This document shows, piece after piece, positions 1-64,000 of a DNA stretch of 64,000 nucleotides (the first letter of the stretch is position 1; each line of letters begins with the position of its first letter). The notes under the pieces were generated by a model. It ran no database searches, was not told the DNA's origin, and saw only the letters and a list, made by a program, of their open reading frames with translations. Both the position numbers and the translations under genes were made by a program. The stretch covers positions 1 to 64,000 of the forward strand of contig NZ_QEKW01000022.1 in the NCBI RefSeq assembly GCF_003096675.1. The letters are read 5' to 3'. This DNA is from Actinomycetospora cinnamomea (GTDB lineage Bacteria; Actinomycetota; Actinomycetes; Mycobacteriales; Pseudonocardiaceae).

Positions 1-104
1 CTCCAGCTCGGCCGCCAGGCCGGACCGAAAGCCCTGATCGATGCTCACGAACCCGACGCTAGACCCACCCCCCGACACCACCAGAAGATCAACTGTGGAC
101 CCTC

Positions 105-329
105 TCAGCCAGCGCGGCCGAGCGCCTCGGCGTCCGCGGCGAGGCCCGTGACGACATCGGCGGCGGGCCGCACCTCGGAGATCAGCGAGCAGGACTCCTC
201 GGCGTAGAGCACCGAGGAGTCCAGGTCATCGTCGAAACCCTCCATCGGCATGAAGATGCCGTACCGCGGCAGCTCGACGGTCTGTCCGCCGACCGGCATC
301 GTGCCCGTGACCTCACCCTCGCCGGCCAC
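105..329 (-). CDS. small hypothetical protein
   Basis: This is a 74-residue acidic protein that I do not recognise. An in-frame stop lies immediately upstream of the GTG start, so it cannot be extended; an internal ATG at residue 11 is an alternative start. The composition (alternating hydrophobic and acidic residues, EES and EVRP segments) looks coding rather than like a frame shadow. There is no signal peptide or membrane segment. It is divergent from the Rieske ferredoxin gene, with the inverted repeat at 354-388 between them, so the two may share control. It may be the remnant of a longer gene. Confidence 0.4.
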   Translation of the reverse strand: MAGEGEVTGTMPVGGQTVELPRYGIFMPMEGFDDDLDSSVLYAEESCSLISEVRPAADVVTGLAADAEALGRAG

Positions 330-353
330 TCACCGGCGACCGGGTTCCGCAGT

Positions 354-388
354 GCGTTACTGGCATATGAGACACGTATCAGTAACGC
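354..388. promoter_or_regulatory. perfect inverted repeat, likely operator
   Basis: Arms GCGTTACTG (354-362) and CAGTAACGC (380-388) are exact reverse complements separated by 17 bases. The surrounding stretch (about 350-480) is visibly less GC-rich than the rest of the region, as promoters in such genomes are. It sits between the divergent small gene and the Rieske ferredoxin. Arms of this kind suit a dimeric repressor (TetR or GntR type), but no such regulator lies next to it. Confidence 0.5.
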
Positions 389-510
389 TCCAGTGCTGCG
401 ACGGAAACCTTCGAGATGTCGGCCACTCCGCTTGACGTGGGCGCCCCTGCACCTCACGCTTACTGTTGCGGATAGCAGGACACGATGCGTACAGCGCAAC
501 AGGAGCCGGA

Positions 511-846
511 ATGATCTACGTGGGTGAGCTGTCCGACATCCCCTTCGGGGAGTCGGTCCGGGTGCAGGGCTCGGTGGCCATCGCGGTGTTCAACGCGGAC
601 GGCGAGCTCTACGCCATCGACGACACGTGCACGCACCAGGACGCGTCGCTGTCCGACGGCTGGCTCGAGGGCTGCGCCGTGGAGTGCCCGCTGCACGCCG
701 CGTGCTTCGACCTGCGCACCGGCAGGCCCAGTGGCCCGCCGGCGAAGAAGCCGGTGCGCACCCACCGCGTGACCGTGACCGACGGGTTCGTCTACGTCGA
801 GGAGACGGTGCGCGTCGGGGACCGGGAGCTCGCCCGGGTGGTGTGA
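511..846 (+). CDS. Rieske-type [2Fe-2S] ferredoxin
   Basis: A soluble one-domain electron carrier of 111 residues. The Rieske cluster motifs are present: Cys40-x-His42 and Cys59-x2-His62, 16 residues apart, the usual pattern for dioxygenase-type Rieske ferredoxins that hand electrons from a reductase to a ring-hydroxylating oxygenase or to nitrite-reductase-like partners. The ATG at 511 is chosen because an AGGAG ribosome site ends six bases before it; a longer in-frame start at 466 lacks one. The start of the next gene overlaps the stop by four bases, so the pair is translationally coupled. No oxygenase or reductase partner is nearby, so the redox partner is unknown. Confidence 0.85.
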   Translation: MIYVGELSDIPFGESVRVQGSVAIAVFNADGELYAIDDTCTHQDASLSDGWLEGCAVECPLHAACFDLRTGRPSGPPAKKPVRTHRVTVTDGFVYVEETVRVGDRELARVV

Positions 847-1292
847 TCCGCAGCTCGGGCCTGACCGTGCACACTGCGAGGGTGCTGCGGAGTCAGGCCG
901 CGGGCGGCGTGGTCGTCGATCCCCGGGGTCGGGTGGCCGTGGTCCGCCAGTGGGCGCGGACGTGGTCCCTGCCCAAGGGTCACGTCGAGGCCGGCGAGGG
1001 CGTGCTCGACGCGGCGCGACGCGAGATCCACGAGGAGTGCGGGCTCTCCGACCTCGAGCTGGTGAGGGAGCTGGGGTCGTACTCCCGGCCCGGCTTCCGC
1101 CACGGCCTGCCGGAGCTCAAGACGATCACGCTGTTCCTGTTCCGCAGTCCCGCGGCGACGCTCCGCCCGCGCGACCCGGCCAATCCGGAGGCGCGGTGGG
1201 TGGCCCGGGACTCGGTCGCGAGGACGCTGTCGAACCCGGCCGACGGCCGGTTCTTCCGGCGGCACGTCCTGCCACTGCTGGACGTGAGCTGA
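843..1292 (+). CDS. Nudix hydrolase
   Basis: A 149-residue Nudix-fold pyrophosphatase. The Nudix box runs from residue 46 to 68 and fits the Gx5Ex7REUxEExGU pattern exactly (it begins GHVEAGE and ends REIHEECGL), so the Mg2+-binding glutamates are intact. The arrangement in which the box follows SLPKGH resembles the Ap4A hydrolase / MutT-like branch that cleaves NDP-linked substrates, but the substrate cannot be read. The GTG start at 843 overlaps the Rieske stop as GTGA. An in-frame GTG at 867-869 would give a shorter protein that keeps the whole box. It may be co-transcribed with the ferredoxin without sharing a pathway. Confidence 0.85.
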   Translation: MIRSSGLTVHTARVLRSQAAGGVVVDPRGRVAVVRQWARTWSLPKGHVEAGEGVLDAARREIHEECGLSDLELVRELGSYSRPGFRHGLPELKTITLFLFRSPAATLRPRDPANPEARWVARDSVARTLSNPADGRFFRRHVLPLLDVS

Positions 1293-1413
1293 CGCGGGTG
1301 CGGGGTCCGTTTCGCCTTCCGCGGGTGATGACGTCCGTTCCCGCGGCCCCCACCGTCGGACGGGCCGCCGTCGCCGGCAGCCACCCTGACGTCCCGCACG
1401 CCGGAGGCGGACC

Positions 1414-2832
1414 ATGACCCGTAGCCCGCTCGGGGCCGGTACCGGGGACGCCGCGGCGGCCGCGGCGCCGGGTGTGGCGCCACCGCCCGCGCCCCCGACG
1501 CCGGCCGAGCTGCTCCGCTCGCCGGCCTACCTGCGGCTGCTCGTCCTCGCCGCGCTGCTCGGTGTGCCGATCTCCGCGCTGTCGTACGGCTTCCTGCAGG
1601 CCGTGGCGTTCCTCCAGGACGCCCTGTTCACCCGGTTGCCGGTCGCGCTCGGGCTGGGCCCGTCGCCGGTGTGGTGGCCGCTGCCGATCCTGGCGGTCGG
1701 CGGGCTTCTCGTCGGGTGCACGATCCGGTACCTCCCCGGGCAGGGCGGGCACTCGCCGGCCGACGGCTTCTCGACCCACGCGCCGCCGACGGCCCGCGAG
1801 CTGCCCGGGGTGATCGTCGCGGCGGCCTCGACCCTGGTGTTCGGCGCCGTGCTCGGCCCCGAGGCACCGCTGATCGCCATCGGCGGCGGCCTCGCCGTGC
1901 TCGCGGTCCGGGCCGCCCGGACGTCGCCCACCCCGACCGCGGTGACGGTCGTCGCCAGCACCGGGAGCTTCGCCGCGATCAGCACGCTGCTCGGGTCACC
2001 CCTGCTCGGAGCGTTCCTGCTGATGGAGGCCGCAGGCATCGGGGGAGCGACGCTCGGCCTGGTCCTGCTCCCGGGCCTCCTCGCCGCCGGCATCGGTTCC
2101 CTGATCTTCGTGGGCCTGGACTCCCTGACCGGGCTGGGACCGGTGTCGCTCGTCCTGCCCGATCTCCCGGCCTTCGTCCGGCCCGACGTGGCGCAGTTCG
2201 CGTGGGCCGTCGTGATCGGCCTCGCCGCCGCGGTCCTGGGCACGACGATCTCGTGGACCGCCCTGCGCCTGCGCTCGGTCGTCGACCGCGCGCCGGTCCT
2301 GCTCACCACGGCCGCCGGACTGGTGGTCGCCGTCCTCGCCGCCCTCTACGCCCTGGGCACCGGGAACCCGACCTCCGACGTGCTCTTCTCGGGGCAGGAG
2401 TCCCTGCCCGCGCTGCTCGCCGGTCCTACGGCGTACTCGCTGGGCGCTCTCGTGCTGCTCGTCGCGTGCAAGGCCCTCGGGTACGCGGTGTCGCTCAGCG
2501 CCTTCCGGGGTGGGCCGATCTTCCCGGCGATGTTCCTCGGGGCCGCCGGCGGGCTCGCCCTCGCGCCCCTGCCCGGGCTCTCGGTCGTGCCGGCGGTCGC
2601 GATGGGTATCGGGGCCATGTCCGTGGTGATGCTGCGCCTGCCCCTGACCTCGGTGCTGCTGGCCGTGCTGCTGCTCTCCACCGACGGCCTCGCCGTCACC
2701 CCGCTGGTCATCGTCGCCGTCGTGGTGGCCCACCTCGCGGCCGCCCGCCTCCGTCCGGGCGCACCGTCCGCCGGCGATGTCGGAGCGGAGGGGGGCACGG
2801 CGCCCGACGAGGCCGGATCGCCCCGGCCCTGA
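1414..2832 (+). CDS. CLC-family chloride channel/antiporter
   Basis: An integral membrane protein of 472 residues with about ten to twelve hydrophobic segments. It carries degenerate forms of the three CLC selectivity signatures: LPGQGGHSP near residue 108, GPEAP near residue 149 (family consensus GREGP) and GGPIFP near residue 368 (consensus GxFxP). This supports Cl- transport, either channel or Cl-/H+ exchange. I do not see the classical gating glutamate context, since GREGP is altered, so the ion and mechanism are less certain than the family. The first 35 residues are a cytoplasmic Ala/Pro-rich tail. A GGAGG site lies nine bases before the ATG. A hairpin terminator follows. Confidence 0.85.
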   Translation: MTRSPLGAGTGDAAAAAAPGVAPPPAPPTPAELLRSPAYLRLLVLAALLGVPISALSYGFLQAVAFLQDALFTRLPVALGLGPSPVWWPLPILAVGGLLVGCTIRYLPGQGGHSPADGFSTHAPPTARELPGVIVAAASTLVFGAVLGPEAPLIAIGGGLAVLAVRAARTSPTPTAVTVVASTGSFAAISTLLGSPLLGAFLLMEAAGIGGATLGLVLLPGLLAAGIGSLIFVGLDSLTGLGPVSLVLPDLPAFVRPDVAQFAWAVVIGLAAAVLGTTISWTALRLRSVVDRAPVLLTTAAGLVVAVLAALYALGTGNPTSDVLFSGQESLPALLAGPTAYSLGALVLLVACKALGYAVSLSAFRGGPIFPAMFLGAAGGLALAPLPGLSVVPAVAMGIGAMSVVMLRLPLTSVLLAVLLLSTDGLAVTPLVIVAVVVAHLAAARLRPGAPSAGDVGAEGGTAPDEAGSPRP

Positions 2833-2874
2833 CGGCGTCTCCCCGGCACGACCCCTGGTGCCGGGTCAGCCGTC
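2831..2874. terminator. bidirectional hairpin terminator
   Basis: A two-tier stem: outer arms GACGGC/GCCGTC and inner arms CCCGGCAC/GTGCCGGG with an 8-base loop. It lies exactly between the convergent CLC and YrhK genes and overlaps both stop codons. There is no T-tract, as is common for actinobacterial terminators. Confidence 0.6.
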
Positions 2875-3144
2875 GACCGCCGCCGGCGACGACCCCGGCG
2901 GTGTCGCCGCCGCGGCCCGGCGCCGCGTCTCGTAGCGGACCAGGATCTCGCCGAGCACGCCGATGAGCAGGCCCCAGGACGCCACGACGAACAGCCACGT
3001 CCCCGCCCGCGTCAGCGCCGGGCTGAGGAAGAACAGGCTGCCGACGACGAAGGCGAGGTTCCCGACCAGGCCGATCGCGAGATGGACCCAGGGCACGTCG
3101 TGAGCGGTCCGGCTGATGCGGCGCAGATACCAGAACAGGAACAC
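2866..3144 (-). CDS. YrhK-like small membrane protein
   Basis: A 92-residue protein with two hydrophobic segments (about residues 18-42 and 50-70) in the YrhK domain arrangement: a short charged N-terminus, an aromatic-His stretch DVPWVH, then two helices separated by a turn. Function is unknown; the family occurs in small stress or pH-response gene groups. I chose the GTG at 3144 because a GGGAG site precedes it at good spacing. A longer reading from GTG 3231 would add 29 charged residues that do not resemble the family. The gene converges with the CLC transporter, sharing a terminator. Confidence 0.7.
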   Translation of the reverse strand: MFLFWYLRRISRTAHDVPWVHLAIGLVGNLAFVVGSLFFLSPALTRAGTWLFVVASWGLLIGVLGEILVRYETRRRAAAATPPGSSPAAVDG

Positions 3145-3363
3145 GGTCGTCTCCCTCTGAGCTCGACGGGCCCACCCACGCAACCCCCGATCGGGCTCCT
3201 GCGGCTCGCCCCCGAGGGATGAGGCGCGCACCCGACGGTGCCGGATGCCTCCGCCCCGGGCGCCCGCCGTGGGCGGGAGCGGACGTGGACGCGGAGTTCA
3301 TCCACCCGGGGTGAGGTCGGCGGCTCCGGCGCGCGCCACCGTCTCGACACGACGTGAGCGGAG

Positions 3364-5049
3364 GTGTCCGTGGAGGCCGAAGCGCCCTCGAGCGGGCCGG
3401 GGCGGACCGGCCCCCGCCTGCTCCAGGGGCTGCCGTCAGCGCCGTTCGCCCCCGTGACGGGGGCCGATCTGGACCGCATGACCGGCAAGCTCTTCCTCGC
3501 CGACCGTGCCGGGCGCTCCGCGTTCTGGATGCTGTTGACGCTCGCCGCCGTGATCGCGAGCGCCGGGGTGGTGGCGGACTCCACGGCCACGGTGATCGGC
3601 GCGATGATCGTCGCCCCCCTGATGACCCCGATCCTCGGCACGGCCCTGGCCCTCGTGCTGGCCGACCGGCGCCAGCTCCTCGAGAGCGTCGCGGTGGTCG
3701 TCGGGGGCGCTGTCCTCGTGGTCGTCATCGGGTGGCTGTCGGGCTTGCTGAGCCCGGTGCCGGAGCTCGCCGCGACGAACTCCCAGGTCGCGTCCCGGGT
3801 GTCGCCGGAGCTCGTCGACCTGGTCTCGGCGCTGGCCACCGGCGCCGTGGGTGCCTTCGCCCTGGTGAGGTCCGACGTCTCGGACACCCTGCCGGGGGTG
3901 GCGATCGCCATCTCGCTGGTCCCGCCGCTGGCCGTCGTGGGTCTGACGCTGGAGTCCGGGGCCCCGGACCAGGCCGCCGGGGCGATGCTGCTGTTCCTCA
4001 CCAACGTCACCGCGATCATCGCCACCGGCACGGTGGTGCTGCTCCTCTACCGCGTGCGGGCGACCGCCGTCGCTGCCGGACGCCGTGTCGGCCACCTGCG
4101 GCCACGCACGATCGTCGTCGTGGGGGCCCTGCTCGTGGCCGTGACCGTCCCGCTCGGTGTCGGGACCTACCAGACGGTCCGCGGGCAGCAGGTGCTCACC
4201 GCCGCGCAGCCGGCGGTACAACAGTGGGCACGGACACGGTCCTGGCAGGTCGTCGACGTGACGTGGAGCCAGGGCGTGCTGCAGGTCCTCGCCGCCGGGA
4301 CGCCGCCCGCCCCCGACGCCTCGTCCCTGCGTCGCGCCCTCGACGACGCCGGTCTCGCCGACGTGCCCGCCCGTCTCTCCGAGGTCCTCGGCGGCTCGCG
4401 GGAGCTGCCGGTCACGGCGCCGCCGCCTCGACGAGCGGGATCGCTGCGCGGCCAGGAGGTGGACGGCAGGTCGTCGGGCCGGAGTCACCCAGGGCGGGCG
4501 ATGCCACCCGGAGGCCGGGGCGGCAGCGTCCGGTGGGCGAACGGACCACCACCTCGAGGAGGTACCTCCATGGCCGGCCCGCAGACCATGACGGACCCAG
4601 GACCGGACACCGGTCCCATCGACTATCTCGTCGTCGAGTTCCCGCCGGGATCGGTGACCGGCGAGGGCATGCCCCTGCTGCTGGACCTCGTGGACCGCGG
4701 TCTGATCCGCATCCTCGATCTGGTGTTCCTCCGCAAGGAGGACGACGGCGGGGTGACGACCATCGAGATCGCCGACCTGGACGGCGACGGTTCCCTCGAC
4801 CTCGCCGCGTTCCACGGGGCCGCGTCGGGGCTGCTCGACGGAGGCGATCTCGCGGAGGCCGGCACGGTGCTGGCGCCGGGGACGACGGCCGCGGTCCTCG
4901 TCTACGAGAACGTGTGGGCGGCTCCGCTCGCGGCGGCGCTCCGCCGTGGTGGTGCGCAGTTGGTCGCCGGGGGACGCATCCCCGTCGACGTCGTCTCGGC
5001 TTCCCTCGGCGCCGCTCCGGCGGGCGTCGGGGCGGACACGGAGGGGTGA
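3364..5049 (+). CDS. DUF389 membrane protein read through into DUF6325
   Basis: One open frame of 561 codons holds two recognisable units. Residues about 35-245 are a DUF389 membrane domain with five to six helices and the family-typical segments VIGAMIVAPLMTPILGTAL and ISLVPPLAVVG; residues about 255-350 form its soluble tail. From residue 403 (ATG 4570) comes a complete DUF6325 protein with its own strong ribosome site. The linker, residues about 355-402, is Arg/Gly/Pro-rich and looks non-coding, yet contains no stop in any frame. Either this is a genuine fusion or read-through, or a base error has erased the DUF389 stop. The function of both domains is unknown; DUF389 proteins are presumed transporters. 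Confidence 0.6.
   Translation: MSVEAEAPSSGPGRTGPRLLQGLPSAPFAPVTGADLDRMTGKLFLADRAGRSAFWMLLTLAAVIASAGVVADSTATVIGAMIVAPLMTPILGTALALVLADRRQLLESVAVVVGGAVLVVVIGWLSGLLSPVPELAATNSQVASRVSPELVDLVSALATGAVGAFALVRSDVSDTLPGVAIAISLVPPLAVVGLTLESGAPDQAAGAMLLFLTNVTAIIATGTVVLLLYRVRATAVAAGRRVGHLRPRTIVVVGALLVAVTVPLGVGTYQTVRGQQVLTAAQPAVQQWARTRSWQVVDVTWSQGVLQVLAAGTPPAPDASSLRRALDDAGLADVPARLSEVLGGSRELPVTAPPPRRAGSLRGQEVDGRSSGRSHPGRAMPPGGRGGSVRWANGPPPRGGTSMAGPQTMTDPGPDTGPIDYLVVEFPPGSVTGEGMPLLLDLVDRGLIRILDLVFLRKEDDGGVTTIEIADLDGDGSLDLAAFHGAASGLLDGGDLAEAGTVLAPGTTAAVLVYENVWAAPLAAALRRGGAQLVAGGRIPVDVVSASLGAAPAGVGADTEG
4570..5049 (+). CDS. DUF6325 family protein (internal start)
   Basis: A 159-residue acidic soluble protein that reads in the same frame as the DUF389 gene but very probably starts independently at ATG 4570, since GAGGAGG lies just upstream. 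Family features are the opening IDYLVVEFP, the VDRGLIRILDLVFLRK segment, then VLVYENVWAAPLAAALR and a terminal IPVDVV. The function is unknown. It is followed five bases later by a SHOCT-domain gene, a pairing common in actinomycetes, where the two are thought to act together at the membrane or in stress; that role is inference. Confidence 0.65.
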   Translation: MAGPQTMTDPGPDTGPIDYLVVEFPPGSVTGEGMPLLLDLVDRGLIRILDLVFLRKEDDGGVTTIEIADLDGDGSLDLAAFHGAASGLLDGGDLAEAGTVLAPGTTAAVLVYENVWAAPLAAALRRGGAQLVAGGRIPVDVVSASLGAAPAGVGADTEG

Positions 5050-5054
5050 GGAGC

Positions 5055-5390
5055 ATGCCGGGACTGCTGCGAGGACTCGCGCGCACAGCGCTGGTGGCCG
5101 GCACGGCGACCGCGGTGTCGAACCGCGTCTCGCGTCGTCAGGCCGGCAGGTGGGCGGCCCAGGACGCCGCCGCGGCACCGCCGCCCGCGTACGCGCCGCC
5201 CGAGTACCCGCCGCCCGAGTACCCGCCGCCTGCATACGCGCCGCCCGCCTACCCACCGCCGGCCGGGGGCGGGGCGCCGCAAGGTGACGACACGCTGGCG
5301 CAGCTCCGGGAGCTGGCCGAGCTGCGGAGCCAGGGTGTGTTGACCGAGCAGGAGTTCGCGGACCAGAAGCGCCGGATCCTCGGCTCCTGA
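5055..5390 (+). CDS. SHOCT-domain protein with Pro/Tyr repeats
   Basis: A 111-residue protein in three parts: an N-terminal basic amphipathic stretch (residues 1-33, with TALVAGTATAVSNRVSRRQ), a proline/tyrosine repeat tract (about residues 40-72, repeated PPAY/PPEY units) and a C-terminal SHOCT helix pair (about residues 80-111) ending in the typical EFADQKRRIL. SHOCT domains are short oligomerisation or membrane-association modules. The start follows GTGAGGAG and lies five bases after the DUF6325 stop, so the two are in one operon. The Pro/Tyr tract is encoded by an imperfect 15-base repeat and may vary in length between strains. Confidence 0.8.
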   Translation: MPGLLRGLARTALVAGTATAVSNRVSRRQAGRWAAQDAAAAPPPAYAPPEYPPPEYPPPAYAPPAYPPPAGGGAPQGDDTLAQLRELAELRSQGVLTEQEFADQKRRILGS

Positions 5391-5402
5391 CGGTCCCCCG
5401 CC

Positions 5403-5423
5403 CGGCCGTCCCCGGGGCGGCCG
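5403..5423. terminator. GC-rich hairpin between convergent genes
   Basis: Arms CGGCCG at 5403-5408 and 5418-5423 enclose TCCCCGGGG. It lies between the ends of the SHOCT and DUF7144 genes, so it probably stops transcription from both sides. There is no T-tract. Confidence 0.4.
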
Positions 5424-5435
5424 TGCGGCCCGGTC

Positions 5436-5897
5436 TCACATGCGGGCGCCACGCCGATCGGTCGCGAGCGCGAAGATGACCGCGATGTCGAGGGCGATCA
5501 CGACGACCGCCCACATCGGGTACACCGCGAGGAACAGCAGGTTGACCACTGCGCTCGTCGCGGCGAGCGCGATGCCCACCACGCGGGCCCACAGTCGTCC
5601 CGCGAGGACCCCCACGCCGGCGGCGGCGACGAGGACGCCGAGGACGAGGTGGACCCAGCCCCACACGCCGGCGGAGACGACGGCGAGCACGCGGTCGCCG
5701 CCGTTGACGACGTAGAAGCTCGGCTGCAGGAGCGCGACCAGCCCCTGGATCACCCCGATCGCCCCGGCGATCATCATCACGATGCCGGCGAAGCGGATCC
5801 AGCGGGTCCAGTCGTCGACGTCGGAGCCGTACGAGCGCGGCCCCGGCGTGTAGATCGCGTCCACCCACTGGGCCGGTGTGCGCTGCGTGCCGCTCAT
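5436..5897 (-). CDS. DUF7144 four-helix membrane protein
   Basis: A 153-residue membrane protein with a hydrophilic N-terminus (about 30 residues) and four hydrophobic helices. Typical family segments are WIRFAGIVMMIAGAIGVIQG, then WGWVHLVLGVLV and the NLLFLAVYPMWAVVVIALDI stretch. The function is unknown. A second member of the family lies at 39330-39794 with the same helix order, so the window carries two paralogues. It is convergent with the SHOCT gene and followed by none on its own strand, so it appears to be a single-gene unit. Confidence 0.8.
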   Translation of the reverse strand: MSGTQRTPAQWVDAIYTPGPRSYGSDVDDWTRWIRFAGIVMMIAGAIGVIQGLVALLQPSFYVVNGGDRVLAVVSAGVWGWVHLVLGVLVAAAGVGVLAGRLWARVVGIALAATSAVVNLLFLAVYPMWAVVVIALDIAVIFALATDRRGARM

Positions 5898-6041
5898 CTC
5901 GTCACTTCCCCATCCTCGGCGGGCACCGCGGACGCGGGGGCGCCGGCGCGGCGGCGATCAGGGTGCCGCGGCGGGGCGTCGGTGCGCCTCACCCGCCGAG
6001 GGCGACCGAGCGGGATCCAGCGATGGGGCAGCGGCCCGCCG

Positions 6042-6482
6042 TCAGAGGAGCCGGCGGCCGGCCAGGGTTCTCGCCGTCTCGACCGGTTCCGGTACGCCGG
6101 TCTCGACGGCGTGGGTGAGGTGACTGGCGAGGAGCTGCTCGATCGTCTGCGGGTCGGACGCCTTCGCCAGCTGGGCGGTGAGGTCGGAGTTCGCGGCCGC
6201 GGCCTTCTTCACCGCGTCCTTCGCGGCGTCCTTGGTGTCCTTCGATCCCTCTTCGGCACCCTGTTGGTAAGCGATGTCGATGCTGTCCTTCGAGATGTTG
6301 AACTTCTGGGGCAGGACGCCGGTCACGGCGAGGATCGTCAGCACCGCCCCGGCCGCGAGCATGAACCCCAGCCCGACGCTGTTCGTGCCCGGGATGAAAG
6401 TGGCGCCACCGCCGCAGACGAGGAGGAGGAGCCCGAGGACCCCGGCCAGCCACCGGCTGCCGTCCTCGATCTTCGTGTTCAT
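6042..6482 (-). CDS. hypothetical membrane-anchored protein
   Basis: A 146-residue protein with two adjacent hydrophobic helices near the N-terminus (about residues 10-28 and 36-57, separated by PGTN), then a long charged helical tail rich in Lys, Ala and Asp (residues about 70-105, DTKDAAKDAVKK) and a C-terminal segment QTIEQLLASHLTHAVETG. I do not recognise a family. The ATG at 6482 is chosen because translation upstream of it is arginine/glycine-rich and non-coding in character. The tail could form a coiled coil in the cytoplasm. It stands alone, divergent from the DUF5996 gene. Confidence 0.6.
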   Translation of the reverse strand: MNTKIEDGSRWLAGVLGLLLLVCGGGATFIPGTNSVGLGFMLAAGAVLTILAVTGVLPQKFNISKDSIDIAYQQGAEEGSKDTKDAAKDAVKKAAAANSDLTAQLAKASDPQTIEQLLASHLTHAVETGVPEPVETARTLAGRRLL

Positions 6483-6608
6483 GGGTGCCTCGACGCTGCC
6501 GGGTCCGGGTGACGGGCGAGAGTGTGGCGAGGCGTGACCGGGAGGGCCAAGCTGTGTAGCCCGTCCGGTCCAGGACACGACCTCGCCGCAGCACCCCGGG
6601 AGCCACGG

Positions 6609-7562
6609 ATGCGCTCGACCCCCGCCAGCGACCCCCACGCGCCCGACGCCTGGCCGGCGCTGCGCGTCGCCGACTGGGAGGACACCCGCGACACGTTGCA
6701 CATGTGGACGCAGGTCGTCGGCAAGGTCCGCCTCGCCGCCGCACCCATGATCAACCACTGGTGGCAGGTGCCGCTCTACGTCTCACCGCGCGGGCTCACC
6801 ACCTCGTCGGTGCCCTGGGGCCGGCGCCTGTTCGACGTCGAGTTCGACTTCGTCGACCACCTGCTGCGGGTCCGCGTCAGCAGCGGCGGCGAACGGACCG
6901 TCGCCCTCGCGCCGAAGTCGGTGGCGCAGTTCCACGACGAGACCCGGCGCGCCCTCTCCGACCTCGGCCTCGACGTCCCGATCAGCACCAGGCCCGTCGA
7001 GGTCGAGCGGGCCATCCCGTTCGAGGACGACCACGAGCACGCCGCCTACGACGCCGACGCCGCCCACCGGTTCTGGGGACAGCTCGTCCAGGCGCACCGT
7101 GTGCTCACCGAGTTCCGGTCGCGCTTCATCGGCAAGGTCAGCCCCGTGCACTTCTTCTGGGGCAGCTTCGACATGGCCGTCACCCGTTTCTCCGGGCGCA
7201 CGCCCCCCACCCACCCGGGAGGGGCCCCCAACTGCGGGGACTGGGTGATGGTCGAGGGCTACTCCCACGAGCTCAGCAGCTGCGGCTTCTGGCCGGGAGG
7301 CGGTGCCGAGGGCGCCTTCTACGCCTACGCCTACCCCGAGCCCGACGGATTCGCCCGGCACCCGGTGCGCCCGTCGGAGGCCGCGTACAGCAGCGCCGCC
7401 GGCCAGTTCCTGCTGCCCTACGAGGCCGTCCGCACCAGCTCGGACCCGGAGCAGACCCTGCTGGCGTTCCTCCAGGACACCTACGAGGCCGCCGCCGACA
7501 ACGGGGACTGGGACCGTGCGGCCCTGGAGGACGACCCGCAGCGCCGCGCCGGCCCCCGGTGA
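6609..7562 (+). CDS. DUF5996 family protein
   Basis: A 317-residue soluble protein of the DUF5996 family, function unknown. Recognisable segments are the opening ALRVADWEDTRDTLHMWTQV, the HWWQVPLYVSPRGL strand, PVHFFWGSFDMAVTRFSGR in the middle and GFWPGGGAEGAFYAYAYPEP further on. The pattern of conserved Trp, His and Phe residues suggests a binding pocket, but I see no catalytic motif. Start ATG 6609 follows GGGAG. In-frame sequence upstream to 6522 lacks a ribosome site. The gene is followed by a 259-base non-coding stretch that carries the operator of the next gene. Confidence 0.8.
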   Translation: MRSTPASDPHAPDAWPALRVADWEDTRDTLHMWTQVVGKVRLAAAPMINHWWQVPLYVSPRGLTTSSVPWGRRLFDVEFDFVDHLLRVRVSSGGERTVALAPKSVAQFHDETRRALSDLGLDVPISTRPVEVERAIPFEDDHEHAAYDADAAHRFWGQLVQAHRVLTEFRSRFIGKVSPVHFFWGSFDMAVTRFSGRTPPTHPGGAPNCGDWVMVEGYSHELSSCGFWPGGGAEGAFYAYAYPEPDGFARHPVRPSEAAYSSAAGQFLLPYEAVRTSSDPEQTLLAFLQDTYEAAADNGDWDRAALEDDPQRRAGPR

Positions 7563-7667
7563 CCGCAGTGACGGCGGTGGCGGCGACGTCGCCGACCCCC
7601 CGCCCGGCGACGTCGCCTCCCCCACGCGGATCGGGACCCCCGACTCCGTACCTCGGCCCGCTGAACG

Positions 7668-7689
7668 AAACGTACCGTACGGTCTGGTT
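7668..7689. promoter_or_regulatory. palindromic operator upstream of TetR gene
   Basis: The core ACCGTACGGT (7674-7683) is a perfect 10-bp palindrome and the flanks extend it to imperfect 11-base half-sites (8 of 11 positions match). It lies about 140 bases before the TetR-family gene in a local A/T-richer patch. The core resembles the GACCGGTC-centred boxes bound by gamma-butyrolactone-receptor-type regulators, so autoregulation is likely. Confidence 0.5.
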
Positions 7690-7821
7690 CTGCGGTAGAC
7701 GTCGGGGCCTCGTCGTCGACGGGTGTGGCCACCCGCCGGGAGAGACCCCACACTGCCCTGACCGGTCACGGTCGGCCCGGTCGCGGCGTCGGCGTCGCGC
7801 CGGTGGTGGGGGGAGAGCGGC

Positions 7822-8598
7822 ATGGTCAGTGAGGTCGCGCCCGCGGTCGGGGGTCCGCGGGTGCCGCAGCAGGCGCGGGCCCGCGCGACACGTCGCGTCC
7901 TGCTCGCGGCGGCCGGGGAGCACTTCGCGGTCCACGGCTTCCACGGCACGCCGCTGAGCGAGCTCCTGGAGCACGGGCCGGCGACCAAGGGGGCGTTCTA
8001 CTTCCACTTCGCGTCGAAGCAGGCGCTCGCCGAGGCGCTCGTCGCGGCGATGACCCAGTCGTGGGACCAGGTCCTGCCCGCGGTCCGCGGCGCCGCCGGG
8101 GACGCCCTGGAGGCGCTGGTCCTGCTGACCGACGCCGTGATCGTCCGCCTCGACGACCCGATCGTGCGCGGGGCCGGTCGGGTCCTCCGCGACCGGGTGG
8201 TGGCCTCGCCGACCCTGGCGGAGGTCAGCGGGTGGTGGCGTGACCAGGCCGAAGGACTGCTCCTCGAGGCACGGGACGCGGGCCTGCTTCGCACCGAGGC
8301 CGACCCGGCGTGGGTCGCCGGCGAGGTCGTCGCCGGCCTCGCCGGGCGGGCGACGGTGCACGACTCGCCGGGCAGCGGCGAACCCCTGTGGGACCTGATG
8401 AACACGTTCTGGGCGGGGCTGCTCCCGCTGATCGCCGCCCCGGGCTGGGTCGAGCAGTGGGCGGCGCGGCCCTGGCAGCAGCGAGCCCGTCCCGTCGGGG
8501 TGGGACCGCACGACGTCGACCGCCTCGAGATCCACGCCATCGGCGCGCTCCCCGACGCCGACGCGGCCGACCGGGCGGCGCCCGGTCGGCGCCGATGA
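7822..8598 (+). CDS. TetR/ScbR-like transcriptional regulator
   Basis: A 258-residue regulator. The N-terminal helix-turn-helix (about residues 20-66) reads RRVLLAAAGEHFAVHGFHGT followed by TKGAFYFHFASKQAL, which is the form found in gamma-butyrolactone-receptor (ArpA/ScbR) relatives of the TetR family. The remaining 180 residues form the helical ligand and dimerisation domain, plus a disordered C-terminal tail of about 30 residues. In that family the protein represses its own gene and nearby targets until a small signal binds. A palindrome suited to this lies upstream. No butyrolactone synthase gene is in the window, so the ligand is unknown. Confidence 0.85.
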   Translation: MVSEVAPAVGGPRVPQQARARATRRVLLAAAGEHFAVHGFHGTPLSELLEHGPATKGAFYFHFASKQALAEALVAAMTQSWDQVLPAVRGAAGDALEALVLLTDAVIVRLDDPIVRGAGRVLRDRVVASPTLAEVSGWWRDQAEGLLLEARDAGLLRTEADPAWVAGEVVAGLAGRATVHDSPGSGEPLWDLMNTFWAGLLPLIAAPGWVEQWAARPWQQRARPVGVGPHDVDRLEIHAIGALPDADAADRAAPGRRR

Positions 8599-8624
8599 CG
8601 GCGCGGTGTCCGGCGCCGGTGGCC

Positions 8625-9284
8625 TCACCCGTCCGCATCGTGGACCAGCAGGGCGATCTGGGTGCGGTTGTCGAGGTCGAGCTTGGTCAGCACGTGCGAG
8701 ACGTGCGCCTTCACGGTGGCGACGCTCATGTGGGCTGCGGCGGCGATCTCGGCGTTCGACCGTCCACGGGCCACGGCCACCGCGACCTCGTGTTCTCGTT
8801 CGCTGAGGCAGCGCAGCGCCGCGCGTGCGCGCTCGCGATTGCCCGCCTGGGCGGACGCCTGCTCCATCAACCGGCGGGTCACGGTCGGGGAGAGGATCGG
8901 GTCGCCGAAGGCCACTCGCCGCACGGCCTCGACGATCCGGGGCGGCGGCGTGTCCTTGAGCAGGAAGCCGCTGGCCCCGGCCCGCAGGGCGCGGAGCACG
9001 TTCTCGTCGCTGTCGAACGTGGTCAGCACGACCACGTCGGGCGCCTGCGGCCGCTCCCGCAGCCGGCGCGTGGCGGTGATCCCCCCGGTGCGGGGCATGC
9101 GGAGGTCCATGAGCACGACGTGCGGAGCGTGGGTGTCGACGAGCCCCGGCACCTCCTCGCCGTCGCCCGCCTCGCCGACGACGCGGATACCGTCGGCCCC
9201 GTCGAGCATCATGACCAGGGCGCCGCGCACGAGGGCGTCGTCGTCGACGACGAGTACCCGGATCGGCTCGGTCACGTCGGCCAC
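8625..9284 (-). CDS. NarL/FixJ-type response regulator
   Basis: A 219-residue response regulator. The receiver domain (residues about 8-125) has the acidic pair DDD after VLVV, the phospho-acceptor Asp in VVLMDLRMP, Thr in VVLTTFD and Lys in GFLLKD. The C-terminal LuxR-type helix-turn-helix (about residues 155-215) starts LSEREHEVAVAVARGRSN and includes MSVATVKAHVSHVLTKLDL. The start is GTG and overlaps the 3' end of the histidine kinase gene upstream by 13 bases, so the pair is translationally coupled. It should be phosphorylated by that kinase and control transcription; no target site can be assigned. Confidence 0.93.
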   Translation of the reverse strand: MADVTEPIRVLVVDDDALVRGALVMMLDGADGIRVVGEAGDGEEVPGLVDTHAPHVVLMDLRMPRTGGITATRRLRERPQAPDVVVLTTFDSDENVLRALRAGASGFLLKDTPPPRIVEAVRRVAFGDPILSPTVTRRLMEQASAQAGNRERARAALRCLSEREHEVAVAVARGRSNAEIAAAAHMSVATVKAHVSHVLTKLDLDNRTQIALLVHDADG

Positions 9285-10399
9285 GGTAGGTGGGCGGCGA
9301 GACAGAAGTCGCCCTCCCGGGTCTCGCCGTGCTCCAGGCGACCGCCGAGCGAGGCCGCGCGCTCGCGCAGCCCGACGAGCCCGGTACCCCGCTGGTCGGA
9401 TGCCGGGGCCGCGAGCGGGACGGGGTTGCGGACCTCGACCCGGAGGCCGTCGCCGGGCGCGCCGTCGAGCACGACGCGGACCGGGAGGCCGGGAGCGTGC
9501 CGGCGCGCGTTGGTCAGGCCCTCCTGCACCACGCGGTAGGCGGTGCGGGCCAGCGTCTCCGGCGCGTGATCGCGGGTGCGGTCGTCGAGGTGGACGTCGA
9601 CGCCGGCGTCCCGGGACTCGTCGACCAGGAGCGGCAGCTGGGACAGGGTCGGTTGGGGCGGCGCGTCCCCGTCGGTGTCGGCCCGCAGCACGCCGATGAC
9701 CTCCCGCAGCTCCTCCAGCGCCTGGTGCGCGCCGGCCCGGACGATCCCCGCGGCGCGGGCGACCTGCTGGGGCGCCGCGTCGGGCCGGTACTCCAGCGCC
9801 CCGGCGGCCGTGGCGACCAGCGAGAGTCGGTGGGCGAGGACGTCGTGCATCTCACGCGCGATGAGCGCGCGCTCGTGCCCGCGGGCTGCCGCGACCCTCT
9901 CGGCCTGCTCCTCCTCGGCCCGCCGCACCCGTTCCTCCCGGACGGCCGACCGCTGCCGGGCGAGCGCACCCCACGCGACCAGGGCGGCGTGGGCGGCGAC
10001 GACGATCACGACGAGCCACGCGTAGGGCAGGTCGGGCACCGGCCGCAGGAGCCCCTGGGCGGCGTGCGCGACGATCCCGACGGCGCCGATCCCCACGGCC
10101 ATCGGCAGCGGGCGCAGTGCCGCGACGCGCAGCACGGCGAAGGTCGCGCCCGGCGTGCCCGCCGGAGAGATCGTGGCGAGCGCCGCCATCGCGAGGGCGC
10201 CGGGCACCGGCCAGCGCAGCACGACCGGGACGAGCGCGCAGGAGAGCAGGACGACGCCCGCGTCCACCGCGAGCGTTCCGGTCGGCCAGATCGCGTCCGC
10301 CCGTCCGAGCACGGTCAGGGTCGACAGGACGGCGAGCACGACCGTCGTGCCCGTCGCAGCCAGCCACCCCCGGCAGCGCGGGGACTCCGTCCGGTCCAC
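9272..10399 (-). CDS. NarL-family sensor histidine kinase
   Basis: A 375-residue sensor kinase of the HisKA_3 class. The N-terminal half has about five to six membrane helices with short loops, as in DesK/LiaS-like intramembrane sensors. The dimerisation box has His in REMHDVLAHRLS (about residue 195), and the ATPase domain has VVQEGLTNARRHAPG (N box) and GTGLVGLRERAASLGG (G box). The GTG start at 10399 places the first helix close to the N-terminus; the much longer upstream frame is not coding. The signal is unknown, but intramembrane kinases of this type often sense the cell envelope. It forms an operon with the response regulator. Confidence 0.9.
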   Translation of the reverse strand: MDRTESPRCRGWLAATGTTVVLAVLSTLTVLGRADAIWPTGTLAVDAGVVLLSCALVPVVLRWPVPGALAMAALATISPAGTPGATFAVLRVAALRPLPMAVGIGAVGIVAHAAQGLLRPVPDLPYAWLVVIVVAAHAALVAWGALARQRSAVREERVRRAEEEQAERVAAARGHERALIAREMHDVLAHRLSLVATAAGALEYRPDAAPQQVARAAGIVRAGAHQALEELREVIGVLRADTDGDAPPQPTLSQLPLLVDESRDAGVDVHLDDRTRDHAPETLARTAYRVVQEGLTNARRHAPGLPVRVVLDGAPGDGLRVEVRNPVPLAAPASDQRGTGLVGLRERAASLGGRLEHGETREGDFCLAAHLPWPT

Positions 10400-10531
10400 G
10401 CCCGGCAGGGTAGGAGGACGGACCGGGGCGGCACATCCGACGAAAGTCGACGCCACCCTCGCCCTCCGAGCACACCGCTCCCGCCCCGGGACCGAGGCGC
10501 GGGCGGACGCCGACGCCCCACCCTCGGGTCC

Positions 10532-11452
10532 GTGTTCCCCCGGCCCCCGGGCGCCGCGATCCGCACGGTGCTCCTCGACCTCGCCGGGCCGCTGGCCGTG
10601 TTCTACGGGCTGCGGTCGGCGGGCGTCGACGACCTCACCGCGCTGGCCGCAGGGAGCGTGCCCCCGCTGCTGCACATCGTTCTCACCGCCGTACGCGAGC
10701 GCCGCCTCGCGCCGATGCCGGTCCTCGCCCTCGTCGCGGTGCTCGCCGGGCTCGTCTCCGCGCTCGCCGCCGGCGACGTACGGGACCTCCTCGCCCGGGA
10801 TGCAGTGATCACTGCGCCCTTCGGGCTGTGGATGCTGAGCACCCTGTGGGGACCGAGGCCGTTCTGCTTCACCGCCACGAGAGCGCTCCTGCCCCGCCGC
10901 GCTGTCCTCATGGACCGGTTGTGGTCGGCCGAGCCGGGGTTCCGTCGCGTGTGGCGGATCGACACCGCGATCTGGGGCACGGTCGGCCTCGCGGACAGCG
11001 CCCTGCGCGTCCTCATGGCCTACACCCTGCCCGTGGCGGCGGTGCCGGCGCTGGGCGCTGCCCTCTCCGTCATCACGCTGCTCGGTCTCCAGGCGCCGAC
11101 CCACCTGCTGCTCCGGTCGTCCGGGCACTGGCGCGCGCTCTTCGCCCGGTCGCGCCCTCCCGAAATCGCGCCGGACCGCTCGCTCGAGCGCGTCGGCCGA
11201 CCACTGAACCCCTGCCGAGGAGGAAACCCGTGTCGTTCCGCACCTGGCTCTACCCCGGCGGCCGCCCGCGCCGTCTCGCACGCCTCGCCGACCGTCTCAC
11301 CGCGGCCCTGTCCGCCCGCGGGTTCGGGCCCGACCGCCTCGTGTCGCTGGAGGTCACCGGTCGGCGCTCCGGCCGGAGGCTGTCCGTGCCGCTCGTCGTC
11401 GCCCACGTCCGGGGAGAGCGCTACCTCGTGTCGATGCTGGGCCAGGACGTGA
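10532..11452 (+). CDS. VC0807-like membrane protein, uncertain 3' end
   Basis: The first 210 codons or so encode a VC0807-family integral membrane protein: about six helices, an opening LLDLAGPLAVFYGLRSAGVD, and the conserved LLARDAVITAPFGLWML segment. The function is unknown. After about codon 225 the frame turns into Pro/Ser/Arg-rich sequence and runs on to 11452, through the ribosome site and 223 bases into the next gene. A TGA at 11205-11207 lies in a neighbouring frame just where the protein would be expected to end, so a one-base shift near 11150-11200 is likely. The start is GTG 10532 without a clear ribosome site; GTG 10568 is an alternative. Confidence 0.5.
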   Translation: MFPRPPGAAIRTVLLDLAGPLAVFYGLRSAGVDDLTALAAGSVPPLLHIVLTAVRERRLAPMPVLALVAVLAGLVSALAAGDVRDLLARDAVITAPFGLWMLSTLWGPRPFCFTATRALLPRRAVLMDRLWSAEPGFRRVWRIDTAIWGTVGLADSALRVLMAYTLPVAAVPALGAALSVITLLGLQAPTHLLLRSSGHWRALFARSRPPEIAPDRSLERVGRPLNPCRGGNPCRSAPGSTPAAARAVSHASPTVSPRPCPPAGSGPTASCRWRSPVGAPAGGCPCRSSSPTSGESATSCRCWART

Positions 11453-11814
11453 ACTGGGTCCGCAACGTCCGCGCCGCCGGCGGGAACGCCGCCCTGCGGC
11501 ACGGCGTGCGGGAGTGGGTGCGCCTCGAGGAGGTCCCGCCATCGCGGCGCGCCATCGTTCTCCGGGCCTACCTCGAGCGCGCCCCGAACGCGCGGGTCCA
11601 CGTCCCCGTACCGGTCGACGCGCCGCTCAGCGACTTCGAGGACGTGACGGACCGCTATCCCGTCTTCCGGGTGGCCCCGCGCCGCGGCACCACCACCTCC
11701 GACACCTCCGACACCTCCGACACCTCCGACACCTCCGACACCTCCGACACCTCCGCGGGTCGAGGTGAGCCCGCCGCGCCGCCGAGCCCCGCGGAGGATC
11801 GTCTGTCACCCTGA
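11230..11814 (+). CDS. deazaflavin (F420)-dependent nitroreductase-fold protein
   Basis: A 194-residue protein of the Ddn-like split-barrel family that binds deazaflavin F420 or related flavins. Typical segments are LEVTGRRSGRRLSVPLVVA, GERYLVSMLGQDVNWVRNVRAAGG and a C-terminal FRVAPR. Members reduce or bind quinones, nitro-compounds or polyunsaturated substrates; the actual substrate is unknown. GTG 11230 follows GAGGAGGAAA. The C-terminal tail carries six identical 9-base repeats encoding (Asp-Thr-Ser) units, an unusual low-complexity extension past the domain. The tail overlaps the long N-terminal reading of MrpA by 50 bases. A relative occurs at 52125-52613. Confidence 0.85.
   Translation: MSFRTWLYPGGRPRRLARLADRLTAALSARGFGPDRLVSLEVTGRRSGRRLSVPLVVAHVRGERYLVSMLGQDVNWVRNVRAAGGNAALRHGVREWVRLEEVPPSRRAIVLRAYLERAPNARVHVPVPVDAPLSDFEDVTDRYPVFRVAPRRGTTTSDTSDTSDTSDTSDTSDTSAGRGEPAAPPSPAEDRLSP
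11701..11754 (+). repeat. six tandem GACACCTCC units
   Basis: Six perfect copies of a 9-base unit, preceded by a degenerate copy (ACCACCTCC, 11692-11700), inside the C-terminal tail of the Ddn-like gene. The repeat keeps the frame and encodes Asp-Thr-Ser units, so copy number can change by slippage without a frameshift. Confidence 0.95.
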
Positions 11815-14302
11815 CGGTGCGTCGGTGGTGGCGAGACCAGCGAGCACCGGCGTCGTGGTCGGCCGGCCGACCCTGGCCGGCGGGTGCCGCTCCACACGGC
11901 GGGCGGCGACCGCATCTCGAGATCCCGCGCCCTCCCGCGTCCGCCGTGCCCACACCGGCGGCCCGGACCCGGAGCCACGAGGCGAGCACCAGCGAGCGGA
12001 GGAGTTGGGGGAGCTGTCCGGACGTCTCGACCGCACGACCGGGGGCGCTCCCGCTCCGCCGTCGTCGCGGCGACGGCCCGACGTGCAGGGGTGGGCCTCG
12101 TGCGCCACCGCGGCGGTGGGCTTCGTCGTGTGCCTGGTCGCCTGGCAGCGGGGTGGCGGCACGGTGTCGCTGCCGTGGGTGCCGTCCCTCGACCTGCGCC
12201 TGTCGTTCGCGTTCGACGGGCTCGCCGCGCTCTACTCCCTCCTCGCCACCGGTGTCGGCGTCCTCGTGTTCGCCTACGGGACCCGCTACCTGCGCCAGCA
12301 CCTGGTCGAGGACGACCGTCCGCTCGCGGAACGCCGGCGCTTCTGGCCCTGGATGGCCCTGTTCGCGGCCGCGATGGTGGGCCTGGCGACGGCGACGGAC
12401 CTCGTCCTCGTGTTCGTCTTCTTCGACCTGACCGCGGTGTGCTCGTACTTCCTCATCGGCTTCGACCGCGAACGCCGGGCGGCCCGGACCGCCGCGCTGA
12501 CCGCGCTGCTGGTGACGATCGTGCCCGCGGTCGCGCTGCTCGCGGGCGCGGTGCTGCTGTACTCGACCTACGGCACCTTCTCGATCCCCGAGCTCGTCGC
12601 GACGGTGGAGCCGGGGACCACGACGACGGTCGCGGGCCTGCTGATCGCCGTGGCGGCACTCGCCAAGAGTGCCCAGGTCCCGCTGCACTTCTGGTTGCCG
12701 CGGGCCATGGAGGCCCCGACCCCGGTGTCGGCGTACCTGCACTCGGCGGCGATGGTCGCCGCCGGCGTGCTCGTCCTGGGCCGGGTCCACCCGCTGCTGG
12801 CCCGCAGCGAGGTCGTGCTGACCGTCCTGCTCGTCGTCGGGCTGACGTCCGTCGCGGTGGGCGGCGTGCTCGCCCTCGGCCGCGACGAGCTCAAGCAGGT
12901 GCTGGCCTACTCGACCATCTCCCAGTACGGGTACGTGGTCACCCTCTACGGCATGGTCGGGGCGGCCGCCGCCGGCGCCGCCGCGTTCTACGTGGTCGTG
13001 CACGCGGTGGCCAAGAGCGCCCTGTTCCTGTCCGCCGGGGCGGTGACGACGGCGACGGGGGAGGACCGCCTGTCCCGGCTGGGCGGGCTCGGCCGGCGCA
13101 TGCCCGTGCTGGCCGCGGCCACGGGCGTGGCGGCCGCGACCCTCGCCGCGCTCCCGCTCACCGGAGGGTTCTTCTCCGACGAGCTCTTCTTCGCGGCCGC
13201 GAAGGAACACGGTCCGGTCCTGACGGTGGCGTCCGTGCTGGCCGCGGCCCTGACCTTCGCCTACATCGGCCGCTACTGGATCCGTCTGTTCCTGGGGCCG
13301 CTCGCCACCGCCCCTGCCGCGCTGTCCCCCGTCCTGCTCGTGCCGGTGGTGGTCCTGGCGCTGGTGGCGGTCGCGGCCGGGGTGGTGCCGTCGCCGATCA
13401 CGACCCTGGCCGAGGGCGCCGGCGCCGTCTCCCACGCCGCACCGGTGACGCTCTCACCCGCCTACCACCTCGATCTCCGGGCGACCAACGTCATGGCCCT
13501 GGCGGCGTGGGCCCTCGGCGGGCTGCTGCTCGCGGCCGCGGGGCTCCGCGACCGGGCGTCCCGCCTCGTCGCCACGGCCGGTGACCGGCTCGGTCCGCGG
13601 CGCGCCTACACCGCCTCCGTGATCGGACTGCGCCGTGTGTCCGAGCGGCTGCACGACTGGGAGACCCGGGACCTGCGCAGCAGCATCGCCGCCGTGCTCG
13701 TCCCGGCGGGGGCGCTCGCCGCCGCCGCGTTCGCCGCCACCCCGGTGGCGCGGGCGTTCACGGTGGGGCCGATCGCGGGGGCGGACTGGCTCGTGCTGCC
13801 GCTGCTGGTGCTCGTCGGGGTCGCCACGCTCGTCGCGGCGCGCACGCGGGAACGGCTCGGCATCGTGCTCGCCCTGGCCGCGGTCGGCTTCGGGCTCGCC
13901 GCGGTCTACGCCCTGCGGGCGGCACCGGACGTCGCCCTCGTGGCGGTGCTGGTCGAGACCATGCTCACCCTGGTCTTCCTGGCCGCGCTCGGGCGCCTGC
14001 CGGGCACCGAGCCGCGACGGGAACACGGACGACGGCGGGGGCAGCGCTGGCGCGATCCGCTGATCGCCACGGTCTCCGGGCTCGGCGCGTTCGTGGTGAT
14101 CTGGGGCTACCTGTCCGAGCCCCGGGAGGCCCCCTCGGTGGCCGCCGAGCAGATCCGGCTGGCGCCCGCAGCCCACGGCCAGGACGTCGTCACGGTGATC
14201 GTCGCCGACTTCCGCGGGCTCGACACCCTCGGCGAGATCACCGTCCTGCTCATCGCGGCGATCGGCGTCGCCACGCTGCTCGGGCGGGGGAGGCTCTGGT
14301 GA
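11765..14302 (+). CDS. mrpA: Mrp Na+/H+ antiporter subunit A
   Basis: The large proton-translocating subunit of the multisubunit Mrp (Mnh/Sha) antiporter, related to NuoL. Coding similarity begins near residue 107 (VQGWASCATAAVG) and includes the NuoL-like core with Lys in LAKSAQVPLHFWLPRAME, the LHSAAMVAAGVLVLGR helix and LAYSTISQYGY, followed by the C-terminal MrpA extension and the DUF4040/MbhE-like helices up to the end. The listed GTG gives 845 residues, but its first 100 are polar and low-complexity; GTG 12083 may be the true start. Even so, the first one or two helices of a standard MrpA appear to be missing. The stop overlaps mrpB. Confidence 0.85.
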   Translation: MSPPRRRAPRRIVCHPDGASVVARPASTGVVVGRPTLAGGCRSTRRAATASRDPAPSRVRRAHTGGPDPEPRGEHQRAEELGELSGRLDRTTGGAPAPPSSRRRPDVQGWASCATAAVGFVVCLVAWQRGGGTVSLPWVPSLDLRLSFAFDGLAALYSLLATGVGVLVFAYGTRYLRQHLVEDDRPLAERRRFWPWMALFAAAMVGLATATDLVLVFVFFDLTAVCSYFLIGFDRERRAARTAALTALLVTIVPAVALLAGAVLLYSTYGTFSIPELVATVEPGTTTTVAGLLIAVAALAKSAQVPLHFWLPRAMEAPTPVSAYLHSAAMVAAGVLVLGRVHPLLARSEVVLTVLLVVGLTSVAVGGVLALGRDELKQVLAYSTISQYGYVVTLYGMVGAAAAGAAAFYVVVHAVAKSALFLSAGAVTTATGEDRLSRLGGLGRRMPVLAAATGVAAATLAALPLTGGFFSDELFFAAAKEHGPVLTVASVLAAALTFAYIGRYWIRLFLGPLATAPAALSPVLLVPVVVLALVAVAAGVVPSPITTLAEGAGAVSHAAPVTLSPAYHLDLRATNVMALAAWALGGLLLAAAGLRDRASRLVATAGDRLGPRRAYTASVIGLRRVSERLHDWETRDLRSSIAAVLVPAGALAAAAFAATPVARAFTVGPIAGADWLVLPLLVLVGVATLVAARTRERLGIVLALAAVGFGLAAVYALRAAPDVALVAVLVETMLTLVFLAALGRLPGTEPRREHGRRRGQRWRDPLIATVSGLGAFVVIWGYLSEPREAPSVAAEQIRLAPAAHGQDVVTVIVADFRGLDTLGEITVLLIAAIGVATLLGRGRLW

Positions 14303-14763
14303 CCGGCCCCGACGCGCCCCCCGGGCCGACGGTGATCGTGCGGGTCGTGGCACGCCTGCTGCTGGCGCCGAGCGTGGTCGTCGCCGTCGCCCTCATCGTC
14401 AAGGGCTACACGGCGGTCGGTGACGGCTTCGCCGCCGGGATGGTGGTGGGTCTCGCCGTCGCCCTCAACGCCGTGGCGCTGGGCGCCCGCCGCGCGGAGG
14501 CCGCCCTGCCCGTGCTCCGTCACGCGCCCTACGCGGCGGTCGGCGGAGCACTCCTGGCCCTGGCCAGCGGGTTCTTCCCCGTCGCTCTCGGCGAGCCCGT
14601 GTTCAGCCACCGCCCCGGGCCCGACGAGAAGGTCGTGAGCGTGGGCAAGGCCGAGCTGATGACCGCCGTGAGCTTCGACGTCGGCATCTTCCTGCTCGTC
14701 GTCGGCGTCGTCACCGTGCTCGTCCACCAGCTCGCCGAGCCCGACCAGGAGCCGCAGGCATGA
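14299..14763 (+). CDS. mrpB: Mrp antiporter subunit B
   Basis: A 154-residue subunit with four membrane helices. The family block IVKGYTAVGDGFAAGMVVGL (about residues 34-53) and the late helix FDVGIFLLVVGVV are clear. MrpB is a required structural part of the hetero-oligomeric Na+(Li+)/H+ antiporter and lies beside subunit A in the complex. The start is GTG, with the mrpA stop inside it (GTGA), so translation is coupled. The gene in turn overlaps mrpC by four bases. Confidence 0.93.
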   Translation: MTGPDAPPGPTVIVRVVARLLLAPSVVVAVALIVKGYTAVGDGFAAGMVVGLAVALNAVALGARRAEAALPVLRHAPYAAVGGALLALASGFFPVALGEPVFSHRPGPDEKVVSVGKAELMTAVSFDVGIFLLVVGVVTVLVHQLAEPDQEPQA

Positions 14764-15143
14764 CGCTCGCCATCGCCGCGGCCGCGGCCGTGCTCTTCGG
14801 TGCCGGCGCCTACCTCCTGCTCCAGCGCAGCCTCGTCCGGGTCGTCACCGGGATCGCCCTCATTTCGCAGTGCGCCATCGTCACGATCATCGGGTCGAGC
14901 CTGTCGCAGGGACGTGCCCCCATCGACCCGCAGGAGGGCGGGCCGTTGAGCGACCCGCTCCCGCAGGCGCTGGCCCTCACCGCGCTCGTCATCGGCATGG
15001 CCACGCTCGCCCTGCTGCTCGCCCTGGTCCACCGGGTCGTCGTCACGCACGGCACGGCCGAGCGGGACGAGCTGCGCGACGTGGACCGGCCCGGTGCGGG
15101 CGGGGACGAGGCCGTCCGCCACGAGGGGGACGAGACCGAATGA
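14760..15143 (+). CDS. mrpC: Mrp antiporter subunit C
   Basis: A 127-residue NuoK-like subunit with three helices: residues about 2-20, 24-47 and 70-92. NuoK-like features are the short first loop (LQRSLVRVVTGIALISQ) and the DPLPQALALTALVIGMA helix with its Asp-Pro start. The last 30 residues are a charged cytoplasmic tail (ERDELRDVDR onward) longer than in most homologues. It pairs with subunits A and D in proton conduction. ATG 14760 overlaps the mrpB stop and its own stop overlaps mrpD, both as ATGA. Confidence 0.93.
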   Translation: MTLAIAAAAAVLFGAGAYLLLQRSLVRVVTGIALISQCAIVTIIGSSLSQGRAPIDPQEGGPLSDPLPQALALTALVIGMATLALLLALVHRVVVTHGTAERDELRDVDRPGAGGDEAVRHEGDETE

Positions 15144-16561
15144 CCGCCCTCGCGCTCTCGCTCCTCGTGCCGTGGGCGGTCGGGCTGCTGCTCGTGGTCC
15201 TCGACGGACGCCGCCGCACGGTGGGGTGGCTCGGCGTGGTGACGCTCGGGGCCACCGTGGCGGTGCTCGGCGTCCTGGCCGCCGACGTCCTGCGCGGCGG
15301 CACGGTCGCGTTCGTGACGGGCGGGTGGCCGGTCGGCGTGGGCATCCTCCTGCGCGCCGACGCGCTCGGGGTCACCTTCGCCCTGTCGTCCTGCTTCGTG
15401 CTGCTCGCGGCGGCCTGCGCGGAGACGCTCCTCGGCGTCGGGCAACGCACCCTGCCGGGGCTGCTGGTCCTCCTCGCCGCCGGGCTCAACGGCCTGTTCC
15501 TCACCGGCGACGTCTTCAACTTCTACGTCTTCTTCGAGATGTCCATGATCGCGGCCTACGTGCTCACCGGCTACGGCGGCGGGCGGGCCCAGCTGCGCGC
15601 CGCGGTCATCTTCGCCTCGGTCAACCTGCTCGGGTCGTTCATCTTCCTCGTGGCGGTGGCCGGGACCTACCGGGTCACCGGCACCCTCGCGATGACCGAC
15701 GTGGCCGAGCGGATCCGGGAGGTGCCACCCAACGCCGCCGTCGCGGTCGCCGTCGGGTTCTTCGTCGCGTTCAGCGTCAAGCTCGGGCTGTTCCCCTTCC
15801 ACTACTGGCTGCCCACCGTCTACGCCGACACGCGACCGGCCGTCGCCGCCGTCCTCAGCGGCGCCGTCGCCAACATCGGCGCCTACGGACTGCTGCGGTT
15901 CGGCCCCGGCGTCTTCGCCGAGCAGCTCCGCCTCTCCGCGACCGTCCTCATCGCCCTGGGGGCCGCCTCGATCATCTACGGCGGGGTGCTGGCCGTGGCG
16001 CGCCACCGACCCGCGGAGATGCTGGCCTACTCGGCGATCGGGCAGGTCGGGTACGTGCTCGTCGCGGTCGGGGTGGGCGGCCCCGTCGGGTTCGCGGCGG
16101 CGGTGCTCTACAGCGTGGTCAACGCGCTGAACAAGGCGCTGCTGTTCCTCACCAGCGCGGTCCGGGGGCCCCTGGTCGCCGGCGCGTTCGTCGTGGGTGC
16201 GCTGAGCGTGGCCGGGGTGCCGCCGGCGGTGGGGTTCGTCGGGAAGCTGGCGGTCTTCCGCACCGCCGTCGACGCCCGGAGCCCGACCCTCGTCGTCCTG
16301 CTCGTCGTGGGCAGCGCGCTGTCGCTGCTCTACCTGTTCCTGATCTACCAGCGGGAGTTCTGGGCCGAGGAGGACCGCGAGGCGGTGACCGACGCCGAGG
16401 TCCGGGACGCCGCGCCGGCGCGGGGGGTGTCGAGGCGCGTGCCGGTCGTCGTCCTCGCCGTGCTCCTCCTCGCCGGGGGCGTCTGGCCCGAACCGCTCGC
16501 GGCGGTGTCGGGCGCCGCCGCCGACGTGCTCACCGGGACCGCGAACGGAGCTGGACCATGA
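15140..16561 (+). CDS. mrpD: Mrp antiporter subunit D
   Basis: A 473-residue NuoN/NuoM-like proton-translocating subunit with about 14 helices. Diagnostic segments are FNFYVFFEMSMIAAYVLTGY with the conserved Glu in helix 5 (about residue 137), VKLGLFPFHYWLP with the key Lys, LAYSAIGQVGY, and ALNKALLFL with the second Lys. The protein should form the second proton channel of the Mrp complex beside subunit A. The ATG at 15140 overlaps the mrpC stop (ATGA). A loop of about 20 charged residues precedes the last helix. Overlap with mrpE is again four bases. Confidence 0.93.
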   Translation: MTALALSLLVPWAVGLLLVVLDGRRRTVGWLGVVTLGATVAVLGVLAADVLRGGTVAFVTGGWPVGVGILLRADALGVTFALSSCFVLLAAACAETLLGVGQRTLPGLLVLLAAGLNGLFLTGDVFNFYVFFEMSMIAAYVLTGYGGGRAQLRAAVIFASVNLLGSFIFLVAVAGTYRVTGTLAMTDVAERIREVPPNAAVAVAVGFFVAFSVKLGLFPFHYWLPTVYADTRPAVAAVLSGAVANIGAYGLLRFGPGVFAEQLRLSATVLIALGAASIIYGGVLAVARHRPAEMLAYSAIGQVGYVLVAVGVGGPVGFAAAVLYSVVNALNKALLFLTSAVRGPLVAGAFVVGALSVAGVPPAVGFVGKLAVFRTAVDARSPTLVVLLVVGSALSLLYLFLIYQREFWAEEDREAVTDAEVRDAAPARGVSRRVPVVVLAVLLLAGGVWPEPLAAVSGAAADVLTGTANGAGP

Positions 16562-17040
16562 TCGGGATCATGTTGAGGATGATCGCGCTGACGGGCCTGT
16601 ACCTGCTCGTCGTCTCGAGCGTGAAGGTCGGCGACGTCGCGATCGGCCTCGTGCTCGCCGCCCTGGTCGTCGCGGCCGGACGGCGACACCGCGCGGCGTC
16701 GAGCTCCGCCGGCTCCACGCTGCGGCGGCTCGCCGGGGTCCCGGCCCTGATCGGCGGCACCCTCGTCGACGTCGTGACCGGCAGCGCCGAGGTGATCCGC
16801 TGCTGTCTTCGCCGTCCCCCCGACCCGGGGCTGGTGCGCCTCCCGACCGGGCCCACGTCGCCGTCCTCGTTCGCCACCTGGGGCATCCGGCTGGGCATCA
16901 CACCCAACACGGTCGTCGTCGACGTCGACGAGGAGCACGGCGAGCTGCTGGTCCACGTCCTCGACGCCCGCGACCCGGACGGCGTCCGCGCCGAGCAGGC
17001 CGCGGCCTACCGGAGCCGGCAGCGCCGGACGTTCCCGTGA
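16558..17040 (+). CDS. mrpE: Mrp antiporter subunit E
   Basis: A 160-residue subunit with two N-terminal membrane helices followed by a cytoplasmic ferredoxin-like domain. The conserved stretch GIRLGITPNTVVVDVDEE (about residues 113-130) and LLVHVLDARD after it are typical for MrpE. It is needed for complex assembly in characterised Mrp systems. ATG 16558 overlaps the mrpD stop as ATGA, and the GTG of mrpF overlaps its own stop. Confidence 0.92.
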   Translation: MIGIMLRMIALTGLYLLVVSSVKVGDVAIGLVLAALVVAAGRRHRAASSSAGSTLRRLAGVPALIGGTLVDVVTGSAEVIRCCLRRPPDPGLVRLPTGPTSPSSFATWGIRLGITPNTVVVDVDEEHGELLVHVLDARDPDGVRAEQAAAYRSRQRRTFP

Positions 17041-17315
17041 GCGGCGTACCGGTCCTCGTGGTCGTGGCGGCCCTGATCTGGGTGACCGCCCTGGTCATCG
17101 TCGGTGTCCTGGCGCTCCTGCGCGGCCGGGACGTGCTGCAGCGCCTGATCGCCCTCGACCTGCTCGCGGTGCTCGTGGTCGCGCTGCTGGCGCTGCTGTC
17201 CTATCTCCGGGACGTCCCGCACTACCTGAACGCGGCCGTCGCGCTCGCCCTGCTGTCGTTCGTCGCGACCGTCGCGGCGGCCCGCTACCTGGCGACGGGA
17301 GGGCCCCTCGAGTGA
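17037..17315 (+). CDS. mrpF: Mrp antiporter subunit F
   Basis: A 92-residue subunit made of three helices, with the RGRDVLQRLIALDLLAVLVV segment between helices 1 and 2 that contains the conserved Asp of MrpF. It is a small integral part of the Na+/H+ antiporter; in other bacteria it is also linked to bile salt or cholate efflux. The start is GTG at 17037 (GTGA with the mrpE stop). Confidence 0.9.
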   Translation: MSGVPVLVVVAALIWVTALVIVGVLALLRGRDVLQRLIALDLLAVLVVALLALLSYLRDVPHYLNAAVALALLSFVATVAAARYLATGGPLE

Positions 17316-17614
17316 TGTCCGTCGTGCTCGACGTCGCGGGCGGCGTGCTCCTGGTCGTCGGCCTGCTGCTGATGACGATCGCCCTGGTCGGGGTGCTCCG
17401 GATGCCCGGGACCTACAGCCAGCTCCACGCCCAGGGGCTCGCCGCGGGCCCCGGCGTGATCTGTGTGCTGGCGTCCTCGATCGCCACCGAGAACGCCGCG
17501 ACCATCTCCTACGCCGCCATCGGCATCGTCTTCACCGTGCTCACCTCACCGGTCGCCTCCCACGCCATCGCGCGGGCGGCCCGCCGGCGCGGCGACGAGA
17601 CCGACCCGCGATGA
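17312..17614 (+). CDS. mrpG: Mrp antiporter subunit G
   Basis: A 100-residue subunit with three helices. MrpG features are VGVLRMPGTYSQLHAQGLAA (about residues 26-45), where a short amphipathic loop follows helix 1, and the C-terminal SPVASHAIARAARRRG. It completes the A to G set, so the operon should encode a full Mrp antiporter for Na+ extrusion and pH homeostasis. GTG 17312 overlaps the mrpF stop; ATG 17315 directly after it is an equally good start. It is the last gene of the operon; the next gene is convergent. Confidence 0.92.
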   Translation: MMSVVLDVAGGVLLVVGLLLMTIALVGVLRMPGTYSQLHAQGLAAGPGVICVLASSIATENAATISYAAIGIVFTVLTSPVASHAIARAARRRGDETDPR

Positions 17615-17646
17615 CGTCGCCGCCCGGTCGCCCAATCGCCCGGTGG

Positions 17647-18069
17647 TCAGTCGGAGGTCGAGAGCACGTCGACGAGCTGGCCCACCTGCGGGTTGTCCAG
17701 CGTCTTGGCCACGTCGGCGAGGGCGATGACGCCGACCAGCTCGTTGCCGTCGATGACCGGCAGCCGGCGCACCTTGTGTTCGCGCATGGTCGCCAGGATC
17801 TCGTCGGCCTCGTCGTCCGCGCCGATCGTCACCGCCTCGGGCTGCTGGAGCTCCCCCACCGTCACCGACGAGGCGTCCTTCCCGGCCGCCACGACGTTGA
17901 TCACGATGTCGCGGTCGGTGACCATGCCCTTGAGCCTGTTGTCCTGCCCGCAGATCGGCAGGGCCCCGACGCCGAGGCGCTGCATCGTGCTCGCCGCCGA
18001 CTGCACGGTGTCGCTCTCGTTCGCGCAGGTGCGCTCCGCCGTCATGATCTCGCGTGCCTTGGTGGCCAT
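17647..18069 (-). CDS. CBS-domain protein
   Basis: A 140-residue protein made of two CBS motifs (about residues 10-62 and 75-130), which together form one Bateman module. Such stand-alone pairs bind adenine nucleotides (AMP, ATP or SAM) and regulate a partner protein. Both motifs show the usual ending: LKGMVTDRDIVINV in the first, LVGVIALADVAKTL in the second. The ATG at 18069 follows GAGGAGG. In actinomycetes homologues are induced under hypoxia or stress (Hrp1-like), but I see no direct sign of that control here. The gene is convergent with mrpG and monocistronic. Confidence 0.88.
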   Translation of the reverse strand: MATKAREIMTAERTCANESDTVQSAASTMQRLGVGALPICGQDNRLKGMVTDRDIVINVVAAGKDASSVTVGELQQPEAVTIGADDEADEILATMREHKVRRLPVIDGNELVGVIALADVAKTLDNPQVGQLVDVLSTSD

Positions 18070-18284
18070 GACCGTCCTCCTCGTCGATGTCGGTCGATGG
18101 TGGCCAGGTGCTGGGCACCCGGTACCCATCGGCTTGCCGGTGCGGTCGCCGCGGTAACGCCCCGGGCGCACCGGTTCGCGTGCCCATGCCGACGGCGTGG
18201 GTAGCCGTGCCGGACGCGAGCGTTCCCTGATCGACCCCGCCGTCCGGGGGCCCGCGTCACCGAGCGGAGGGAGAGCGGCACGGT

Positions 18285-18443
18285 GTGCTGCGCGTGCACG
18301 GCGTCGCGCGGGAGGCGGACGTGCGCTACCTGATCTACGAGAACAAGGGCGCGTTCTCGGTCGTCCGATGGGACCAGCCCGTCGACCAGCAGCCGGCCGC
18401 GGCGGCCCTGCGCGCCGGCGGTGAGGTGGCGCGGGAGACCTGA
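18285..18443 (+). CDS. small hypothetical protein, 52 residues
   Basis: A short open frame whose translation looks real: it starts VLRVHGVAREADVRYLIYEN and contains a strand-rich stretch AFSVVRWDQPVDQQPA, with no low-complexity runs. A GGAGGGAG ribosome site lies about 12 bases before the GTG start. Codon third positions are almost all G or C, as in neighbouring genes. I do not recognise a family, and there is no membrane segment. It precedes the LLM oxidoreductase operon by 125 bases on the same strand. Confidence 0.45.
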   Translation: MLRVHGVAREADVRYLIYENKGAFSVVRWDQPVDQQPAAAALRAGGEVARET

Positions 18444-18568
18444 CCGCCCCGGCGGCCCACAGCGACCGGTTGTGCGCGACGTGCTTGCGTCCGATCGACG
18501 GGTGCGGGAGGGTCGGTCCGGCCGAGATGTGATTCGCCTGACACCGACGGCGAGGAGGCCGTACCCCC

Positions 18569-19561
18569 ATGAAGCTCGCTCTCTACCTGCCGAACTTCCG
18601 CGACACGGTGACCGTCAAGGAGCTCGAGGACCTCACCGCACTCGCCGAGGAGCTCGACTTCGACTCCGTCTGGACGCTCGATCGCGTCGTCGTGCCGGAG
18701 GCGTCCGACCGCGAGGAGCTCCAGCACACGTTCGGCATGATGGAGGGTCTGCCGCACGCCCTTCCGGTGACCTCCCGGGGGCAGTGGTTCCAGGGCTTCC
18801 CGCTGCTCCCGTGGCTCGCCGCGAAGACCTCGAAGGTGCGCATCGGTCAGAGCATCACCGACACCCCGTTCCGCGCGCCCGGGGTCCTCGCCGCGGAGCT
18901 GGCGACCATCGACCACCTCTCGAACGGCCGGCTCAACGTCGGCCTCGGCGCGGGCTGGATGCCCGAGGAGTTCGCCGCCGCGAGCGCGGCGCACATCTTC
19001 CCCAAGAGGCACAAGCACGTCCGCGAGACCATCGAGGTCCTGCAGGGCATCTGGGGCAACGAGCTCTTCGAGTACCACGGCGAGTTCGCCGACTTCGACC
19101 GGTGCGGGTTCGGCGCGAAGCCGCTGCAGCAGCCGCGCCCGCCGATCTTCATGAGCGGCCTCCGGGACCCCCTGCGCTCGGCGAAGCGCATCACGAAGTA
19201 CGACCTCGACGGATGGATCGGGATCCAGGACTCGCCGACCGGTCTCGGGAAGTGGCTCACGGCCATCGACCAGCAGTTCGAGGAGATCGGCAGCCCGAAG
19301 CGCTCGAAGGACCTCGAGATCTGCAGCATGATCTGGACGGTCATCACCGACGAGGAGACCGACCAGTCCGACAACGGCGTCGCGTCCAACCTCCTCGTGG
19401 GCACCGAGAAGCAGGTCACGGATCGGCTCAAGGCGTACCGGGAGGCCGGCCTGACGATGCCGCTCATCTGGCCTCCGTTCACCGACGTGCCGGTGGAGAA
19501 GACGCTCGACGACCTCAAGCGGATCAAGAACGACATCCTGCCCAGGGTCGAGGCGGCGTAG
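18569..19561 (+). CDS. LLM-class flavin/F420-dependent oxidoreductase
   Basis: A 330-residue luciferase-like TIM-barrel enzyme. It opens MKLALYLPNF, has the conserved RIGQSITDTPFRAPGVLAAE and LSNGRLNVGLGAGWMPEEF segments (cofactor pocket and dimer interface), and ends in an EKTLDDLKRIK helix. Relatives are F420-dependent dehydrogenases such as methylenetetrahydromethanopterin reductase-like (Mer) proteins. The substrate is unknown. A GAGGAGG site precedes ATG 18569. It leads a run of two more LLM genes and an acetoacetate-CoA ligase, all on one strand with gaps of 46 to 67 bases, which suggests one catabolic operon. Confidence 0.88.
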   Translation: MKLALYLPNFRDTVTVKELEDLTALAEELDFDSVWTLDRVVVPEASDREELQHTFGMMEGLPHALPVTSRGQWFQGFPLLPWLAAKTSKVRIGQSITDTPFRAPGVLAAELATIDHLSNGRLNVGLGAGWMPEEFAAASAAHIFPKRHKHVRETIEVLQGIWGNELFEYHGEFADFDRCGFGAKPLQQPRPPIFMSGLRDPLRSAKRITKYDLDGWIGIQDSPTGLGKWLTAIDQQFEEIGSPKRSKDLEICSMIWTVITDEETDQSDNGVASNLLVGTEKQVTDRLKAYREAGLTMPLIWPPFTDVPVEKTLDDLKRIKNDILPRVEAA

Positions 19562-19628
19562 AGGCGCGCCGGAGGAGTTCCGGCGGGCCACCCGCCGGGT
19601 CCGCTCGTCACCACTCGGGAGAGAGCAC

Positions 19629-20378
19629 GTGCGCTTGGGTGCGACGCTCGCCCATCTCGCCGAGGCGCCGCCCTTCGCGATCGCCCGGTGGGCGCAGCGG
19701 CTGGAGGGCGCGGGCTTCGAGAGCCTGTGGACGCCGCAGGTCGTCGGGCGCGGCTCCCTGGTCCCCGACCCGTTCGTGACGTTGGCGGCGGCGGCCGCGG
19801 CCACCGGCGGCGTCGAGCTGGGGACGGCCACCGTGCAGGTGCCGCTCCACCATCCTGCCGACCTGGCCCACCGGGTCCTGTCGCTCGCCTCCGTCTGCGG
19901 CGACCGCCTGTCCCTCGGCGTCAGCCCGGGGTCCTCCGCCGCCGACTTCGCCGCCGTCGACCGGGACTTCGCAGGACGCTTCCGCACCTTCCACCGCGAC
20001 GTGGCGCGGCTGCGGGTCCTGCTCGCCGACGGGCGGGACGACGAGGTCGAGCTCGCGCCCGCGCGGGACGCCCGGCGGCCGCCGCTGCTGCTCGGCTCGT
20101 GGGGCGCGAACGTCGAGCGGGCCGCCCGGGACTTCGACGGATGGCTGGCCGCCGACCATCGCCACAGCGCCGAGGAGATCGTCGCCGCCCACGCGCGGTT
20201 CCGCGCCGCCGGGGGACGGCGGGCCGTCGTCTGCGCCGTCCGGCTGGCCGGGCGGGACGATCTGGGGCCGACCCGCGAGCGGCTCCAGCGCTACGCGGAG
20301 GCCGGGTTCGACGACGCCGTGGTGCTGATCGAGCCGGGCGGCCCGGAGCCCGAACGGGTCCGGGCGCTGGTCCCGTGA
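19629..20378 (+). CDS. LLM-class oxidoreductase, short form
   Basis: A 249-residue member of the luciferase-like family, about 60-80 residues shorter than most. The N-terminal strand-helix (RLGATLAHLAEAPPF) and the barrel segment DRLSLGVSPGSSAADF are recognisable, as is a PLLLGSWGANVERAARDFDGW strand. It lacks the long insertion loop between barrel strands 4 and 5, so it may be a specialised or non-catalytic partner of the neighbouring LLM enzymes. GTG start 19629 has a CGGGAGAG site upstream. The gene lies 67 bases after the first LLM gene and 46 bases before the third. Confidence 0.8.
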   Translation: MRLGATLAHLAEAPPFAIARWAQRLEGAGFESLWTPQVVGRGSLVPDPFVTLAAAAAATGGVELGTATVQVPLHHPADLAHRVLSLASVCGDRLSLGVSPGSSAADFAAVDRDFAGRFRTFHRDVARLRVLLADGRDDEVELAPARDARRPPLLLGSWGANVERAARDFDGWLAADHRHSAEEIVAAHARFRAAGGRRAVVCAVRLAGRDDLGPTRERLQRYAEAGFDDAVVLIEPGGPEPERVRALVP

Positions 20379-20424
20379 CGCCACCACCGACCCGCCACCA
20401 CCGACCCGAGGAGAACCCGAGCCC

Positions 20425-21246
20425 GTGAAGTACGGAGTGGTCCTGTTCGCCACCGACGAGACCATCGCCCCGGCCGTGCTGGGGCCGGCCCTCGAGGAGC
20501 GCGGGTTCGAGTCGCTGTTCGTGCCCGAGCACTCGCACATCCCGGCGAGCCGGGAGGGCCCGGCCCCGGGTGGCGGCGACCTGCCGCGGCACTTCCACCG
20601 CACCATCGACGTCTTCGTGACCCTCGCCGTGGTCGCCGCGACCACCTCACGTCTCGGGCTCGCCACCGGGGTCGCCCTGCCCGCCGAGCGGGACGTGATC
20701 CACACGGCCAAGCAGGTCGCCAGCCTCGACCTCGTCTCCGGGGGGCGCGCGATGTTCGGCGTCGGGGTCGGATGGAACCGCGAGGAGGCCCGCGACCACG
20801 GCATCGATCCCCGCGAGCGCGGGAAGGTGCTCGACGAGAAGCTGGCCGCGATGGTCGCCATCTGGACCGAGGAGCTCGCCGAGTACCACGGGGAGTACGT
20901 CGACTTCGACCCGATGTACTGCTGGCCCAAGCCGGTGCAGGCGCCGCACCCGCCGATCTACGTCGGCGGCGGCAGCGACGCCGCCCTGCGCCGCCTGCGC
21001 GACCACGGCGACGCGTGGCTGCCCGACACCTTCGACGTCGAGACCTACCGCCGGGTCCGGTCCTGGCTGTCCGATCAGGGCCGCGCCGGCGTCCCGTTCA
21101 CCGCGTTCGGCGCCGACCCCGACGCCCTCGACCCCACCGGGTTCGACGAGGTCGGTGTCGAGCGGGTCGCGTTCTGGGTCGACCCGGTCGCCGAGCGCGA
21201 CGTGCTGCGCCGGCTCGACGCGATCGCCGAACGCTGGCTGCGCTGA
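20425..21246 (+). CDS. LLM-class F420-dependent oxidoreductase (TIGR03619-like)
   Basis: A 273-residue luciferase-like protein that matches the F420-binding subfamily: VPEHSHIP near the N-terminus, LGLATGVALPAERDVIHTAK, and GVGVGWNREEARDHGIDP, which in this subfamily line the F420 and dimer sites. The FEMDP-like CWPKPVQAPHPPIYVGGGSD segment is also typical. The substrate is unknown. ATG 20425 follows GAGGAG. The 3' end is 51 bases before the acetoacetate-CoA ligase, so it probably shares a transcript. Confidence 0.87.
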   Translation: MKYGVVLFATDETIAPAVLGPALEERGFESLFVPEHSHIPASREGPAPGGGDLPRHFHRTIDVFVTLAVVAATTSRLGLATGVALPAERDVIHTAKQVASLDLVSGGRAMFGVGVGWNREEARDHGIDPRERGKVLDEKLAAMVAIWTEELAEYHGEYVDFDPMYCWPKPVQAPHPPIYVGGGSDAALRRLRDHGDAWLPDTFDVETYRRVRSWLSDQGRAGVPFTAFGADPDALDPTGFDEVGVERVAFWVDPVAERDVLRRLDAIAERWLR

Positions 21247-21297
21247 CGGAACCCGCTCTATGTTCACCGACGGACCCTGCGCGACGAGGCGGTGCCG

Positions 21298-23277
21298 ATG
21301 ACCGAGACGCTCTGGACCCCGACGGCGAAGCGCATCCACGACTCCCCGCTCCGGGCGTACCTGGACTGGTTGGAGGAACGGGAGGGACGGGCGTTCCCCG
21401 ACCACGACACCCTGTGGGCGTGGTCGGTGGAGGACGTCGACCGCTTCTGGGTCTCCGTCGTGGACTACTTCGAGGTCGCCTTCTCCTCCCCGTGGACGCA
21501 GGTGCGCACCGCCGACCCGATGCCCCACACGCGCTGGTTCACCGGCGCGCGGCTCAACTGGGCGCAGCACCTGCTGCGCCACGGGGACGACGACGCCCCG
21601 GCCCTGGTCTGCGTGCAGGAGGGCGCCCGGCCCGAGCGGGAGATCACGTGGGGCGAGCTGCGCCGGTCGGTGGCGGCGGCCGCCGGGTGGCTGCGCCGGG
21701 CGGGCGTGCGTCCCGGTGACCGTGTCGGCGCGTACCTGCCGAACACCGAGCACGCGGTGATCGCCTGCCTCGCCACCGCCGCGGTCGGGGCGGTGTGGGC
21801 GTGCTGCTCACCCGACTTCGGCGCCGAGGGCACCATCGGCCGCCTCGCGCAGCTCGAGCCCACCGTGCTGATCGCGGTGGACGGCTACCACTGGAACGGC
21901 AAGGAGATCGACCGCGCCGACGTGGTCGCGCGGCTGCGCGAGGACCTGCCGACCGTGCAGCACGTGGTCGGTGTCCCGTACGTGTTCGACCGCCCGCAGC
22001 CCGCGGGCACGACGTCGTGGGACGACCTGCTGGCCGGTGTCGAGGGGGGTGGGGACGAGCCGCTGGAGTTCGAGCAGGTCGAGTTCTCCCACCCTCTGTG
22101 GGTGCTGTTCACCTCCGGCACCACCGGGCTGCCCAAGGGACTGGTGCACGGCCACGGCGGGATCACCCTGCAGGGCCTGATGTGGTCGGGGCTGTACGCC
22201 GGGCTGCGCCGGGGTGAGCGCATGTTCACCTACACCTCGACCGGCTGGGCGCTGTGGAACATCGAGCTGGGCGCCCTCACCCAGGGCGCGAGCATCGTGC
22301 TCTACGAGGGCGCCCCCAACCATCCGCCGGGTGCGGTCTGGGAGGTCGCGGCCCGCACCGGGGCCGACGTCGTGCTGATGGGGGCCGCCGTGGTCACCGC
22401 CACGGCCGGCACGGGGGTCTCGCCGCGCCGGGAGCACGACCTGAGCCGGCTGCGGACGGTCATGTTCAGCGGCTCGGCGCTGCCTCCGGACGGCTACCAC
22501 TGGGTGATGGAGCACGTCAGCCCCGACGTCCGCATCGACTCGACCAGCGGCGGCACCGACATCTCCGGCTCCTTCGTCGGCGCCAACGAGTACGCCCCGG
22601 TCCGCGTGGGGCGCATCGGCGGCCCGATCGCGGGCGTCGACTGCGCGGCCTGGGACGAGGCCGGCCACCCCGTCGTCGACGAGGTGGGCGATCTCGTGAT
22701 CACCCAGCCGATGCCCTCGATGCCGGTGTACCTGTGGAACGACCCCGAGGCCGTCCGGTACACGGAGTCCTACTTCGACACCTGGCCCGGGGTGTGGCGC
22801 CACGGCGACTGGGTGACGATGCACTCCGACGGCGGGGTCTCCATCCACGGTCGGTCGGACTCGACGCTCAACCGCGGCGGCGTGCGGCTGGGCAGCAGCG
22901 ACTTCTACGACGTGCTCGAGACCATGCCGGAGATCGTCGAGACCCTCGTCGTCGGGGTCGACCTGCCCGACGGCGGGTACTGGCTGGGGCTGTTCGTGGT
23001 GCCGGCGCCCGGGCACGAGCTCGACGACGCGCTGAAGGAGAAGATCGTGACCACCCTGCGGTCGCGCCTTACGCCCCGTCACACGCCGGACGAGATCCTG
23101 GAGGCGCCCGCCGTGCCGCACACCCTGACCGGCAAGCGGCTCGAGGTCCCGATCAAGAAGCTGCTCTCCGGCCGGCCGCTGGAGAAGGCCGCGAACATCG
23201 CCTCCGTCGACGACCCGGACGCGCTGCGCTGGTACGCACGGTTCGCCGCGGACCGGCGGTCCTCGACCGCGGGCTGA
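21298..23277 (+). CDS. acetoacetate-CoA ligase
   Basis: A 659-residue member of the ANL adenylating superfamily that converts acetoacetate, ATP and CoA to acetoacetyl-CoA, AMP and PPi. Evidence is length and order of motifs: the N-terminal acetoacetyl-CoA synthetase cap (residues 1-90), the P-loop LFTSGTTGLPKGLVHGHGG (about residue 268), STSGGTDISG, the hinge region GRSDSTLNRGGVRLG, and the catalytic Lys in LTGKRLEVPIKK near residue 617. ATG 21298 is favoured over GTG 21292 because of the spacing to GACGAGG. It ends a run of LLM oxidoreductases; the context suggests degradation of a compound giving acetoacetate or a beta-keto acid. Confidence 0.9.
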   Translation: MTETLWTPTAKRIHDSPLRAYLDWLEEREGRAFPDHDTLWAWSVEDVDRFWVSVVDYFEVAFSSPWTQVRTADPMPHTRWFTGARLNWAQHLLRHGDDDAPALVCVQEGARPEREITWGELRRSVAAAAGWLRRAGVRPGDRVGAYLPNTEHAVIACLATAAVGAVWACCSPDFGAEGTIGRLAQLEPTVLIAVDGYHWNGKEIDRADVVARLREDLPTVQHVVGVPYVFDRPQPAGTTSWDDLLAGVEGGGDEPLEFEQVEFSHPLWVLFTSGTTGLPKGLVHGHGGITLQGLMWSGLYAGLRRGERMFTYTSTGWALWNIELGALTQGASIVLYEGAPNHPPGAVWEVAARTGADVVLMGAAVVTATAGTGVSPRREHDLSRLRTVMFSGSALPPDGYHWVMEHVSPDVRIDSTSGGTDISGSFVGANEYAPVRVGRIGGPIAGVDCAAWDEAGHPVVDEVGDLVITQPMPSMPVYLWNDPEAVRYTESYFDTWPGVWRHGDWVTMHSDGGVSIHGRSDSTLNRGGVRLGSSDFYDVLETMPEIVETLVVGVDLPDGGYWLGLFVVPAPGHELDDALKEKIVTTLRSRLTPRHTPDEILEAPAVPHTLTGKRLEVPIKKLLSGRPLEKAANIASVDDPDALRWYARFAADRRSSTAG

Positions 23278-23287
23278 ACGCCGTCCC

Positions 23288-23704
23288 CTACTCGGGGTCG
23301 GAGCGCCGGCGACCGGTGACCAGCGCGTACAGCAGGGCGTACCCGGCGCTCGCGACGGCGCCGGCCACGGTGTAGGCCACGGCCTCGATCGGGATGAAGT
23401 TCGCCGGTAGGGCCCCCGCAGGCCCGGCCACGAGCGGCACCGGGTTGATCGACAGGGGGCGGGAGGCCGGGCACTCGTCCGGGAGGCGTCGCACCCGGCT
23501 CGCGAGGGCGACCGCGGCCATCCCGAGGCTGGCGCCCACCACGAACAGGTAGGCGGCGAGGACGCCGGGAAGACCCCGTTCGGCCGCGGTCATCGTGAAC
23601 GCCCCGGTGATGCTGAGCGTGTACCCGTGCGGGCCGACCAGGTCGCGGGTCCGCAGCGCGACGACATCGCGTCGGGTCGGGCCGGTGGTCACCGGGCGGC
23701 TCAC
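23288..23704 (-). CDS. hypothetical membrane protein
   Basis: A 138-residue protein with three hydrophobic helices (about residues 47-67, 84-100 and 107-131) and a basic N-terminus. I do not recognise a family. Its GTG start overlaps the stop of the upstream TetR gene as GTGA, so it is translated with that regulator, a typical arrangement for a transporter-like or envelope protein controlled by its own repressor. The gene is convergent with the acetoacetate-CoA ligase, only ten bases away. Confidence 0.6.
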   Translation of the reverse strand: MSRPVTTGPTRRDVVALRTRDLVGPHGYTLSITGAFTMTAAERGLPGVLAAYLFVVGASLGMAAVALASRVRRLPDECPASRPLSINPVPLVAGPAGALPANFIPIEAVAYTVAGAVASAGYALLYALVTGRRRSDPE

Positions 23705-24312
23705 GAGGACGGCTCGGACGGGGACAGCCCGTGCCGCGCCAGCAGCAGGAGCGCGAGCTCCCGTCCCGCGGCGGCCGCGTTGCGGTCACCCTCCTGCGCG
23801 GCGACGATCGTCCCCTTCATGACGATGTGCCAGCGCCGGGCGAACTCCTCGGGTTCGGCCACCCCGGCCCGCGCCGCACGTTCGGCCACGACGCCGCGGA
23901 TGGCGGCGAGGTGCTCGACGCTCGCCCGGTGCGCGGAGTCCCGCGGGTCGCGGACCTCGAGGAGGGTCGAGATGAACGCGCACCCCTCGAAGGCGGGGGT
24001 GGCGAACCACTCGGCGAACAGGTCGAAGATGGCCAGGAGCTGATCGACCGGATCGTCCGCGCGTCGAGCACTCTCCGCCTCGAGCCACTCCCGGGTCCAC
24101 CGTCGTTCCCGCTCCCGGAGGAAGTCGACGACGAGGGCGTCCTTGGACGGGAAGTTCCGGTACAGCGTCATCTTCGCGGTGCCGGCCCGCGCCACCACGG
24201 CGTCGACGCCGACCTGCGTGACCCCCTCGCGGGAGAACAGCTCGTACGCCGCGTCCCGTAGCCGTGCCCTGCCGCGGCGCTCCCGCCCGCGGGAGTCCCC
24301 GGTCCGCGTCAC
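23701..24312 (-). CDS. TetR-family transcriptional regulator
   Basis: A 203-residue regulator. The helix-turn-helix (about residues 14-60) reads LRDAAYELFSREGVTQVGVD and then AKMTLYRNFPSKDALV, a standard TetR_N domain. A helical C-terminal ligand domain follows, with the motif FAEWFATPAFEGCAFI typical of TetR regulators of efflux or detoxification genes. The GTG at 24312 is chosen for the GGTGGGAGC ribosome site; the upstream frame is Gly/Pro-rich. The gene is divergent from the core-MetE-like gene. A near-palindrome at 24441-24456 lies downstream of that gene's promoter, so the regulator probably represses it. The small membrane protein follows with a 4-base overlap. Confidence 0.87.
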   Translation of the reverse strand: MTRTGDSRGRERRGRARLRDAAYELFSREGVTQVGVDAVVARAGTAKMTLYRNFPSKDALVVDFLRERERRWTREWLEAESARRADDPVDQLLAIFDLFAEWFATPAFEGCAFISTLLEVRDPRDSAHRASVEHLAAIRGVVAERAARAGVAEPEEFARRWHIVMKGTIVAAQEGDRNAAAAGRELALLLLARHGLSPSEPSS

Positions 24313-24402
24313 GCTCCCACCGTCCCCTCGCGGCACGCATCCTCCGCCCGGAACCGGGCCAGGACCTGCCCGCCGGGCCACCGGCCCAATCATGCGCGTC
24401 GA

Positions 24403-24430
24403 TTGACGTGACCTGCATCACGACGATAAC
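24403..24430 (+). promoter_or_regulatory. sigma-70-like promoter of the core-MetE-like gene
   Basis: TTGACG (24403-24408) and GATAAC (24425-24430) are spaced by 16 bases, a good housekeeping-type promoter. It reads towards the gene starting at 24576 and leaves a leader of about 140 bases. Confidence 0.5.
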
Positions 24431-24440
24431 TTCGGTTAGG

Positions 24441-24456
24441 GAGACCGACCAGTCTC
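24441..24456. promoter_or_regulatory. operator candidate, imperfect palindrome
   Basis: GAGACCGACCAGTCTC has 5-base outer arms (GAGAC/GTCTC) around a partly symmetric centre. It starts ten bases after the -10 element of the core-MetE promoter, so a bound protein would block initiation. The divergent TetR regulator at 23701-24312 is the obvious candidate. Confidence 0.5.
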
Positions 24457-24575
24457 GCGACGAACGGCGAGACGTCGGCAGGTGCAACAGCGCGCCGGTC
24501 CTCCGGGCCCCGCCGTGTGGTTGTTCGTGCCCTCGCCGTGAGTGCAGGAGAGCAGGCCCAGGGAGGAACGGACAC

Positions 24576-25751
24576 GTGAGTGACTACGACCCGCGCGCAG
24601 CGACGGGCATCCCGACCGAGCAGGTGGGCTCGCTGCCGCGGCCCCAGGAGCTGCAGGACGCCTACGCGGCCTACGACCGCGGGGAGATCGACAAGGATGC
24701 GCTCGAGCAGCAGCAGGACGCCGCGGTGCGCGACTCGATCGAGCGCCAGGAGCAGGCCGGATCGCCGATCGTCTCCGACGGCGAGCAGCGCTGGTCGTCG
24801 TTCGCCACCTACCCGATCACCGACACGCTCGCCGGCACCGGACTCGCCGACAACCTCTCGGGCGAGGGCGGGCAGTTCTTCGCGATCTTCGCGGACGGCC
24901 ACGGGCGTCAGTTGCCGCGCCTGACCGGTGGCCCGTTCCACTACAAGACCTACGCCGCCGACACCCTCGCCAAGTCCGTGGGGTACGCGCACAGGCCGAT
25001 CAAGCAGGCGGTGATCGCGCCCTCGATGCTCTACCTGCTCTACCCGCTCCGGGAGGAGGTACCGGGCTACCCGAAGGAGCAGTTCGAGAAGGACCTCGTC
25101 GACGAGTGCGAGCGCGACATCCGCAAGGCGTTCGCGGCCGGGGCGTCGCGGGTCTCGATCGACTTCACCGAGGGTCGCCTGGCCACCCGCAACGACCCGC
25201 GCAACCCCTGGACCGGGGCGGGGCTGCTCGACCGGTTCATCGAGATCAACAACTGGGTGCTCGACCGGTTCACCCCCGAGGAGCGCGTGAACATCGGGAT
25301 CCACACCTGCCCGGGCGGTGATCGGGACTCGGTGCACTCCGCGGACGTGCCGTACAACAACCTCCTGCCGAGCATGTTCAGGATGAACGCCGGCTACTTC
25401 CTCATCCAGCTCAAGTCCGAGCGCGACAAGGACGAGGTGTACCGCTCGATCGGGCAGAACCTGCGCTCGGACGCCAACGGTGTGCAGCAGATGGCCTTCA
25501 TCGGCGTGATCAACCCTCTCAACCCGCGGGTCGAGAGCCCCGAGGAGGTCCGCGACGATCTCGTGCGCGCCGCGAACTTCATCGACCGCCAGCAGCTCGC
25601 CGCCACCGACGACTGCGGGTTCTCGCCGTTCTCCATCGACGAGAAGCCCAACCACGGCTCGCCCGACTACGCCCGGGACGTCGCGTTCCAGAAGATCCAC
25701 AACCGCGTCGAGGGCGTGCGGATGGCGGCCGAGAAGCTCGGCGTGCGCTGA
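24576..25751 (+). CDS. core MetE-like cobalamin-independent methyltransferase
   Basis: A 391-residue protein that matches only the catalytic C-terminal half of MetE. The zinc ligands are visible: His243-x-Cys245 (IHTC), Glu282 and Cys347 (DDCGF). It begins with the family signature TEQVGSLPRP and has SDGEQRWSSF early. It lacks the N-terminal MetE domain that binds methyltetrahydrofolate polyglutamate. Related proteins include archaeal MesA-type methionine synthases and epoxyalkane:CoM transferases, so homocysteine is likely but not certain as the thiol acceptor. The GTG start follows GGGAGGA. Convergent with a second core-MetE gene and under its own promoter. Confidence 0.8.
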   Translation: MSDYDPRAATGIPTEQVGSLPRPQELQDAYAAYDRGEIDKDALEQQQDAAVRDSIERQEQAGSPIVSDGEQRWSSFATYPITDTLAGTGLADNLSGEGGQFFAIFADGHGRQLPRLTGGPFHYKTYAADTLAKSVGYAHRPIKQAVIAPSMLYLLYPLREEVPGYPKEQFEKDLVDECERDIRKAFAAGASRVSIDFTEGRLATRNDPRNPWTGAGLLDRFIEINNWVLDRFTPEERVNIGIHTCPGGDRDSVHSADVPYNNLLPSMFRMNAGYFLIQLKSERDKDEVYRSIGQNLRSDANGVQQMAFIGVINPLNPRVESPEEVRDDLVRAANFIDRQQLAATDDCGFSPFSIDEKPNHGSPDYARDVAFQKIHNRVEGVRMAAEKLGVR

Positions 25752-25759
25752 GCGAACAT

Positions 25760-25797
25760 CCCCGCCGTCGCGTCAGCTCGCGGTGGCGACGGTGGGG
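25760..25797. terminator. hairpin between convergent core-MetE genes
   Basis: Arms CCCCGCCGTCGC (25760-25771) and GCGACGGTGGGG (25786-25797) pair over 12 positions with one G-T wobble, loop 14 bases. It follows the plus-strand gene by eight bases and covers the last codons of the minus-strand gene, so it can terminate both. Confidence 0.5.
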
Positions 25798-26822
25798 CGG
25801 TCGTCGACGGTGGTCGCGGTCGGCGGGCCGAGGGTCTCGCGGACCCTCGCCGTGCCCGCGACCATCACGGCGAGCTTGGCCCGCGCGTTCGCCGCGGGCA
25901 GGTTGCGCAGCCCGCAGTCGGGATTGATGACGAGACGCTCGGCGGGCACCAGCTCGAGGGCCCGGCGGATGCGGTTCGCGACGGTCGCCGCGGACTCGAC
26001 CGCCGGGTCCTTGACGTCGATGACGCCGAGCCCGACGTCGCGGTCCCAGCCGCCGTGGGCCAGCACCGGGAGGTCCTCGTCACCCTTGCGCCCGAACTCC
26101 AGGACGAGCTCGTCGACCCGGGCGTCCAGCACGGCCGGGAAGAGGAAGTCGTAGTGCCCCTCCCAGGAGGGGCGGGCGTAGCGGTTGCCGTAGCAGACGT
26201 GCAGGCCCCAGCGCACGTCCACGCCGTCGACGACGAGGTTGACGGCCTCGACGGCGTCGCCGATCTGCTGCGGGTGGCCGGCGAGGTAGGGCTCGTCGAT
26301 CTGCAGGCGGGTGGCGCCGCGCGCGGCGAGCGCCACGGCCTCTGCGTGCAGGACCTGGGCGAGGCGGTGGACCAGCTCGGCGCGGGTGGGGTAGACGTGC
26401 TCGGCGACCCGTTGGGCGAGGGAGAACGGGCCGGTGAACGAGAACTTGATCGGCCGGTCGGTGTGGGCCCGGGTGAAGGCGTAGTCGTCGGCGAGCCCGA
26501 GGCTCGCGCCCTCGACCGGCGGCAGGGGCGCGGGCACCGTCACCGTGTAGTAGTCGTAGTAGAACTCCTTGACGCTCAGGGGGAGGACCACCCCGGGCAC
26601 GCGGGCCAGGAAGTAGTCGACGTCGTTGTCGCGGCGCAGCTCGCCGTCGCTGACGATGTCCACGCCGGCGAGCTCCTGGTCCTTGATCGCCGCCTTGATC
26701 GCGGTGTCGTGCACGTCGTCGAGCTGGGTGCGGCTGACCCGCCCGCGGTAGTGGTCGGTCTTGAGCCGCTCCAGCCACTCGGGCACGGGCCACGATCCGA
26801 CGACGGTGGTGGGCAGGAGCAT
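25773..26822 (-). CDS. core MetE-like methyltransferase, second copy
   Basis: A 349-residue single-domain MetE-like protein. It starts LPTTVVGSWPVPEWL and keeps the zinc site: His208-x-Cys210 (LHVC), Glu in LVLEFGRK and Cys303 (NPDCGL). Like the opposite-strand copy it lacks the folate-binding N-terminal domain, but the two differ in length and loop sequence, so they are probably not recent duplicates. It is the last gene of the MetV-MetF-methyltransferase operon, 15 bases after the methyltransferase, which suggests that it takes or supplies the methyl group handled by those enzymes. The acceptor (homocysteine or another thiol) is not shown by the sequence. Confidence 0.82.
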   Translation of the reverse strand: MLLPTTVVGSWPVPEWLERLKTDHYRGRVSRTQLDDVHDTAIKAAIKDQELAGVDIVSDGELRRDNDVDYFLARVPGVVLPLSVKEFYYDYYTVTVPAPLPPVEGASLGLADDYAFTRAHTDRPIKFSFTGPFSLAQRVAEHVYPTRAELVHRLAQVLHAEAVALAARGATRLQIDEPYLAGHPQQIGDAVEAVNLVVDGVDVRWGLHVCYGNRYARPSWEGHYDFLFPAVLDARVDELVLEFGRKGDEDLPVLAHGGWDRDVGLGVIDVKDPAVESAATVANRIRRALELVPAERLVINPDCGLRNLPAANARAKLAVMVAGTARVRETLGPPTATTVDDRPTVATAS

Positions 26823-26837
26823 CGGTGGGCCTCCCGG

Positions 26838-28340
26838 TCAGTCCCGCACGTGCGCGGTCAGGGTGACGACGTTCGTGCCGTCGCGGTGGGCGAACGGCGC
26901 GTAGGCCACCTCGAAGCCCCGCCGCCGTCCGAGGTGGGCCAGCAGCGTGCCGTTGACCCAGTTGACGACCGACCCGTCGTACTTGCCGGGACCCGCGAAC
27001 CGCGTCCGGTAGGCCTGCACGTCGGTGACGAACAGGTCGTGGCACACGAGGGTCCCGAACGGGTGCAGTAGGGTGAGGGTGTCGACGAAGCTCGCCACGG
27101 CGCCGTTGCTCACGTGCATCCGCACGTCGGCTCCGGCCTCCAGCAGCGGCCGCAACGACTCCCCGCTGATCTCCGGGGTCAACGGGTAGAGGTCGAGGCC
27201 GGCCAGGGGCACGTAACGCTCCTCGAGGCGCAGCGCCGCCCAGGTCCGCCGCCAGAACGCCACCGCGTCCTCCACCCCTCCGAAGTGGTCGGGGGCGGCC
27301 TCGGCGAGCAGGGCCGGGCCGAGACGCAGCAGCTTGGGCACGAGGGCGGGGACACGCTCGGGCTCCGCCCCGGTCGTGGCGGCCAGCTCGTCGACCGCCG
27401 GCCGCGGCAGGCAGGCCCGGGACTGCACACCGTAGGTCCGGCCGCCGAGCTGGGCGACCTCGTCGGTGGGCAGGTTGTCGTAGACGTTGGAGATGTAGAC
27501 GAGGAAGACCTTGTACTTGAGGAAGCCGAGCGCGGTGCGCGGCGAGGTCGCGTCGAGCACGAACGAGCTGACGTGCTGGTCGTGCTCCGCGACCGTCTTG
27601 CGTGCGAGCTCCAGGACGTAGGACGAGTAGTCGCACATCAGGTAGTGCAGGCGTCGGTAGTACTCGTGGCCGTGCTCGTGGTCGGCGGCGACGAACTCGT
27701 CGAGGAACACCTTGGCCTGCGTGCCGTTGCCGACCCCGAGCTCGACGACGTACAGCTCCGGCGGGAGGGCGTTGCGCTCGGCGAGGCGGTCCCAGGCCGC
27801 GAAGAGCTCGGCGATCAGCTCCCGCGCGCCCGCCCGGTTGCGGGCGTCGCTCTCACCGCCGGGCAGGGCCTGCTCGTAGGAGCGTCCGGTCGCCTGCTCC
27901 CACAGGTCGAGGGCCTGCCAGTACAGGGCGTTGAAGCCCCAGATGCAGCTCTCGCTCATGCGCCCCCACCCCTCGAGCGGCACGTGGTCACTGCCCCGGA
28001 TCGCGCGGCGGGCGAGGTCCCGCAGCGCGGGGGCGTCGAGGCCGGCGCACCGCCGCACGTCGAGGGCGAGCTCGAGGTCGTCGTCGCGGACGGTCGGTGG
28101 CTTCGGCACGGGGTCGTGCGCCATGTCGGCGTCGGTCGCGCCCGCGGCGACGAACGGGCGGACCGTGACCGGCTCGCGGAAGTTCGCCCGGTACTGCAGC
28201 CAGTCCGCGACGACACGCACCCGCGCGAGGTCGGTGCACTCCGCGCCGAGGGCCTCGACGACGGGGCCGAGCGTGGCGCCGAAGTCGACGGCGTCACGGG
28301 TCGCGCAGAGCCGGGTGTGGGGACGGAAGTCAACCAGCAC
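26838..28340 (-). CDS. predicted SAM-dependent methyltransferase (MidA-like)
   Basis: A 500-residue protein. The first 150 residues are not recognised. Then a class I methyltransferase region: motif I VVELGVGNGTQAKVFLDEF (about residues 193-211), LMCDYSSYVLELARKTV as the acidic-loop strand, and VFLVYISNVYDNLPTDEVAQ, which resembles the aN-E-llDalPv signature of the MidA/PF02636 methyltransferases. A further 200 residues follow. The substrate is unknown. GTG 28340 follows GGGAGGGG and overlaps the MetF stop by 11 bases. Its place between a methylene-THF reductase and a core MetE suggests a role in methyl-group transfer, possibly protein or small-molecule methylation. Confidence 0.65.
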   Translation of the reverse strand: MLVDFRPHTRLCATRDAVDFGATLGPVVEALGAECTDLARVRVVADWLQYRANFREPVTVRPFVAAGATDADMAHDPVPKPPTVRDDDLELALDVRRCAGLDAPALRDLARRAIRGSDHVPLEGWGRMSESCIWGFNALYWQALDLWEQATGRSYEQALPGGESDARNRAGARELIAELFAAWDRLAERNALPPELYVVELGVGNGTQAKVFLDEFVAADHEHGHEYYRRLHYLMCDYSSYVLELARKTVAEHDQHVSSFVLDATSPRTALGFLKYKVFLVYISNVYDNLPTDEVAQLGGRTYGVQSRACLPRPAVDELAATTGAEPERVPALVPKLLRLGPALLAEAAPDHFGGVEDAVAFWRRTWAALRLEERYVPLAGLDLYPLTPEISGESLRPLLEAGADVRMHVSNGAVASFVDTLTLLHPFGTLVCHDLFVTDVQAYRTRFAGPGKYDGSVVNWVNGTLLAHLGRRRGFEVAYAPFAHRDGTNVVTLTAHVRD

Positions 28341-29310
28341 GGTGGGCCCCTCCCGGGAGCACGGTCGTGGGCACGGCGCCCTCGGTGTGGTCGGCCTGGG
28401 AGCGGTCGGCCCGTCCGAGGCCGGACCGGGTGAGGATGTCGGGGATCCCGTGCTCGAAGCCGAACGCCATGACGTGCACGCCGGCGACGCCCGGGATCTC
28501 GCGCACGGCCTGGATCGTCTCGACGCACGCGGTGACGCCCTCCTCGGCCACCCGGGCGGGCGGCACTCCGCGCAACCGCCGCGCGAGGGCGTCCGGGACG
28601 TGGGTGCCGGGGACGTTGTCGCGGACGTGCTCGAGCACCCGGACCGACCGCAGCGGCCCCACGCCCGCGATGACGGCGCAGCGTTCGGGGATGCCGAGGT
28701 CGCGGACCTCGGACATGAAGGCCGCGAAGCGCGGGACGTCGAACACGAACTGGGTCTGGACGAACTCGGCGCCGGCCACCGCCTTCTTGAGCAGCCGGCG
28801 CGCGCGGAAGCCGACCGGGGGAGCGAAGGGGTTCTCCACCGTCCCGACCGTCCACGACGGTGGGGCGGTGAGCTCGCGGCCGGAGAGCAGGCGGCGCTCG
28901 TCGCGCATCGTGCGTGCGGTCCACACCAGCTGGACGCCGTCGAGGTCGAAGACGGGCTTGCCGTCCGGGTGGTCCCCGTAGCGGGGGTGGTCGCCGGTGA
29001 GCAGCAGGACGTTGGGCACCCCGAGCGCGGCGGCCGACAGCAGGTCCGACTGCAGGGCCAGGCGGTTGCGGTCCCGGCAGGTGACCTGCATGACCGGCTC
29101 GACCCCGGCCCGGAGCGCCAGGACCGAGCCACCTAGGCTGCTCATCCGGACGTGGGCACCCTGGTTGTCGGTGACGTTGGCGGCGTCGACCCAGCCGCGC
29201 AGGTGCTCGGCCTTGCGCGTGATGACCGTCGGGTCGGCCCCGCGGGGCGGGCCGATCTCGGCCGTCACCGCGAAGCGCCCGGCCGCGAGCGCCTCGCGCA
29301 GGGCGCTCAC
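28330..29310 (-). CDS. metF: methylenetetrahydrofolate reductase (MetF family)
   Basis: A 326-residue flavoprotein-type TIM barrel that reduces 5,10-methylene-THF to 5-methyl-THF. Diagnostic pieces are FAVTAEIGPPRGAD at the N-terminus (conserved Glu), DAANVTDNQGAHVRMSS, LTGDHPRYGDHP (with the Gly-Asp-His signature) and FVQTQFVFDVPRF. The protein is somewhat longer than E. coli MetF (about 296) and, like the enzymes of acetogens, is paired with a MetV-like partner encoded just upstream. The GTG start overlaps the upstream stop by 4 bases (GTGA). The electron donor cannot be told from sequence. Confidence 0.88.
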   Translation of the reverse strand: MSALREALAAGRFAVTAEIGPPRGADPTVITRKAEHLRGWVDAANVTDNQGAHVRMSSLGGSVLALRAGVEPVMQVTCRDRNRLALQSDLLSAAALGVPNVLLLTGDHPRYGDHPDGKPVFDLDGVQLVWTARTMRDERRLLSGRELTAPPSWTVGTVENPFAPPVGFRARRLLKKAVAGAEFVQTQFVFDVPRFAAFMSEVRDLGIPERCAVIAGVGPLRSVRVLEHVRDNVPGTHVPDALARRLRGVPPARVAEEGVTACVETIQAVREIPGVAGVHVMAFGFEHGIPDILTRSGLGRADRSQADHTEGAVPTTVLPGGAHRAG

Positions 29311-29873
29311 CGAGGGCCCACAGGGGTCAGCCCCAGCTCGCGCCCGAGGAGGGACCGGGGCTGGACACCCTCCCGGTCCGGACGCACGGGCTCGGTCCAC
29401 ATGCACTCGTCGCGCCCCTGCCAGTGGTTGAGCCAGGAGCTCTCGCCCCGACACCGCTGGTCGACCGGACGCTGCAGGCGGGCGAGGTCGTCCGCGCGAC
29501 CGGCCTGCTCGGCGCGCTCGTGGGCCTCGACCCACACGCAGCGCATCTCCGGGTGGACCTCGCAGCGCCCGTCGCCGCCGACGCCCCCGCACGGGCCGTT
29601 GCGCAACTCCTTCGGGCACGTCATCGGGCAGGCGTAGCCGGTGGCGGGCAGCGCGCACTGGCCGCACATGCGGCACCCGAAGAGGTGCTCCTTGCTCACC
29701 CGCTCCGCCGAGGTGAACCCCCGCGTCGCCGCGGGGCTGCGCTCGATGGCGCGCGCGAGCCACCGCGTGACCGCACCCCGGGCGAGGACACGGTGCCAGG
29801 CGTAGGCGGTGCCGGCGCGCATCCGCGGGCGGACGGGCGTCGGCCCGCCCGCGGCCTCGGCCGCACTCGTCAT
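29307..29873 (-). CDS. MetV-like MTHFR C-terminal domain protein
   Basis: A 188-residue protein of the methylenetetrahydrofolate reductase C-terminal family (PF12225 type), the MetV subunit of two-part MTHFRs. The diagnostic cysteine-rich core is CRMCGQCALPATGYACPMTC followed by Pro-Cys-Gly-Gly, which binds metal (Zn or an Fe-S cluster) in homologues. Further Cys residues lie in GDGRCEVHPEMRC. It is the first gene of the operon and its stop lies inside the metF start. ATG 29873 is preferred over 29924 because a GGGAG site is near. A MetV protein in an aerobic actinomycete is less usual than in acetogens. Confidence 0.8.
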   Translation of the reverse strand: MTSAAEAAGGPTPVRPRMRAGTAYAWHRVLARGAVTRWLARAIERSPAATRGFTSAERVSKEHLFGCRMCGQCALPATGYACPMTCPKELRNGPCGGVGGDGRCEVHPEMRCVWVEAHERAEQAGRADDLARLQRPVDQRCRGESSWLNHWQGRDECMWTEPVRPDREGVQPRSLLGRELGLTPVGPR

Positions 29874-29981
29874 CACTCCCGACACACCTGCTCCCACCGT
29901 TGCGGAGGTCCGTGGAGTGAGCATGCGGGCGCGGACGCACGCCGGTCATCGTGCGGAGCGACAGCGTTCGCCCGGCGATCG

Positions 29982-29997
29982 TTGTCGAGGACGACAA
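29982..29997. promoter_or_regulatory. palindrome upstream of the MetV operon
   Basis: TTGTCG and CGACAA flank AGGA: two exact 6-base arms with a 4-base spacer. It lies about 110 bases upstream of the MetV-like start and after the end of the GntP gene. It could be an operator for the operon; its arms are too short and AT-rich for a typical terminator here. Confidence 0.35.
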
Positions 29998-30020
29998 GCG
30001 CGGCTTTCAGCCCGCAGGAC

Positions 30021-31490
30021 TCACACGACGAGGCTGAGCAGGGCGGCGATGACGAAGCCGATCACGCCGATCAGGGTCTCCATGACGGTCCAGGTCCGCA
30101 GTGTGGTCCAGACGTCCATGTTCAGGAACCGTCCGACCAGCCAGAACCCCGAGTCGTTGACGTGCGAGAGCGCGGTGGACCCGCAGGCGATGGCGATGAC
30201 GACGAGCGCGACATCCAGGCCCGACATCCCGGCGGCGGCGACGGCCGGCGCGACGAGGGCCGCCGTCGTCAGCAGGGCAACCGTCGCGGAGCCCTGCGCG
30301 ACCCGCAGGCACAGCGCGATGACGAACGCGGCCACGATGATCGGCAGGCCGAGCGCACTCAGCGACGTCGTCAGCGCCGTCCCGATGCCGCTGGCCTGCA
30401 GGACCTCGCCGAACATTCCGCCGGCGCCGGTGATCAGGATGATCGAGCAGATCGGCCCCAGCGACGAGTTGAGCAGGTCCTCGACCTCCTCGCGGCTGAA
30501 CCGCTCGCGGGCGAGGACGACCACGGCCACGAGCAGGGTGATCAGCAGGGCGATGGGGGTCTCCCCGATGAGCTGCAGCGATGCCACCCAGGTGGCGTCC
30601 TCCGGCACGACCCCGTAGGTCGCGAGCGTGTTCAGCCCGGTGTTGAACAGGATCAGCACGAGCGGGAGTAGCAGCAGCATGATGACGGTGCCGAACGCCG
30701 GCGCTCTGACCGGCGTGTCGGTGACGGTGCCGCCGGGTCCGCCGCCGGTCCCGCCGCCGGGCCCGTCGTCGTCCTCGTCGGGTCGCTGCGTGCCGTTGCC
30801 GTCGGGTGCCGGCTCGCCCGAGTAGCGGCCGAACATCGTGGGCACCGGGAGGTCGATCCGCGCCCCGATCCACCGCGAGAACAGGTACGACGCGAGGAAC
30901 CAGGTCGGGATCCCGACCACGAGCCCGACGACCACGAGCAGCCCGACGTCGGCGCCGAGCAGGCTGCCCGCGCCGACCGGACCCGGGTGCGGCGGCACGA
31001 AGGCGTGCATCACCGCGAAGCCGCCGGCCGCGGGCAGGGCGTAGTAGAGCAACGACCCGCCGAAGCGCCGCGCCACGGTGAAGATGATCGGCAGAAGGAT
31101 GACGAAGCCCGCGTCGAAGAAGATCGGAAAGCCGAACAGCAGGGAGGCCACACCGAGCGCGAGGGGCGCGCGCCGTTCGCCGAAGCGGGAGATGAGGCTG
31201 TCCGCGAGGACCTGCGCGCCGCCGGTGACCTCGAGCAGTTTGCCGAGCATCGCCCCGAGCCCGACGAGCAGGGCGACCTCGGCGAGGGTCGAGCCGAAGC
31301 CGTCGAGCAGGGTGTCGACGAGCTCGGACACCGGCAGACCCGTGGCGATGCCCGTCAGCACGCTGACGAGGATCAGCGAGACGAAGGCGTGCAGCCGGAA
31401 CCTCATGATCAGCAGGAGCAGGAGCGCGACCGCGCCGACCGCGATGAGCAGGAGCGGTGTCGTCCCGAGCGTCGGAGCCGGTTGGTCCAC
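30021..31490 (-). CDS. GntP-family gluconate/organic acid permease
   Basis: A 489-residue integral membrane protein of the GntP family (proton symport of gluconate or related hydroxy acids). About 12-14 helices, with the early LVGLGAMLGKLLEVTGGAQ, the FGFPIFFDAGFVILLPI helix and AVMHAFVPPHPGPVGA, all family signatures, and a late LSHVNDSGFWLVGRF. Residues about 230-265 form a Gly/Asp/Pro-rich cytoplasmic loop that is longer than usual. GTG start 31490. No gluconate kinase is nearby, so the substrate may be another hydroxy acid such as glycerate or lactate-like compounds. It stands alone, divergent from the PhoX gene. Confidence 0.88.
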   Translation of the reverse strand: MDQPAPTLGTTPLLLIAVGAVALLLLLIMRFRLHAFVSLILVSVLTGIATGLPVSELVDTLLDGFGSTLAEVALLVGLGAMLGKLLEVTGGAQVLADSLISRFGERRAPLALGVASLLFGFPIFFDAGFVILLPIIFTVARRFGGSLLYYALPAAGGFAVMHAFVPPHPGPVGAGSLLGADVGLLVVVGLVVGIPTWFLASYLFSRWIGARIDLPVPTMFGRYSGEPAPDGNGTQRPDEDDDGPGGGTGGGPGGTVTDTPVRAPAFGTVIMLLLLPLVLILFNTGLNTLATYGVVPEDATWVASLQLIGETPIALLITLLVAVVVLARERFSREEVEDLLNSSLGPICSIILITGAGGMFGEVLQASGIGTALTTSLSALGLPIIVAAFVIALCLRVAQGSATVALLTTAALVAPAVAAAGMSGLDVALVVIAIACGSTALSHVNDSGFWLVGRFLNMDVWTTLRTWTVMETLIGVIGFVIAALLSLVV

Positions 31491-31694
31491 GGTGTCCTCC
31501 CGGACGAGGGCGGGCGGTCAGGCAGAAGGTACGCCTCGTCCGCGTGCGGAACAGCTCCCTCGGACCGTCACGGCGTGTTCGGGAGGGGGAGCGCCGGCCG
31601 CGTGTCGTTCAACTGGCGGCCACGTCGGTGGGGGAGCGTCGGGGGGTCATCACCCATTGGTGCCGCACCGCCCCCTCGAGAGGAACCACCACGC

Positions 31695-33113
31695 ATGACC
31701 GACGGACTCGCCGGGGGCCTGTCCCGCCGCGGCTTCCTGTCCCGTTCCGCCGTGCTCGCGGGCGGGGTCGCGCTGCTGGGCAGCGCCGAGGGGCTGTTCA
31801 CCGCGCCCAACGCCGGCGCCGCGCCGGGACCCGGGGGCTCCGGGGGGCCGGGGTACGGCCCGGTCGTTCCCGACCCCGCGGGCCGCCTCGCGCTGCCGGA
31901 GGGCTTCCGGTACACGGTCGTGTCCGAGGCCGGCGTCACCCGGCTCGACTCGGGCGAGCCCAGCCCGACCAACAGCGACGGCATGGGCGCGTTCCCGACG
32001 CGGGCGAACGGCACCGTGCTCGTGCAGAACCACGAGTTGCGTGGAGCCCGCGCCGCCGCCGGACCGTTCGTCGTCCCGACGCCGCCGGAGTACACCTACG
32101 ACCCGCAGGCGCCGGGCGGCACCACGACGATCACCGTCGATCGTGACGGACGACGTCAGGGCGAGTACGTGTCCCTCGCCGGCACCTCCACCAACTGCGC
32201 CGGGGGCGTCACGCCGTGGCAGACCTGGCTGTCCTGCGAGGAGACCGAGGACCTCGCCGGGGTCAACGGCTACACCCGGGACCACGGCTACGTCTTCGAG
32301 GTCGACCCCGTCGACCGGGACGCCAACCGGGATCCGCAGCCGATCAGGGCCCTCGGTCGCTTCGCCCACGAGGCCGTCGCCGTCGACCCCGGATGCCGGA
32401 CGATGTACCTCACCGAGGACGCGGCGGATCCCAACGGCCTGCTCTACCGCTGGACCCCGCCGCGCGGGTTCCGCGGCGGCAAGGGGGCGCTGCGCCGCCT
32501 CGGCCCCACCGATGGCGCGTTCGAGGCGATGCTGTGCACCGACCGGGAGGGGACGCCGATCGACGACCTCTCGCGGGCGACCGAGGTCGGCACCACCTAC
32601 CGGGTCAGCTGGACCGCCGTGCCCGACCGCGACGCCCGGGGCGTGCCGGCACGGCTCCAGGTCGACCCGCCGCAGGTCACCCGCGGGCGCAAGCTCGAGG
32701 GGTGCTGGTGGGGCGACGGCGGCGCGTACGTGGTGAGCAGCTTCGCCCGCGACGAGAGCCCGGTGCCCCACGACGGGCAGGTCTGGTTCCACGACCCCCG
32801 GCGATCGACGCTGACCCTGCGCCTGCGGTTCGGGGTCAACCCCGACCCCGAGCAGGACGGGACCTACGACGGCCCGGACAACATCACCGTCTCGCCGTGG
32901 GGCGGGGTGATCCTGGCCGAGGACGGCGAGGGGGTCCAGCACCTGGTCGGGGCGACGCCGAGCGGGGAGACCTACCCGATCGCGCGCAACGACCTGAACA
33001 GCAACGAGATGGCCGGCCCGGTCTACTCGCGGGACAAGCGCATCCTGTTCGCCAACCTCTACGAGCCCGGCATCTGCTACGCCGTCACGGGACCTTGGCG
33101 CACCCAGCGTTGA
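31695..33113 (+). CDS. PhoX-family DUF839 protein, Tat-exported
   Basis: A 472-residue exported protein with a twin-arginine signal at the N-terminus: SRRGFLSRSAVLAGG at residues 10-24, then a hydrophobic stretch and an AGAAPG region that fits signal peptidase cleavage near residue 45. The body is a DUF839 beta-propeller as in PhoX alkaline phosphatases, with LPEGFRYTVVSEAG, GTSTNCAGGVTPWQTWLSCEE and GPDNITVSPWGGVILAEDG typical of the family. PhoX enzymes bind Ca2+ and Fe3+ and hydrolyse phosphomonoesters; activity here is inferred. A GAGAGGAACC site precedes ATG 31695. Confidence 0.85.
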   Translation: MTDGLAGGLSRRGFLSRSAVLAGGVALLGSAEGLFTAPNAGAAPGPGGSGGPGYGPVVPDPAGRLALPEGFRYTVVSEAGVTRLDSGEPSPTNSDGMGAFPTRANGTVLVQNHELRGARAAAGPFVVPTPPEYTYDPQAPGGTTTITVDRDGRRQGEYVSLAGTSTNCAGGVTPWQTWLSCEETEDLAGVNGYTRDHGYVFEVDPVDRDANRDPQPIRALGRFAHEAVAVDPGCRTMYLTEDAADPNGLLYRWTPPRGFRGGKGALRRLGPTDGAFEAMLCTDREGTPIDDLSRATEVGTTYRVSWTAVPDRDARGVPARLQVDPPQVTRGRKLEGCWWGDGGAYVVSSFARDESPVPHDGQVWFHDPRRSTLTLRLRFGVNPDPEQDGTYDGPDNITVSPWGGVILAEDGEGVQHLVGATPSGETYPIARNDLNSNEMAGPVYSRDKRILFANLYEPGICYAVTGPWRTQR

Positions 33114-33114
33114 C

Positions 33115-33135
33115 GTGACCGCTCGCCCCGGTCAC
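33115..33135. terminator. hairpin between convergent PhoX and kinase genes
   Basis: GTGACCG (33115-33121) pairs with CGGTCAC (33129-33135), loop seven bases. It follows the PhoX stop by one base and overlaps the stop codon of the kinase gene, so it can serve both transcripts. Confidence 0.5.
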
Positions 33136-34592
33136 TTGCCGCGGCCGCGGCCATTGCCGGCGCCCTCGCCCTTCTCGTCGTCCTTGTCCTCCTTCTCTTC
33201 CTTCTTGTCCTCCTTCTCGTCGTCCCCGCGGCCCTCGCCACGGCCCTGCCCGCGGCCCGGACCGGGTGCACGATCGCCGTCGTCGGCCGCCGGAACCTGC
33301 GCCGACGCGCGGGCGCGCCTCTCGGAGCGCGTCGGCCCCGCCGAGGCGACCTCGTCGACCGGGGTCGAGGTCGCGGTGGTCGGAGCGGCGGGCACGATGG
33401 GCGCCCCCGCGAGGGGCAGCGGGGGAGGAGCCGCCTGCATCACGGAGGGCGAGGCGGGCGGCAACGGTGCGGGGTCCGGCCCGGTCGCCAGGGCCACCAA
33501 TCCGGCCACGCCCAGCACCCCGGCGAGGCCGGCCCCGAGCACGCGACGGGACGGGCGCTGCCAGGCCCCCATCGCGGCCCGGTGGCGGCCGGCGGGAGGT
33601 GCGGACTCCGGTGCCGCGTCCTCAACATCCCGGGAACCCCGGACCCCGCCGACGGCCCGGGCACCCGGGGCTCCGTCGTCGACTCCGTCCTCCGGTGTCA
33701 GCTCCGCGGTGGACGCCCGCGCGCCGGCGCCCACCGCGCCGGTCGGACCGACCGCCACGGCGCCCCCGGTGAGCTGGCGCGCGGCGCTGAGGGCGCTGGG
33801 ACGCCGGTCGGGGTCGAGATCGAGCAGGGCCCGCAGCACCGGGCCGAGCCGCCCGGAGCGACCGCCACCGGCGCCGATCTCCGAGAGCCTCTCGAGGACC
33901 TCGCCCGCCTCGGGTCGAGGCGGGGCACCCTCGAGCGCGGCGTAGAGGGTGGCGCCGAGGGAGTACATGTCGGCCTTTGCAGTGGGGGTCTCTCCCCACG
34001 CGAGCTCGGGAGCCATGTAGCCCGGCGTGCCGGCGACGAGGTGGTGATCGGCGCCGCCGTCGGTGCCGATGATCGCGATGCCGAAGTCGGTGATGGTGAC
34101 CGCGTCGTCCGGGCCGATCATGATGTTCGCGGGTTTGATGTCGCGGTGCACCACGCCGGACCGGTGCATCGCGGCGAGGCCTTCGGCGATCTGGGCGCCG
34201 ATGACGACCACCCGGGCGGCGGGGAGCGGGCCCTTCCAGTCGAGCAGGTCGGCCAGCGACGGCGCGGCCACGTACTCCATGACCAGGCAGACCTCGCCGT
34301 CGAGCTCGGCCATGTCGTAGATCGCGGCCAGACGCGGATGGTGCAGACGGGCCGCGACGCGGCCCTCGCGGTGCGCCCGGTCGCGGACCATCGCCGACCG
34401 CAGGGCGTCGAGCGCCTGCCCGCCGTGCAGCCGCTTCACCGCGACCTCGCGGTCCAGCAGCTCGTCGTGGGCCCGCCAGACCGAGCCGGATCCGCCGCGC
34501 CCCACGCGGGCGAGCAGCAGGTAGCGGTCCGCCACGAGGCGTCCTGGCTCGATGGTCGCCGAGGCGCTCGGCACCGTCGTGGGCGTCGACAT
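33132..34592 (-). CDS. receptor-type Ser/Thr protein kinase (Pkn-like)
   Basis: A 486-residue kinase. Catalytic domain about residues 23-275: glycine loop GRGGSGSV (31-38), Lys53 in VAVKRL, the catalytic loop HRD at 149-151 and DFG at 169-171, followed by AGTPGYMAPE. A juxtamembrane region of about 70 residues follows, then one membrane helix (351-370), and an extracellular Pro/Ala-rich segment. The end of the protein is unusual: a run of Asp, Glu and Lys (DEKEDKKEEKEDKDDEKGEG) and then GNGRGRGK. PASTA or other sensor domains are absent. It is expected to autophosphorylate and regulate other proteins; targets are unknown. Confidence 0.9.
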   Translation of the reverse strand: MSTPTTVPSASATIEPGRLVADRYLLLARVGRGGSGSVWRAHDELLDREVAVKRLHGGQALDALRSAMVRDRAHREGRVAARLHHPRLAAIYDMAELDGEVCLVMEYVAAPSLADLLDWKGPLPAARVVVIGAQIAEGLAAMHRSGVVHRDIKPANIMIGPDDAVTITDFGIAIIGTDGGADHHLVAGTPGYMAPELAWGETPTAKADMYSLGATLYAALEGAPPRPEAGEVLERLSEIGAGGGRSGRLGPVLRALLDLDPDRRPSALSAARQLTGGAVAVGPTGAVGAGARASTAELTPEDGVDDGAPGARAVGGVRGSRDVEDAAPESAPPAGRHRAAMGAWQRPSRRVLGAGLAGVLGVAGLVALATGPDPAPLPPASPSVMQAAPPPLPLAGAPIVPAAPTTATSTPVDEVASAGPTRSERRARASAQVPAADDGDRAPGPGRGQGRGEGRGDDEKEDKKEEKEDKDDEKGEGAGNGRGRGK

Positions 34593-34654
34593 GGCCCTCC
34601 CTCACCGGCTCGCCTGGTCCTGCGCCTCGCTCATCGGTGGCCGTGACCGTTCCG

Positions 34655-36043
34655 TTACCGCCGTTCCTCATGGACGCCACCCGTCCCTGGATGAGCGATC
34701 AGTCGCCGCAGCAACTCGGCGGATGCCGCGCCCGGTCTCGGAAGCGGTGACCGGGCAACTGCTGAACGGGAGTGCAGCGGCAGCCGGATGCGGAGGGAGG
34801 CGGGCAACGAGCGGAAGTGCAGGGGTGGCGCGAGTCGCAGCGCTTCGCCGTCGATGCCGACGTCGACGAGTCCCTCCTCGGAGTCGACGACGAACTCCGG
34901 TGTGCTCCACTGCCGGAGTGCTCGATGGCGACTCAGGTCGCCGCGCGGCTCCCCCGCCAGGAGGGCCGCCAGATCGGTGCTGTTGCCCAGGCTCAGCGCG
35001 ATGACACCGAGGACTCCCTCGTCGAGGCGTGCTCTGGTGCCGAAGGCGCTGAGCCGTTCGACGCGGTAGACGTTGTTGGAGACCAGGACGAGGTCGGCGT
35101 CGAGATCGCCGAGCCCGTCCGGCCAGTCGATACGGAGACCGAAGCCGCGGGCGTCGGGTCCGAGCAGGTCCGGCAGCATCCGTGCGGTGGTGTTGATCTT
35201 CGCTGCGCGATAGGCCTCGGACTGGACGACCGAGGCGTAGAGGCCGAGGGACGCGTTGTTGACGAAGACCCGGTCTCCCACACACGCGAGGTCGACACGT
35301 CCTTCGACGGCGTCCCCGAACGCGTCGAGAGCCCCGACCACATCGTCCCGGTCCACCCCGAGGTCGAGGGCGAAGTGGTTCCGCGTGCCGGCGGGCACAC
35401 ACACCATCGCCACCTCGTGGCGACGAGCCACGTTGGCGATCACGGCTTGCGAACCGTCGCCGCCCGCCATCCCGAGGACGTCAGCTCCTCGTGCGACGGC
35501 GAGCTCGGCCAGCTCTCGCAGATCATCGCCGGGTCGGAGGAGGACCGGCGTGATGCCTCGTCTGCGGGCCTCGTTCTCGAGGTCGAACCGGGCGACCCGA
35601 CCTCCTCCGGAGCGTGGGTTCATCAGCAGCACTCCGCGTGCCGCCGGTCCGACCGGCCTGGTCGTGAACGAGGGCGTCGCCAGCACGTCGTGCAGCGCCA
35701 CCCGAGCGGCGGCGAGGGACGCCAGCACCAGTGCGGCCACCGTCACGATCCGCGTCACGGCGTGGAGGTCGAGCAGGAGCACACCGCCGACCAACGCGGG
35801 GGTGACGATCGCCCCTGCCGCGTATCGCCGGGCCCCGCGATGGACCAGGGCGTCCCACCCGGCCACCACCGCGACCACGACCATCGCCACCGCCAGTGCC
35901 AGCCTCACCGGCTCGCGGACGAGGCCGGCCACCACGATCGTCACGGCGGCCAGCGCGGTCACCAGCGCCGTTCCGGCGGCGCAGCGGGTCCGCAAGGTGA
36001 CCACGGGCGTCGGCGCGCCCGGATGATCTCTCCTGCCCACCAT
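34655..36043 (-). CDS. diacylglycerol/lipid kinase-like protein
   Basis: A 462-residue protein with four hydrophobic helices in the first 110 residues, then a diacylglycerol kinase catalytic domain. The nucleotide-binding pattern is PRSGGGRVARFDLENEARRRG and the catalytic GMAGGDGSQAV, with VPAGTRNHFALDLG after it, all typical of the DAGK/sphingosine kinase/YegS fold. It should phosphorylate a membrane lipid using ATP. The start ATG 36043 is weakly supported, as no clear ribosome site is present; a longer frame to 36301 reads as charged, non-coding sequence. The end lies 62 bases upstream of the kinase gene on the same strand. Confidence 0.82.
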   Translation of the reverse strand: MVGRRDHPGAPTPVVTLRTRCAAGTALVTALAAVTIVVAGLVREPVRLALAVAMVVVAVVAGWDALVHRGARRYAAGAIVTPALVGGVLLLDLHAVTRIVTVAALVLASLAAARVALHDVLATPSFTTRPVGPAARGVLLMNPRSGGGRVARFDLENEARRRGITPVLLRPGDDLRELAELAVARGADVLGMAGGDGSQAVIANVARRHEVAMVCVPAGTRNHFALDLGVDRDDVVGALDAFGDAVEGRVDLACVGDRVFVNNASLGLYASVVQSEAYRAAKINTTARMLPDLLGPDARGFGLRIDWPDGLGDLDADLVLVSNNVYRVERLSAFGTRARLDEGVLGVIALSLGNSTDLAALLAGEPRGDLSRHRALRQWSTPEFVVDSEEGLVDVGIDGEALRLAPPLHFRSLPASLRIRLPLHSRSAVARSPLPRPGAASAELLRRLIAHPGTGGVHEERR

Positions 36044-36340
36044 CTGTGCTCGTCTCGAGTCGTCCGCGTCTCGTCGGGTGAGCCCTGGAGCCGCCTGGCT
36101 CCCGGTCGGGCCAGGATCGCGTGAGCCGGACGGTGCCGGTTCCCCTGTGGAAGGTGACGGTGGACGTTCCTCCCCGAGCTGTACCGGTGCACCCTCCGCG
36201 TCTGCCTGCTCCCGGCGCGGCGGTCTTCGACGGGATCGGTCCGTAGCGCGCGCCGAGATCACCCATCGCGAATGAGGCCGGTCCGAGGCGAGGCCGGCCA
36301 CGGTGAGGGCCAGAACACGACCAGAGCAGGGAGGGCGACG

Positions 36341-36622
36341 ATGACCTCAGTCGACGCCGAGGCGTCGGTCGGGCCGGGCTCGACGACGGATCGGGACGAG
36401 CCTGCCGGTTGGGAATGGCACATCGAGATCCCCTACATCGGACCTGTGGGCTGGCCCCTGACCGGCAGCCTCAGCTACCTGATCACTGTCAGCGCGCTGG
36501 CCGCCTTCGAGGTCATCCCCTGGCCGGTGGCCGGCCTGCTCGGACTCGGTCACGTCATGGCTCGCAACCGGGACAACCGCGTCGTCAGCGAGATCGGCTC
36601 CGGTCTCAAGGTGGTCGGTTGA
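36341..36622 (+). CDS. small hypothetical membrane protein
   Basis: A 93-residue protein with an acidic N-terminus (residues 1-30) and one or two hydrophobic helices in the centre (about residues 48-78), rich in Trp and Pro: WEWHIEIPYIGPVGWPL opens the hydrophobic part. The family is unknown to me. A GGGAGGGCGACG ribosome site precedes the ATG. Upstream there is a 297-base stretch without a gene, the divergent promoter region shared with the lipid kinase gene, in which I see no clear palindrome. The next gene starts 33 bases downstream, so the two are likely co-transcribed. Confidence 0.6.
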   Translation: MTSVDAEASVGPGSTTDRDEPAGWEWHIEIPYIGPVGWPLTGSLSYLITVSALAAFEVIPWPVAGLLGLGHVMARNRDNRVVSEIGSGLKVVG

Positions 36623-36654
36623 CGCCGCCCCGATCAGCGCAGGGAGGGAGAGAA

Positions 36655-37050
36655 GTGCTCAGGCAGATCGGGAACATGCCCGCGGGGACGCTCGGTTTCG
36701 AGGCGGTCGGAAAGTTCGACGACGACGACTTCGAGGAAACCGTCGAGCCCGTCCTGCGCCGCGAGATCGCCGCCGGCAGGGCGATCCGGATGCTCTACCT
36801 CCTGGGCCCCGACCTGCTCGAGTACGAGGGTGACGCCCTGGCCGAGCAGCTGAAATTCGCGGCGCGTCACGCCACGTCCTACGAGCGTGTCGCGGTCGTC
36901 AGTGATCAGGACTGGCTCAGACCGGCGCTCCGCGTGCTCTCCGCGCTCGTCCCCGGGCAGCTGCGGGCCTTCCCGCTCGCCCAGCTCATGCAGGCCAAGG
37001 CGTGGGTGGCCGGCGAGCGGGAGGGCACGGATCACGGCCAGGCTCTCTGA
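36655..37050 (+). CDS. SpoIIAA/STAS-like domain protein
   Basis: A 131-residue soluble protein of the SpoIIAA-like family (PF11964 type), related to STAS/SEC14-like folds. Characteristic features are LGFEAVGKFDDDDFEETV at the N-terminus, AIRMLYLLGPDL as a central strand and VVSDQDWLRPALRVLSAL. Such proteins are thought to bind lipids or small ligands or to regulate partners; the mechanism is not known. GTG 36655 follows AGGGAGGGAG. The next open frame, a truncated ATPase, starts 29 bases downstream. The family often sits next to ion transporter genes in actinomycetes. Confidence 0.75.
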   Translation: MLRQIGNMPAGTLGFEAVGKFDDDDFEETVEPVLRREIAAGRAIRMLYLLGPDLLEYEGDALAEQLKFAARHATSYERVAVVSDQDWLRPALRVLSALVPGQLRAFPLAQLMQAKAWVAGEREGTDHGQAL

Positions 37051-37078
37051 CCGACACGGCACCCACAGGAGACGCTCG

Positions 37079-37375
37079 ATGGCGCACACCACCCGTGTCG
37101 TCGCGGAGAGCGTGCCCGCGGGTGCGGGGCCACCCGAGCGCTGGTTCGCCCAGGACGTCGGCCGCGTCATCGCGGCCATGGGCAGTGACTCCGAGCACGG
37201 TCTGAACCGCGCCGAAGCGGCGACGCGTCTGGCCGGCTACGGGCCGAACGAGATCGTCGGCGAGAGACCGCCGTCGGTGTGGGCGGTAGCGCTGCAACAG
37301 CTCCGCGACCCGATGAACCTCATGCTGGTCGCGGTCGTCGTGGTCACCCCCGCTCGCGCCCGCTCGGTGGGGTGA
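37079..37375 (+). pseudogene. truncated cation-transporting P-type ATPase, N-terminus
   Basis: Only 98 residues of what should be a protein of about 850. The opening region (residues 22-70) is the cation-ATPase N-terminal domain: WFAQDVGRVIAAMGSD, then GLNRAEAATRLAGYGPNEI, as in Ca2+/Na+ type P-ATPases. The first membrane helix begins at QLRDPMNLMLVAVVVV and then breaks off into TPARARSVG and a stop. None of the actuator, phosphorylation (DKTG) or later domains is found downstream in any frame. This is a remnant left by a deletion, located directly downstream of the SpoIIAA-like gene. Confidence 0.7.
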
Positions 37376-37504
37376 GAGCCGACCCCGCGGCGAGGGTGCG
37401 GAGCGCGGCCACCGCGGTATCGCGCGGTGCCCCGCGACTCTCATCTGTCGCGGAGGAGGTCTCGGCCACGTGTCCCGGCCATGCTGCGGTGCCGGAGGTG
37501 GTCC

Positions 37505-39187
37505 ATGCTGACCGGCGTCGTGGATGAGCACCGTGCCGGCGACGAGGGAGCCGACGCGGCCGCCCCGCGTCACCGGCCACGCCGCCTGACCCTGCCGGGC
37601 TGTTGGGGCGCGTTGCTGCTCGGCTGCGTCTCGTTCACGCCGTCCCTCCTCCCGCGGGGCGGGGTCGTCCAGGGGCTGGTGTGGGGCATCACCGCCGTCA
37701 TCGGCTACGGCCTCGGCGTGCTCGCCGCCGCGATCTGGCGCGGGTTCGCCGACCGCGCCGCCCGCGAGCCCCAGCGCCGCTCGTGGCGGGTGTTCGCCGT
37801 GACGGCGGTGCTGCTCGTCGTGGCGGCCGTCGTGCTCGGCCAGGTGTGGCAGGCCGAGATCCGACGGCTCGTCGGCGCCGGGCCGGTCGACGTCGGGCTC
37901 CTGGTGGCGATGCCGTTCGTCGCGGCGGTGGTGTTCGTGGTGCTCCTGGCGATCGGCCGCGGCGTGCGCTGGGTCGACCACCGCCTCGCCGGCCTGCTCG
38001 CCCGTCGCATCGGGCCGCGCGCGGCGGCCACCCTCGGGTGGCTGCTGGCCGCGGCACTGGTCTACCTGATCGTGAGCGGGCTCTTGCTCAACGGCTTGGT
38101 CGAGGCGGCGAACCGCGCGTTCTCGGTGCACAACGCCACCACCGCCGAGGACGTCTCCGCACCCTCGAGCGGGCTGCGCTCCGGCGGGCCGGGATCGTTC
38201 GTGGCGTGGGGGACGCTGGGTCGGGAGGGACGGAACTTCGCCGCGCTCGGGCCCGCGGTGGCCGACATCGAACGCCTCGGCGGGCAGCCGGCCGTCCCAC
38301 CGATCCGCGCCTACGCCGGGCTCGGCTCGGCGCCGGACGCCGAAGCGCGCGCCGCGCTCGCCGTGCGCGACCTGGCACGAGCCGGCGGCTTCGCACGGCG
38401 CCATCTCCTCGTCGTCGTCACCACGGGCAGTGGCTGGGTCGATCCCGCGCTGGCCGACTCGTTCGAGTACCTCACGCGCGGGGACTCGGCCACGGTCGCA
38501 CTCCAGTACTCGTACCTGCCGTCCTGGCTGTCGTACCTGGTCGACCAGTCCAAGGCGCGCGAGGCCGGTCGAGCTCTCGTCGACGCCGTCTACGGCGCCT
38601 GGTCGACGCTGCCGCCCGAGACGCGGCCCCTCCTGTTCTTCGCGGGGGAGAGCCTCGGGTCGTTCGGCGCCGAGGCCGGGTTCAGCGGCGAGTACGACCT
38701 GGCCAATCGCGCCGACGGGGTGCTCTTCGCGGGCCCACCGAACTTCAACCCGCTGTTCCGGGAGTTCACCGACGGTCGTGATCCCGGGAGCCTCGAGGTG
38801 CAGCCGATCTACCGGCAGGGGCGGATCGTGCGCTTCGCCCATGATCCGGGCGTACCGGTGCCACCGATCGATCGACGGTGGCCCGGGAGCCGGGTGTTGT
38901 ACATGATGAACCCCTCGGATCCGATCGTCTGGTGGAGCCCGCGGCTCGCCCTGCACGAGCCGGACTGGATCGCGGAACCCCCCGACCCGAACGTTCTCGA
39001 CAGCGTCGTCTGGATCCCCTTCGTGACCTTCTGGCAGGTCACCGCCGACCTTCCGTTCGCCGTCGACGTCCCGGGCGGCCACGGGCACAACTACGTCTCT
39101 CGCTACGTGGACGGCTGGACCGCGATCCTGCCGCCCACCGGCTACCGACCCGATCAGCTTGCCGCACTTCGTGAGGTCATCGGGTGA
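37505..39187 (+). CDS. membrane alpha/beta hydrolase (Abhydrolase_9 family)
   Basis: A 560-residue protein with an N-terminal membrane domain (about residues 30-200, four to five helices with FTPSLLPRGGVVQGLVWG as family signature) and a C-terminal hydrolase domain. The nucleophile elbow is Gly-Glu-Ser-Leu-Gly in FFAGESLGSFGAEA; acidic and His residues follow (GGHGHNY near the C-terminus is a good candidate for the catalytic His). The function of the family is unknown; lipid or ester cleavage at the membrane is plausible. ATG 37505 follows GGAGG at good spacing. It sits after the truncated ATPase and before two divergent units. Confidence 0.8.
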   Translation: MLTGVVDEHRAGDEGADAAAPRHRPRRLTLPGCWGALLLGCVSFTPSLLPRGGVVQGLVWGITAVIGYGLGVLAAAIWRGFADRAAREPQRRSWRVFAVTAVLLVVAAVVLGQVWQAEIRRLVGAGPVDVGLLVAMPFVAAVVFVVLLAIGRGVRWVDHRLAGLLARRIGPRAAATLGWLLAAALVYLIVSGLLLNGLVEAANRAFSVHNATTAEDVSAPSSGLRSGGPGSFVAWGTLGREGRNFAALGPAVADIERLGGQPAVPPIRAYAGLGSAPDAEARAALAVRDLARAGGFARRHLLVVVTTGSGWVDPALADSFEYLTRGDSATVALQYSYLPSWLSYLVDQSKAREAGRALVDAVYGAWSTLPPETRPLLFFAGESLGSFGAEAGFSGEYDLANRADGVLFAGPPNFNPLFREFTDGRDPGSLEVQPIYRQGRIVRFAHDPGVPVPPIDRRWPGSRVLYMMNPSDPIVWWSPRLALHEPDWIAEPPDPNVLDSVVWIPFVTFWQVTADLPFAVDVPGGHGHNYVSRYVDGWTAILPPTGYRPDQLAALREVIG

Positions 39188-39329
39188 GACACCAAGCGCT
39201 CCCTGCCGGGTTCCACCGTGCGAAGGGAAGGTAGAGCCATCAGCGTGCCATCCATCCACCGGTCGGAGTCCTCGGTGCTCTCGAAGCAGCGCGAGCGCCG
39301 CGGCGAGCTCGTCACCCCTGCTCAGCAGG

Positions 39330-39794
39330 TCACCGGCCGACCCTGAAGTCGCCGGAGGTGACCACGAGCGCTTGGAGGACCAGTAGGCAGAAGACGATCA
39401 TGATGATCGACCAGATCGGTGCGGCGGGCAGCCATGCCAGCTGGACGATCATGCTCAGGGTGACGACGACGATGCCGGCGATGCGCGCCGTGTCGGACAC
39501 CTCGCTGCGGAGCAGTCCCATGCCGACGACGAAGACCAGCACGCCGAACACGATGTGCACCCAGGCCCATCCCGTGAGGTCGATCGCGAGGACCCGGCCC
39601 TGGACGGTGACGAAGGTGTCGGGAGCCGCCAGTGCCAGCAGCCCCTCGATGACGGAGAAGGGGCCGATGATCGCCATCAAGATGCCGCCGAACCGCACCC
39701 ACTCCGTCGACTGACTCGGTCCGGTGAGCGGGCCGGGCGGCGGGGTCGCCGTGCTCCGGGCCGCACGCGCGTCGGCCCCCTCCTGGGTCGTCAT
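39330..39794 (-). CDS. DUF7144 four-helix membrane protein, second copy
   Basis: A 154-residue protein with a polar N-terminus of about 30 residues and four membrane helices: WVRFGGILMAIIGPFSVIEG, GWAWVHIVFGVLVFVVGMGLL, and two C-terminal helices with PIWSIIMIVFCLLVLQ. It matches the paralogue at 5436-5897 in helix order and Trp positions. The function is unknown. The ATG start is well defined. It is convergent with the hydrolase gene and reads away from the M48 peptidase gene on the same strand, with 145 bases between them. Confidence 0.8.
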   Translation of the reverse strand: MTTQEGADARAARSTATPPPGPLTGPSQSTEWVRFGGILMAIIGPFSVIEGLLALAAPDTFVTVQGRVLAIDLTGWAWVHIVFGVLVFVVGMGLLRSEVSDTARIAGIVVVTLSMIVQLAWLPAAPIWSIIMIVFCLLVLQALVVTSGDFRVGR

Positions 39795-39939
39795 GTCGAC
39801 CTCCGTCCGTGAGGTGTCCTGATCCGGCCACGGTCCACCCCGTGGCGCGTCGCGACCTCGTCCACTGCGGGTGATCCGGCGATCCTCTCCGGGCCCTGCT
39901 CGGCGCAGGAGGAACGACGGGAGCCGCGGCGGGTGGCCT

Positions 39940-40821
39940 TCAGCCCGTCGGCTGCTCGTGCGCCGCCACGGCCGTCAGGGGAGCGGCCGGCCGCAGGAGA
40001 CCGAGGTCGACGAGGCGTTCGAGGCGGCGGACGGTGAACGGGTGGGAGCGCGGCAGCTGGGCGAGACCGACCCAGAAGCCGCGGAGGTGCCGGCCCTGCT
40101 CGAGGAGTTGGTCGACGTCGACGGCGGTCTCGGTGTGGCGACCCGCGGTGAGCAGGACGAGACCGGCGGCGCCGTGGGGCGCGAGGGCGGCGCCGTGGCG
40201 GTCGCAGGAGTACTCACGCAACCGGGAGAGGGTGGGGCCGAGGATCGGGATGCGCGAGGAGTAGGCGACCGCGAGCTGGTACCAGAGCGCGACGTGGTGC
40301 AGCCGGATGTGCCCCAGCTCGTGGCCGAGGACGAAGCGCAGACCCTCGCGGTTGTGGGCGTACAGGTTGGCGAAGAGCTCGCTGTTCAGCACGACGTAGT
40401 CGTGGCCGGCCGCCTGCGCGGCGAAGGCGTTGAGCGTGCCGTTGCCGTTGGCGACGTAGATGTCGGGGCGTCGCCGCAGGCGCAGCGCCGCGGCGAACTC
40501 GTCGGCGGTGCGGTACAGCTCGGGGAACTGCCGAGGTGAGAGCTGCACCGTGGTGCCCCGCGTCGTGGCCCGCTGGACCTCACGAATGACCACGAGGGCC
40601 GGCACGAACAGCAGCAGGCCGACCAGAGCGGCGCGGATCGCATTCGCCGCGGCCGAATCCTGCAGCGACTCGGGCAGGAACGGGACGACGATCGCGGCGC
40701 GCAGGATCGCCAGGACGATCGCGACGTTCAGGACGACCATGAGGACGAAGAACGGGACCTCGGCCGGGTGGCGCGGCGACCTCTGCGGGCGCGTCCCGAA
40801 CGGTTCGTGACCTGACACCAT
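39940..40821 (-). CDS. M48-family zinc metallopeptidase
   Basis: A 293-residue membrane protease related to HtpX/Ste24. Two helices lie near the N-terminus (about residues 23-45 and 60-80) and the zinc site is HELGH (about residue 172) with a downstream Glu in REYSCDRHGAAL. Such enzymes cleave misfolded membrane proteins or process small substrates. ATG 40821 is chosen because GGGGAGAG stands eight bases upstream; a longer frame from 40866 adds a charged stretch. Monocistronic, with a 97-base gap to the upstream gene's end. Confidence 0.85.
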   Translation of the reverse strand: MVSGHEPFGTRPQRSPRHPAEVPFFVLMVVLNVAIVLAILRAAIVVPFLPESLQDSAAANAIRAALVGLLLFVPALVVIREVQRATTRGTTVQLSPRQFPELYRTADEFAAALRLRRRPDIYVANGNGTLNAFAAQAAGHDYVVLNSELFANLYAHNREGLRFVLGHELGHIRLHHVALWYQLAVAYSSRIPILGPTLSRLREYSCDRHGAALAPHGAAGLVLLTAGRHTETAVDVDQLLEQGRHLRGFWVGLAQLPRSHPFTVRRLERLVDLGLLRPAAPLTAVAAHEQPTG

Positions 40822-40918
40822 CGACCCACTCTCCCCGGCCGTCGACTCGTCCTTATCGGGGACCACCTCATCCGACGGCGACCGCGACCGTCGCCATCCC
40901 TCAGGGGTGATTTGGGCG

Positions 40919-41920
40919 TCACGCGAAGGCCGTGTCCGGTCGTTCGGCGGCGAAGACGTGCAGGCCGAAGTGGTCGGACAGGTCGCGGCAGATGTTCACC
41001 CCGCGGACCGAGTTGCCGTGGGCGTCGAGGCCGGGGGAATACACGGCGATACCGAGGCGACCGGGGAGTGCGGCCACGATGCCGCCGCTGACCCCGCTCT
41101 TGGCCGGGATGCCCACGTCGTGGAACCACTGGCCCGCGGCGTCGTACATCCCGCAGGTCAGCATCACGCTCAGCACGTCCCGGACGTGCGCGACGGGCAT
41201 GGCGCGGTCGCCGGTCAAGGGGTTGAGACCACCGTTGGCCAGGGTGGCACCCATGACCGCGAGCTCGTCGGTGGTCACGGTCACCGAGCAGGCCGACAGG
41301 TAGACCGCGAGCGTGTCGTCGACGTCGCCGTCGAGCATCCGCAGGGAACGCATGATGTAGGCCAGGCCGAGGTTGCGATCGGTGGCACGGAGCTGCTGGT
41401 CGAGGATGGCCGGGTCGACGTCGATCGTGGGGTTGCCGGCGAAGCTCCGAAGGCGGGCGACCAGGCGCTCGATTCTCTCGGCGCGGGTGCGGCCGTGGAC
41501 CAGGGCGGCGGCGACGAGGGCTCCCGAGTTGATCATCGGGTTGTGCGGTCGCCGGTGTGCCTCGTCGAAGGTGATCGAGTTGTAGGGGTCGCCCGACGGC
41601 TCCACCCCGACGCGGGCCAGCGTCGCGTCCCGGCCGTTGTCCTCGAGGGCGAGTGCGTAGGTGAAGACCTTGGAGATCGACTGCAACGGGAACCGCTCGG
41701 TGCTCTGACCGACCGAAACGCTCACTCCGGAGACGTGCACGCCGGACAGACCGAACACGTCGCGGCGGGCCTCGGCCTCGGGCGGGTAGTACGACACGAC
41801 GTCGACGGGCTCGGCGGCGTGGCGACGGTGGAGCTCGTGGATGCGGGCGCGCACGGCGGCGGCCCGCAGGGCCGGCGGCGGCGTGGCTCCGTCCGCCTCG
41901 GCTACCCCGGTGGTGGGCAC
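40919..41920 (-). CDS. glsA: glutaminase
   Basis: A 333-residue serine-dependent beta-lactamase-fold glutaminase that hydrolyses glutamine to glutamate and ammonia. Motifs are LQSISKVFTYALAL (Ser-x-x-Lys catalytic pair near residue 81), NPMINSGALVAAAL (substrate Asn), and KSGVSGGIVAALPG, all family-specific. The length fits the single-domain bacterial form, with no ankyrin or STAS extension. The GTG start lies five bases after the stop of the upstream small protein, so they form an operon. Confidence 0.92.
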   Translation of the reverse strand: MPTTGVAEADGATPPPALRAAAVRARIHELHRRHAAEPVDVVSYYPPEAEARRDVFGLSGVHVSGVSVSVGQSTERFPLQSISKVFTYALALEDNGRDATLARVGVEPSGDPYNSITFDEAHRRPHNPMINSGALVAAALVHGRTRAERIERLVARLRSFAGNPTIDVDPAILDQQLRATDRNLGLAYIMRSLRMLDGDVDDTLAVYLSACSVTVTTDELAVMGATLANGGLNPLTGDRAMPVAHVRDVLSVMLTCGMYDAAGQWFHDVGIPAKSGVSGGIVAALPGRLGIAVYSPGLDAHGNSVRGVNICRDLSDHFGLHVFAAERPDTAFA

Positions 41921-41925
41921 GACCG

Positions 41926-42123
41926 CTACCGGGGGAGGGCCCGCAGCGACAGCACGGTGAGGCCGAGGGACTGGGCGTGGGCGAGGAGCCGCGCGAGCTC
42001 GGCGTCGTCACCGATCTCGCCGACGACGACGGTCTGCGATGGCGACTCGGAGATGGCGAACTCCTCGAAACTGCCGGACACCTCGGGCGACAGTCGGCCC
42101 TTGACGTGGATCTCGCAGCGCAC
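41926..42123 (-). CDS. small paralogous protein A (RLSPEV type)
   Basis: A 65-residue protein whose sequence is related to the one at 44998-45258: both have a strand, then GRLSPEV, a Phe-rich segment, a Glu-Thr/Gln-Thr-Val strand (TVVVGEIGDD here), a helix of about 15 residues and LGLTVLSLRALP at the end. The pattern suggests a small alpha/beta sandwich. I do not know the family; similar proteins often lie beside regulators. GTG 42123 follows GGGAGGAAG. Glutaminase follows in the same operon. Confidence 0.55.
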   Translation of the reverse strand: MRCEIHVKGRLSPEVSGSFEEFAISESPSQTVVVGEIGDDAELARLLAHAQSLGLTVLSLRALPR

Positions 42124-42238
42124 GTGCGTCTTCCTCCTCCCGGTCCCGCGTTCGCGTCCGATCGACGGCGGGGCGGGCCCGCTCACCACACCGTGGTACA
42201 GCAGCGGGCGGCGGTCCTCGTCCGGCGCGGGTGAGACG

Positions 42239-44833
42239 TCACCCCGAGAAGGTGAGCAGGCCGGCGCGGCGGGCGCGACGGACGGCGTCGCGGCGGCCCT
42301 CGGCGCCGAGCTTGTGGTAGATGGCGCGCTGGTGGGTCTTGATCGTGTTGGGGGAGACCGCGAGGGCCTCGGCGATCTCGTCGACCGACCTCGTGGTCGG
42401 GAGGAGCTCGAGCACCTCGTGCTCGCGCTGGGTCAGCACCGGGACCGCGCCGACGGACCGTTTGTGCGCGATCGCCAGCACGCGGTCGACGAGATGCTCG
42501 AGTTCGCCAAAGCTCCCGCGGTCCCGCTCGAGGCGATCGAGCAGCGCCGGGGGCGCCACCGTCAGTGGGCGCACGACCACGCTCTGTGCGGCGCGGCGGA
42601 CGGACTCCTGCAGGCGCCGTCGTACGAGGGGGTGCTGTCCGGTGACCAGGGCGATCTCGGCGTCGAGGACGCGCGCGTCGATCTCGGCCATCGGACCGGT
42701 GCACGGGCGGCTGCCGTCCAGGGCGGGGCGGAGCTCGTGGCGCACGTGGGGATCGCGGGTGGTGGCCCACCGCTGGCGCGCCTGCAGCACGGCCTCGTCG
42801 GCGGTGCCCGCGAGCCGCGCTGCCACCGCGGTCGTGACCTCCCGTGCCTCCCCGACCCGTCCGAGGCCGAGCGCCGCCTGCTGCTCGAGGAGGGCCGCGA
42901 AGGCGAGCTCACGCGCGTCGACCTCGTCCGCCAGAGCCTGGAGCCGGGCAGCCCGCAGGAGCTGCCAGCCCTCGCGGCGCCGGCCGCGGTCGTACTCGGC
43001 GACACCGCGGACAGCGGTGAGCACGACGCGGTGTTCACGATGTGTGGGTTCGAGGGCTTCGGCGGCGGCCACGTCGGCCAGCGCCTGCTCGGGGCGGCCG
43101 CCGACCGCGTCACTGCGCGCGAGGACGATCAGCGCCCCCGCCGGCCAGGCCGTGTGCTGCCAGCGGTGACGAGCGGTGCGTTCCAGCACCGCGTGGGCGT
43201 GCTGCACCGCGTCGGGTAGTCGGTCGGCCCGGGCGTGGGCCGTGGCGAGAGCGGCGTGCGCCTGGACCTCCAGCCAGGGCCAGTCCTCCGCGCGGGCGAG
43301 GGCCAGCGCCCCCTCCGCGTCGGTGCACGCGGCGTGCGGGGCCGTCTCCGCGAGGACGGTCGCCCGGTTCGCGAGGGCCAGGGCGCGCAGCGCGGCGTTG
43401 CCGGTGGCCTCGGGGACGACGGCCCCGGCCGCGTCGTGGGCCTCGGTGCCGTGGCCCTCGGCCAGCAGCCTGCGTGCGCCGACCATGCTGCGCACGATCG
43501 CGATCTCGGGATCGGTCCCGTCCTCCGGTCGCAACAGTGCCTCGGCCCGGTCCGGTCCTCCGTCCTCGAGCACGGCAAGGGCGAGCACCGGCGGGATCGC
43601 GGCGTCCTCACGCGAGCAGAGCAGGTGAACGGCCTCGCCGAGCTCGGTGAACCGGCCGGCGGCGACGAGCTCGGCCCCGCGCGCCCGGACCAGGGAGGTC
43701 GTCCCGGCCACATCCCCGGCCGCCGCCGCGAACCCGACCGCCTCGGCGGGCTCGTCGTGGACCTCGAACCAGACCGCGGCGCGCTGGTGCATCGCGCGCA
43801 GGCGCTCGGGGTGGGCGCGCCGCAGCCGCGCGAGCACGTGCGAGCGGAGCAGCTCGTGGGCGTGGTACCTCTCGCCGCGCCGGTCGACCGCGGTCACCAT
43901 GCCGGTGGTGGCCTCGAGGTGCTCGAGCACGTCCGCCGCGGCGTCCCCGCCGGCGAGGGCTCGGGTGAGGTCGGCCGGGACCGTAGGGCGCAAGCACGCG
44001 GCCTCGAGGACGCGGCGCTGACGGTCGTCGAGCGTGGAGAGGACCTCGTCGACCAGGTAGTCCGCGACGGAGCGGTCGTCGCCGGCGAAGTCGGCGACGA
44101 CGGAGGCCTGGTCGGTGGCCGACCGCAGCGAGAGGGCGAGCAGGCGCAGTGCGGCCACCCAGCCCTCGGTGCGCTCCACCAGGGTCGCGGCCTGATCAGG
44201 GGTGAGCGGAACGGAGGCCGCGTCGAAGAGGCGGACGGCGTCCTCGATGCCGAACGCCAACCGGTCGGCCCGGACCTCGCCGAGCCGGTCGTGGAGCCGG
44301 AGGTGGTCCAGCCCGATCGGGGGATCGCACCGGCTCGACAGGACGACGGTGAGGCCGCGCACCGGGTGACGCACGAGGTCGCGCAGACCTCGCTGGGCGG
44401 GGTGCCCGATGATCGAGTGGACGTCGTCGAGCACCATGCGAACGGGCTCGGGCAGCTCGTCCAGGGCGTCGAGCAGCGTCACCAGGAACGCCTCGTGGGC
44501 CTCGGTCTCCCGACCCCGGGACTGCTCGGCGACGCGGTGCAGCGCAGCGTCGGACGGCACCGCCGGGCAGGTCAGCAGCGCACCCAGCACCGACGACCAC
44601 CACTGGTGCTCGTCGCGATCGGCATGGTCGAGCGAGACCCACGCCGCCGGTGGACCTCCTGTGCGCACCCAGTCGGCCAGCGCGGCGGTCTTGCCGTGCC
44701 CGGCCGGCGCGCTCACCAGCACCACCCGCCCCCGTCCGGCGGGTGCGGCGGCGGAGTCGAGGGCGTCGCGCACCTCCTCCCGCGGAACGAACCGCGGTGG
44801 CCGGAGCGGGACCTCGACCTTGCCCTGACGCAT
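42239..44833 (-). CDS. MalT-type LuxR transcriptional activator (LAL family)
   Basis: A protein of 864 residues with an N-terminal ATPase and a C-terminal LuxR helix-turn-helix. Walker A is APAGHGKT at 42-49 and Walker B VRMVLDDVHS near 131-140 (Asp136-Asp137). The arm and helical repeat region spans about 350-780. The DNA-binding domain (about 800-860) starts LTQREHEVLELLPTTRSVDE and contains NTIKTHQRAIYHKLG. Proteins of this class are ATP-dependent, ligand-responsive activators. The ATG 44833 is chosen over longer frames; the upstream 120 bases form the divergent promoter region. Its target may be the flanking small proteins or the glutaminase, which is inference. Confidence 0.88.
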   Translation of the reverse strand: MRQGKVEVPLRPPRFVPREEVRDALDSAAAPAGRGRVVLVSAPAGHGKTAALADWVRTGGPPAAWVSLDHADRDEHQWWSSVLGALLTCPAVPSDAALHRVAEQSRGRETEAHEAFLVTLLDALDELPEPVRMVLDDVHSIIGHPAQRGLRDLVRHPVRGLTVVLSSRCDPPIGLDHLRLHDRLGEVRADRLAFGIEDAVRLFDAASVPLTPDQAATLVERTEGWVAALRLLALSLRSATDQASVVADFAGDDRSVADYLVDEVLSTLDDRQRRVLEAACLRPTVPADLTRALAGGDAAADVLEHLEATTGMVTAVDRRGERYHAHELLRSHVLARLRRAHPERLRAMHQRAAVWFEVHDEPAEAVGFAAAAGDVAGTTSLVRARGAELVAAGRFTELGEAVHLLCSREDAAIPPVLALAVLEDGGPDRAEALLRPEDGTDPEIAIVRSMVGARRLLAEGHGTEAHDAAGAVVPEATGNAALRALALANRATVLAETAPHAACTDAEGALALARAEDWPWLEVQAHAALATAHARADRLPDAVQHAHAVLERTARHRWQHTAWPAGALIVLARSDAVGGRPEQALADVAAAEALEPTHREHRVVLTAVRGVAEYDRGRRREGWQLLRAARLQALADEVDARELAFAALLEQQAALGLGRVGEAREVTTAVAARLAGTADEAVLQARQRWATTRDPHVRHELRPALDGSRPCTGPMAEIDARVLDAEIALVTGQHPLVRRRLQESVRRAAQSVVVRPLTVAPPALLDRLERDRGSFGELEHLVDRVLAIAHKRSVGAVPVLTQREHEVLELLPTTRSVDEIAEALAVSPNTIKTHQRAIYHKLGAEGRRDAVRRARRAGLLTFSG

Positions 44834-44997
44834 CCGCACCACCCCGCGAGCAGGCCCTCTGCTGGACAAGGGCTTCGTAACACCTGCTGGGGGCCTGCGC
44901 GCAGGGCCAAAGGGCCGCAATCGGGTCACCCCGCGCGGAGGACGCCGTCTCGCCACCCTTCGTGCACCCTGCGGGACTCCGACAGAAGGGACGCGTC

Positions 44998-45258
44998 ATG
45001 ACCTCGACCCGCTACGAGCTCCGCATCCTCGGACGGCTCTCACCGGAGGTGCGTGCCGACTTCTCGGGGTTCGACGTGAGCGAGGCGCCGGTCGAGACCG
45101 TCCTGCTCGGGCACGTCGTCGACACGGCACACCTCCAGGGCGTCCTCGCCCGCCTGCAGGCCTTCGGCCTCCAGGTCCTCGAACTGCGCACGCTGCCCGA
45201 GTCGTCCCAGGAAGCGCTGCTCGGGTCGGGCCCGGAGGGCTCGGGGCCGTCCTGGTGA
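44998..45258 (+). CDS. small paralogous protein B (RLSPEV type)
   Basis: An 86-residue protein homologous to the one at 41926-42123. The shared core is ILGRLSPEVRADFSGFDVSE, then VETVLLGHVVD, a helical segment and LGLQVLELRTLPES, with an extra 16-residue Ser/Gly-rich tail. Function unknown. ATG 44998 follows AGAAGGGA. It is divergent from the MalT-type regulator with 164 bases between them, and its end is 102 bases before the DUF1269 gene, with which it may be co-transcribed. Confidence 0.6.
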   Translation: MTSTRYELRILGRLSPEVRADFSGFDVSEAPVETVLLGHVVDTAHLQGVLARLQAFGLQVLELRTLPESSQEALLGSGPEGSGPSW

Positions 45259-45359
45259 CCGAAGGCCGCGTCAGGTCATCCGCCGCGGACGATGCCGCTG
45301 TCGACCCCCTCTGGAGACGCTGGTCGCGTTCGGTTTCTCGTCGAAGGGACGTGCGGCAG

Positions 45360-45842
45360 ATGGCCACCTTGACCGTGTGGAAGTTCCCGACCGCGGACGG
45401 CGCCGACAACGCGGTGACCACACTGCAGTCCCTGGAGAAGCAGCAGCTGATCAAGGTGCACGACGCGGCAACCGTGTCGTGGGAGCCAGGGGCGAAGAAG
45501 CCCAGGACCCGCCAGCTGCACAACCTCGTCGGTGCCGGGGCGATGGGCGGGATGTTCTGGGGCATGCTGTTCGGCCTGATCTTCCTCGTCCCGCTCCTGG
45601 GCGCGGCGCTCGGTGCTGCGATGGGGGCCGCGAGCGGTTCCCTGGCCGACGCCGGGATCGACGACGACTTCATCAAGCGGGTCCGCGACGAGGTCACCCC
45701 CGGCACGTCCGCCCTGTTCGCGATGACCTCCGACGCCGTGCTGGACAAGGTCCACGAGGAGTTCGGCAACCACGAGGCGGAGCTCATCCAGACCAACCTG
45801 TCCGCCGAGCAGGAGAAGGCCCTGCGCGAGGTCTTCTCGTGA
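45360..45842 (+). CDS. DUF1269 family membrane protein
   Basis: A 160-residue protein of the DUF1269 family. It opens ATLTVWKFPTADGADNAVTT, has WEPGAKKPRTRQL before a Gly-rich hydrophobic segment (GAGAMGGMFWGMLFGLIFL, about residues 62-80), and ends with a helix EFGNHEAELIQTNLSAEQE. The family is linked to membrane stress or ion response but without a known activity. ATG 45360 is preceded by GAAGGGA. The DUF6325 protein at 4570 is a distant counterpart in size, but the two are not the same family. It is followed by a LapA-like gene and an MFS exporter, all on the plus strand. Confidence 0.75.
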   Translation: MATLTVWKFPTADGADNAVTTLQSLEKQQLIKVHDAATVSWEPGAKKPRTRQLHNLVGAGAMGGMFWGMLFGLIFLVPLLGAALGAAMGAASGSLADAGIDDDFIKRVRDEVTPGTSALFAMTSDAVLDKVHEEFGNHEAELIQTNLSAEQEKALREVFS

Positions 45843-45866
45843 CCGCGACGAGGAAGTGAGAGAGCG

Positions 45867-46130
45867 ATGACCACGGACGGGCCGGCGCGGGCCGGCGGGC
45901 CACCGGCGTCCGGACGCACGACCGCCCCGGGCAGGCGCCGGTTCACGTCGCGCGGCGTCCTGGCGCTGGTGCTGCTGGTGCTGGCAGTGGTGTTCGTGGT
46001 GGAGAACCGCGACCTGACCGAGATCCGCCTGTGGATCCCGGTCGTGCTCATGCCGCTGTGGGCGGCGCTGACCATCACCCTGGTCATCGGACTCGTCGTC
46101 GGCCTGGTCGTCGGACGCCGACGGCGATGA
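45867..46130 (+). CDS. LapA-domain small membrane protein
   Basis: An 87-residue protein with a positively charged N-terminal tail (about 30 residues), one helix, the conserved VENRDLTEIRLWIPVVLMPL loop of LapA-like proteins (lipopolysaccharide assembly protein A domain), and a second helix ending in a GRRRR tail. In Gram-positives the domain is of unknown function. It overlaps the MFS gene by four bases (ATGA), so the pair is coupled. Confidence 0.75.
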   Translation: MTTDGPARAGGPPASGRTTAPGRRRFTSRGVLALVLLVLAVVFVVENRDLTEIRLWIPVVLMPLWAALTITLVIGLVVGLVVGRRRR

Positions 46131-47746
46131 CCGCAGGCGGTCCGCGCTGGATGCCGTTGCTGGCACTCGGGGCAGCACAGTTCCTGGTGGTGCTCGACAC
46201 CTCGGTCATGAACGTGTCGATCAGCCAGCTCGTCGCGGACTTTGACACGGACGTCACGACGATCCAGCGCGTCATCACCGTCTACACCATGGTCATGGCC
46301 GCCTTCCTGCTCACGGGCGGGACGATCGGCGACGCGTGGGGCCGGCGGCGGACGTTCGCCGCCGGCCTCGTCGTCTACGGCGTCGGCTCGCTGCTGACCG
46401 CGCTCGCTCCGACCGTGGGCGTGCTGACTCTCGGCTGGTCGATCATCGAGGGCCTCGGGGGCGCGCTCGTGCTGCCCGCGCTGGCCGCCCTCGTGGGCGG
46501 GAACTACGCCGCGGGCCGGGAGCGCGCCCTGGCCTACGGCGTGGTCGGAGCCCTCGCCGGGGCCGGGATCGCGGTCGGGCCCCTGCTCGGCGGCTGGGTA
46601 ACGACCTACCTGAGCTGGCGCCTCGTCTTCGCCGGTGAAGTCGTCCTGGTGCTGGTCATCCTGGTCGGCCTGCGATGGGTGCGGGATGCCCCGCTCGACG
46701 GGCCGCGGCCGCGCCTCGACCTGGTCGGTGCCGCGCTCTCGGTGCTCGGGATCGCTCTGGTGGTGCTCGGCGTCCTGCAGAGCACGACGTGGGGTTGGCT
46801 GCGCCCGCGGGATCCGCAGGTGGCGCTGCTCGGCTTCGCGCCGACGCCCTTCGTCGTCGCCGCCGGCCTCGTCGTGCTGGCCCTGTTGCGCGCCTGGGTG
46901 CGCCATCGCGAGGCCGTCGGGCGGGACCCGCTGATCCGGTGGTCGCTCACCGCGGTCCCCCCGTTGCGGGCCGCGTTGTGGTGCCTGCTCGCGCAGAACC
47001 TCGTCCTGCTCGGGCTGTTCTTCTCCATCCCGCTCTACCTGCAGATCGTGCTCGGGCTCGATGCCTTCCAGACCGGCCTGCGACTTCTGCCGATCTCGGC
47101 GACGATGCTCGTCACCGCACTGGTCGTCCCGCGGCTCGCCGGGGTCCTCGCGCCCCGCCAGGCCGTGCGGCTGGGATTCGGCATCCTCGTGGTGGCCATC
47201 CTGTGGCTGCTCGCGACGGTCGAACCGGAGCTCGACGACGCCGCCTTCGCCGCGGCGACCGCCCTGCTCGGTGTCGGGATGGGCCTACTGGCCGCCCAGC
47301 TCGGCAACGTCGCGCAGTCCAGCGTCGGCGAGGACGACCGCGGCGCCGCCGGCGGGCTGCAGTACACCGCGCAGAACCTCGGCTCCTCCCTCGGCACCGC
47401 CTTCGTCGGGTCGGTGCTCATCGCCGCCCTGGGCGCGGCGGCGGAGCGCGGCGTGGGCGACGACCCGCGCATCCCGGCAGACCTCGCCGGCCGGGTCGGG
47501 GTCGCGATCTCCCGCGGGCTGGACTTCGTGTCCCTCGGCCAGGTGGAGGCGGCGCTCACGGCGGCCGGGGTCCCGCCCGACCAGGCCGCGCCGGTGGTCG
47601 AGGCCTACGCGGAGGCCCAGCTGCAGGCGCTGCGCGCCGGGATGCTCGCGACGGCGGCGATCGCGCTGGCGAGCCTCCTGGCCACCAGCGCCCTGCCGTC
47701 CTCGCCGGCGCGGCGCGAGCACACCGACGCCCCGGCGTCGGTGTGA
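46127..47746 (+). CDS. MFS exporter, DHA2 (14-helix) family
   Basis: A 539-residue drug/H+ antiporter-2 type transporter related to EmrB/QacA. Evidence includes LVVLDTSVMNVSISQLVADF (helix 1 motif D1), GDAWGRRRTF (motif A between helices 2 and 3), GALAGAGIAVGPLLGGWVT (motif C) and about 14 helices, plus a late LLGVGMGLLAAQLGNVAQSS. It probably exports hydrophobic toxic compounds or dyes using the proton gradient; substrate unknown. ATG 46127 overlaps the LapA-like stop. It is the last gene of the strand unit; convergent with an AI-2E-family permease 18 bases away. Confidence 0.9.
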   Translation: MTAGGPRWMPLLALGAAQFLVVLDTSVMNVSISQLVADFDTDVTTIQRVITVYTMVMAAFLLTGGTIGDAWGRRRTFAAGLVVYGVGSLLTALAPTVGVLTLGWSIIEGLGGALVLPALAALVGGNYAAGRERALAYGVVGALAGAGIAVGPLLGGWVTTYLSWRLVFAGEVVLVLVILVGLRWVRDAPLDGPRPRLDLVGAALSVLGIALVVLGVLQSTTWGWLRPRDPQVALLGFAPTPFVVAAGLVVLALLRAWVRHREAVGRDPLIRWSLTAVPPLRAALWCLLAQNLVLLGLFFSIPLYLQIVLGLDAFQTGLRLLPISATMLVTALVVPRLAGVLAPRQAVRLGFGILVVAILWLLATVEPELDDAAFAAATALLGVGMGLLAAQLGNVAQSSVGEDDRGAAGGLQYTAQNLGSSLGTAFVGSVLIAALGAAAERGVGDDPRIPADLAGRVGVAISRGLDFVSLGQVEAALTAAGVPPDQAAPVVEAYAEAQLQALRAGMLATAAIALASLLATSALPSSPARREHTDAPASV

Positions 47747-47764
47747 GTGGCTCCTCGAGCGTCC

Positions 47765-48910
47765 TCATGCCGTTCGTTCGCGCCGGGCGGCCAGGAGCCG
47801 GGAGATGACGATCTTGCCGGCGGCGGTGACGGGCAGGGCGACGAGAGCACCCAGCAGGCCCCCGAGAGAAGCGCCGGCGAGGACCGCGACGAAGGCCGCG
47901 AGCGGGCTCAGGTCGATGGTGCGGGAGAAGACGCGCGGGGCGATCACGTAGTTCTCGACGGCCTGGTAGACGCAGAAGAAGGCCAGGGTGGCGAGCGCGA
48001 GTCCCCAGCTCTGGGACAGGGCGACCGCCGTGCCGATGAGCGAGGCGAGGAACGCGCCGACCTGGGGCAGCGCGTCGAGCAGGGCGACGACCAGGGCGAG
48101 CAGCGCGGGATAGGGCACCCCGACAATCAGGAAGAAGACGAACGCCGTCGCCCCGGCGATGAGGGAGACGAGGACCTGCCCGGCGACGTAGCCGCCGACT
48201 CGCGCCAGGGCCTCGTCGAGGGTGTCCACGCGGTGCGGCCGGGCGAGCAGGCGCGCCATGCCGGCGTGGAGGCGGGGCATGGCCAGCGCGAAGTACACCA
48301 TCAGCACCAGAGTGGTCAGGGCGGCGGCCGCCCCGCCGAGCAGCAATCCCAACGCGCTGAACACCGCGGTCAGGGCCGACACCAGCACCTGGCCGAGCTG
48401 CTGGCCCACCTCGGCGACCCGGGCGTGGGCCGTGGGGTCGGCCAGCGCCGCGCCGGCGCTCGTCGACGGTCCCCCGAACCTGGCGGCCACACGGTCCAGC
48501 AGCTGCGGGGCCTCCTGGACGAGAGCGGCGAGCTGCCGGAGGCCCGGCACGATGAGCACCGCCACCAGCACAGCGCCGACCACGACCACGCCGAGCGCGA
48601 CGAGCGCGACGCCCGCTCCGCGCCGCACGCCGTGGCGGACCAGCGCCCGCACCGCGGGCTCGATCCCCACCGCCAGGAAGAACCCCGTGAACGCGAGCAG
48701 CAGGGCCTGCCGCGCGCGATAGGCCAGGACGAGCAGCGCGACGACGGCGACCACGACGAGGGCACCGACCAGCACCATGGCGGCCACCCGACGCAGCGAC
48801 GGACTACCCGCCCCTGTCCGCTCGTGTCCGCCGGCCGCGCTCGGCGGACCACGGTGATCGGCATTCGCCCGCGGCTCCACGGCCTCGTCACCCGCTGCGC
48901 TCACCGCCAC
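47765..48910 (-). CDS. AI-2E/YdiK-family permease
   Basis: A 381-residue permease of the AI-2 exporter/TqsA family (PF01594). About eight helices, with GFFLAVGIEPAVRALVRHGVR early, the central LGLLLGGAAAALTTLVLMVYFA, VALLDALPQVGAFLASLIGT near the C-terminal half and NYVIAPRVFSRTIDLSP, the family's signature loop. Members export autoinducer or work as Na+(Li+)/H+ antiporters; which applies here is open. The GTG start is divergent from a second member of the same family across a 229-base gap, so they may share control. Confidence 0.87.
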   Translation of the reverse strand: MAVSAAGDEAVEPRANADHRGPPSAAGGHERTGAGSPSLRRVAAMVLVGALVVVAVVALLVLAYRARQALLLAFTGFFLAVGIEPAVRALVRHGVRRGAGVALVALGVVVVGAVLVAVLIVPGLRQLAALVQEAPQLLDRVAARFGGPSTSAGAALADPTAHARVAEVGQQLGQVLVSALTAVFSALGLLLGGAAAALTTLVLMVYFALAMPRLHAGMARLLARPHRVDTLDEALARVGGYVAGQVLVSLIAGATAFVFFLIVGVPYPALLALVVALLDALPQVGAFLASLIGTAVALSQSWGLALATLAFFCVYQAVENYVIAPRVFSRTIDLSPLAAFVAVLAGASLGGLLGALVALPVTAAGKIVISRLLAARRERTA

Positions 48911-49139
48911 GACCCTGCGAGAGCACCGGGGTCGCTGTCCTCACCTCGCGGGGATGAGGCTGGACGACGACCGCGCCCGGGACGGCGGGTGGGGGCGGTC
49001 GAGATCGTCGTGCGGACCGGGTCGGTACGGAACGACGGGCGCTCGGGCGGCCGGTCACCGCTCCCGGGTCGTCGACCGGCACCCGTCCCACCCGTGCGGG
49101 GTGATGCCCGAGTGGTGCCGCGTTCCTAGCGTCCTGCGC

Positions 49140-50375
49140 ATGTCGACCTCCGTCGCGCCACCGGGCGCGCAGGCGCCGACCGGCTCCGCGGCGCCGGTGA
49201 GCCCCGCCGCCGCACCCCTGCCACGCGGCCTCCTGCTCCTGCTGGGCGCTGCGGCCGTCGTCGTCAGCGTCGCCGGGTTGATGGCCGTGGCCTGGCTCGT
49301 CGCGCCCGTGCTCCTCGCCCTGGTGATCGTGATCGCCGTCGCCCCGCTCCAGGCGTGGCTGCGGCGGAAGGGCTGGCCGGCGTGGTCGACCGTGCTGGCG
49401 CTCGTCCTCGTGATCTTCGGCATCCTGCTCGCGCTCGTCGCGGTGCTGTTCGCGTCGGTGGGACAGCTCGTCGCGGTCGTCCCGCAGTACTCGGACCGGA
49501 TCCAGGGCCTGACCACGTCGGTGAGCACCTCGCTGGCCCGACTCGGGTTCGACCCGGCCCAGGCACGGGCCACCGCGGCGTCCGCCGACCTCGGCCAGGT
49601 CGTCACGTATGTCGGGTCGATCCTCGCCGACCTCAGCGGTGCGATCACCACCCTGGTCTTCCTCCTCGCGCTGATCCTCTTCCTCATCGCCGAGGCGAAC
49701 GGCGCCGGCCGACGTCTCGAGGCCGTCGGGACCGATCGGCCACACATGGTCGTGGCGCTGCAGGGCTTCGCGGTCGGGACGCGGCGCTACCTCGTCGTCA
49801 CCGCCGTGTTCGGCCTGATCGTCGCCGTGCTCGACACCGTGGCCCTCGCGATCATGGGGATCCCCCTGGTCATTCTCTGGGGGCTGCTCTCCTTCATCAC
49901 GAACTTCATCCCGAACATCGGCTTCATCATCGGGCTCGTGCCCCCCGCCCTCCTCGGGCTGCTGGTCGGCGGGTGGCAACTGATGGCGGCCGTGATCGTC
50001 GTCTACATCGTCCTCAACGCGGTCGTCCAGTCGCTCATCCAGCCGCGGTTCACCGGCGACGCGGTGGGGTTGTCGGCGGTGGTGACCTTCGTGGCGCTGC
50101 TGTTCTGGGCGTGGGTCCTCGGCCCCCTCGGTGCCCTGCTCGCCATCCCGGCCACGCTGTTGGTCAAGGCCGTGCTCGTCGACTGCGACCCCGGGGCCCG
50201 CTGGGTCGAGGCCCTCATCGGCTCCGCCAGCCCTCCGGGCGCCGGACGAGGCGCCGGGGACACCCCGAGCGAGGGGAGCGGGGCGAGGGTCGAGAGTGAG
50301 GCGGACGCGGTGTTCACACCCGTTCCCGGGCCCACCCTCGCCGCGGCGGACACGACGGTGAGCACCCCCCGATGA
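49140..50375 (+). CDS. AI-2E/YdiK-family permease, second copy
   Basis: A 411-residue protein of the same family as its divergent neighbour. Start ATG 49140 gives a 35-residue Pro/Ala-rich cytoplasmic tail, then about eight helices. Signature segments are VIVIAVAPLQAWLRRKGW, NFIPNIGFIIGLVPPALLG and NAVVQSLIQPRFTGDAVGLS. The C-terminal 70 residues are acidic and disordered (GSGARVESEADA). Function as in the neighbour: export of small solutes or Na+/H+ exchange. Its stop overlaps the next gene by four bases. Confidence 0.87.
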   Translation: MSTSVAPPGAQAPTGSAAPVSPAAAPLPRGLLLLLGAAAVVVSVAGLMAVAWLVAPVLLALVIVIAVAPLQAWLRRKGWPAWSTVLALVLVIFGILLALVAVLFASVGQLVAVVPQYSDRIQGLTTSVSTSLARLGFDPAQARATAASADLGQVVTYVGSILADLSGAITTLVFLLALILFLIAEANGAGRRLEAVGTDRPHMVVALQGFAVGTRRYLVVTAVFGLIVAVLDTVALAIMGIPLVILWGLLSFITNFIPNIGFIIGLVPPALLGLLVGGWQLMAAVIVVYIVLNAVVQSLIQPRFTGDAVGLSAVVTFVALLFWAWVLGPLGALLAIPATLLVKAVLVDCDPGARWVEALIGSASPPGAGRGAGDTPSEGSGARVESEADAVFTPVPGPTLAAADTTVSTPR

Positions 50376-50908
50376 AGGGCGGGCACGGGGGAGATCACGC
50401 CTCGGTTGCGACCGCGGGGAACGCCGGTGACCTCGGCCCCCGCGCGCGGGCACATCTCCGCTCGGCCCTGATCGGCTCGATCTTCGCGATGTCCGTCCTC
50501 GCCTACCTGGGTGACGAGGCCACGAGCACGGCGAAGGCGGTCCTCACCGTTGCCGGGACCGGAATCGTCGTCGCCTTCGGCGAGGCCTACGCCGGCCTGC
50601 TGTCGGCCGCGCTGGCCTCTGCTCAGAAGCTCCCGGCGGCGGAGATCCGGGAGGAACTGGGCGTCTGTGCGACCACCGCCGCACCTGGTCTCCTGGCCGG
50701 CGCCTTCCTCCTCCTCGCGGATCTGATCGGTCTCACGACGCGGACAGCCATCAACGGTGCGCTGTGGCTCGGTGTCCTGACCCTGACCCTCTGCAGCGTC
50801 GTCGAAGCTCGAGGCTCGCGCCGATCCCTCCTCGTCCGATGGGGCTCGGTCGCGGCCTCGGTCGTGCTGGGGGTCGGCATCATCGTCCTCAAGGCCCAGC
50901 TCCACTGA
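50372..50908 (+). CDS. hypothetical four-helix membrane protein
   Basis: A 178-residue protein with a polar N-terminus of about 30 residues and four membrane helices (about 31-47, 55-75, 103-118, 124-140) plus a C-terminal helix. I do not recognise a family. The segment IVVAFGEAYAGLLSAALASA contains a membrane-embedded Glu, which in small transporters can carry protons. The ATG overlaps the stop of the AI-2E-family gene (ATGA), so it is translated together and may assist that permease. Confidence 0.6.
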   Translation: MKGGHGGDHASVATAGNAGDLGPRARAHLRSALIGSIFAMSVLAYLGDEATSTAKAVLTVAGTGIVVAFGEAYAGLLSAALASAQKLPAAEIREELGVCATTAAPGLLAGAFLLLADLIGLTTRTAINGALWLGVLTLTLCSVVEARGSRRSLLVRWGSVAASVVLGVGIIVLKAQLH

Positions 50909-50951
50909 CGCGGCATTGCCGTCCGCCCCGTCGGCGTCGGAGGGTCTGGAC

Positions 50952-51895
50952 ATGGGAGCCGACCCGCCGCCCGTCGTCCGACCCGTATCCTTCACCTCCG
51001 AGGGCGTGGTCTGCCGCGGGCGCCTGTACCGCCCGGCCGCGGAGACCCTGCGCCCTGCGTGGTCCTGGCGCACGGCTTCTCCGGGACGATGGACTGGATC
51101 CTCCCGGCCTTCGCCGAGCGCTTCGCGGCCGGTGGGCTCGCGGTGCTGACCTTCGACTACCGGCACTTCGGCGAGAGCGAGGGGCACCCCCGCCAGCTGG
51201 TCGACAGCACGCGACAGCGCGCCGACCTGCGCCGGGCCGTGGAGCTCGCCCGGGCCCTCCCCGAGGTGGACGGGCAGCGGATCGCGCTGTGGGGGTCCTC
51301 GCTGGGCGGCAGCCACGTCGTCGAGCTGGCCGCGACCGACCCCACGGTCACGGCGGTCGTCGCGAACGTGCCGGCCCTCGACGTCTGGCGTGGCGGCGGG
51401 AGCCTGCGGCAGGAGATGGCGCAGCGCGGGCTGCGTCGCGGGAAGGTGGTGCGTGCCACGATCCGCCTCCTCGGTGCCGCCCTGGTCGACGAGGTGCGCG
51501 GACGCCTGGGTCGTGCCCCGCGCTACATCGCGGTCTACGGGCCGATGGACCGGGCGGTGTTCAGCGACCCGGCCGTGGGGGAGCGGTTCCGCGAGCTCGA
51601 GACGAACAGCGCCACCTGGGAGAACCGCGTAACCCCGCGCTTCCTGTTCCACGCCCCGCGATACCGGTCGGGGACCATGGAGCGCATCCGGGCCCCGGTG
51701 CTCGTCACGCTGGCCCGCGACGACACGGAGGTCGGCTGGCGGTTCGTCGCCGACCGCGCGACCCGCGCGCCGCGCGGGCAGGTGACGATCTTCCCCGTCG
51801 GCCACTTCGACGTGTACCACGGCGTCACGTTCGACGAGGTCGCCGGCGAGCACCTCGCCTTCCTGCGCCGGCACCTCGGGGTCGGCCGGACGTGA
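50952..51895 (+). pseudogene. alpha/beta hydrolase with apparent frameshift
   Basis: Two frames together give a normal alpha/beta hydrolase of about 314 residues. The first 35 residues (from ATG 50952, after GGAGGG) read MGADPPPVVRPVSFTSEG and on to LRPA in one frame. The rest, in the next frame from 51059, begins VVLAHGFSGTMDW and has the nucleophile motif GSSLGG, an aspartate in LARDDTEVGW and the terminal His in VGHFDVYHG. A single missing base near 51050-51060 explains the break. It could be a sequencing error or a recent inactivation. Translation from GTG 51059 would give a 278-residue protein that lacks the first strand. Confidence 0.65.
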
Positions 51896-52124
51896 CGCCG
51901 GAGTGCGACATCCGCCGGGGGCAGCCGCAGCGCGGTCGGGATCGTGCCCGTCCACCGGGCGAGAGCGATTGACCCTGCGGGCCGCGCCGCCGTGAGCCCG
52001 GAGCCGCAGGACGCGCGGGCCGTTCGCCCGGGGCCGCCGGGACGTCCCGCCCTGCCCCGACATGCCCGCCGCCCCCCACGGTGTGCAGGTCGCCGGAGGG
52101 GCGGCGCACCGACGGGGGGTCCCG

Positions 52125-52613
52125 ATGAGCGGCCGCGCGCAGGAGGCATCGTCCCGGTTCGGGTTCGCGGCCCGCGTCGAGAACCTCGTGGACCGGCACT
52201 CGGTCCGCGTGGGCGCGTGGCTCCTGCGGCGGACCCGGGGTCGGATCGTCCGGTTGTGGCGCCGGCGGGCCCTCGTGCTGACGACGCGGGGCCGGCGCTC
52301 CGGGCTGCCGCGCACCGTGGTGGTCCAGTACTTCCCCGACGGGGCCGACATGGTCGTCGTCGCGGCCAACAGCGGGATGCCGACCCACCCGGCGTGGTAT
52401 CTCAACCTCCTCGACGACCCGGCCGCGGTCGCCGAGGTCGAGGGCCGCACGGTGCCGGTCCGCGCCGTCCCGATGACCCGCGACGAGGCCACCGCGTGGT
52501 GGCCACGCGTGCTGGAGACGGCCCCGGACTACGCCCGCTACCCCCGCCGCACGGACCGTCCGCTCCCGCTCGTCCGGCTGGTCCCCGAGCACGAGGGTCC
52601 CCGTGAGACGTAG
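52125..52613 (+). CDS. deazaflavin-dependent nitroreductase-fold protein
   Basis: A 162-residue Ddn-like split-barrel protein that is expected to bind F420. Typical segments: LVLTTRGRRSGLPRTVVVQYF, VVVAANSGMPTHPAWYLNLLDDP and VEGRTVPVRAVPM, with a WWPRVLETAPDYARY helix. The N-terminal extension of about 40 basic residues may interact with the membrane. Compared with the relative at 11230 it has no C-terminal repeat tail. ATG 52125 follows CGGGGGG. The next gene overlaps its end by 11 bases. Confidence 0.88.
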   Translation: MSGRAQEASSRFGFAARVENLVDRHSVRVGAWLLRRTRGRIVRLWRRRALVLTTRGRRSGLPRTVVVQYFPDGADMVVVAANSGMPTHPAWYLNLLDDPAAVAEVEGRTVPVRAVPMTRDEATAWWPRVLETAPDYARYPRRTDRPLPLVRLVPEHEGPRET

Positions 52614-53985
52614 GCGTCCCACCGTGCCGCGGTGGGCTGCCGGTGGCCTGGCGGTGCTGTGGTTCGCCGCCACCGTTCTCGGCCTGGTCGCGCTGCCGGC
52701 CTTCGCGGTGGTGGTGGTCCTCGGGCTGCTCGTGGTGCTCACGGTCGAGCCCGACACCCGCCACCCTCACCGCGGCGTCGCCGCGACCCCGCGCAACGCC
52801 GTCCTCGCGGTGCTCGTGACCGCGGCGTTCGTCCCGGTCGCCCTCGGAGCCGATGCCCTGCTCGGCCGGGTCCCGTTCGAGAGCGCTCCCCTCGTCCTCG
52901 GCACCCTCGCCGCGGTGTGCGTGGCACTCCCGCGCCTGGCCCAGACACGGGAGTTCCCGACGCCGGCCGTGGTCGGCCACCGCGAGCTGATCCTCGGGGT
53001 CACCGGTCTCGTCGCCGGGACCCGCGCCTACCAGGCGGGCGAGGCGGCCATCGCCCTGGTCGTGTTCGCCGTCGTCCTGCCCGTCGTCATGGTCGTTCGC
53101 CGGGTCCGTCTGGGCGCGTGCCCCCCTCGTCGGCTGGGAAGCCGGCCCCGGGGTCTCCAGGCCGCGAACCTCTGGCTCTTCCTCACGGTCCTGGCCGTCG
53201 CGGGACTCCCCGGGACGTTCTTCGTCTGGCGCTCCTACCTCCCCGGTGCCGCGCCGTTCGTCGCCGCGGCGTTCTGGGTGGGCCTGGCCGCGGCCGCGGT
53301 CCTCGTCGCCTTCCCCCGTCCCCGCATCTCCCTCACGACCAACCTGCTGGCCCTCCTCGGGACGGCCGTCCTCGTCGCGCAGCTCGTCGGCACCGTCGGC
53401 CCACCACGCGATCCGGTCGCGATCGGCCTCCCGCACACCGGCCGGTGGGAGGCCGTCTCGGCGGGCCGCAGCGCCCTGGTCAACAACCACTGGACGCTCG
53501 CCGTCCAGCGTGACGCCGTCGACTTCGTCGAGATCGTCGACGGCAGGACCTTCCGCGGCGACGGTCGCCGTCTGGAGGACTTCGTCATCTACGGGCAGCC
53601 GGTGCTCGCCGTCGCGGACGGGCGCATCACCGAGGCCGTGGACGGTCTGCCCGACCTGCCCGTCGGCGGGTACACCCGGCGCGACATGGCCGGCAACCAC
53701 CTCGTCCTCGACATCGGTGGTGGTCACCACGTCCTCTACGGCCACCTGCAGCAGGGCAGCGTCCGGGTCCGCGTCGGCGAGGAGGTGCGGCGCGGCGAGG
53801 TGATCGGCCGGGTCGGTGACTCCGGCAACTCCGGCGAGCCGCACCTGCACCTCCAGGTGCAGAACAGGCCGACCTTCGACGTCGAGGACCGGAGCATCCG
53901 CACCTCCCCGATGCTCTTCGTCGACGCCACCGTCGCCGACCCCCGGCGCGGCGACGTCGTGGCTCCGGCCCGAGCGGCGCGGTGA
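52603..53985 (+). CDS. membrane-anchored M23-type metallopeptidase
   Basis: A 460-residue protein with about eight membrane helices (residues 10-270) followed by a C-terminal M23/LytM peptidase domain (about 335-440). The zinc site is complete: His in GNHLVLDI with the Asp four residues on, and HLH in SGEPHLHLQVQN, with GHLQQGSVRVRVGEEV before it. Most M23 proteins cut peptidoglycan cross-links; one with such a large membrane domain is less usual. GTG 52603 overlaps the Ddn-like gene by 11 bases, so the two are coupled although functionally unrelated. Confidence 0.8.
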   Translation: MRRRRPTVPRWAAGGLAVLWFAATVLGLVALPAFAVVVVLGLLVVLTVEPDTRHPHRGVAATPRNAVLAVLVTAAFVPVALGADALLGRVPFESAPLVLGTLAAVCVALPRLAQTREFPTPAVVGHRELILGVTGLVAGTRAYQAGEAAIALVVFAVVLPVVMVVRRVRLGACPPRRLGSRPRGLQAANLWLFLTVLAVAGLPGTFFVWRSYLPGAAPFVAAAFWVGLAAAAVLVAFPRPRISLTTNLLALLGTAVLVAQLVGTVGPPRDPVAIGLPHTGRWEAVSAGRSALVNNHWTLAVQRDAVDFVEIVDGRTFRGDGRRLEDFVIYGQPVLAVADGRITEAVDGLPDLPVGGYTRRDMAGNHLVLDIGGGHHVLYGHLQQGSVRVRVGEEVRRGEVIGRVGDSGNSGEPHLHLQVQNRPTFDVEDRSIRTSPMLFVDATVADPRRGDVVAPARAAR

Positions 53986-54011
53986 TCCATCGCGGGCCGG
54001 GGGGCGTCGCC

Positions 54012-54536
54012 TCAGGGTCCGCCGCGCGAGCTGCTCGACCGGCCGCGCCGGCGGCGAGGCGTGGCGGAGCGGGGCGGCGCGGCGCGCATGTGGTCGCGCA
54101 CCGGTTCCAGCAGGCCGGCGAGGGCGCGGGCGTCGTCGCGCGAGAGCGGCTCGAAGAGCATCTGGCTCACGACCTGCTCGTGGCCCGGGAGCACCTGCGC
54201 GATGAGCGCGCGTCCGGCATCGGTGACGGTGACGGTGGTGCTGCGCTCGTCGTGCGGGGACGGGCTGCGCGTGACCAGGCCCGCCTTCGCGAGCAGCCCG
54301 GCCTGGTAGGTCAGGCCGCTGCGGCTGTGGACGATGGCGTCGGCCAGGTCGGTCATGCGGTGGCTGCCCGTGGGTGACCGGCTGAGACGCATCAGGACCT
54401 GGAACTGCACGAAGGTCAGGTCGCCGTCCTCGCGCAGCTGCTGCTCGATCGCGTGCCGGAGCAGGTCGGACACCTCGATCAGCGCGAAGTAGGCGCCGAG
54501 CTGGACCGGGTCGACGGCGTGCGGGGGATCGGGCAT
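54012..54536 (-). CDS. MarR-family transcriptional regulator
   Basis: A 174-residue winged-helix repressor. The domain spans residues 15-145: LTFVQFQVLMRLSRSP, MTDLADAIVHSRSGLTYQ (recognition helix), then the wing SPSPHDERSTTVTVTDAG. The C-terminal 20 residues are Arg/Ser-rich. It is divergent from an NAD(P)H:quinone oxidoreductase gene, and two near-identical 18-base palindromes in the gap strongly suggest that it represses both genes until a ligand (such as a quinone or phenol) binds. Confidence 0.92.
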   Translation of the reverse strand: MPDPPHAVDPVQLGAYFALIEVSDLLRHAIEQQLREDGDLTFVQFQVLMRLSRSPTGSHRMTDLADAIVHSRSGLTYQAGLLAKAGLVTRSPSPHDERSTTVTVTDAGRALIAQVLPGHEQVVSQMLFEPLSRDDARALAGLLEPVRDHMRAAPPRSATPRRRRGRSSSSRGGP

Positions 54537-54550
54537 CGCACGAGTCTACT

Positions 54551-54568
54551 TGCTTCGAATTCGAAGCA
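54551..54568. promoter_or_regulatory. MarR operator, perfect 18-bp palindrome
   Basis: TGCTTCGAATTCGAAGCA is perfectly symmetric and lies 15 bases before the MarR start, next to a -35-like TTGCTT and a -10-like GTTAAT for the divergent oxidoreductase gene. A twin site lies 38 bases away. Confidence 0.8.
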
Positions 54569-54588
54569 GGGTTAATGTCGGTGGTCGG

Positions 54589-54606
54589 TGCTTCGAGTTC
54601 GAAGCA
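54589..54606. promoter_or_regulatory. second MarR operator, 18-bp palindrome
   Basis: TGCTTCGAGTTCGAAGCA differs from the first site only at its centre. The centre-to-centre distance to the first is 38 bases. It lies 26 bases before the oxidoreductase start, so a bound repressor would cover the transcription start. Confidence 0.8.
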
Positions 54607-54631
54607 CTGGTCGACTCCAGGAGGCTCCGCG

Positions 54632-55648
54632 ATGAAGGCAGTGCGTTTCCACGAGTACGGCGGACCCGACGTCCTCCGGTACGAGGACGTGGAGCGGCCC
54701 GTCCCCGGTGCCGGGCAGGTGCGGGTGCGCGTCGCGGGCTCGGCGTTCAACCTCGTCGACGACGGCATCCGCGGCGGCTACCTGCAGGGCCCCTTTCCCG
54801 TCTCCCTGCCGCACACCCCCGGCGTCGAGGTCGCCGGGACGATCGACGCCCTGGGCGAGGGCGTGGCTGACGGCGCGGACGGCCTGCGGGTCGGGGACGA
54901 CGTCGTCGGCTTCCTCCCGATCGTGCCCGACGGCGCCGCCGCGGAGTACGTCGTCGCGCCGGCCGAGGTCCTGACGGCGGCGCCACGCAGCATCCCGCTC
55001 GCCGATGCCGCCGCGTTGCCGATGGTGGGTCTCACCGCCTGGCAGGCGTTGTTCGACGACGCGAAGCTGACCGCCGGACAGCGCGTGCTGATCAACGGTG
55101 CGGGCGGCGGGGTCGGCGGCTACGCGGTACAGCTCGCGAGGCACGCCGGGGCCCACGTCATCGCCACGGCCGGCCCGCGCAGCAGCCAACGCCTGCGAAC
55201 GCGGGGCGCCGACGAGGTCGTCGACCACACCACCACCGCGGTCACGGCGGCGGTCGGGGAGCCGGTCGACGTCCTGCTCAACCTCGCCTCGATCACCCCG
55301 GAGCAGCTCGGTGCGCTCGTCGACCTGGTCCGCGACGGCGGCGTCGCCGTGAACACGGTGCCCCGCACGCCCGTTCCCGCCGACGAGGCGCGCGGCGTGC
55401 GTGCCGTCGACGTCTTCGTCCGCAGCGACACCGAGCAGCTGGCGCGGCTGGTGGCGATGGTGGACCGCGGCGAGCTGCGGGTCGACGTCGACCGGCGCGT
55501 ACCGCTGGCGGAGCTGCCCGAGGTGCACGCCGAGGCGGCCGCGGGCACGTTGCGCGGCAAGGTCGTCGTCCTCTCCACGGCCGCCTGGCGCCCCGTCACC
55601 CCGCCAGGTACGCCAGGCCGACCGTGGCGAGGTAGATCCCGGGGATGA
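54632..55648 (+). CDS. zinc-free MDR oxidoreductase (quinone reductase-like)
   Basis: A 338-residue medium-chain dehydrogenase/reductase related to NADPH:quinone oxidoreductase. It opens MKAVRFHEYGGPDVLRYED, has the nucleotide motif INGAGGGVGGYAVQLARHAG (about residues 152-171) and no zinc-ligand cysteines. Such enzymes reduce quinones or alkenals with NADPH. ATG 54632 follows CCAGGAGG. The upstream twin palindromes suggest that it is induced when the MarR regulator releases DNA. The last 50 bases overlap the convergent exchanger gene. Confidence 0.9.
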   Translation: MKAVRFHEYGGPDVLRYEDVERPVPGAGQVRVRVAGSAFNLVDDGIRGGYLQGPFPVSLPHTPGVEVAGTIDALGEGVADGADGLRVGDDVVGFLPIVPDGAAAEYVVAPAEVLTAAPRSIPLADAAALPMVGLTAWQALFDDAKLTAGQRVLINGAGGGVGGYAVQLARHAGAHVIATAGPRSSQRLRTRGADEVVDHTTTAVTAAVGEPVDVLLNLASITPEQLGALVDLVRDGGVAVNTVPRTPVPADEARGVRAVDVFVRSDTEQLARLVAMVDRGELRVDVDRRVPLAELPEVHAEAAAGTLRGKVVVLSTAAWRPVTPPGTPGRPWRGRSRG

Positions 55649-56618
55649 GCATGCCCTCGAAGCCGACGCCCTTGCGGTCGCGGACCACGAGGGCGCCGGC
55701 GAGGACGGCGATCATCAGCGAGGTCCCGCCGAGGAGCACCAGGCTCTGGTCGCCGGCGTCGCGGTACACGGGGCCGTCGAGGTAGAAGAGGTCGGCCACC
55801 GCGATCATGAGGGTGTCGAAGGTGTTGCCGCCGATGATGTTGCCGACCCCGAGGGTCAGGGCTCCCATCCGGACGGCGGTGATGAGCACGATCAGCTCGG
55901 GCAGCGACGTGATCGCGGTCGTGAGGGTGAAGCCGACCACCCCGCTCGGCAGGCCCGTCGCCGCCACGACGCCCAGCCCGCCCCGTCCGATGGCCCACCC
56001 GGCCACGCCGACCACGAGCCCGAGCCCCGCGAGGGCCAGCCAGAGACGGGAGAGCGGCTGCTCGCTGGCCGGCTCTTGCTCCTCCTCCGTCTCGGTGGCC
56101 GACGTCCGGACCGGCTGCCACATCGGCTGCTTCTGCATGGTGCGCAACAGGTGCAGCCCGTAGGCGTAGGCCACGGGGATCAGCAGGGTCACCGGGTGGA
56201 TCCACCCCCACCTCAGGTCGGGGGTGGCGTAGGCGATGACGGGCACGGCGAGCAGTGCCATCAGGATGACGGCCTGCAGGAGGTTCTGCAGTGACGCCGC
56301 CGCGTGCTCCAGGTTGGCCCGCTTGTAGACGAGGTCCGCGATGGCCAGCCACACCGTCTGCACGGCGACTCCACCGATCGGGTTGGCCAGCCCGAACGCG
56401 GGGTCGCCGCCGAGCGAGCCGGTGACGGTGGTGACGATCCCCGGCAGCGAGGTGACCGCGCCGAGCAGCAGCGCGCCGCCGATCGCGTCACCGAGCCCGG
56501 TGCGCTCGGCCAGGGAGTCCGCGACACGCGTCAACCGCACCCCGGCGACGACGATGACGGCCGCCGCGGCCGCGAGGACGGCGAGGCTGATCCAGAGTGG
56601 CCAAGGCGAACCGGACAT
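55596..56618 (-). CDS. Na+/Ca2+ exchanger-like antiporter
   Basis: A 340-residue CaCA-superfamily antiporter with two inverted repeats. The alpha-1 motif includes GALLLGAVTSLPGIVTTVTG and the alpha-2 motif TTAITSLPELIVLITAVRMG followed by GVGNIIGGNTFDTL; these line the ion path. About ten helices with a central acidic loop (TETEEEQEPASEQ). In alpha-1 the usual acidic residue after the Ser-Pro/Leu-Pro pair is replaced by Gly, so ion preference is uncertain. ATG 56618. It is convergent with the quinone reductase gene and its last codons overlap it. Confidence 0.82.
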   Translation of the reverse strand: MSGSPWPLWISLAVLAAAAAVIVVAGVRLTRVADSLAERTGLGDAIGGALLLGAVTSLPGIVTTVTGSLGGDPAFGLANPIGGVAVQTVWLAIADLVYKRANLEHAAASLQNLLQAVILMALLAVPVIAYATPDLRWGWIHPVTLLIPVAYAYGLHLLRTMQKQPMWQPVRTSATETEEEQEPASEQPLSRLWLALAGLGLVVGVAGWAIGRGGLGVVAATGLPSGVVGFTLTTAITSLPELIVLITAVRMGALTLGVGNIIGGNTFDTLMIAVADLFYLDGPVYRDAGDQSLVLLGGTSLMIAVLAGALVVRDRKGVGFEGMLIPGIYLATVGLAYLAG

Positions 56619-56716
56619 CGCGGACGCCTACCCGGCCGCCCGTCGGATCAACACCACGAGGGTCGGGCACGACCGGTGGCAGCGGCGGTCCTCCGGGTCG
56701 GGGCCGACGAGCGCCG

Positions 56717-57541
56717 TCAGGGCGCGGGCTCGTCCACCGGGTCGACCGGCACCGGGGACTCGGTGACGTCCCCGAGGTCGACGTCGGCCACCGAGGCGCT
56801 GATCGCGGTGGCGGCCGCCGACAGGGGTGAGAGTGCGTCGGCGAGTCGTGGGGCGGTCAGGGGCGCGAGGACACCGAGGGCGGCGACCACGCCGGAGGGT
56901 CCGGTGATCGGCATCGCCACCGACCACACGCCCTGTCGGTGCTCCTGAGCGCTCTGCGCGTAGCCCGAGGTGAGGATCGCGTCCAACTGGCGGCGGATCG
57001 TCCCGGGATCGGTGATCGTCCAGGGCGTGTACCGGGCCGGCGAGCGGAGCGCCTCGTCGCGCACCGCGGGCGGGCTGTGGGCGAGCAGCACCTTGCCGAC
57101 CGCGGTGCAGTGCAGAGCCGTGTGACCGCCGGGCCGGTGCCGGGTGGGTTGGGTGCGCGAGCTCGCCAGGCGCTCGACGACCAGTGCCCTGTCCCCGTCG
57201 AGCACCGCCAGGTGGACGGTGCGGCCGGTGGTGATGACCAGGTCCTGGAGGTGGGGGAGCGCCGCTTCGCGCAGCGACGCGGGCGGGGCGAGCAAGCCGA
57301 GCTGCCAGACCCTCGCCCCGATCTCGTAACGGCTGTCGGGCCTCCGGCTCAGGAGACGCGCCGCACACAGCTCACCGACCAGGCGGTGCGCCGTCGCGAC
57401 CGGCAGGCCCGCTCGGCGCGCGATGTGGGAGAGCGTCAGGGTGCGGTGGCCACCGTCGAACGCGTCGAGGACGGAGAGGGCACGTGACGTCGCCGACCGG
57501 CCGGGCGCGGTGCGCGCCGGTGGCCGCCGTTCGCGGGGCAC
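56717..57541 (-). CDS. IclR-family transcriptional regulator
   Basis: A 274-residue regulator. The N-terminal winged helix (about residues 18-75) reads RALSVLDAFDGGHRTLTLSHIARRAGLPVATAHRL (split here as family-typical), followed by an effector-binding GAF-like domain (about 95-255) with HCTAVGKVLLAHSPP and GYAQSAQEHRQGVWSVAMPI, both typical. IclR proteins control catabolic operons in response to an aromatic or organic-acid inducer. The gene is divergent from the dikinase-carboxylase operon with 144 bases between them, making it the likely regulator. Start is GTG without an obvious ribosome site. Confidence 0.9.
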   Translation of the reverse strand: MPRERRPPARTAPGRSATSRALSVLDAFDGGHRTLTLSHIARRAGLPVATAHRLVGELCAARLLSRRPDSRYEIGARVWQLGLLAPPASLREAALPHLQDLVITTGRTVHLAVLDGDRALVVERLASSRTQPTRHRPGGHTALHCTAVGKVLLAHSPPAVRDEALRSPARYTPWTITDPGTIRRQLDAILTSGYAQSAQEHRQGVWSVAMPITGPSGVVAALGVLAPLTAPRLADALSPLSAAATAISASVADVDLGDVTESPVPVDPVDEPAP

Positions 57542-57559
57542 GGCGCGATGCTAGGAACG

Positions 57560-57578
57560 CTTTCCGTGCGATGGAAGG
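57560..57578. promoter_or_regulatory. inverted repeat upstream of the carboxylase operon
   Basis: CTTTCC (57560-57565) and GGAAGG (57573-57578) match at 5 of 6 symmetric positions with a 7-base spacer. It lies in the IclR/dikinase divergent gap, 19 bases before the IclR start and about 110 bases from the operon start; IclR sites of this size are common. Confidence 0.4.
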
Positions 57579-57685
57579 GGTGAGTTGCCTCACCCGGGGA
57601 GCTGGACGACGGTCTCGCCTGTGCCGCCGCGGCTCCCAGGCGCCGGGACCCACGTCCTCGCCTGGCCCACGAGCAGAGGAGCCCC

Positions 57686-59506
57686 ATGTCCCAGCCGTCC
57701 GGCGAGCGAGCCTTCCCGCTGCCGTCCCAGATCGACGCCGTCCCGGGCGCCGAGGGCTGGGAGGAGATGTACCCGTACTTCTCCCGCTTCCAGCCCGAGG
57801 ACGACCAGCGGTTCTGGTTCTACAACTCGATGCACTTCCCGGAGGTGGTCCCCGCCTTCGACGGCCTGACCTCCGAGATCCCCTACACGGCGATCGGGGC
57901 GAACACGGCGCGGTTGTTCAGCTTCCCGACGACGCTGGGGATCGAGTACCGGATCCTCAACGGGCGGGTCTACATCACGGCCAACCCGGTGACCGACGCC
58001 GGGAAGATCGAGGAGCGACTCGCCCACTTCCAGGAACGCGCCGGCCACTACTACGCGAACTGGGACCGGCTCTACGACGGGTGGCAGGGACGGATCGAGG
58101 CGCTGATCGCCGAGATCGAGGCGGTCGAGGTGCCGCGGCTCGGGGAGCTCGACGATCTGTCCGTGGTGATGGAGTCACGCGGGTACGCGAGCAACCACCT
58201 GCTGCGGGAGAACTTCCACCGCTGCATCGACCTCTACTCGAAGATGTGGCACCACCACACCGAGTTCCTCATGCTCGGCTACGGGGCCTACGTCGTCTTC
58301 TTCGACTTCTGTCGCCAGGCCTTCCCCGAGATCGGCGACCAGACGGTGGCCCGGATGGTCGCCGGCATGGACGTCACGATGTACCGCCCGGACGACGAGC
58401 TGAAGAAGCTCGCCGCGCTGGCCGTCGAGCTCGACCTCGCCGATCTGTTCGTCGAGGGCAACGAGCCGGACAAGGTGCTCAGCGGGCTGGCGGGGCGCGG
58501 GGACGCCGGCCGCCGGTGGTTGGCGGCACTCGAGGAGGCCAAGGACCCGTGGTTCAACGTCTCGGTCGGTGACGGCTTCTACCACCACCACCTGTCGTGG
58601 GCCGACGACCTCACGGTGCCGTTCGCCGCACTGCCGCGCTACGTCGAGCAGGTCCGGGCCGGCGAGGACCTCACCCGCCCGACGGATCGGCTGGCGCAGG
58701 AGCGGGAGCGGATCGCCGACGAGTACCGCGCCCTGCTCGGCTCCGACGACGAGAAGGCCGCGTTCGACCAGATGCTCGGGCTGTGCCGCCAGGTGTTCCC
58801 CTACATCGAGTCCCACAAGTTCTACTGCGAGCACTGGTTCACCACGCGGTTCTTCCAGAGGATCCGGGCCTTCGGCGCATTGCTCGCCGACCGCGGCGTG
58901 CTCGCCGAGGCCGACGACGTTTTCCACCTGCGCCACCCCGAGGTCGAGGACGCCCTGGCCGACGTGCAGCTGGCCTGGGCGTCGGGCGGGAAGGAGCTCG
59001 GTGCCCGGCACTGGCAGCCGATCGTCGCCCGCCGCAAGGAGATCGTCGAGGCCCTGTCGCGCTGGTCGCCGCCGCCCGCTCTGGGGCCGGTGCCCGACTC
59101 GATGAACGATCCCGCCGTACAGATGCTGTGGGGCGTCACCGACGAGACCATCACGACCTGGCTCGGTGGCGAGGAGCTCGACGAGCACACCGTCCGCGGG
59201 TACGCCGCGTCTCCGGGGGTGGTCGAGGGTGTCGCCCGTGTCCTGATGAGCGTCAACGACATCGGTTCGATCCGGGAGGGCGAGGTCCTCGTCTGCCCGG
59301 TGACCGCCCCGAGCTGGGGCCCGGTGTTCGGCAAGATCGCCGCCGCGGTGTCCGACATCGGGGGCTCGATGTCGCACGCGGCGATCGTGGCCCGCGAGTA
59401 CGGCATGCCGGCCGTCGTGGGCACCGGCCAGGCGACCGCCAAGATCCGGACCGGCGATCGCCTGCGGGTCGACGGCGACCGCGGCGTCGTCACCATCCTC
59501 CGATGA
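57686..59506 (+). CDS. dikinase-type phosphotransferase, substrate/His-domain subunit
   Basis: A 606-residue protein. Residues about 1-500 form a large helical region with no close known domain, expected to bind the substrate. The last 90 residues are the mobile phosphohistidine domain of PEP-utilising enzymes: AASPGVVEGVARVLM, then GGSMSHAAIVAREYGMPAVV with catalytic His564. The C-terminal PEP/pyruvate barrel is absent, so this is not PEP synthase. The size and split match phenylphosphate synthase protein 1 (70 kDa) and the substrate and His parts of rifampicin phosphotransferase. ATG 57686 follows GCAGAGGAG. The stop overlaps the ATP-grasp gene (ATGA). Its substrate is not known. Confidence 0.75.
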   Translation: MSQPSGERAFPLPSQIDAVPGAEGWEEMYPYFSRFQPEDDQRFWFYNSMHFPEVVPAFDGLTSEIPYTAIGANTARLFSFPTTLGIEYRILNGRVYITANPVTDAGKIEERLAHFQERAGHYYANWDRLYDGWQGRIEALIAEIEAVEVPRLGELDDLSVVMESRGYASNHLLRENFHRCIDLYSKMWHHHTEFLMLGYGAYVVFFDFCRQAFPEIGDQTVARMVAGMDVTMYRPDDELKKLAALAVELDLADLFVEGNEPDKVLSGLAGRGDAGRRWLAALEEAKDPWFNVSVGDGFYHHHLSWADDLTVPFAALPRYVEQVRAGEDLTRPTDRLAQERERIADEYRALLGSDDEKAAFDQMLGLCRQVFPYIESHKFYCEHWFTTRFFQRIRAFGALLADRGVLAEADDVFHLRHPEVEDALADVQLAWASGGKELGARHWQPIVARRKEIVEALSRWSPPPALGPVPDSMNDPAVQMLWGVTDETITTWLGGEELDEHTVRGYAASPGVVEGVARVLMSVNDIGSIREGEVLVCPVTAPSWGPVFGKIAAAVSDIGGSMSHAAIVAREYGMPAVVGTGQATAKIRTGDRLRVDGDRGVVTILR

Positions 59507-60600
59507 CGGGGATCGACGTGGCCGCCCCTCCTCCCGTGCTGCGCTTCGCCGACGTCGGCCGCGACGACGTCCCCGCCGCGGGCGGCAAGGGCGCGAGTCT
59601 CGGGGAACTGATGCGAGCCGGGATCCGCGTCCCGGACGGCTTCGTGGTGACCACGGCGGCCTTCCGCTCCGCGGTCGCTGCGCTCGACCTGGGCTCCCGG
59701 GTGGCGGCCCTGGACCCGGCGGACGCCGCCGCGGTCACCGCCGCGTGCGGTGAGATGCGCTCGATCGTCGAGTCGGCGCCGCTGCCCCCCGAGGTGGCCG
59801 ACGCGGTCGTCGCCGGCTACCACCGGCTGGCCGCCGAACGCGGTGCCGAGGACCTGCCGGTGGCCGTGCGCTCGAGCGCGACCAGCGAGGACGGCGCCGA
59901 GGACAGCTTCGCCGGGTTGCAGGACACCTACCTGTGGGTGCGCGGCGCCGACGCGGTGCTGCGCGACGTGCGCCGGTGCTGGGCGAGCCTCTACAGCGTC
60001 GAGTCGGTCACCTACCGGCGGCGCCGCGGCATCGCCGAGACCGACCTCGCCATGGCCGTCGTCGTCCAGGAGATGGTCGGTGCGCGCAGTTCCGGGGTGA
60101 TGTTCACCCGCAGTCCGCTCACCGGCGACCGGTCGGTGGTCGCCATCGACGCGAGCTGGGGCCTCGGCTCCGCCGTGGTCAGTGGCGACGTCACCCCCGA
60201 CTCCTTCGTGGCCAGCAAGATCACCGGTGAGATCACCCGGCGGACCGTCTCGACCAAGTCACGCTGGCACCAGCCCGACCCCCACGGGGCCGGGGTGGTG
60301 GAGGGCGAGGTGCCGGAGAACCTGCGCGACGTCCCGTCGATCAGCGACGCGGAGATCGTCGAGCTGATCGCGATCGCCCGCAGGGTCGAGGCGCACTACG
60401 GCTGCCCGCAGGACATCGAGTGGGCGGTGTCGCGGACCGCTCCGGCCGGGGAGAGCATCGTCCTGCTGCAGAGTCGCCCCGAGACGGTGTGGGCGGGGAA
60501 GGACGCCGCGGCGTCCCCGCAGAAGGTGGCCGCGCCGGCGGCTCGCGCCTTCGACCACGTGTTCCACGCGCTGGGCGGCAAGCGCCGGGCGGAGGGCTGA
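59503..60600 (+). CDS. PPDK-type ATP-grasp subunit
   Basis: A 365-residue protein equal to the N-terminal nucleotide-binding domain of pyruvate phosphate dikinase/PEP synthase. Key residues are visible: Lys in AAGGKGASLGELMRAGI, VAVRSSATSEDGAEDSFAG (Arg binding phosphates), VVVQEMVGARSSGVMFT, and a late IEWAVS with Glu and the QSRPET motif. It should use ATP to phosphorylate the His of its partner, giving AMP and Pi. The size fits phenylphosphate synthase protein 2 (40 kDa). ATG 59503 overlaps the upstream stop, so both subunits are made together. No phenylphosphate carboxylase genes are seen; biotin carboxylase genes follow instead. Confidence 0.82.
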   Translation: MTGIDVAAPPPVLRFADVGRDDVPAAGGKGASLGELMRAGIRVPDGFVVTTAAFRSAVAALDLGSRVAALDPADAAAVTAACGEMRSIVESAPLPPEVADAVVAGYHRLAAERGAEDLPVAVRSSATSEDGAEDSFAGLQDTYLWVRGADAVLRDVRRCWASLYSVESVTYRRRRGIAETDLAMAVVVQEMVGARSSGVMFTRSPLTGDRSVVAIDASWGLGSAVVSGDVTPDSFVASKITGEITRRTVSTKSRWHQPDPHGAGVVEGEVPENLRDVPSISDAEIVELIAIARRVEAHYGCPQDIEWAVSRTAPAGESIVLLQSRPETVWAGKDAAASPQKVAAPAARAFDHVFHALGGKRRAEG

Positions 60601-60604
60601 GCAC

Positions 60605-61114
60605 GTGGATCTCACCCCGGACGACATCCGCGACGTCCTGCGTGCGGTCGACTCCAGCGGCCTGGACGAACTGCACCTCGAGCTGGCGGACCTCACCCTG
60701 ACGGTGCGCCGGGAGGGCGCGGCGGGCTGGACCGCGGAGCACCAGGTGCTCCGCCACCCGACCGTCGAGCGCGCCGGCGAGCCCGCGGTCACCGCCGCAC
60801 CCGAGAGCCCGGGCGCCGAGGTGCCCGAGGGCATGGTGGCGGTGCACCCACCGTTGCTGGGGACCTTCTACCGCGCGCCGAAGCCGGGCGCGCCCCCCTT
60901 CGTCGACGTCGGCGACGAGGTCGACGACCAGACCGTCATCGGGATCGTCGAGACCATGAAGATGATGACGCCGGTGCACGCCGGCGTCCGCGGCAGGGTG
61001 ATCGAGTTCCGGACGGGCAACGGCGAGTTCGCCGACACCGACGCCGTGCTCCTGCTGGTGGAGCCCGCGCCGGGCACGAACGGTGGGGCCGCAGCGCAAC
61101 AGGTGGAGCGATGA
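60605..61114 (+). CDS. biotin carboxyl carrier protein
   Basis: A 169-residue AccB-like protein. The biotinyl domain (about residues 78-160) carries the modified Lys119 in VETMKMMTPVHAG, with the PLLGTFYRAPKPGAPPFV segment of AccB before it. The first 30 residues (DLTPDDIRDVLRAVDSSGL) are the helix pair that binds biotin carboxylase in AccB. GTG 60605 lies four bases after the previous stop and the end overlaps the biotin carboxylase gene by four bases. It carries CO2 between carboxylase and carboxyltransferase encoded next to it. Confidence 0.93.
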   Translation: MDLTPDDIRDVLRAVDSSGLDELHLELADLTLTVRREGAAGWTAEHQVLRHPTVERAGEPAVTAAPESPGAEVPEGMVAVHPPLLGTFYRAPKPGAPPFVDVGDEVDDQTVIGIVETMKMMTPVHAGVRGRVIEFRTGNGEFADTDAVLLLVEPAPGTNGGAAAQQVER

Positions 61115-62478
61115 GGATCCGCCGCCTGCTCGTCGCCAACCGGGGCGAGATCGCCGCGCGCGTGATCCGGACCTGCACCCGCCTCGGCATCGAGTCGGTG
61201 CTCGCGGCCTCCGAGGTCGACCTCGACTCCCTGCCGGCCCGGATGGCCGACCGCGTGGTCCGCCTCGGTCCGGCACCGGCCGCCGAGTCCTACCTCGACC
61301 CCGCCGCGGTGGTCCGTGCGGCGCTGGCGGTCGGCGCGGACGCGGTGCACCCCGGTTACGGCTTCCTCTCGGAGAACCCCGCTCTCGCGGAGGCCTGTAC
61401 GGACGCGGGGCTCCTCTTCGTCGGGCCGACCGTCGAGTCGTTGCACGCGGTCGGCGACAAGCTGACCGCGCGGTCGCACGCCCTCGCCGCCGGACTGCGG
61501 GTCGTCCCCGGCGGCGAGGCCGTCGACGTGGCGGCCGCGCAGGCGGTGGCCGCCGAGGTCGGCTACCCACTGCTCGTCAAGGCCGTCGGTGGGGGCGGCG
61601 GGCGCGGGATGAAGCTCGTCGGGTCCGCCGAGGAGCTCCCGAGCACCCTCGACGTCGCGATCTCCGAGGCGGCCGCGGCCTTCGGTGATCCCCGTGTCTA
61701 CCTCGAGCGCTACGTCGCCTCCGGCCGCCACGTCGAGGTGCAGGTGCTCGGCGACGGCGTGTCCGCGATCGCCCTGGGCGACCGCGACTGCTCGGTGCAG
61801 CGTCGCTACCAGAAGCTGGTCGAGGAGGCCCCGGCGCCGCGGCTCTCCGAGGAGGTCCACGCGGCGATGGCCAGCGCGGCGCGCGCCCTGGCGGTCCACC
61901 TCGGCTACCGCGGCCTGGGCACGGTCGAGCTGCTCTACGACCAGGAACGACAGACCTTCTACTTCCTGGAGATGAACGCCCGCATCCAGGTCGAGCACCC
62001 GGTCACCGAGATGATCACCGGGCTGGACCTGGTCGCCGAGCAGCTCGCCGTGGCCGAGGGCCTGCCGCTCCGTCTGCGGCAGGACGACGTCGTCCTGACC
62101 GGTCACGCGGTGGAGTGCCGGATCAACGCCGAGGACTGGGCGCAGGACTTCCGTCCCTCGCCCGGTCGCATCGACCGCGTCCTCCTGCCCATCGGTGACG
62201 GCATCCGCGTCGACGCCGGAGTCCAGGCCGGCTCCGTCGTACCGCCGCACTACGACTCGCTGCTGGCCAAGCTGATCGTGCACGGCGTCGACCGCGCCGA
62301 CGCGCTGGCCCGGGCCCGTGCGGCGCTGGACCTGCTGCGCATCGAGGGGGTCACGACGACCGCGCCGCTGCACCGGGCGCTGCTCGACGATCCCCTGTTC
62401 ACCGCCGGCGGGGTGGACACCGCCTTCTTCGACCGGTTCCTGCAGGGTCGTCGACGCGCACCGGCGGAGGTGTCCTGA
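61111..62478 (+). CDS. biotin carboxylase
   Basis: A 455-residue ATP-grasp enzyme that carboxylates biotin with bicarbonate and ATP. It opens RRLLVANRGEIAARVIRTC, has the ATP loop KAVGGGGGRGMKLV (about residues 159-172), VEVQVLGDGVSAIALGDRDC, FLEMNARIQVEHPVTE with metal-binding Glu and Asn, and the C-terminal IEGVTTTAPLH region. The length fits a stand-alone AccC rather than a pyruvate carboxylase or an acyl-CoA carboxylase alpha fusion. It shares its stop with the following gene's ATG (TGATG). Confidence 0.93.
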   Translation: MRIRRLLVANRGEIAARVIRTCTRLGIESVLAASEVDLDSLPARMADRVVRLGPAPAAESYLDPAAVVRAALAVGADAVHPGYGFLSENPALAEACTDAGLLFVGPTVESLHAVGDKLTARSHALAAGLRVVPGGEAVDVAAAQAVAAEVGYPLLVKAVGGGGGRGMKLVGSAEELPSTLDVAISEAAAAFGDPRVYLERYVASGRHVEVQVLGDGVSAIALGDRDCSVQRRYQKLVEEAPAPRLSEEVHAAMASAARALAVHLGYRGLGTVELLYDQERQTFYFLEMNARIQVEHPVTEMITGLDLVAEQLAVAEGLPLRLRQDDVVLTGHAVECRINAEDWAQDFRPSPGRIDRVLLPIGDGIRVDAGVQAGSVVPPHYDSLLAKLIVHGVDRADALARARAALDLLRIEGVTTTAPLHRALLDDPLFTAGGVDTAFFDRFLQGRRRAPAEVS

Positions 62479-63959
62479 TGGCCGACGTCGGACTCGTCGA
62501 CGTCTCGTTGCGCGACGGCAACCAGAGTCTGTGGGGCGCTGCCGGTCTGCGCAGCGCCCACGTGCTGCAGGTGGCGCCGCTCCTCGAGAGGGTCGGCTTC
62601 CGGGCGCTGGACTACAGCTCCAGCACCGCGATGGGGATGCTGGTGCGCACCCACCGTGAGGACCCGTGGGAGCTGTTCCGCCGCACCCGCGCGCTCATGC
62701 CGGGAACGAAGCTCCAGTTCATCGGCACCGGCTTCCGCTTCATCAGCTGGCAGAACTCCCACCCCGACACCATGCAGCTGGTCTACGACAGGCTCGTCGC
62801 CAACGGCATCGACCGGGTCGTCGTCCTCGACCCCATGCACGACATGGACGCCGCCCGGGCCACGGCCCGGCGCCTCAAGAAGGCCGGCATCGACGAGGTG
62901 GTCGGCGCGCTGACCTTCACGATCAGCGCCGTGCACGACGACGCGTTCTACGCCGACGTCGCCCGCCAGATGCGCGACTGCCCCGACATCGACCGCGTCT
63001 ACGTCAAGGATCCCGCCGGGATCCTCACCGCCGAACGGGCCCGCACCCTCCTGCCGGCGGTCACGGCGGAGCTCGGCGGGACCGCGCTCGAGCTGCACTC
63101 CCACGCCACCATCGGCCTCTCGCCGCAGACCTACTCGATCGCACCCGAGCTGGGCGTCGAGGTCGTCCAGACCGGCTGTGGTGCGGCGGGCAACGGCTCC
63201 TCACTGCCGGAGGCACGCCGCACCGTGACCAACCTGCGGGAGATGGGCCACCGGATCGACATCGACGACCGCGCCCTCGGCCTGGCCTGCGGCTTCTTCG
63301 ACCGGTTGACGGTCGCCGAGGAGCTCCCCGCGGGACGGCCCCAGGACTTCGACGCCGCCTTCCTGCACCACCAGATCGCCGGCGGCGTGATGACCACGAC
63401 CCGCCGACAGCTGCGCGAGATCGGGATGGAGGACCGCTTCGCGAGCCTGATCGACGAGGTCGGGCGCGTCCGCGCGGAACTCGGTCACCCGATCATGGTC
63501 ACCCCCTTCCCGCAGATGGTGGTCTCGCAGGCTCTCTTCAACCTCATGGGCGAGCGGTACGGGAACGTGCCGGACCAGGTCATCCGGTACGCGCTCGGCA
63601 GCTTCGGACGGCCCACCACGCCCATCGAGCCCGACGTCCTCGACCGGATCCTCGGTCGCCCGCGGGCCCGCGAACTGCAGGCCGAGCCGCCGCCGCCGTC
63701 GCCGGAAGAGCTGCGCCGGCAGTTCGGCGCCGCGATGAGCGACGAGGAGCTGCTGCTGCGGGCCCACATGCCCGCGGAACAGGTCGACGCCATGGTCGCC
63801 ACCGGTCCGGCGGCGCAGCACTACAACCCTGATCTGGCCCCGGTGCTCGGCCTCCTCCGCGAACTGGGCGACCGCCCGTCCGTCCACGACCTGTCGATCA
63901 CCAAGGCCGACCTGCGCCTGTCCGTCCACCGCCGCGCGGAGGAGGCCGGCCATGGCTGA
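62478..63959 (+). CDS. carboxyltransferase, pyruvate-carboxylase type
   Basis: A 493-residue TIM-barrel carboxyltransferase of the HMGL/PYC_OADA family. Features are VSLRDGNQSLWG (metal Asp near residue 7), LDYSSSTAMGML, the Lys in YVKDPAGIL that is carbamylated in pyruvate carboxylase, and HSHATIG with two metal His residues, where pyruvate carboxylase has HTHDTSG: Asp is replaced by Ala and Ser by Ile. The C-terminal 100 residues match the PYC_OADA extension. The altered pocket hints at an acceptor other than pyruvate, larger or neutral. Its stop overlaps the next gene start by eight bases. Confidence 0.82.
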   Translation: MADVGLVDVSLRDGNQSLWGAAGLRSAHVLQVAPLLERVGFRALDYSSSTAMGMLVRTHREDPWELFRRTRALMPGTKLQFIGTGFRFISWQNSHPDTMQLVYDRLVANGIDRVVVLDPMHDMDAARATARRLKKAGIDEVVGALTFTISAVHDDAFYADVARQMRDCPDIDRVYVKDPAGILTAERARTLLPAVTAELGGTALELHSHATIGLSPQTYSIAPELGVEVVQTGCGAAGNGSSLPEARRTVTNLREMGHRIDIDDRALGLACGFFDRLTVAEELPAGRPQDFDAAFLHHQIAGGVMTTTRRQLREIGMEDRFASLIDEVGRVRAELGHPIMVTPFPQMVVSQALFNLMGERYGNVPDQVIRYALGSFGRPTTPIEPDVLDRILGRPRARELQAEPPPPSPEELRRQFGAAMSDEELLLRAHMPAEQVDAMVATGPAAQHYNPDLAPVLGLLRELGDRPSVHDLSITKADLRLSVHRRAEEAGHG

Positions 63960-64000
63960 ACCCGACGGCGCCGTCCTCGACCGGCTGCACGCGGCGCGCG
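63952..64000 (+). CDS. start of a further operon gene, cut by window end
   Basis: ATG 63952 begins eight bases before the end of the carboxyltransferase gene, after GGAGGAGG at 63939-63946. Only about 16 codons are visible (MAEPDGAVLDRLHAAR). The overlap and the ribosome site show that it belongs to the operon. Identity cannot be told; the second carboxyltransferase or a hydrolase component would be plausible. Confidence 0.5.
   Translation, partial: MAEPDGAVLDRLHAAR

Follow-up and report, generated by a model that had tools for sequence, protein, structure and literature searches.

The operon at the end of the DNA stretch that we analysed very probably lets its host, the soil actinobacterium Actinomycetospora cinnamomea, use lignin-derived phenolic ketones by phosphorylating and then carboxylating them with biotin. 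The stretch (the window) spans positions 1-64000 of contig C22 (NZ_QEKW01000022.1; 70,410 bases) of a 5.97-Mb genome. We are confident that the operon belongs to the Hpe/Acv aryl-ketone pathway, and its substrate is very probably a phenolic ketone. This pathway has been known from other bacteria since 2022, and the chemistry here is not new. We base the assignment on what was seen in the genes, their order, homology, the predicted fold of the kinase subunit H, phylogeny and the lower-pathway gene families. It draws on a six-gene order shared with Rhodococcus sp. JS3073, locus L174 and R. leguminosarum BT01 and from the published reactions, as well as from the placement of H in one clade with L174, its fold resembling that of rifampin phosphotransferase (RPH), the lower-pathway gene families and the divergent IclR-like genes.

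Gene content of the operon

Six collinear genes on the plus strand make up a two-component kinase, a three-component biotin carboxylase and a HAD phosphatase. H (57686..59506; 606 aa) encodes an hpeH/acvA-like substrate-binding and swivel (phospho-His) subunit with a PEP-utilizers mobile domain (1.2e-23), which the domain search detected in this subunit only, and I (59503..60600; 365 aa from the ATG at 59503) an hpeI/acvB-like ATP-grasp subunit with a PPDK_N domain (PF01326, 6.8e-101). They are followed by an hpeC-like biotin carboxyl carrier protein, BCCP or C (60605..61114; Biotin_lipoyl, PF00364; MKM at residues 118-120), a biotin carboxylase subunit, BC (61111..62478; Biotin_carb_N, CPSase_L_D2, Biotin_carb_C), and a pyruvate-carboxylase-type carboxyltransferase subunit, CT (62478..63959; PYC_OADA, PF02436, and a weak HMGL-like match, PF00682). 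The last gene, D (63952..64803 of the contig, with 63952..64000 inside the window), encodes an hpeD-like HAD-IIA/NagD-like phosphatase of 283 aa (PF13344, 3.7e-23). Divergent from the operon, on the minus strand, lies a gene for an IclR-family regulator (56717..57541; PF01614, IclR_C, and PF09339, HTH_IclR); 3' of D, the genes are on the opposite strand and look by eye like a zinc ABC importer.

Open reading frames and domains confirm all genes named in a first-pass annotation, made from the DNA alone, and reading the rest of the operon identified its sixth gene as the phosphatase. The 4-base overlaps described there occur at two of the five junctions; two others overlap by 1 and 8 bases, and the remaining one is a 4-base gap.

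In the pathway that we propose, I would bind ATP and charge His564 of H, and the swivel domain of H would phosphorylate a 4-hydroxyphenyl methyl ketone (4-hydroxyacetophenone, acetovanillone) on its phenol OH. With the biotin on C charged by the biotin carboxylase, the carboxyltransferase would carboxylate the phosphorylated ketone at its acetyl group, and D would take off the phosphate, giving a 4-hydroxyphenyl-beta-ketopropionate. The divergent IclR protein may regulate the operon. The kinase, carboxylase and phosphatase reactions are assigned by analogy with homologues in the literature, and we infer the identity of the substrate in A. cinnamomea.

Relationship to the Hpe and Acv operons

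Published work describes the same reactions; a full-text search for this gene combination retrieved a single paper, PMC9618137. From the hpeHICBADEF operon of Rhodococcus rhodochrous GD02, HpeHI is reported to phosphorylate acetovanillone and 4-hydroxyacetophenone, HpeCBA to carboxylate these ketones in their phosphorylated but not their free form, and HpeD to take the phosphate off, with HpeE and HpeF proposed for the finishing steps (PMC9618137). Phosphorylation by these characterised homologues takes place on the phenol OH, and the phosphorylated ketone is carboxylated at its acetyl group (PMC9618137). The acvABCDEF genes of Sphingobium lignivorans SYK-6 are cited there as homologous and syntenous to hpeHICBAD and as lacking hpeE and hpeF homologues, and SYK-6 is said to use the non-homologous VceA and VceB for the last steps. 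The pathway is called uncommon, with four further complete syntenous clusters (PMC9618137), and kinase and carboxylase genes are reported as clustered in 52 of 836 cases (PMC13101465). The first-pass annotation did not recall the joining of such a kinase to a biotin carboxylase as a described pathway; it equals the Hpe/Acv pathway of PMC9618137 and PMC12167813, and the claim of novelty falls, while the chemistry had been inferred well from the sequence alone. Our full-text literature search found no paper joining "Actinomycetospora" and "hydroxyacetophenone".

For comparison with the GD02 type, we used the plasmid of Rhodococcus sp. JS3073 (locus L139), whose I protein is 97.4% identical over 340 aa to GD02 HpeI (PDB 9GOJ). 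Its genes run H, I, C, BC, CT, D, E, F; upstream, on the other strand, are two IclR-like stretches. The window proteins are 49% (H), 45% (I), 45% (C, 86 residues only), 53% (BC), 42% (CT) and 36% (D) identical to their counterparts. Thus, the window matches the GD02 operon (as read on JS3073) in its first six genes and their order, in divergent IclR-like neighbours and in an RPH-like H; unlike the window, the GD02 operon has linked E and F genes. For the SYK-6 type, we used locus L174, from a genome in the genus of Sphingobium sp. YR768, which we take to be the probable SYK-6 acv locus. It carries H, I, C, BC, CT and D in the window's order, at identities of 53, 51, 38, 62, 51 and 43%, respectively; within that genus, 8 of 94 genomes have a comparable H. 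The Acv operon resembles the window also in having its last two steps encoded elsewhere and in its kinase clade, but it belongs to another phylum and relies on VceA and VceB. The identities, 36-53% to the GD02 type and 38-62% to the SYK-6 type, count against membership. R. leguminosarum BT01 has an eight-gene H-I-C-BC-CT-D-E-F arrangement, in which genes 7 and 8 are annotated as acetoacetate--CoA ligase and amidohydrolase. JS3073, BT01 and two comparators discussed below, Azoarcus sp. KH32C and R. oxybenzonivorans, came from a plasmid search (10 records for H and 17 for CT).

The kinase subunits

The swivel motif of H, SDIGGSMSH, contains the predicted catalytic residue His564; G559, G560, M562 and H564 are invariant in 28 aligned rows. 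The sequence agrees with the small-molecule dikinase motif T/S-x-x-G-G-x-x-x-H, with the catalytic His and a Met two residues before it, as defined in PMC12167813, where HpeHI is characterised as a relative of rifampin phosphotransferase made of two components, with His581 as the catalytic residue. The residue preceding the catalytic His is Ser in the window H, as in CreH and PpsA, and Cys in GD02 HpeH, a difference from the GD02 type that counts against membership. A structure-prediction comparison, which the first-pass annotation had proposed, recovered the RPH substrate and swivel domains as the predicted fold of H, with 16-17% identity in structural alignment (5HV1, 5FBT, 5FBU). By sequence, I matches the ATP-grasp domain of RPH, and its best match in the PDB is GD02 HpeI (9goj_A, 272.8 bits, 154 of 325 aligned residues identical). 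Sequence searches of the PDB with H, I, CT and D as queries gave no solved HpeH or Hpe carboxyltransferase structure among the matches listed.

We rejected a rifamycin phosphotransferase acting in resistance: RPH is a single chain with an antibiotic substrate, whereas the window encodes two chains, both under the NCBIfam RIF_Ptrans_rph cut-off of 999 bits (H, 117.4; I, 296.5). The roles reported for relatives in the papers cited are those of kinases of phenol, 4-cresol and hydroxyacetophenones, and no unrelated role of the kind that the first-pass annotation regarded as fatal to its reading is among them.

The carboxylase and the phosphatase partner

The window encodes a biotin-dependent carboxylase with a pyruvate-carboxylase-type carboxyltransferase, judging by the MKM motif of the BCCP, the BC domains and the CT metal-site residues. 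D13, K177, H207 and H209 of CT are invariant in the 7 rows of its alignment and presumably correspond to the Asp, Lys and His-x-His of the metal site. The BCCP scored 98.3 bits against TIGR00531 (cut-off 115.2) and the biotin carboxylase 606.7 bits against PRK12833 (cut-off 686), both under their cut-offs.

The phenylphosphate synthase system on the Azoarcus sp. KH32C plasmid (L141) likewise has a two-component dikinase and phosphorylates before carboxylating, but its carboxylase is of the Ppc (UbiD) type and its kinase lies on another branch. We therefore rejected such a system for the window, where the kinase's partners are biotin-type subunits instead of ppc gene products.

Conservation and phylogeny

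Among the 80 best CT loci of 333 relatives, 34 carry H-I-C-BC-CT-D in this order on one strand (tblastn; a gene was counted at identity of at least 35%); these loci were chosen by likeness to the window, so the fraction is no estimate of frequency. Operon-bearing genera include Geodermatophilus, Modestobacter, Blastococcus, Prauserella and Streptomyces. No H match was found in the available stretch at 44 of the 80 loci, including most sphingomonad loci and several stretches ended by the contig end. An HpeE-type ligase gene directly precedes H at 24 of the 80; this ligase gene is itself preceded by an IclR gene in Prauserella and at two Geodermatophilus loci, and the Actinomycetospora loci that we read have no linked ligase. 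Within the window's own and same-genus genomes, the operon's H is present in 5 of 18 (G000, G004, G005, G007, in two pieces, and G008) at 89-100% identity, and two other family members have it at 84 and 74%. The neighbourhood is thus conserved, and the two halves of the kinase do co-occur in other genomes; their never doing so would have told against the first-pass reading.

In a tree of 28 H rows, which we selected among the collected loci, the window falls in a 17-row clade (support 100/99) that includes SYK-6-type rows (L174) and has a carboxylase at every locus. Outside this clade are the phenylphosphate-synthase-type L141, the Cre-type L142 and kinases without a carboxylase, and also, though they have a carboxylase, the GD02-type L139 and L178 and locus L029. 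The GD02 type joins the H clade, with T. roseum inside, at 88/88. An earlier 47-row H tree, built without SYK-6-type rows, likewise excluded both L029 and the GD02 type from the 37-row clade of the window (100/100). In the 29-row CT tree, the window and SYK-6-type rows group together (97/94, 25 rows), with the GD02 type apart; several tree rows are long and were flagged by the program, and the deep order is unsure. Kinase and carboxyltransferase thus both branch with characterised SYK-6-type members, apart from PpsAB and CreHI, which places the window in the Acv-like branch and makes the GD02 and L029 types separate branches. That GD02-type H and CT lie outside the window's supported clades counts against Hpe/Acv membership.

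Final steps and the lower pathway

No hpeE or hpeF gene is linked to the window operon. Candidates elsewhere in the genome are an E-like gene (C3:214583-216511) and an F-like amidohydrolase gene (C3:217392-218249), which belong to a run of genes for a PaaX-type regulator, a CoA ligase, an enoyl-CoA hydratase, E, a 3-hydroxyacyl-CoA dehydrogenase and F. The run resembles hydroxycinnamate (Cou) genes, named in PMC9618137 as homologues of HpeE and HpeF. The ligase tree places the C3 E as sister to the ligase encoded in the L029 operon (97/94). Across the 18 own and same-genus genomes, three of which are less than 85% complete, so that an absence there carries little weight, C3-type E (at least 86% identity) is present in 10, namely all five with the operon and five of the 13 without it, and C3-type F in 15, compared with five for the operon. 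E and F may have a role in the window pathway, but same-genus genomes that lack the operon (G010, G011, G012) have the two genes next to each other as well. The want of linked E and F genes, with C3 candidates not tied to the operon, counts against membership.

The genome has three acetoacetate--CoA ligase paralogues, of which the one at 21292 of the window is a good match (TIGR01217, 749.8 bits; cut-off 520.9). We rejected it as the best candidate for HpeE; it joins only the L139 ligase (92/90), on long branches and in a grouping flagged as possibly false.

Gene families for 4-hydroxybenzoate and protocatechuate are present. A 4-hydroxybenzoate 3-monooxygenase gene at C2:68946 scores 551.8 bits, above the NF006091 cut-off (351) and below that of TIGR02360; it adjoins a PcaG gene above cut-off (C2:68320-68859), near a related stretch below cut-off (C2:67808-68287), presumably PcaH. 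A VanA_C-domain protein is encoded at C24:31198; this family was also matched in control genomes without known vanillate use, and alone it is no proof of vanillate demethylation. Its lack of specificity counts against membership.

The IclR regulator and a candidate operator

The best NCBIfam match of the IclR protein is PcaR/PcaU/PobR, at 121.5 bits (cut-off 284.75). At L178, an IclR protein 64% identical to the window's is encoded divergently beside a GD02-like operon whose H is just 48% identical, and IclR-like genes are divergent beside the JS3073 operon too. Between IclR and H in the window lies a candidate operator, the palindrome TTTCCGTGCGATGGAAG (57561..57577), with two mismatches to the consensus TTTCCATNNNATGGAAA. 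It is the sole match in the 64 kb with at most three mismatches, compared with a mean of 0.07 in shuffled sequences, a generous control since the consensus was read partly from the same sequences. Four further Actinomycetospora loci have the palindrome in the interval between IclR and H, as does L178, where it is perfect.

Scanning 16 loci with spacers of 1-5 and up to three mismatches, we found the spacer-3 form in eight (the window, L022, L023, L024, L026, L178, L042 and L139); L034 and L037 have just 5-mismatch sites upstream of IclR, and the spacer-3 site is absent from L140, L044, L046, L051, L027 and L179. Scattered matches with other spacers were taken for chance. In 13 loci (241,541 bases), four of five sites lie beside IclR genes of these operons (L023, L025, L139, L178). 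The recurrence of the palindrome, including at L178, suggests that regulator and site accompany the function in some members of the group. The words "operator" and "IclR" occur zero times in the available parts of PMC9618137 and PMC13101465.

Alternative substrates

The general design proposed in the first-pass annotation, a split dikinase with RPH and phenylphosphate-synthase logic joined to a biotin carboxylase beside an IclR-type gene, is supported. Of its substrate classes, "a ketone enol or phenol", a phenolic ketone very probably stands, but an enol does not, given that the homologues phosphorylate phenol OH groups (PMC9618137, PMC12167813). For the same reason, we find it hardly credible that the enol of an aliphatic ketone (acetone, butanone) is phosphorylated and carboxylated to feed the ligase at 21292, the acetone route suggested earlier; this protein is well above the TIGR01217 cut-off, but it is encoded about 34 kb from the operon and falls outside the main operon-linked ligase groups. 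It is very improbable that a kinase of the PpsAB or CreHI type serves phenol or cresol catabolism here and that the biotin carboxylase has another role. The window H shares 44% identity with the H subunit of L141 and 43% with that of L142, and HpeHI itself is reported to act on phenol and cresol (PMC12167813). However, the window H lies outside the PpsAB and CreHI branches, and the window's carboxylase and phosphatase genes overlap or abut those of the kinase. PpsAB/CreHI-type kinases have other neighbours, either ppc (UbiD-UbiX) or, as in the R. oxybenzonivorans cluster (L142, assigned as a 4-cresol kinase by gene content), a P450, ferredoxin, dehydrogenases and an HD protein; that cluster shares the dikinase family and an IclR neighbour with the window, but its kinase genes run I-H.

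Closer to the phenolic-ketone assignment is the same chemistry on another native para-hydroxyphenyl ketone (e.g., longer-chain or differently substituted) in the actinobacterial branch. On the one hand, the kinases and carboxylases of the window type make up a separate branch within the clade that they share with SYK-6-type enzymes, the identity to characterised enzymes is moderate, and a difference in relative activity on acetosyringone is already reported between the pathways of GD02 and SYK-6 (PMC13101465). On the other hand, the six-gene order is conserved with the characterised operons, and the 4-hydroxybenzoate and protocatechuate families are present; we consider such a ketone quite unlikely. 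Also unlikely is a pathway version of distinct function in the actinobacterial branch that keeps the phosphorylation and biotin carboxylation but has another native substrate, takes its final ligase and hydrolase from a cluster of the hydroxycinnamate beta-oxidation type, and has an IclR protein and operator exchanged between operons of different enzyme lineages.

As a member of the Hpe/Acv pathway, the operon leaves the known chemistry unchanged and provides new enzyme variants for lignin-ketone conversion together with a candidate regulator/operator pair.

Kinase and carboxylase genes in other operons

In Table 1 of PMC9618137, on the hpeHICBADEF operon of Rhodococcus rhodochrous GD02, hpeB (49.3 kDa) is labelled carboxyltransferase and hpeA (57.4 kDa) biotin carboxylase. 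These masses, together with the order BCCP-biotin carboxylase-carboxyltransferase (C-BC-CT) in the plasmid relative from Rhodococcus sp. JS3073, whose I subunit is 97% identical to GD02 HpeI, suggest that the table has the two labels swapped. Loci L081 to L112 except L099 and L108, mostly from Novosphingobium and other sphingomonads, have C-BC-CT and the HAD phosphatase gene (D), with no match to either kinase subunit (H or I) in the fetched stretch; this arrangement might be consistent with MarK, a kinase of a single component described in the literature and cited in PMC13101465.

Gene neighborhoods and additional kinase pairs

In the window, a minus-strand gene adjoining the IclR gene (55596 to 56618) encodes a membrane protein, sodium/calcium exchanger-like by eye. 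The acetoacetate--CoA ligase gene (21292 to 23277; TIGR01217 above cut-off), one of three paralogues in this genome, lies downstream of two genes for F420-dependent LLM-class oxidoreductases (18569 to 19561 and 20425 to 21246). The genome also carries a second two-component kinase H/I pair (L030; contig C3, 360336 to 362135), 45/50% identical to that of the operon; the 19 kb read at this locus gave no match to a biotin carboxylase.

In the kinase tree, another H/I pair, on a Thermomicrobium roseum plasmid (L143), lies close to the kinases of the Hpe/Acv type; it adjoins an Lrp/AsnC-type gene and accC in opposite orientation, and no carboxyltransferase match was found in the 17.8 kb read. In genome G045, the operon (L029) is rearranged to C-BC-CT-D-H-I-E-F, E and F being the hpeE-type ligase and hpeF-type hydrolase; its kinase and carboxylase each form their own branch, and it possibly represents a third lineage of the Hpe/Acv pathway.
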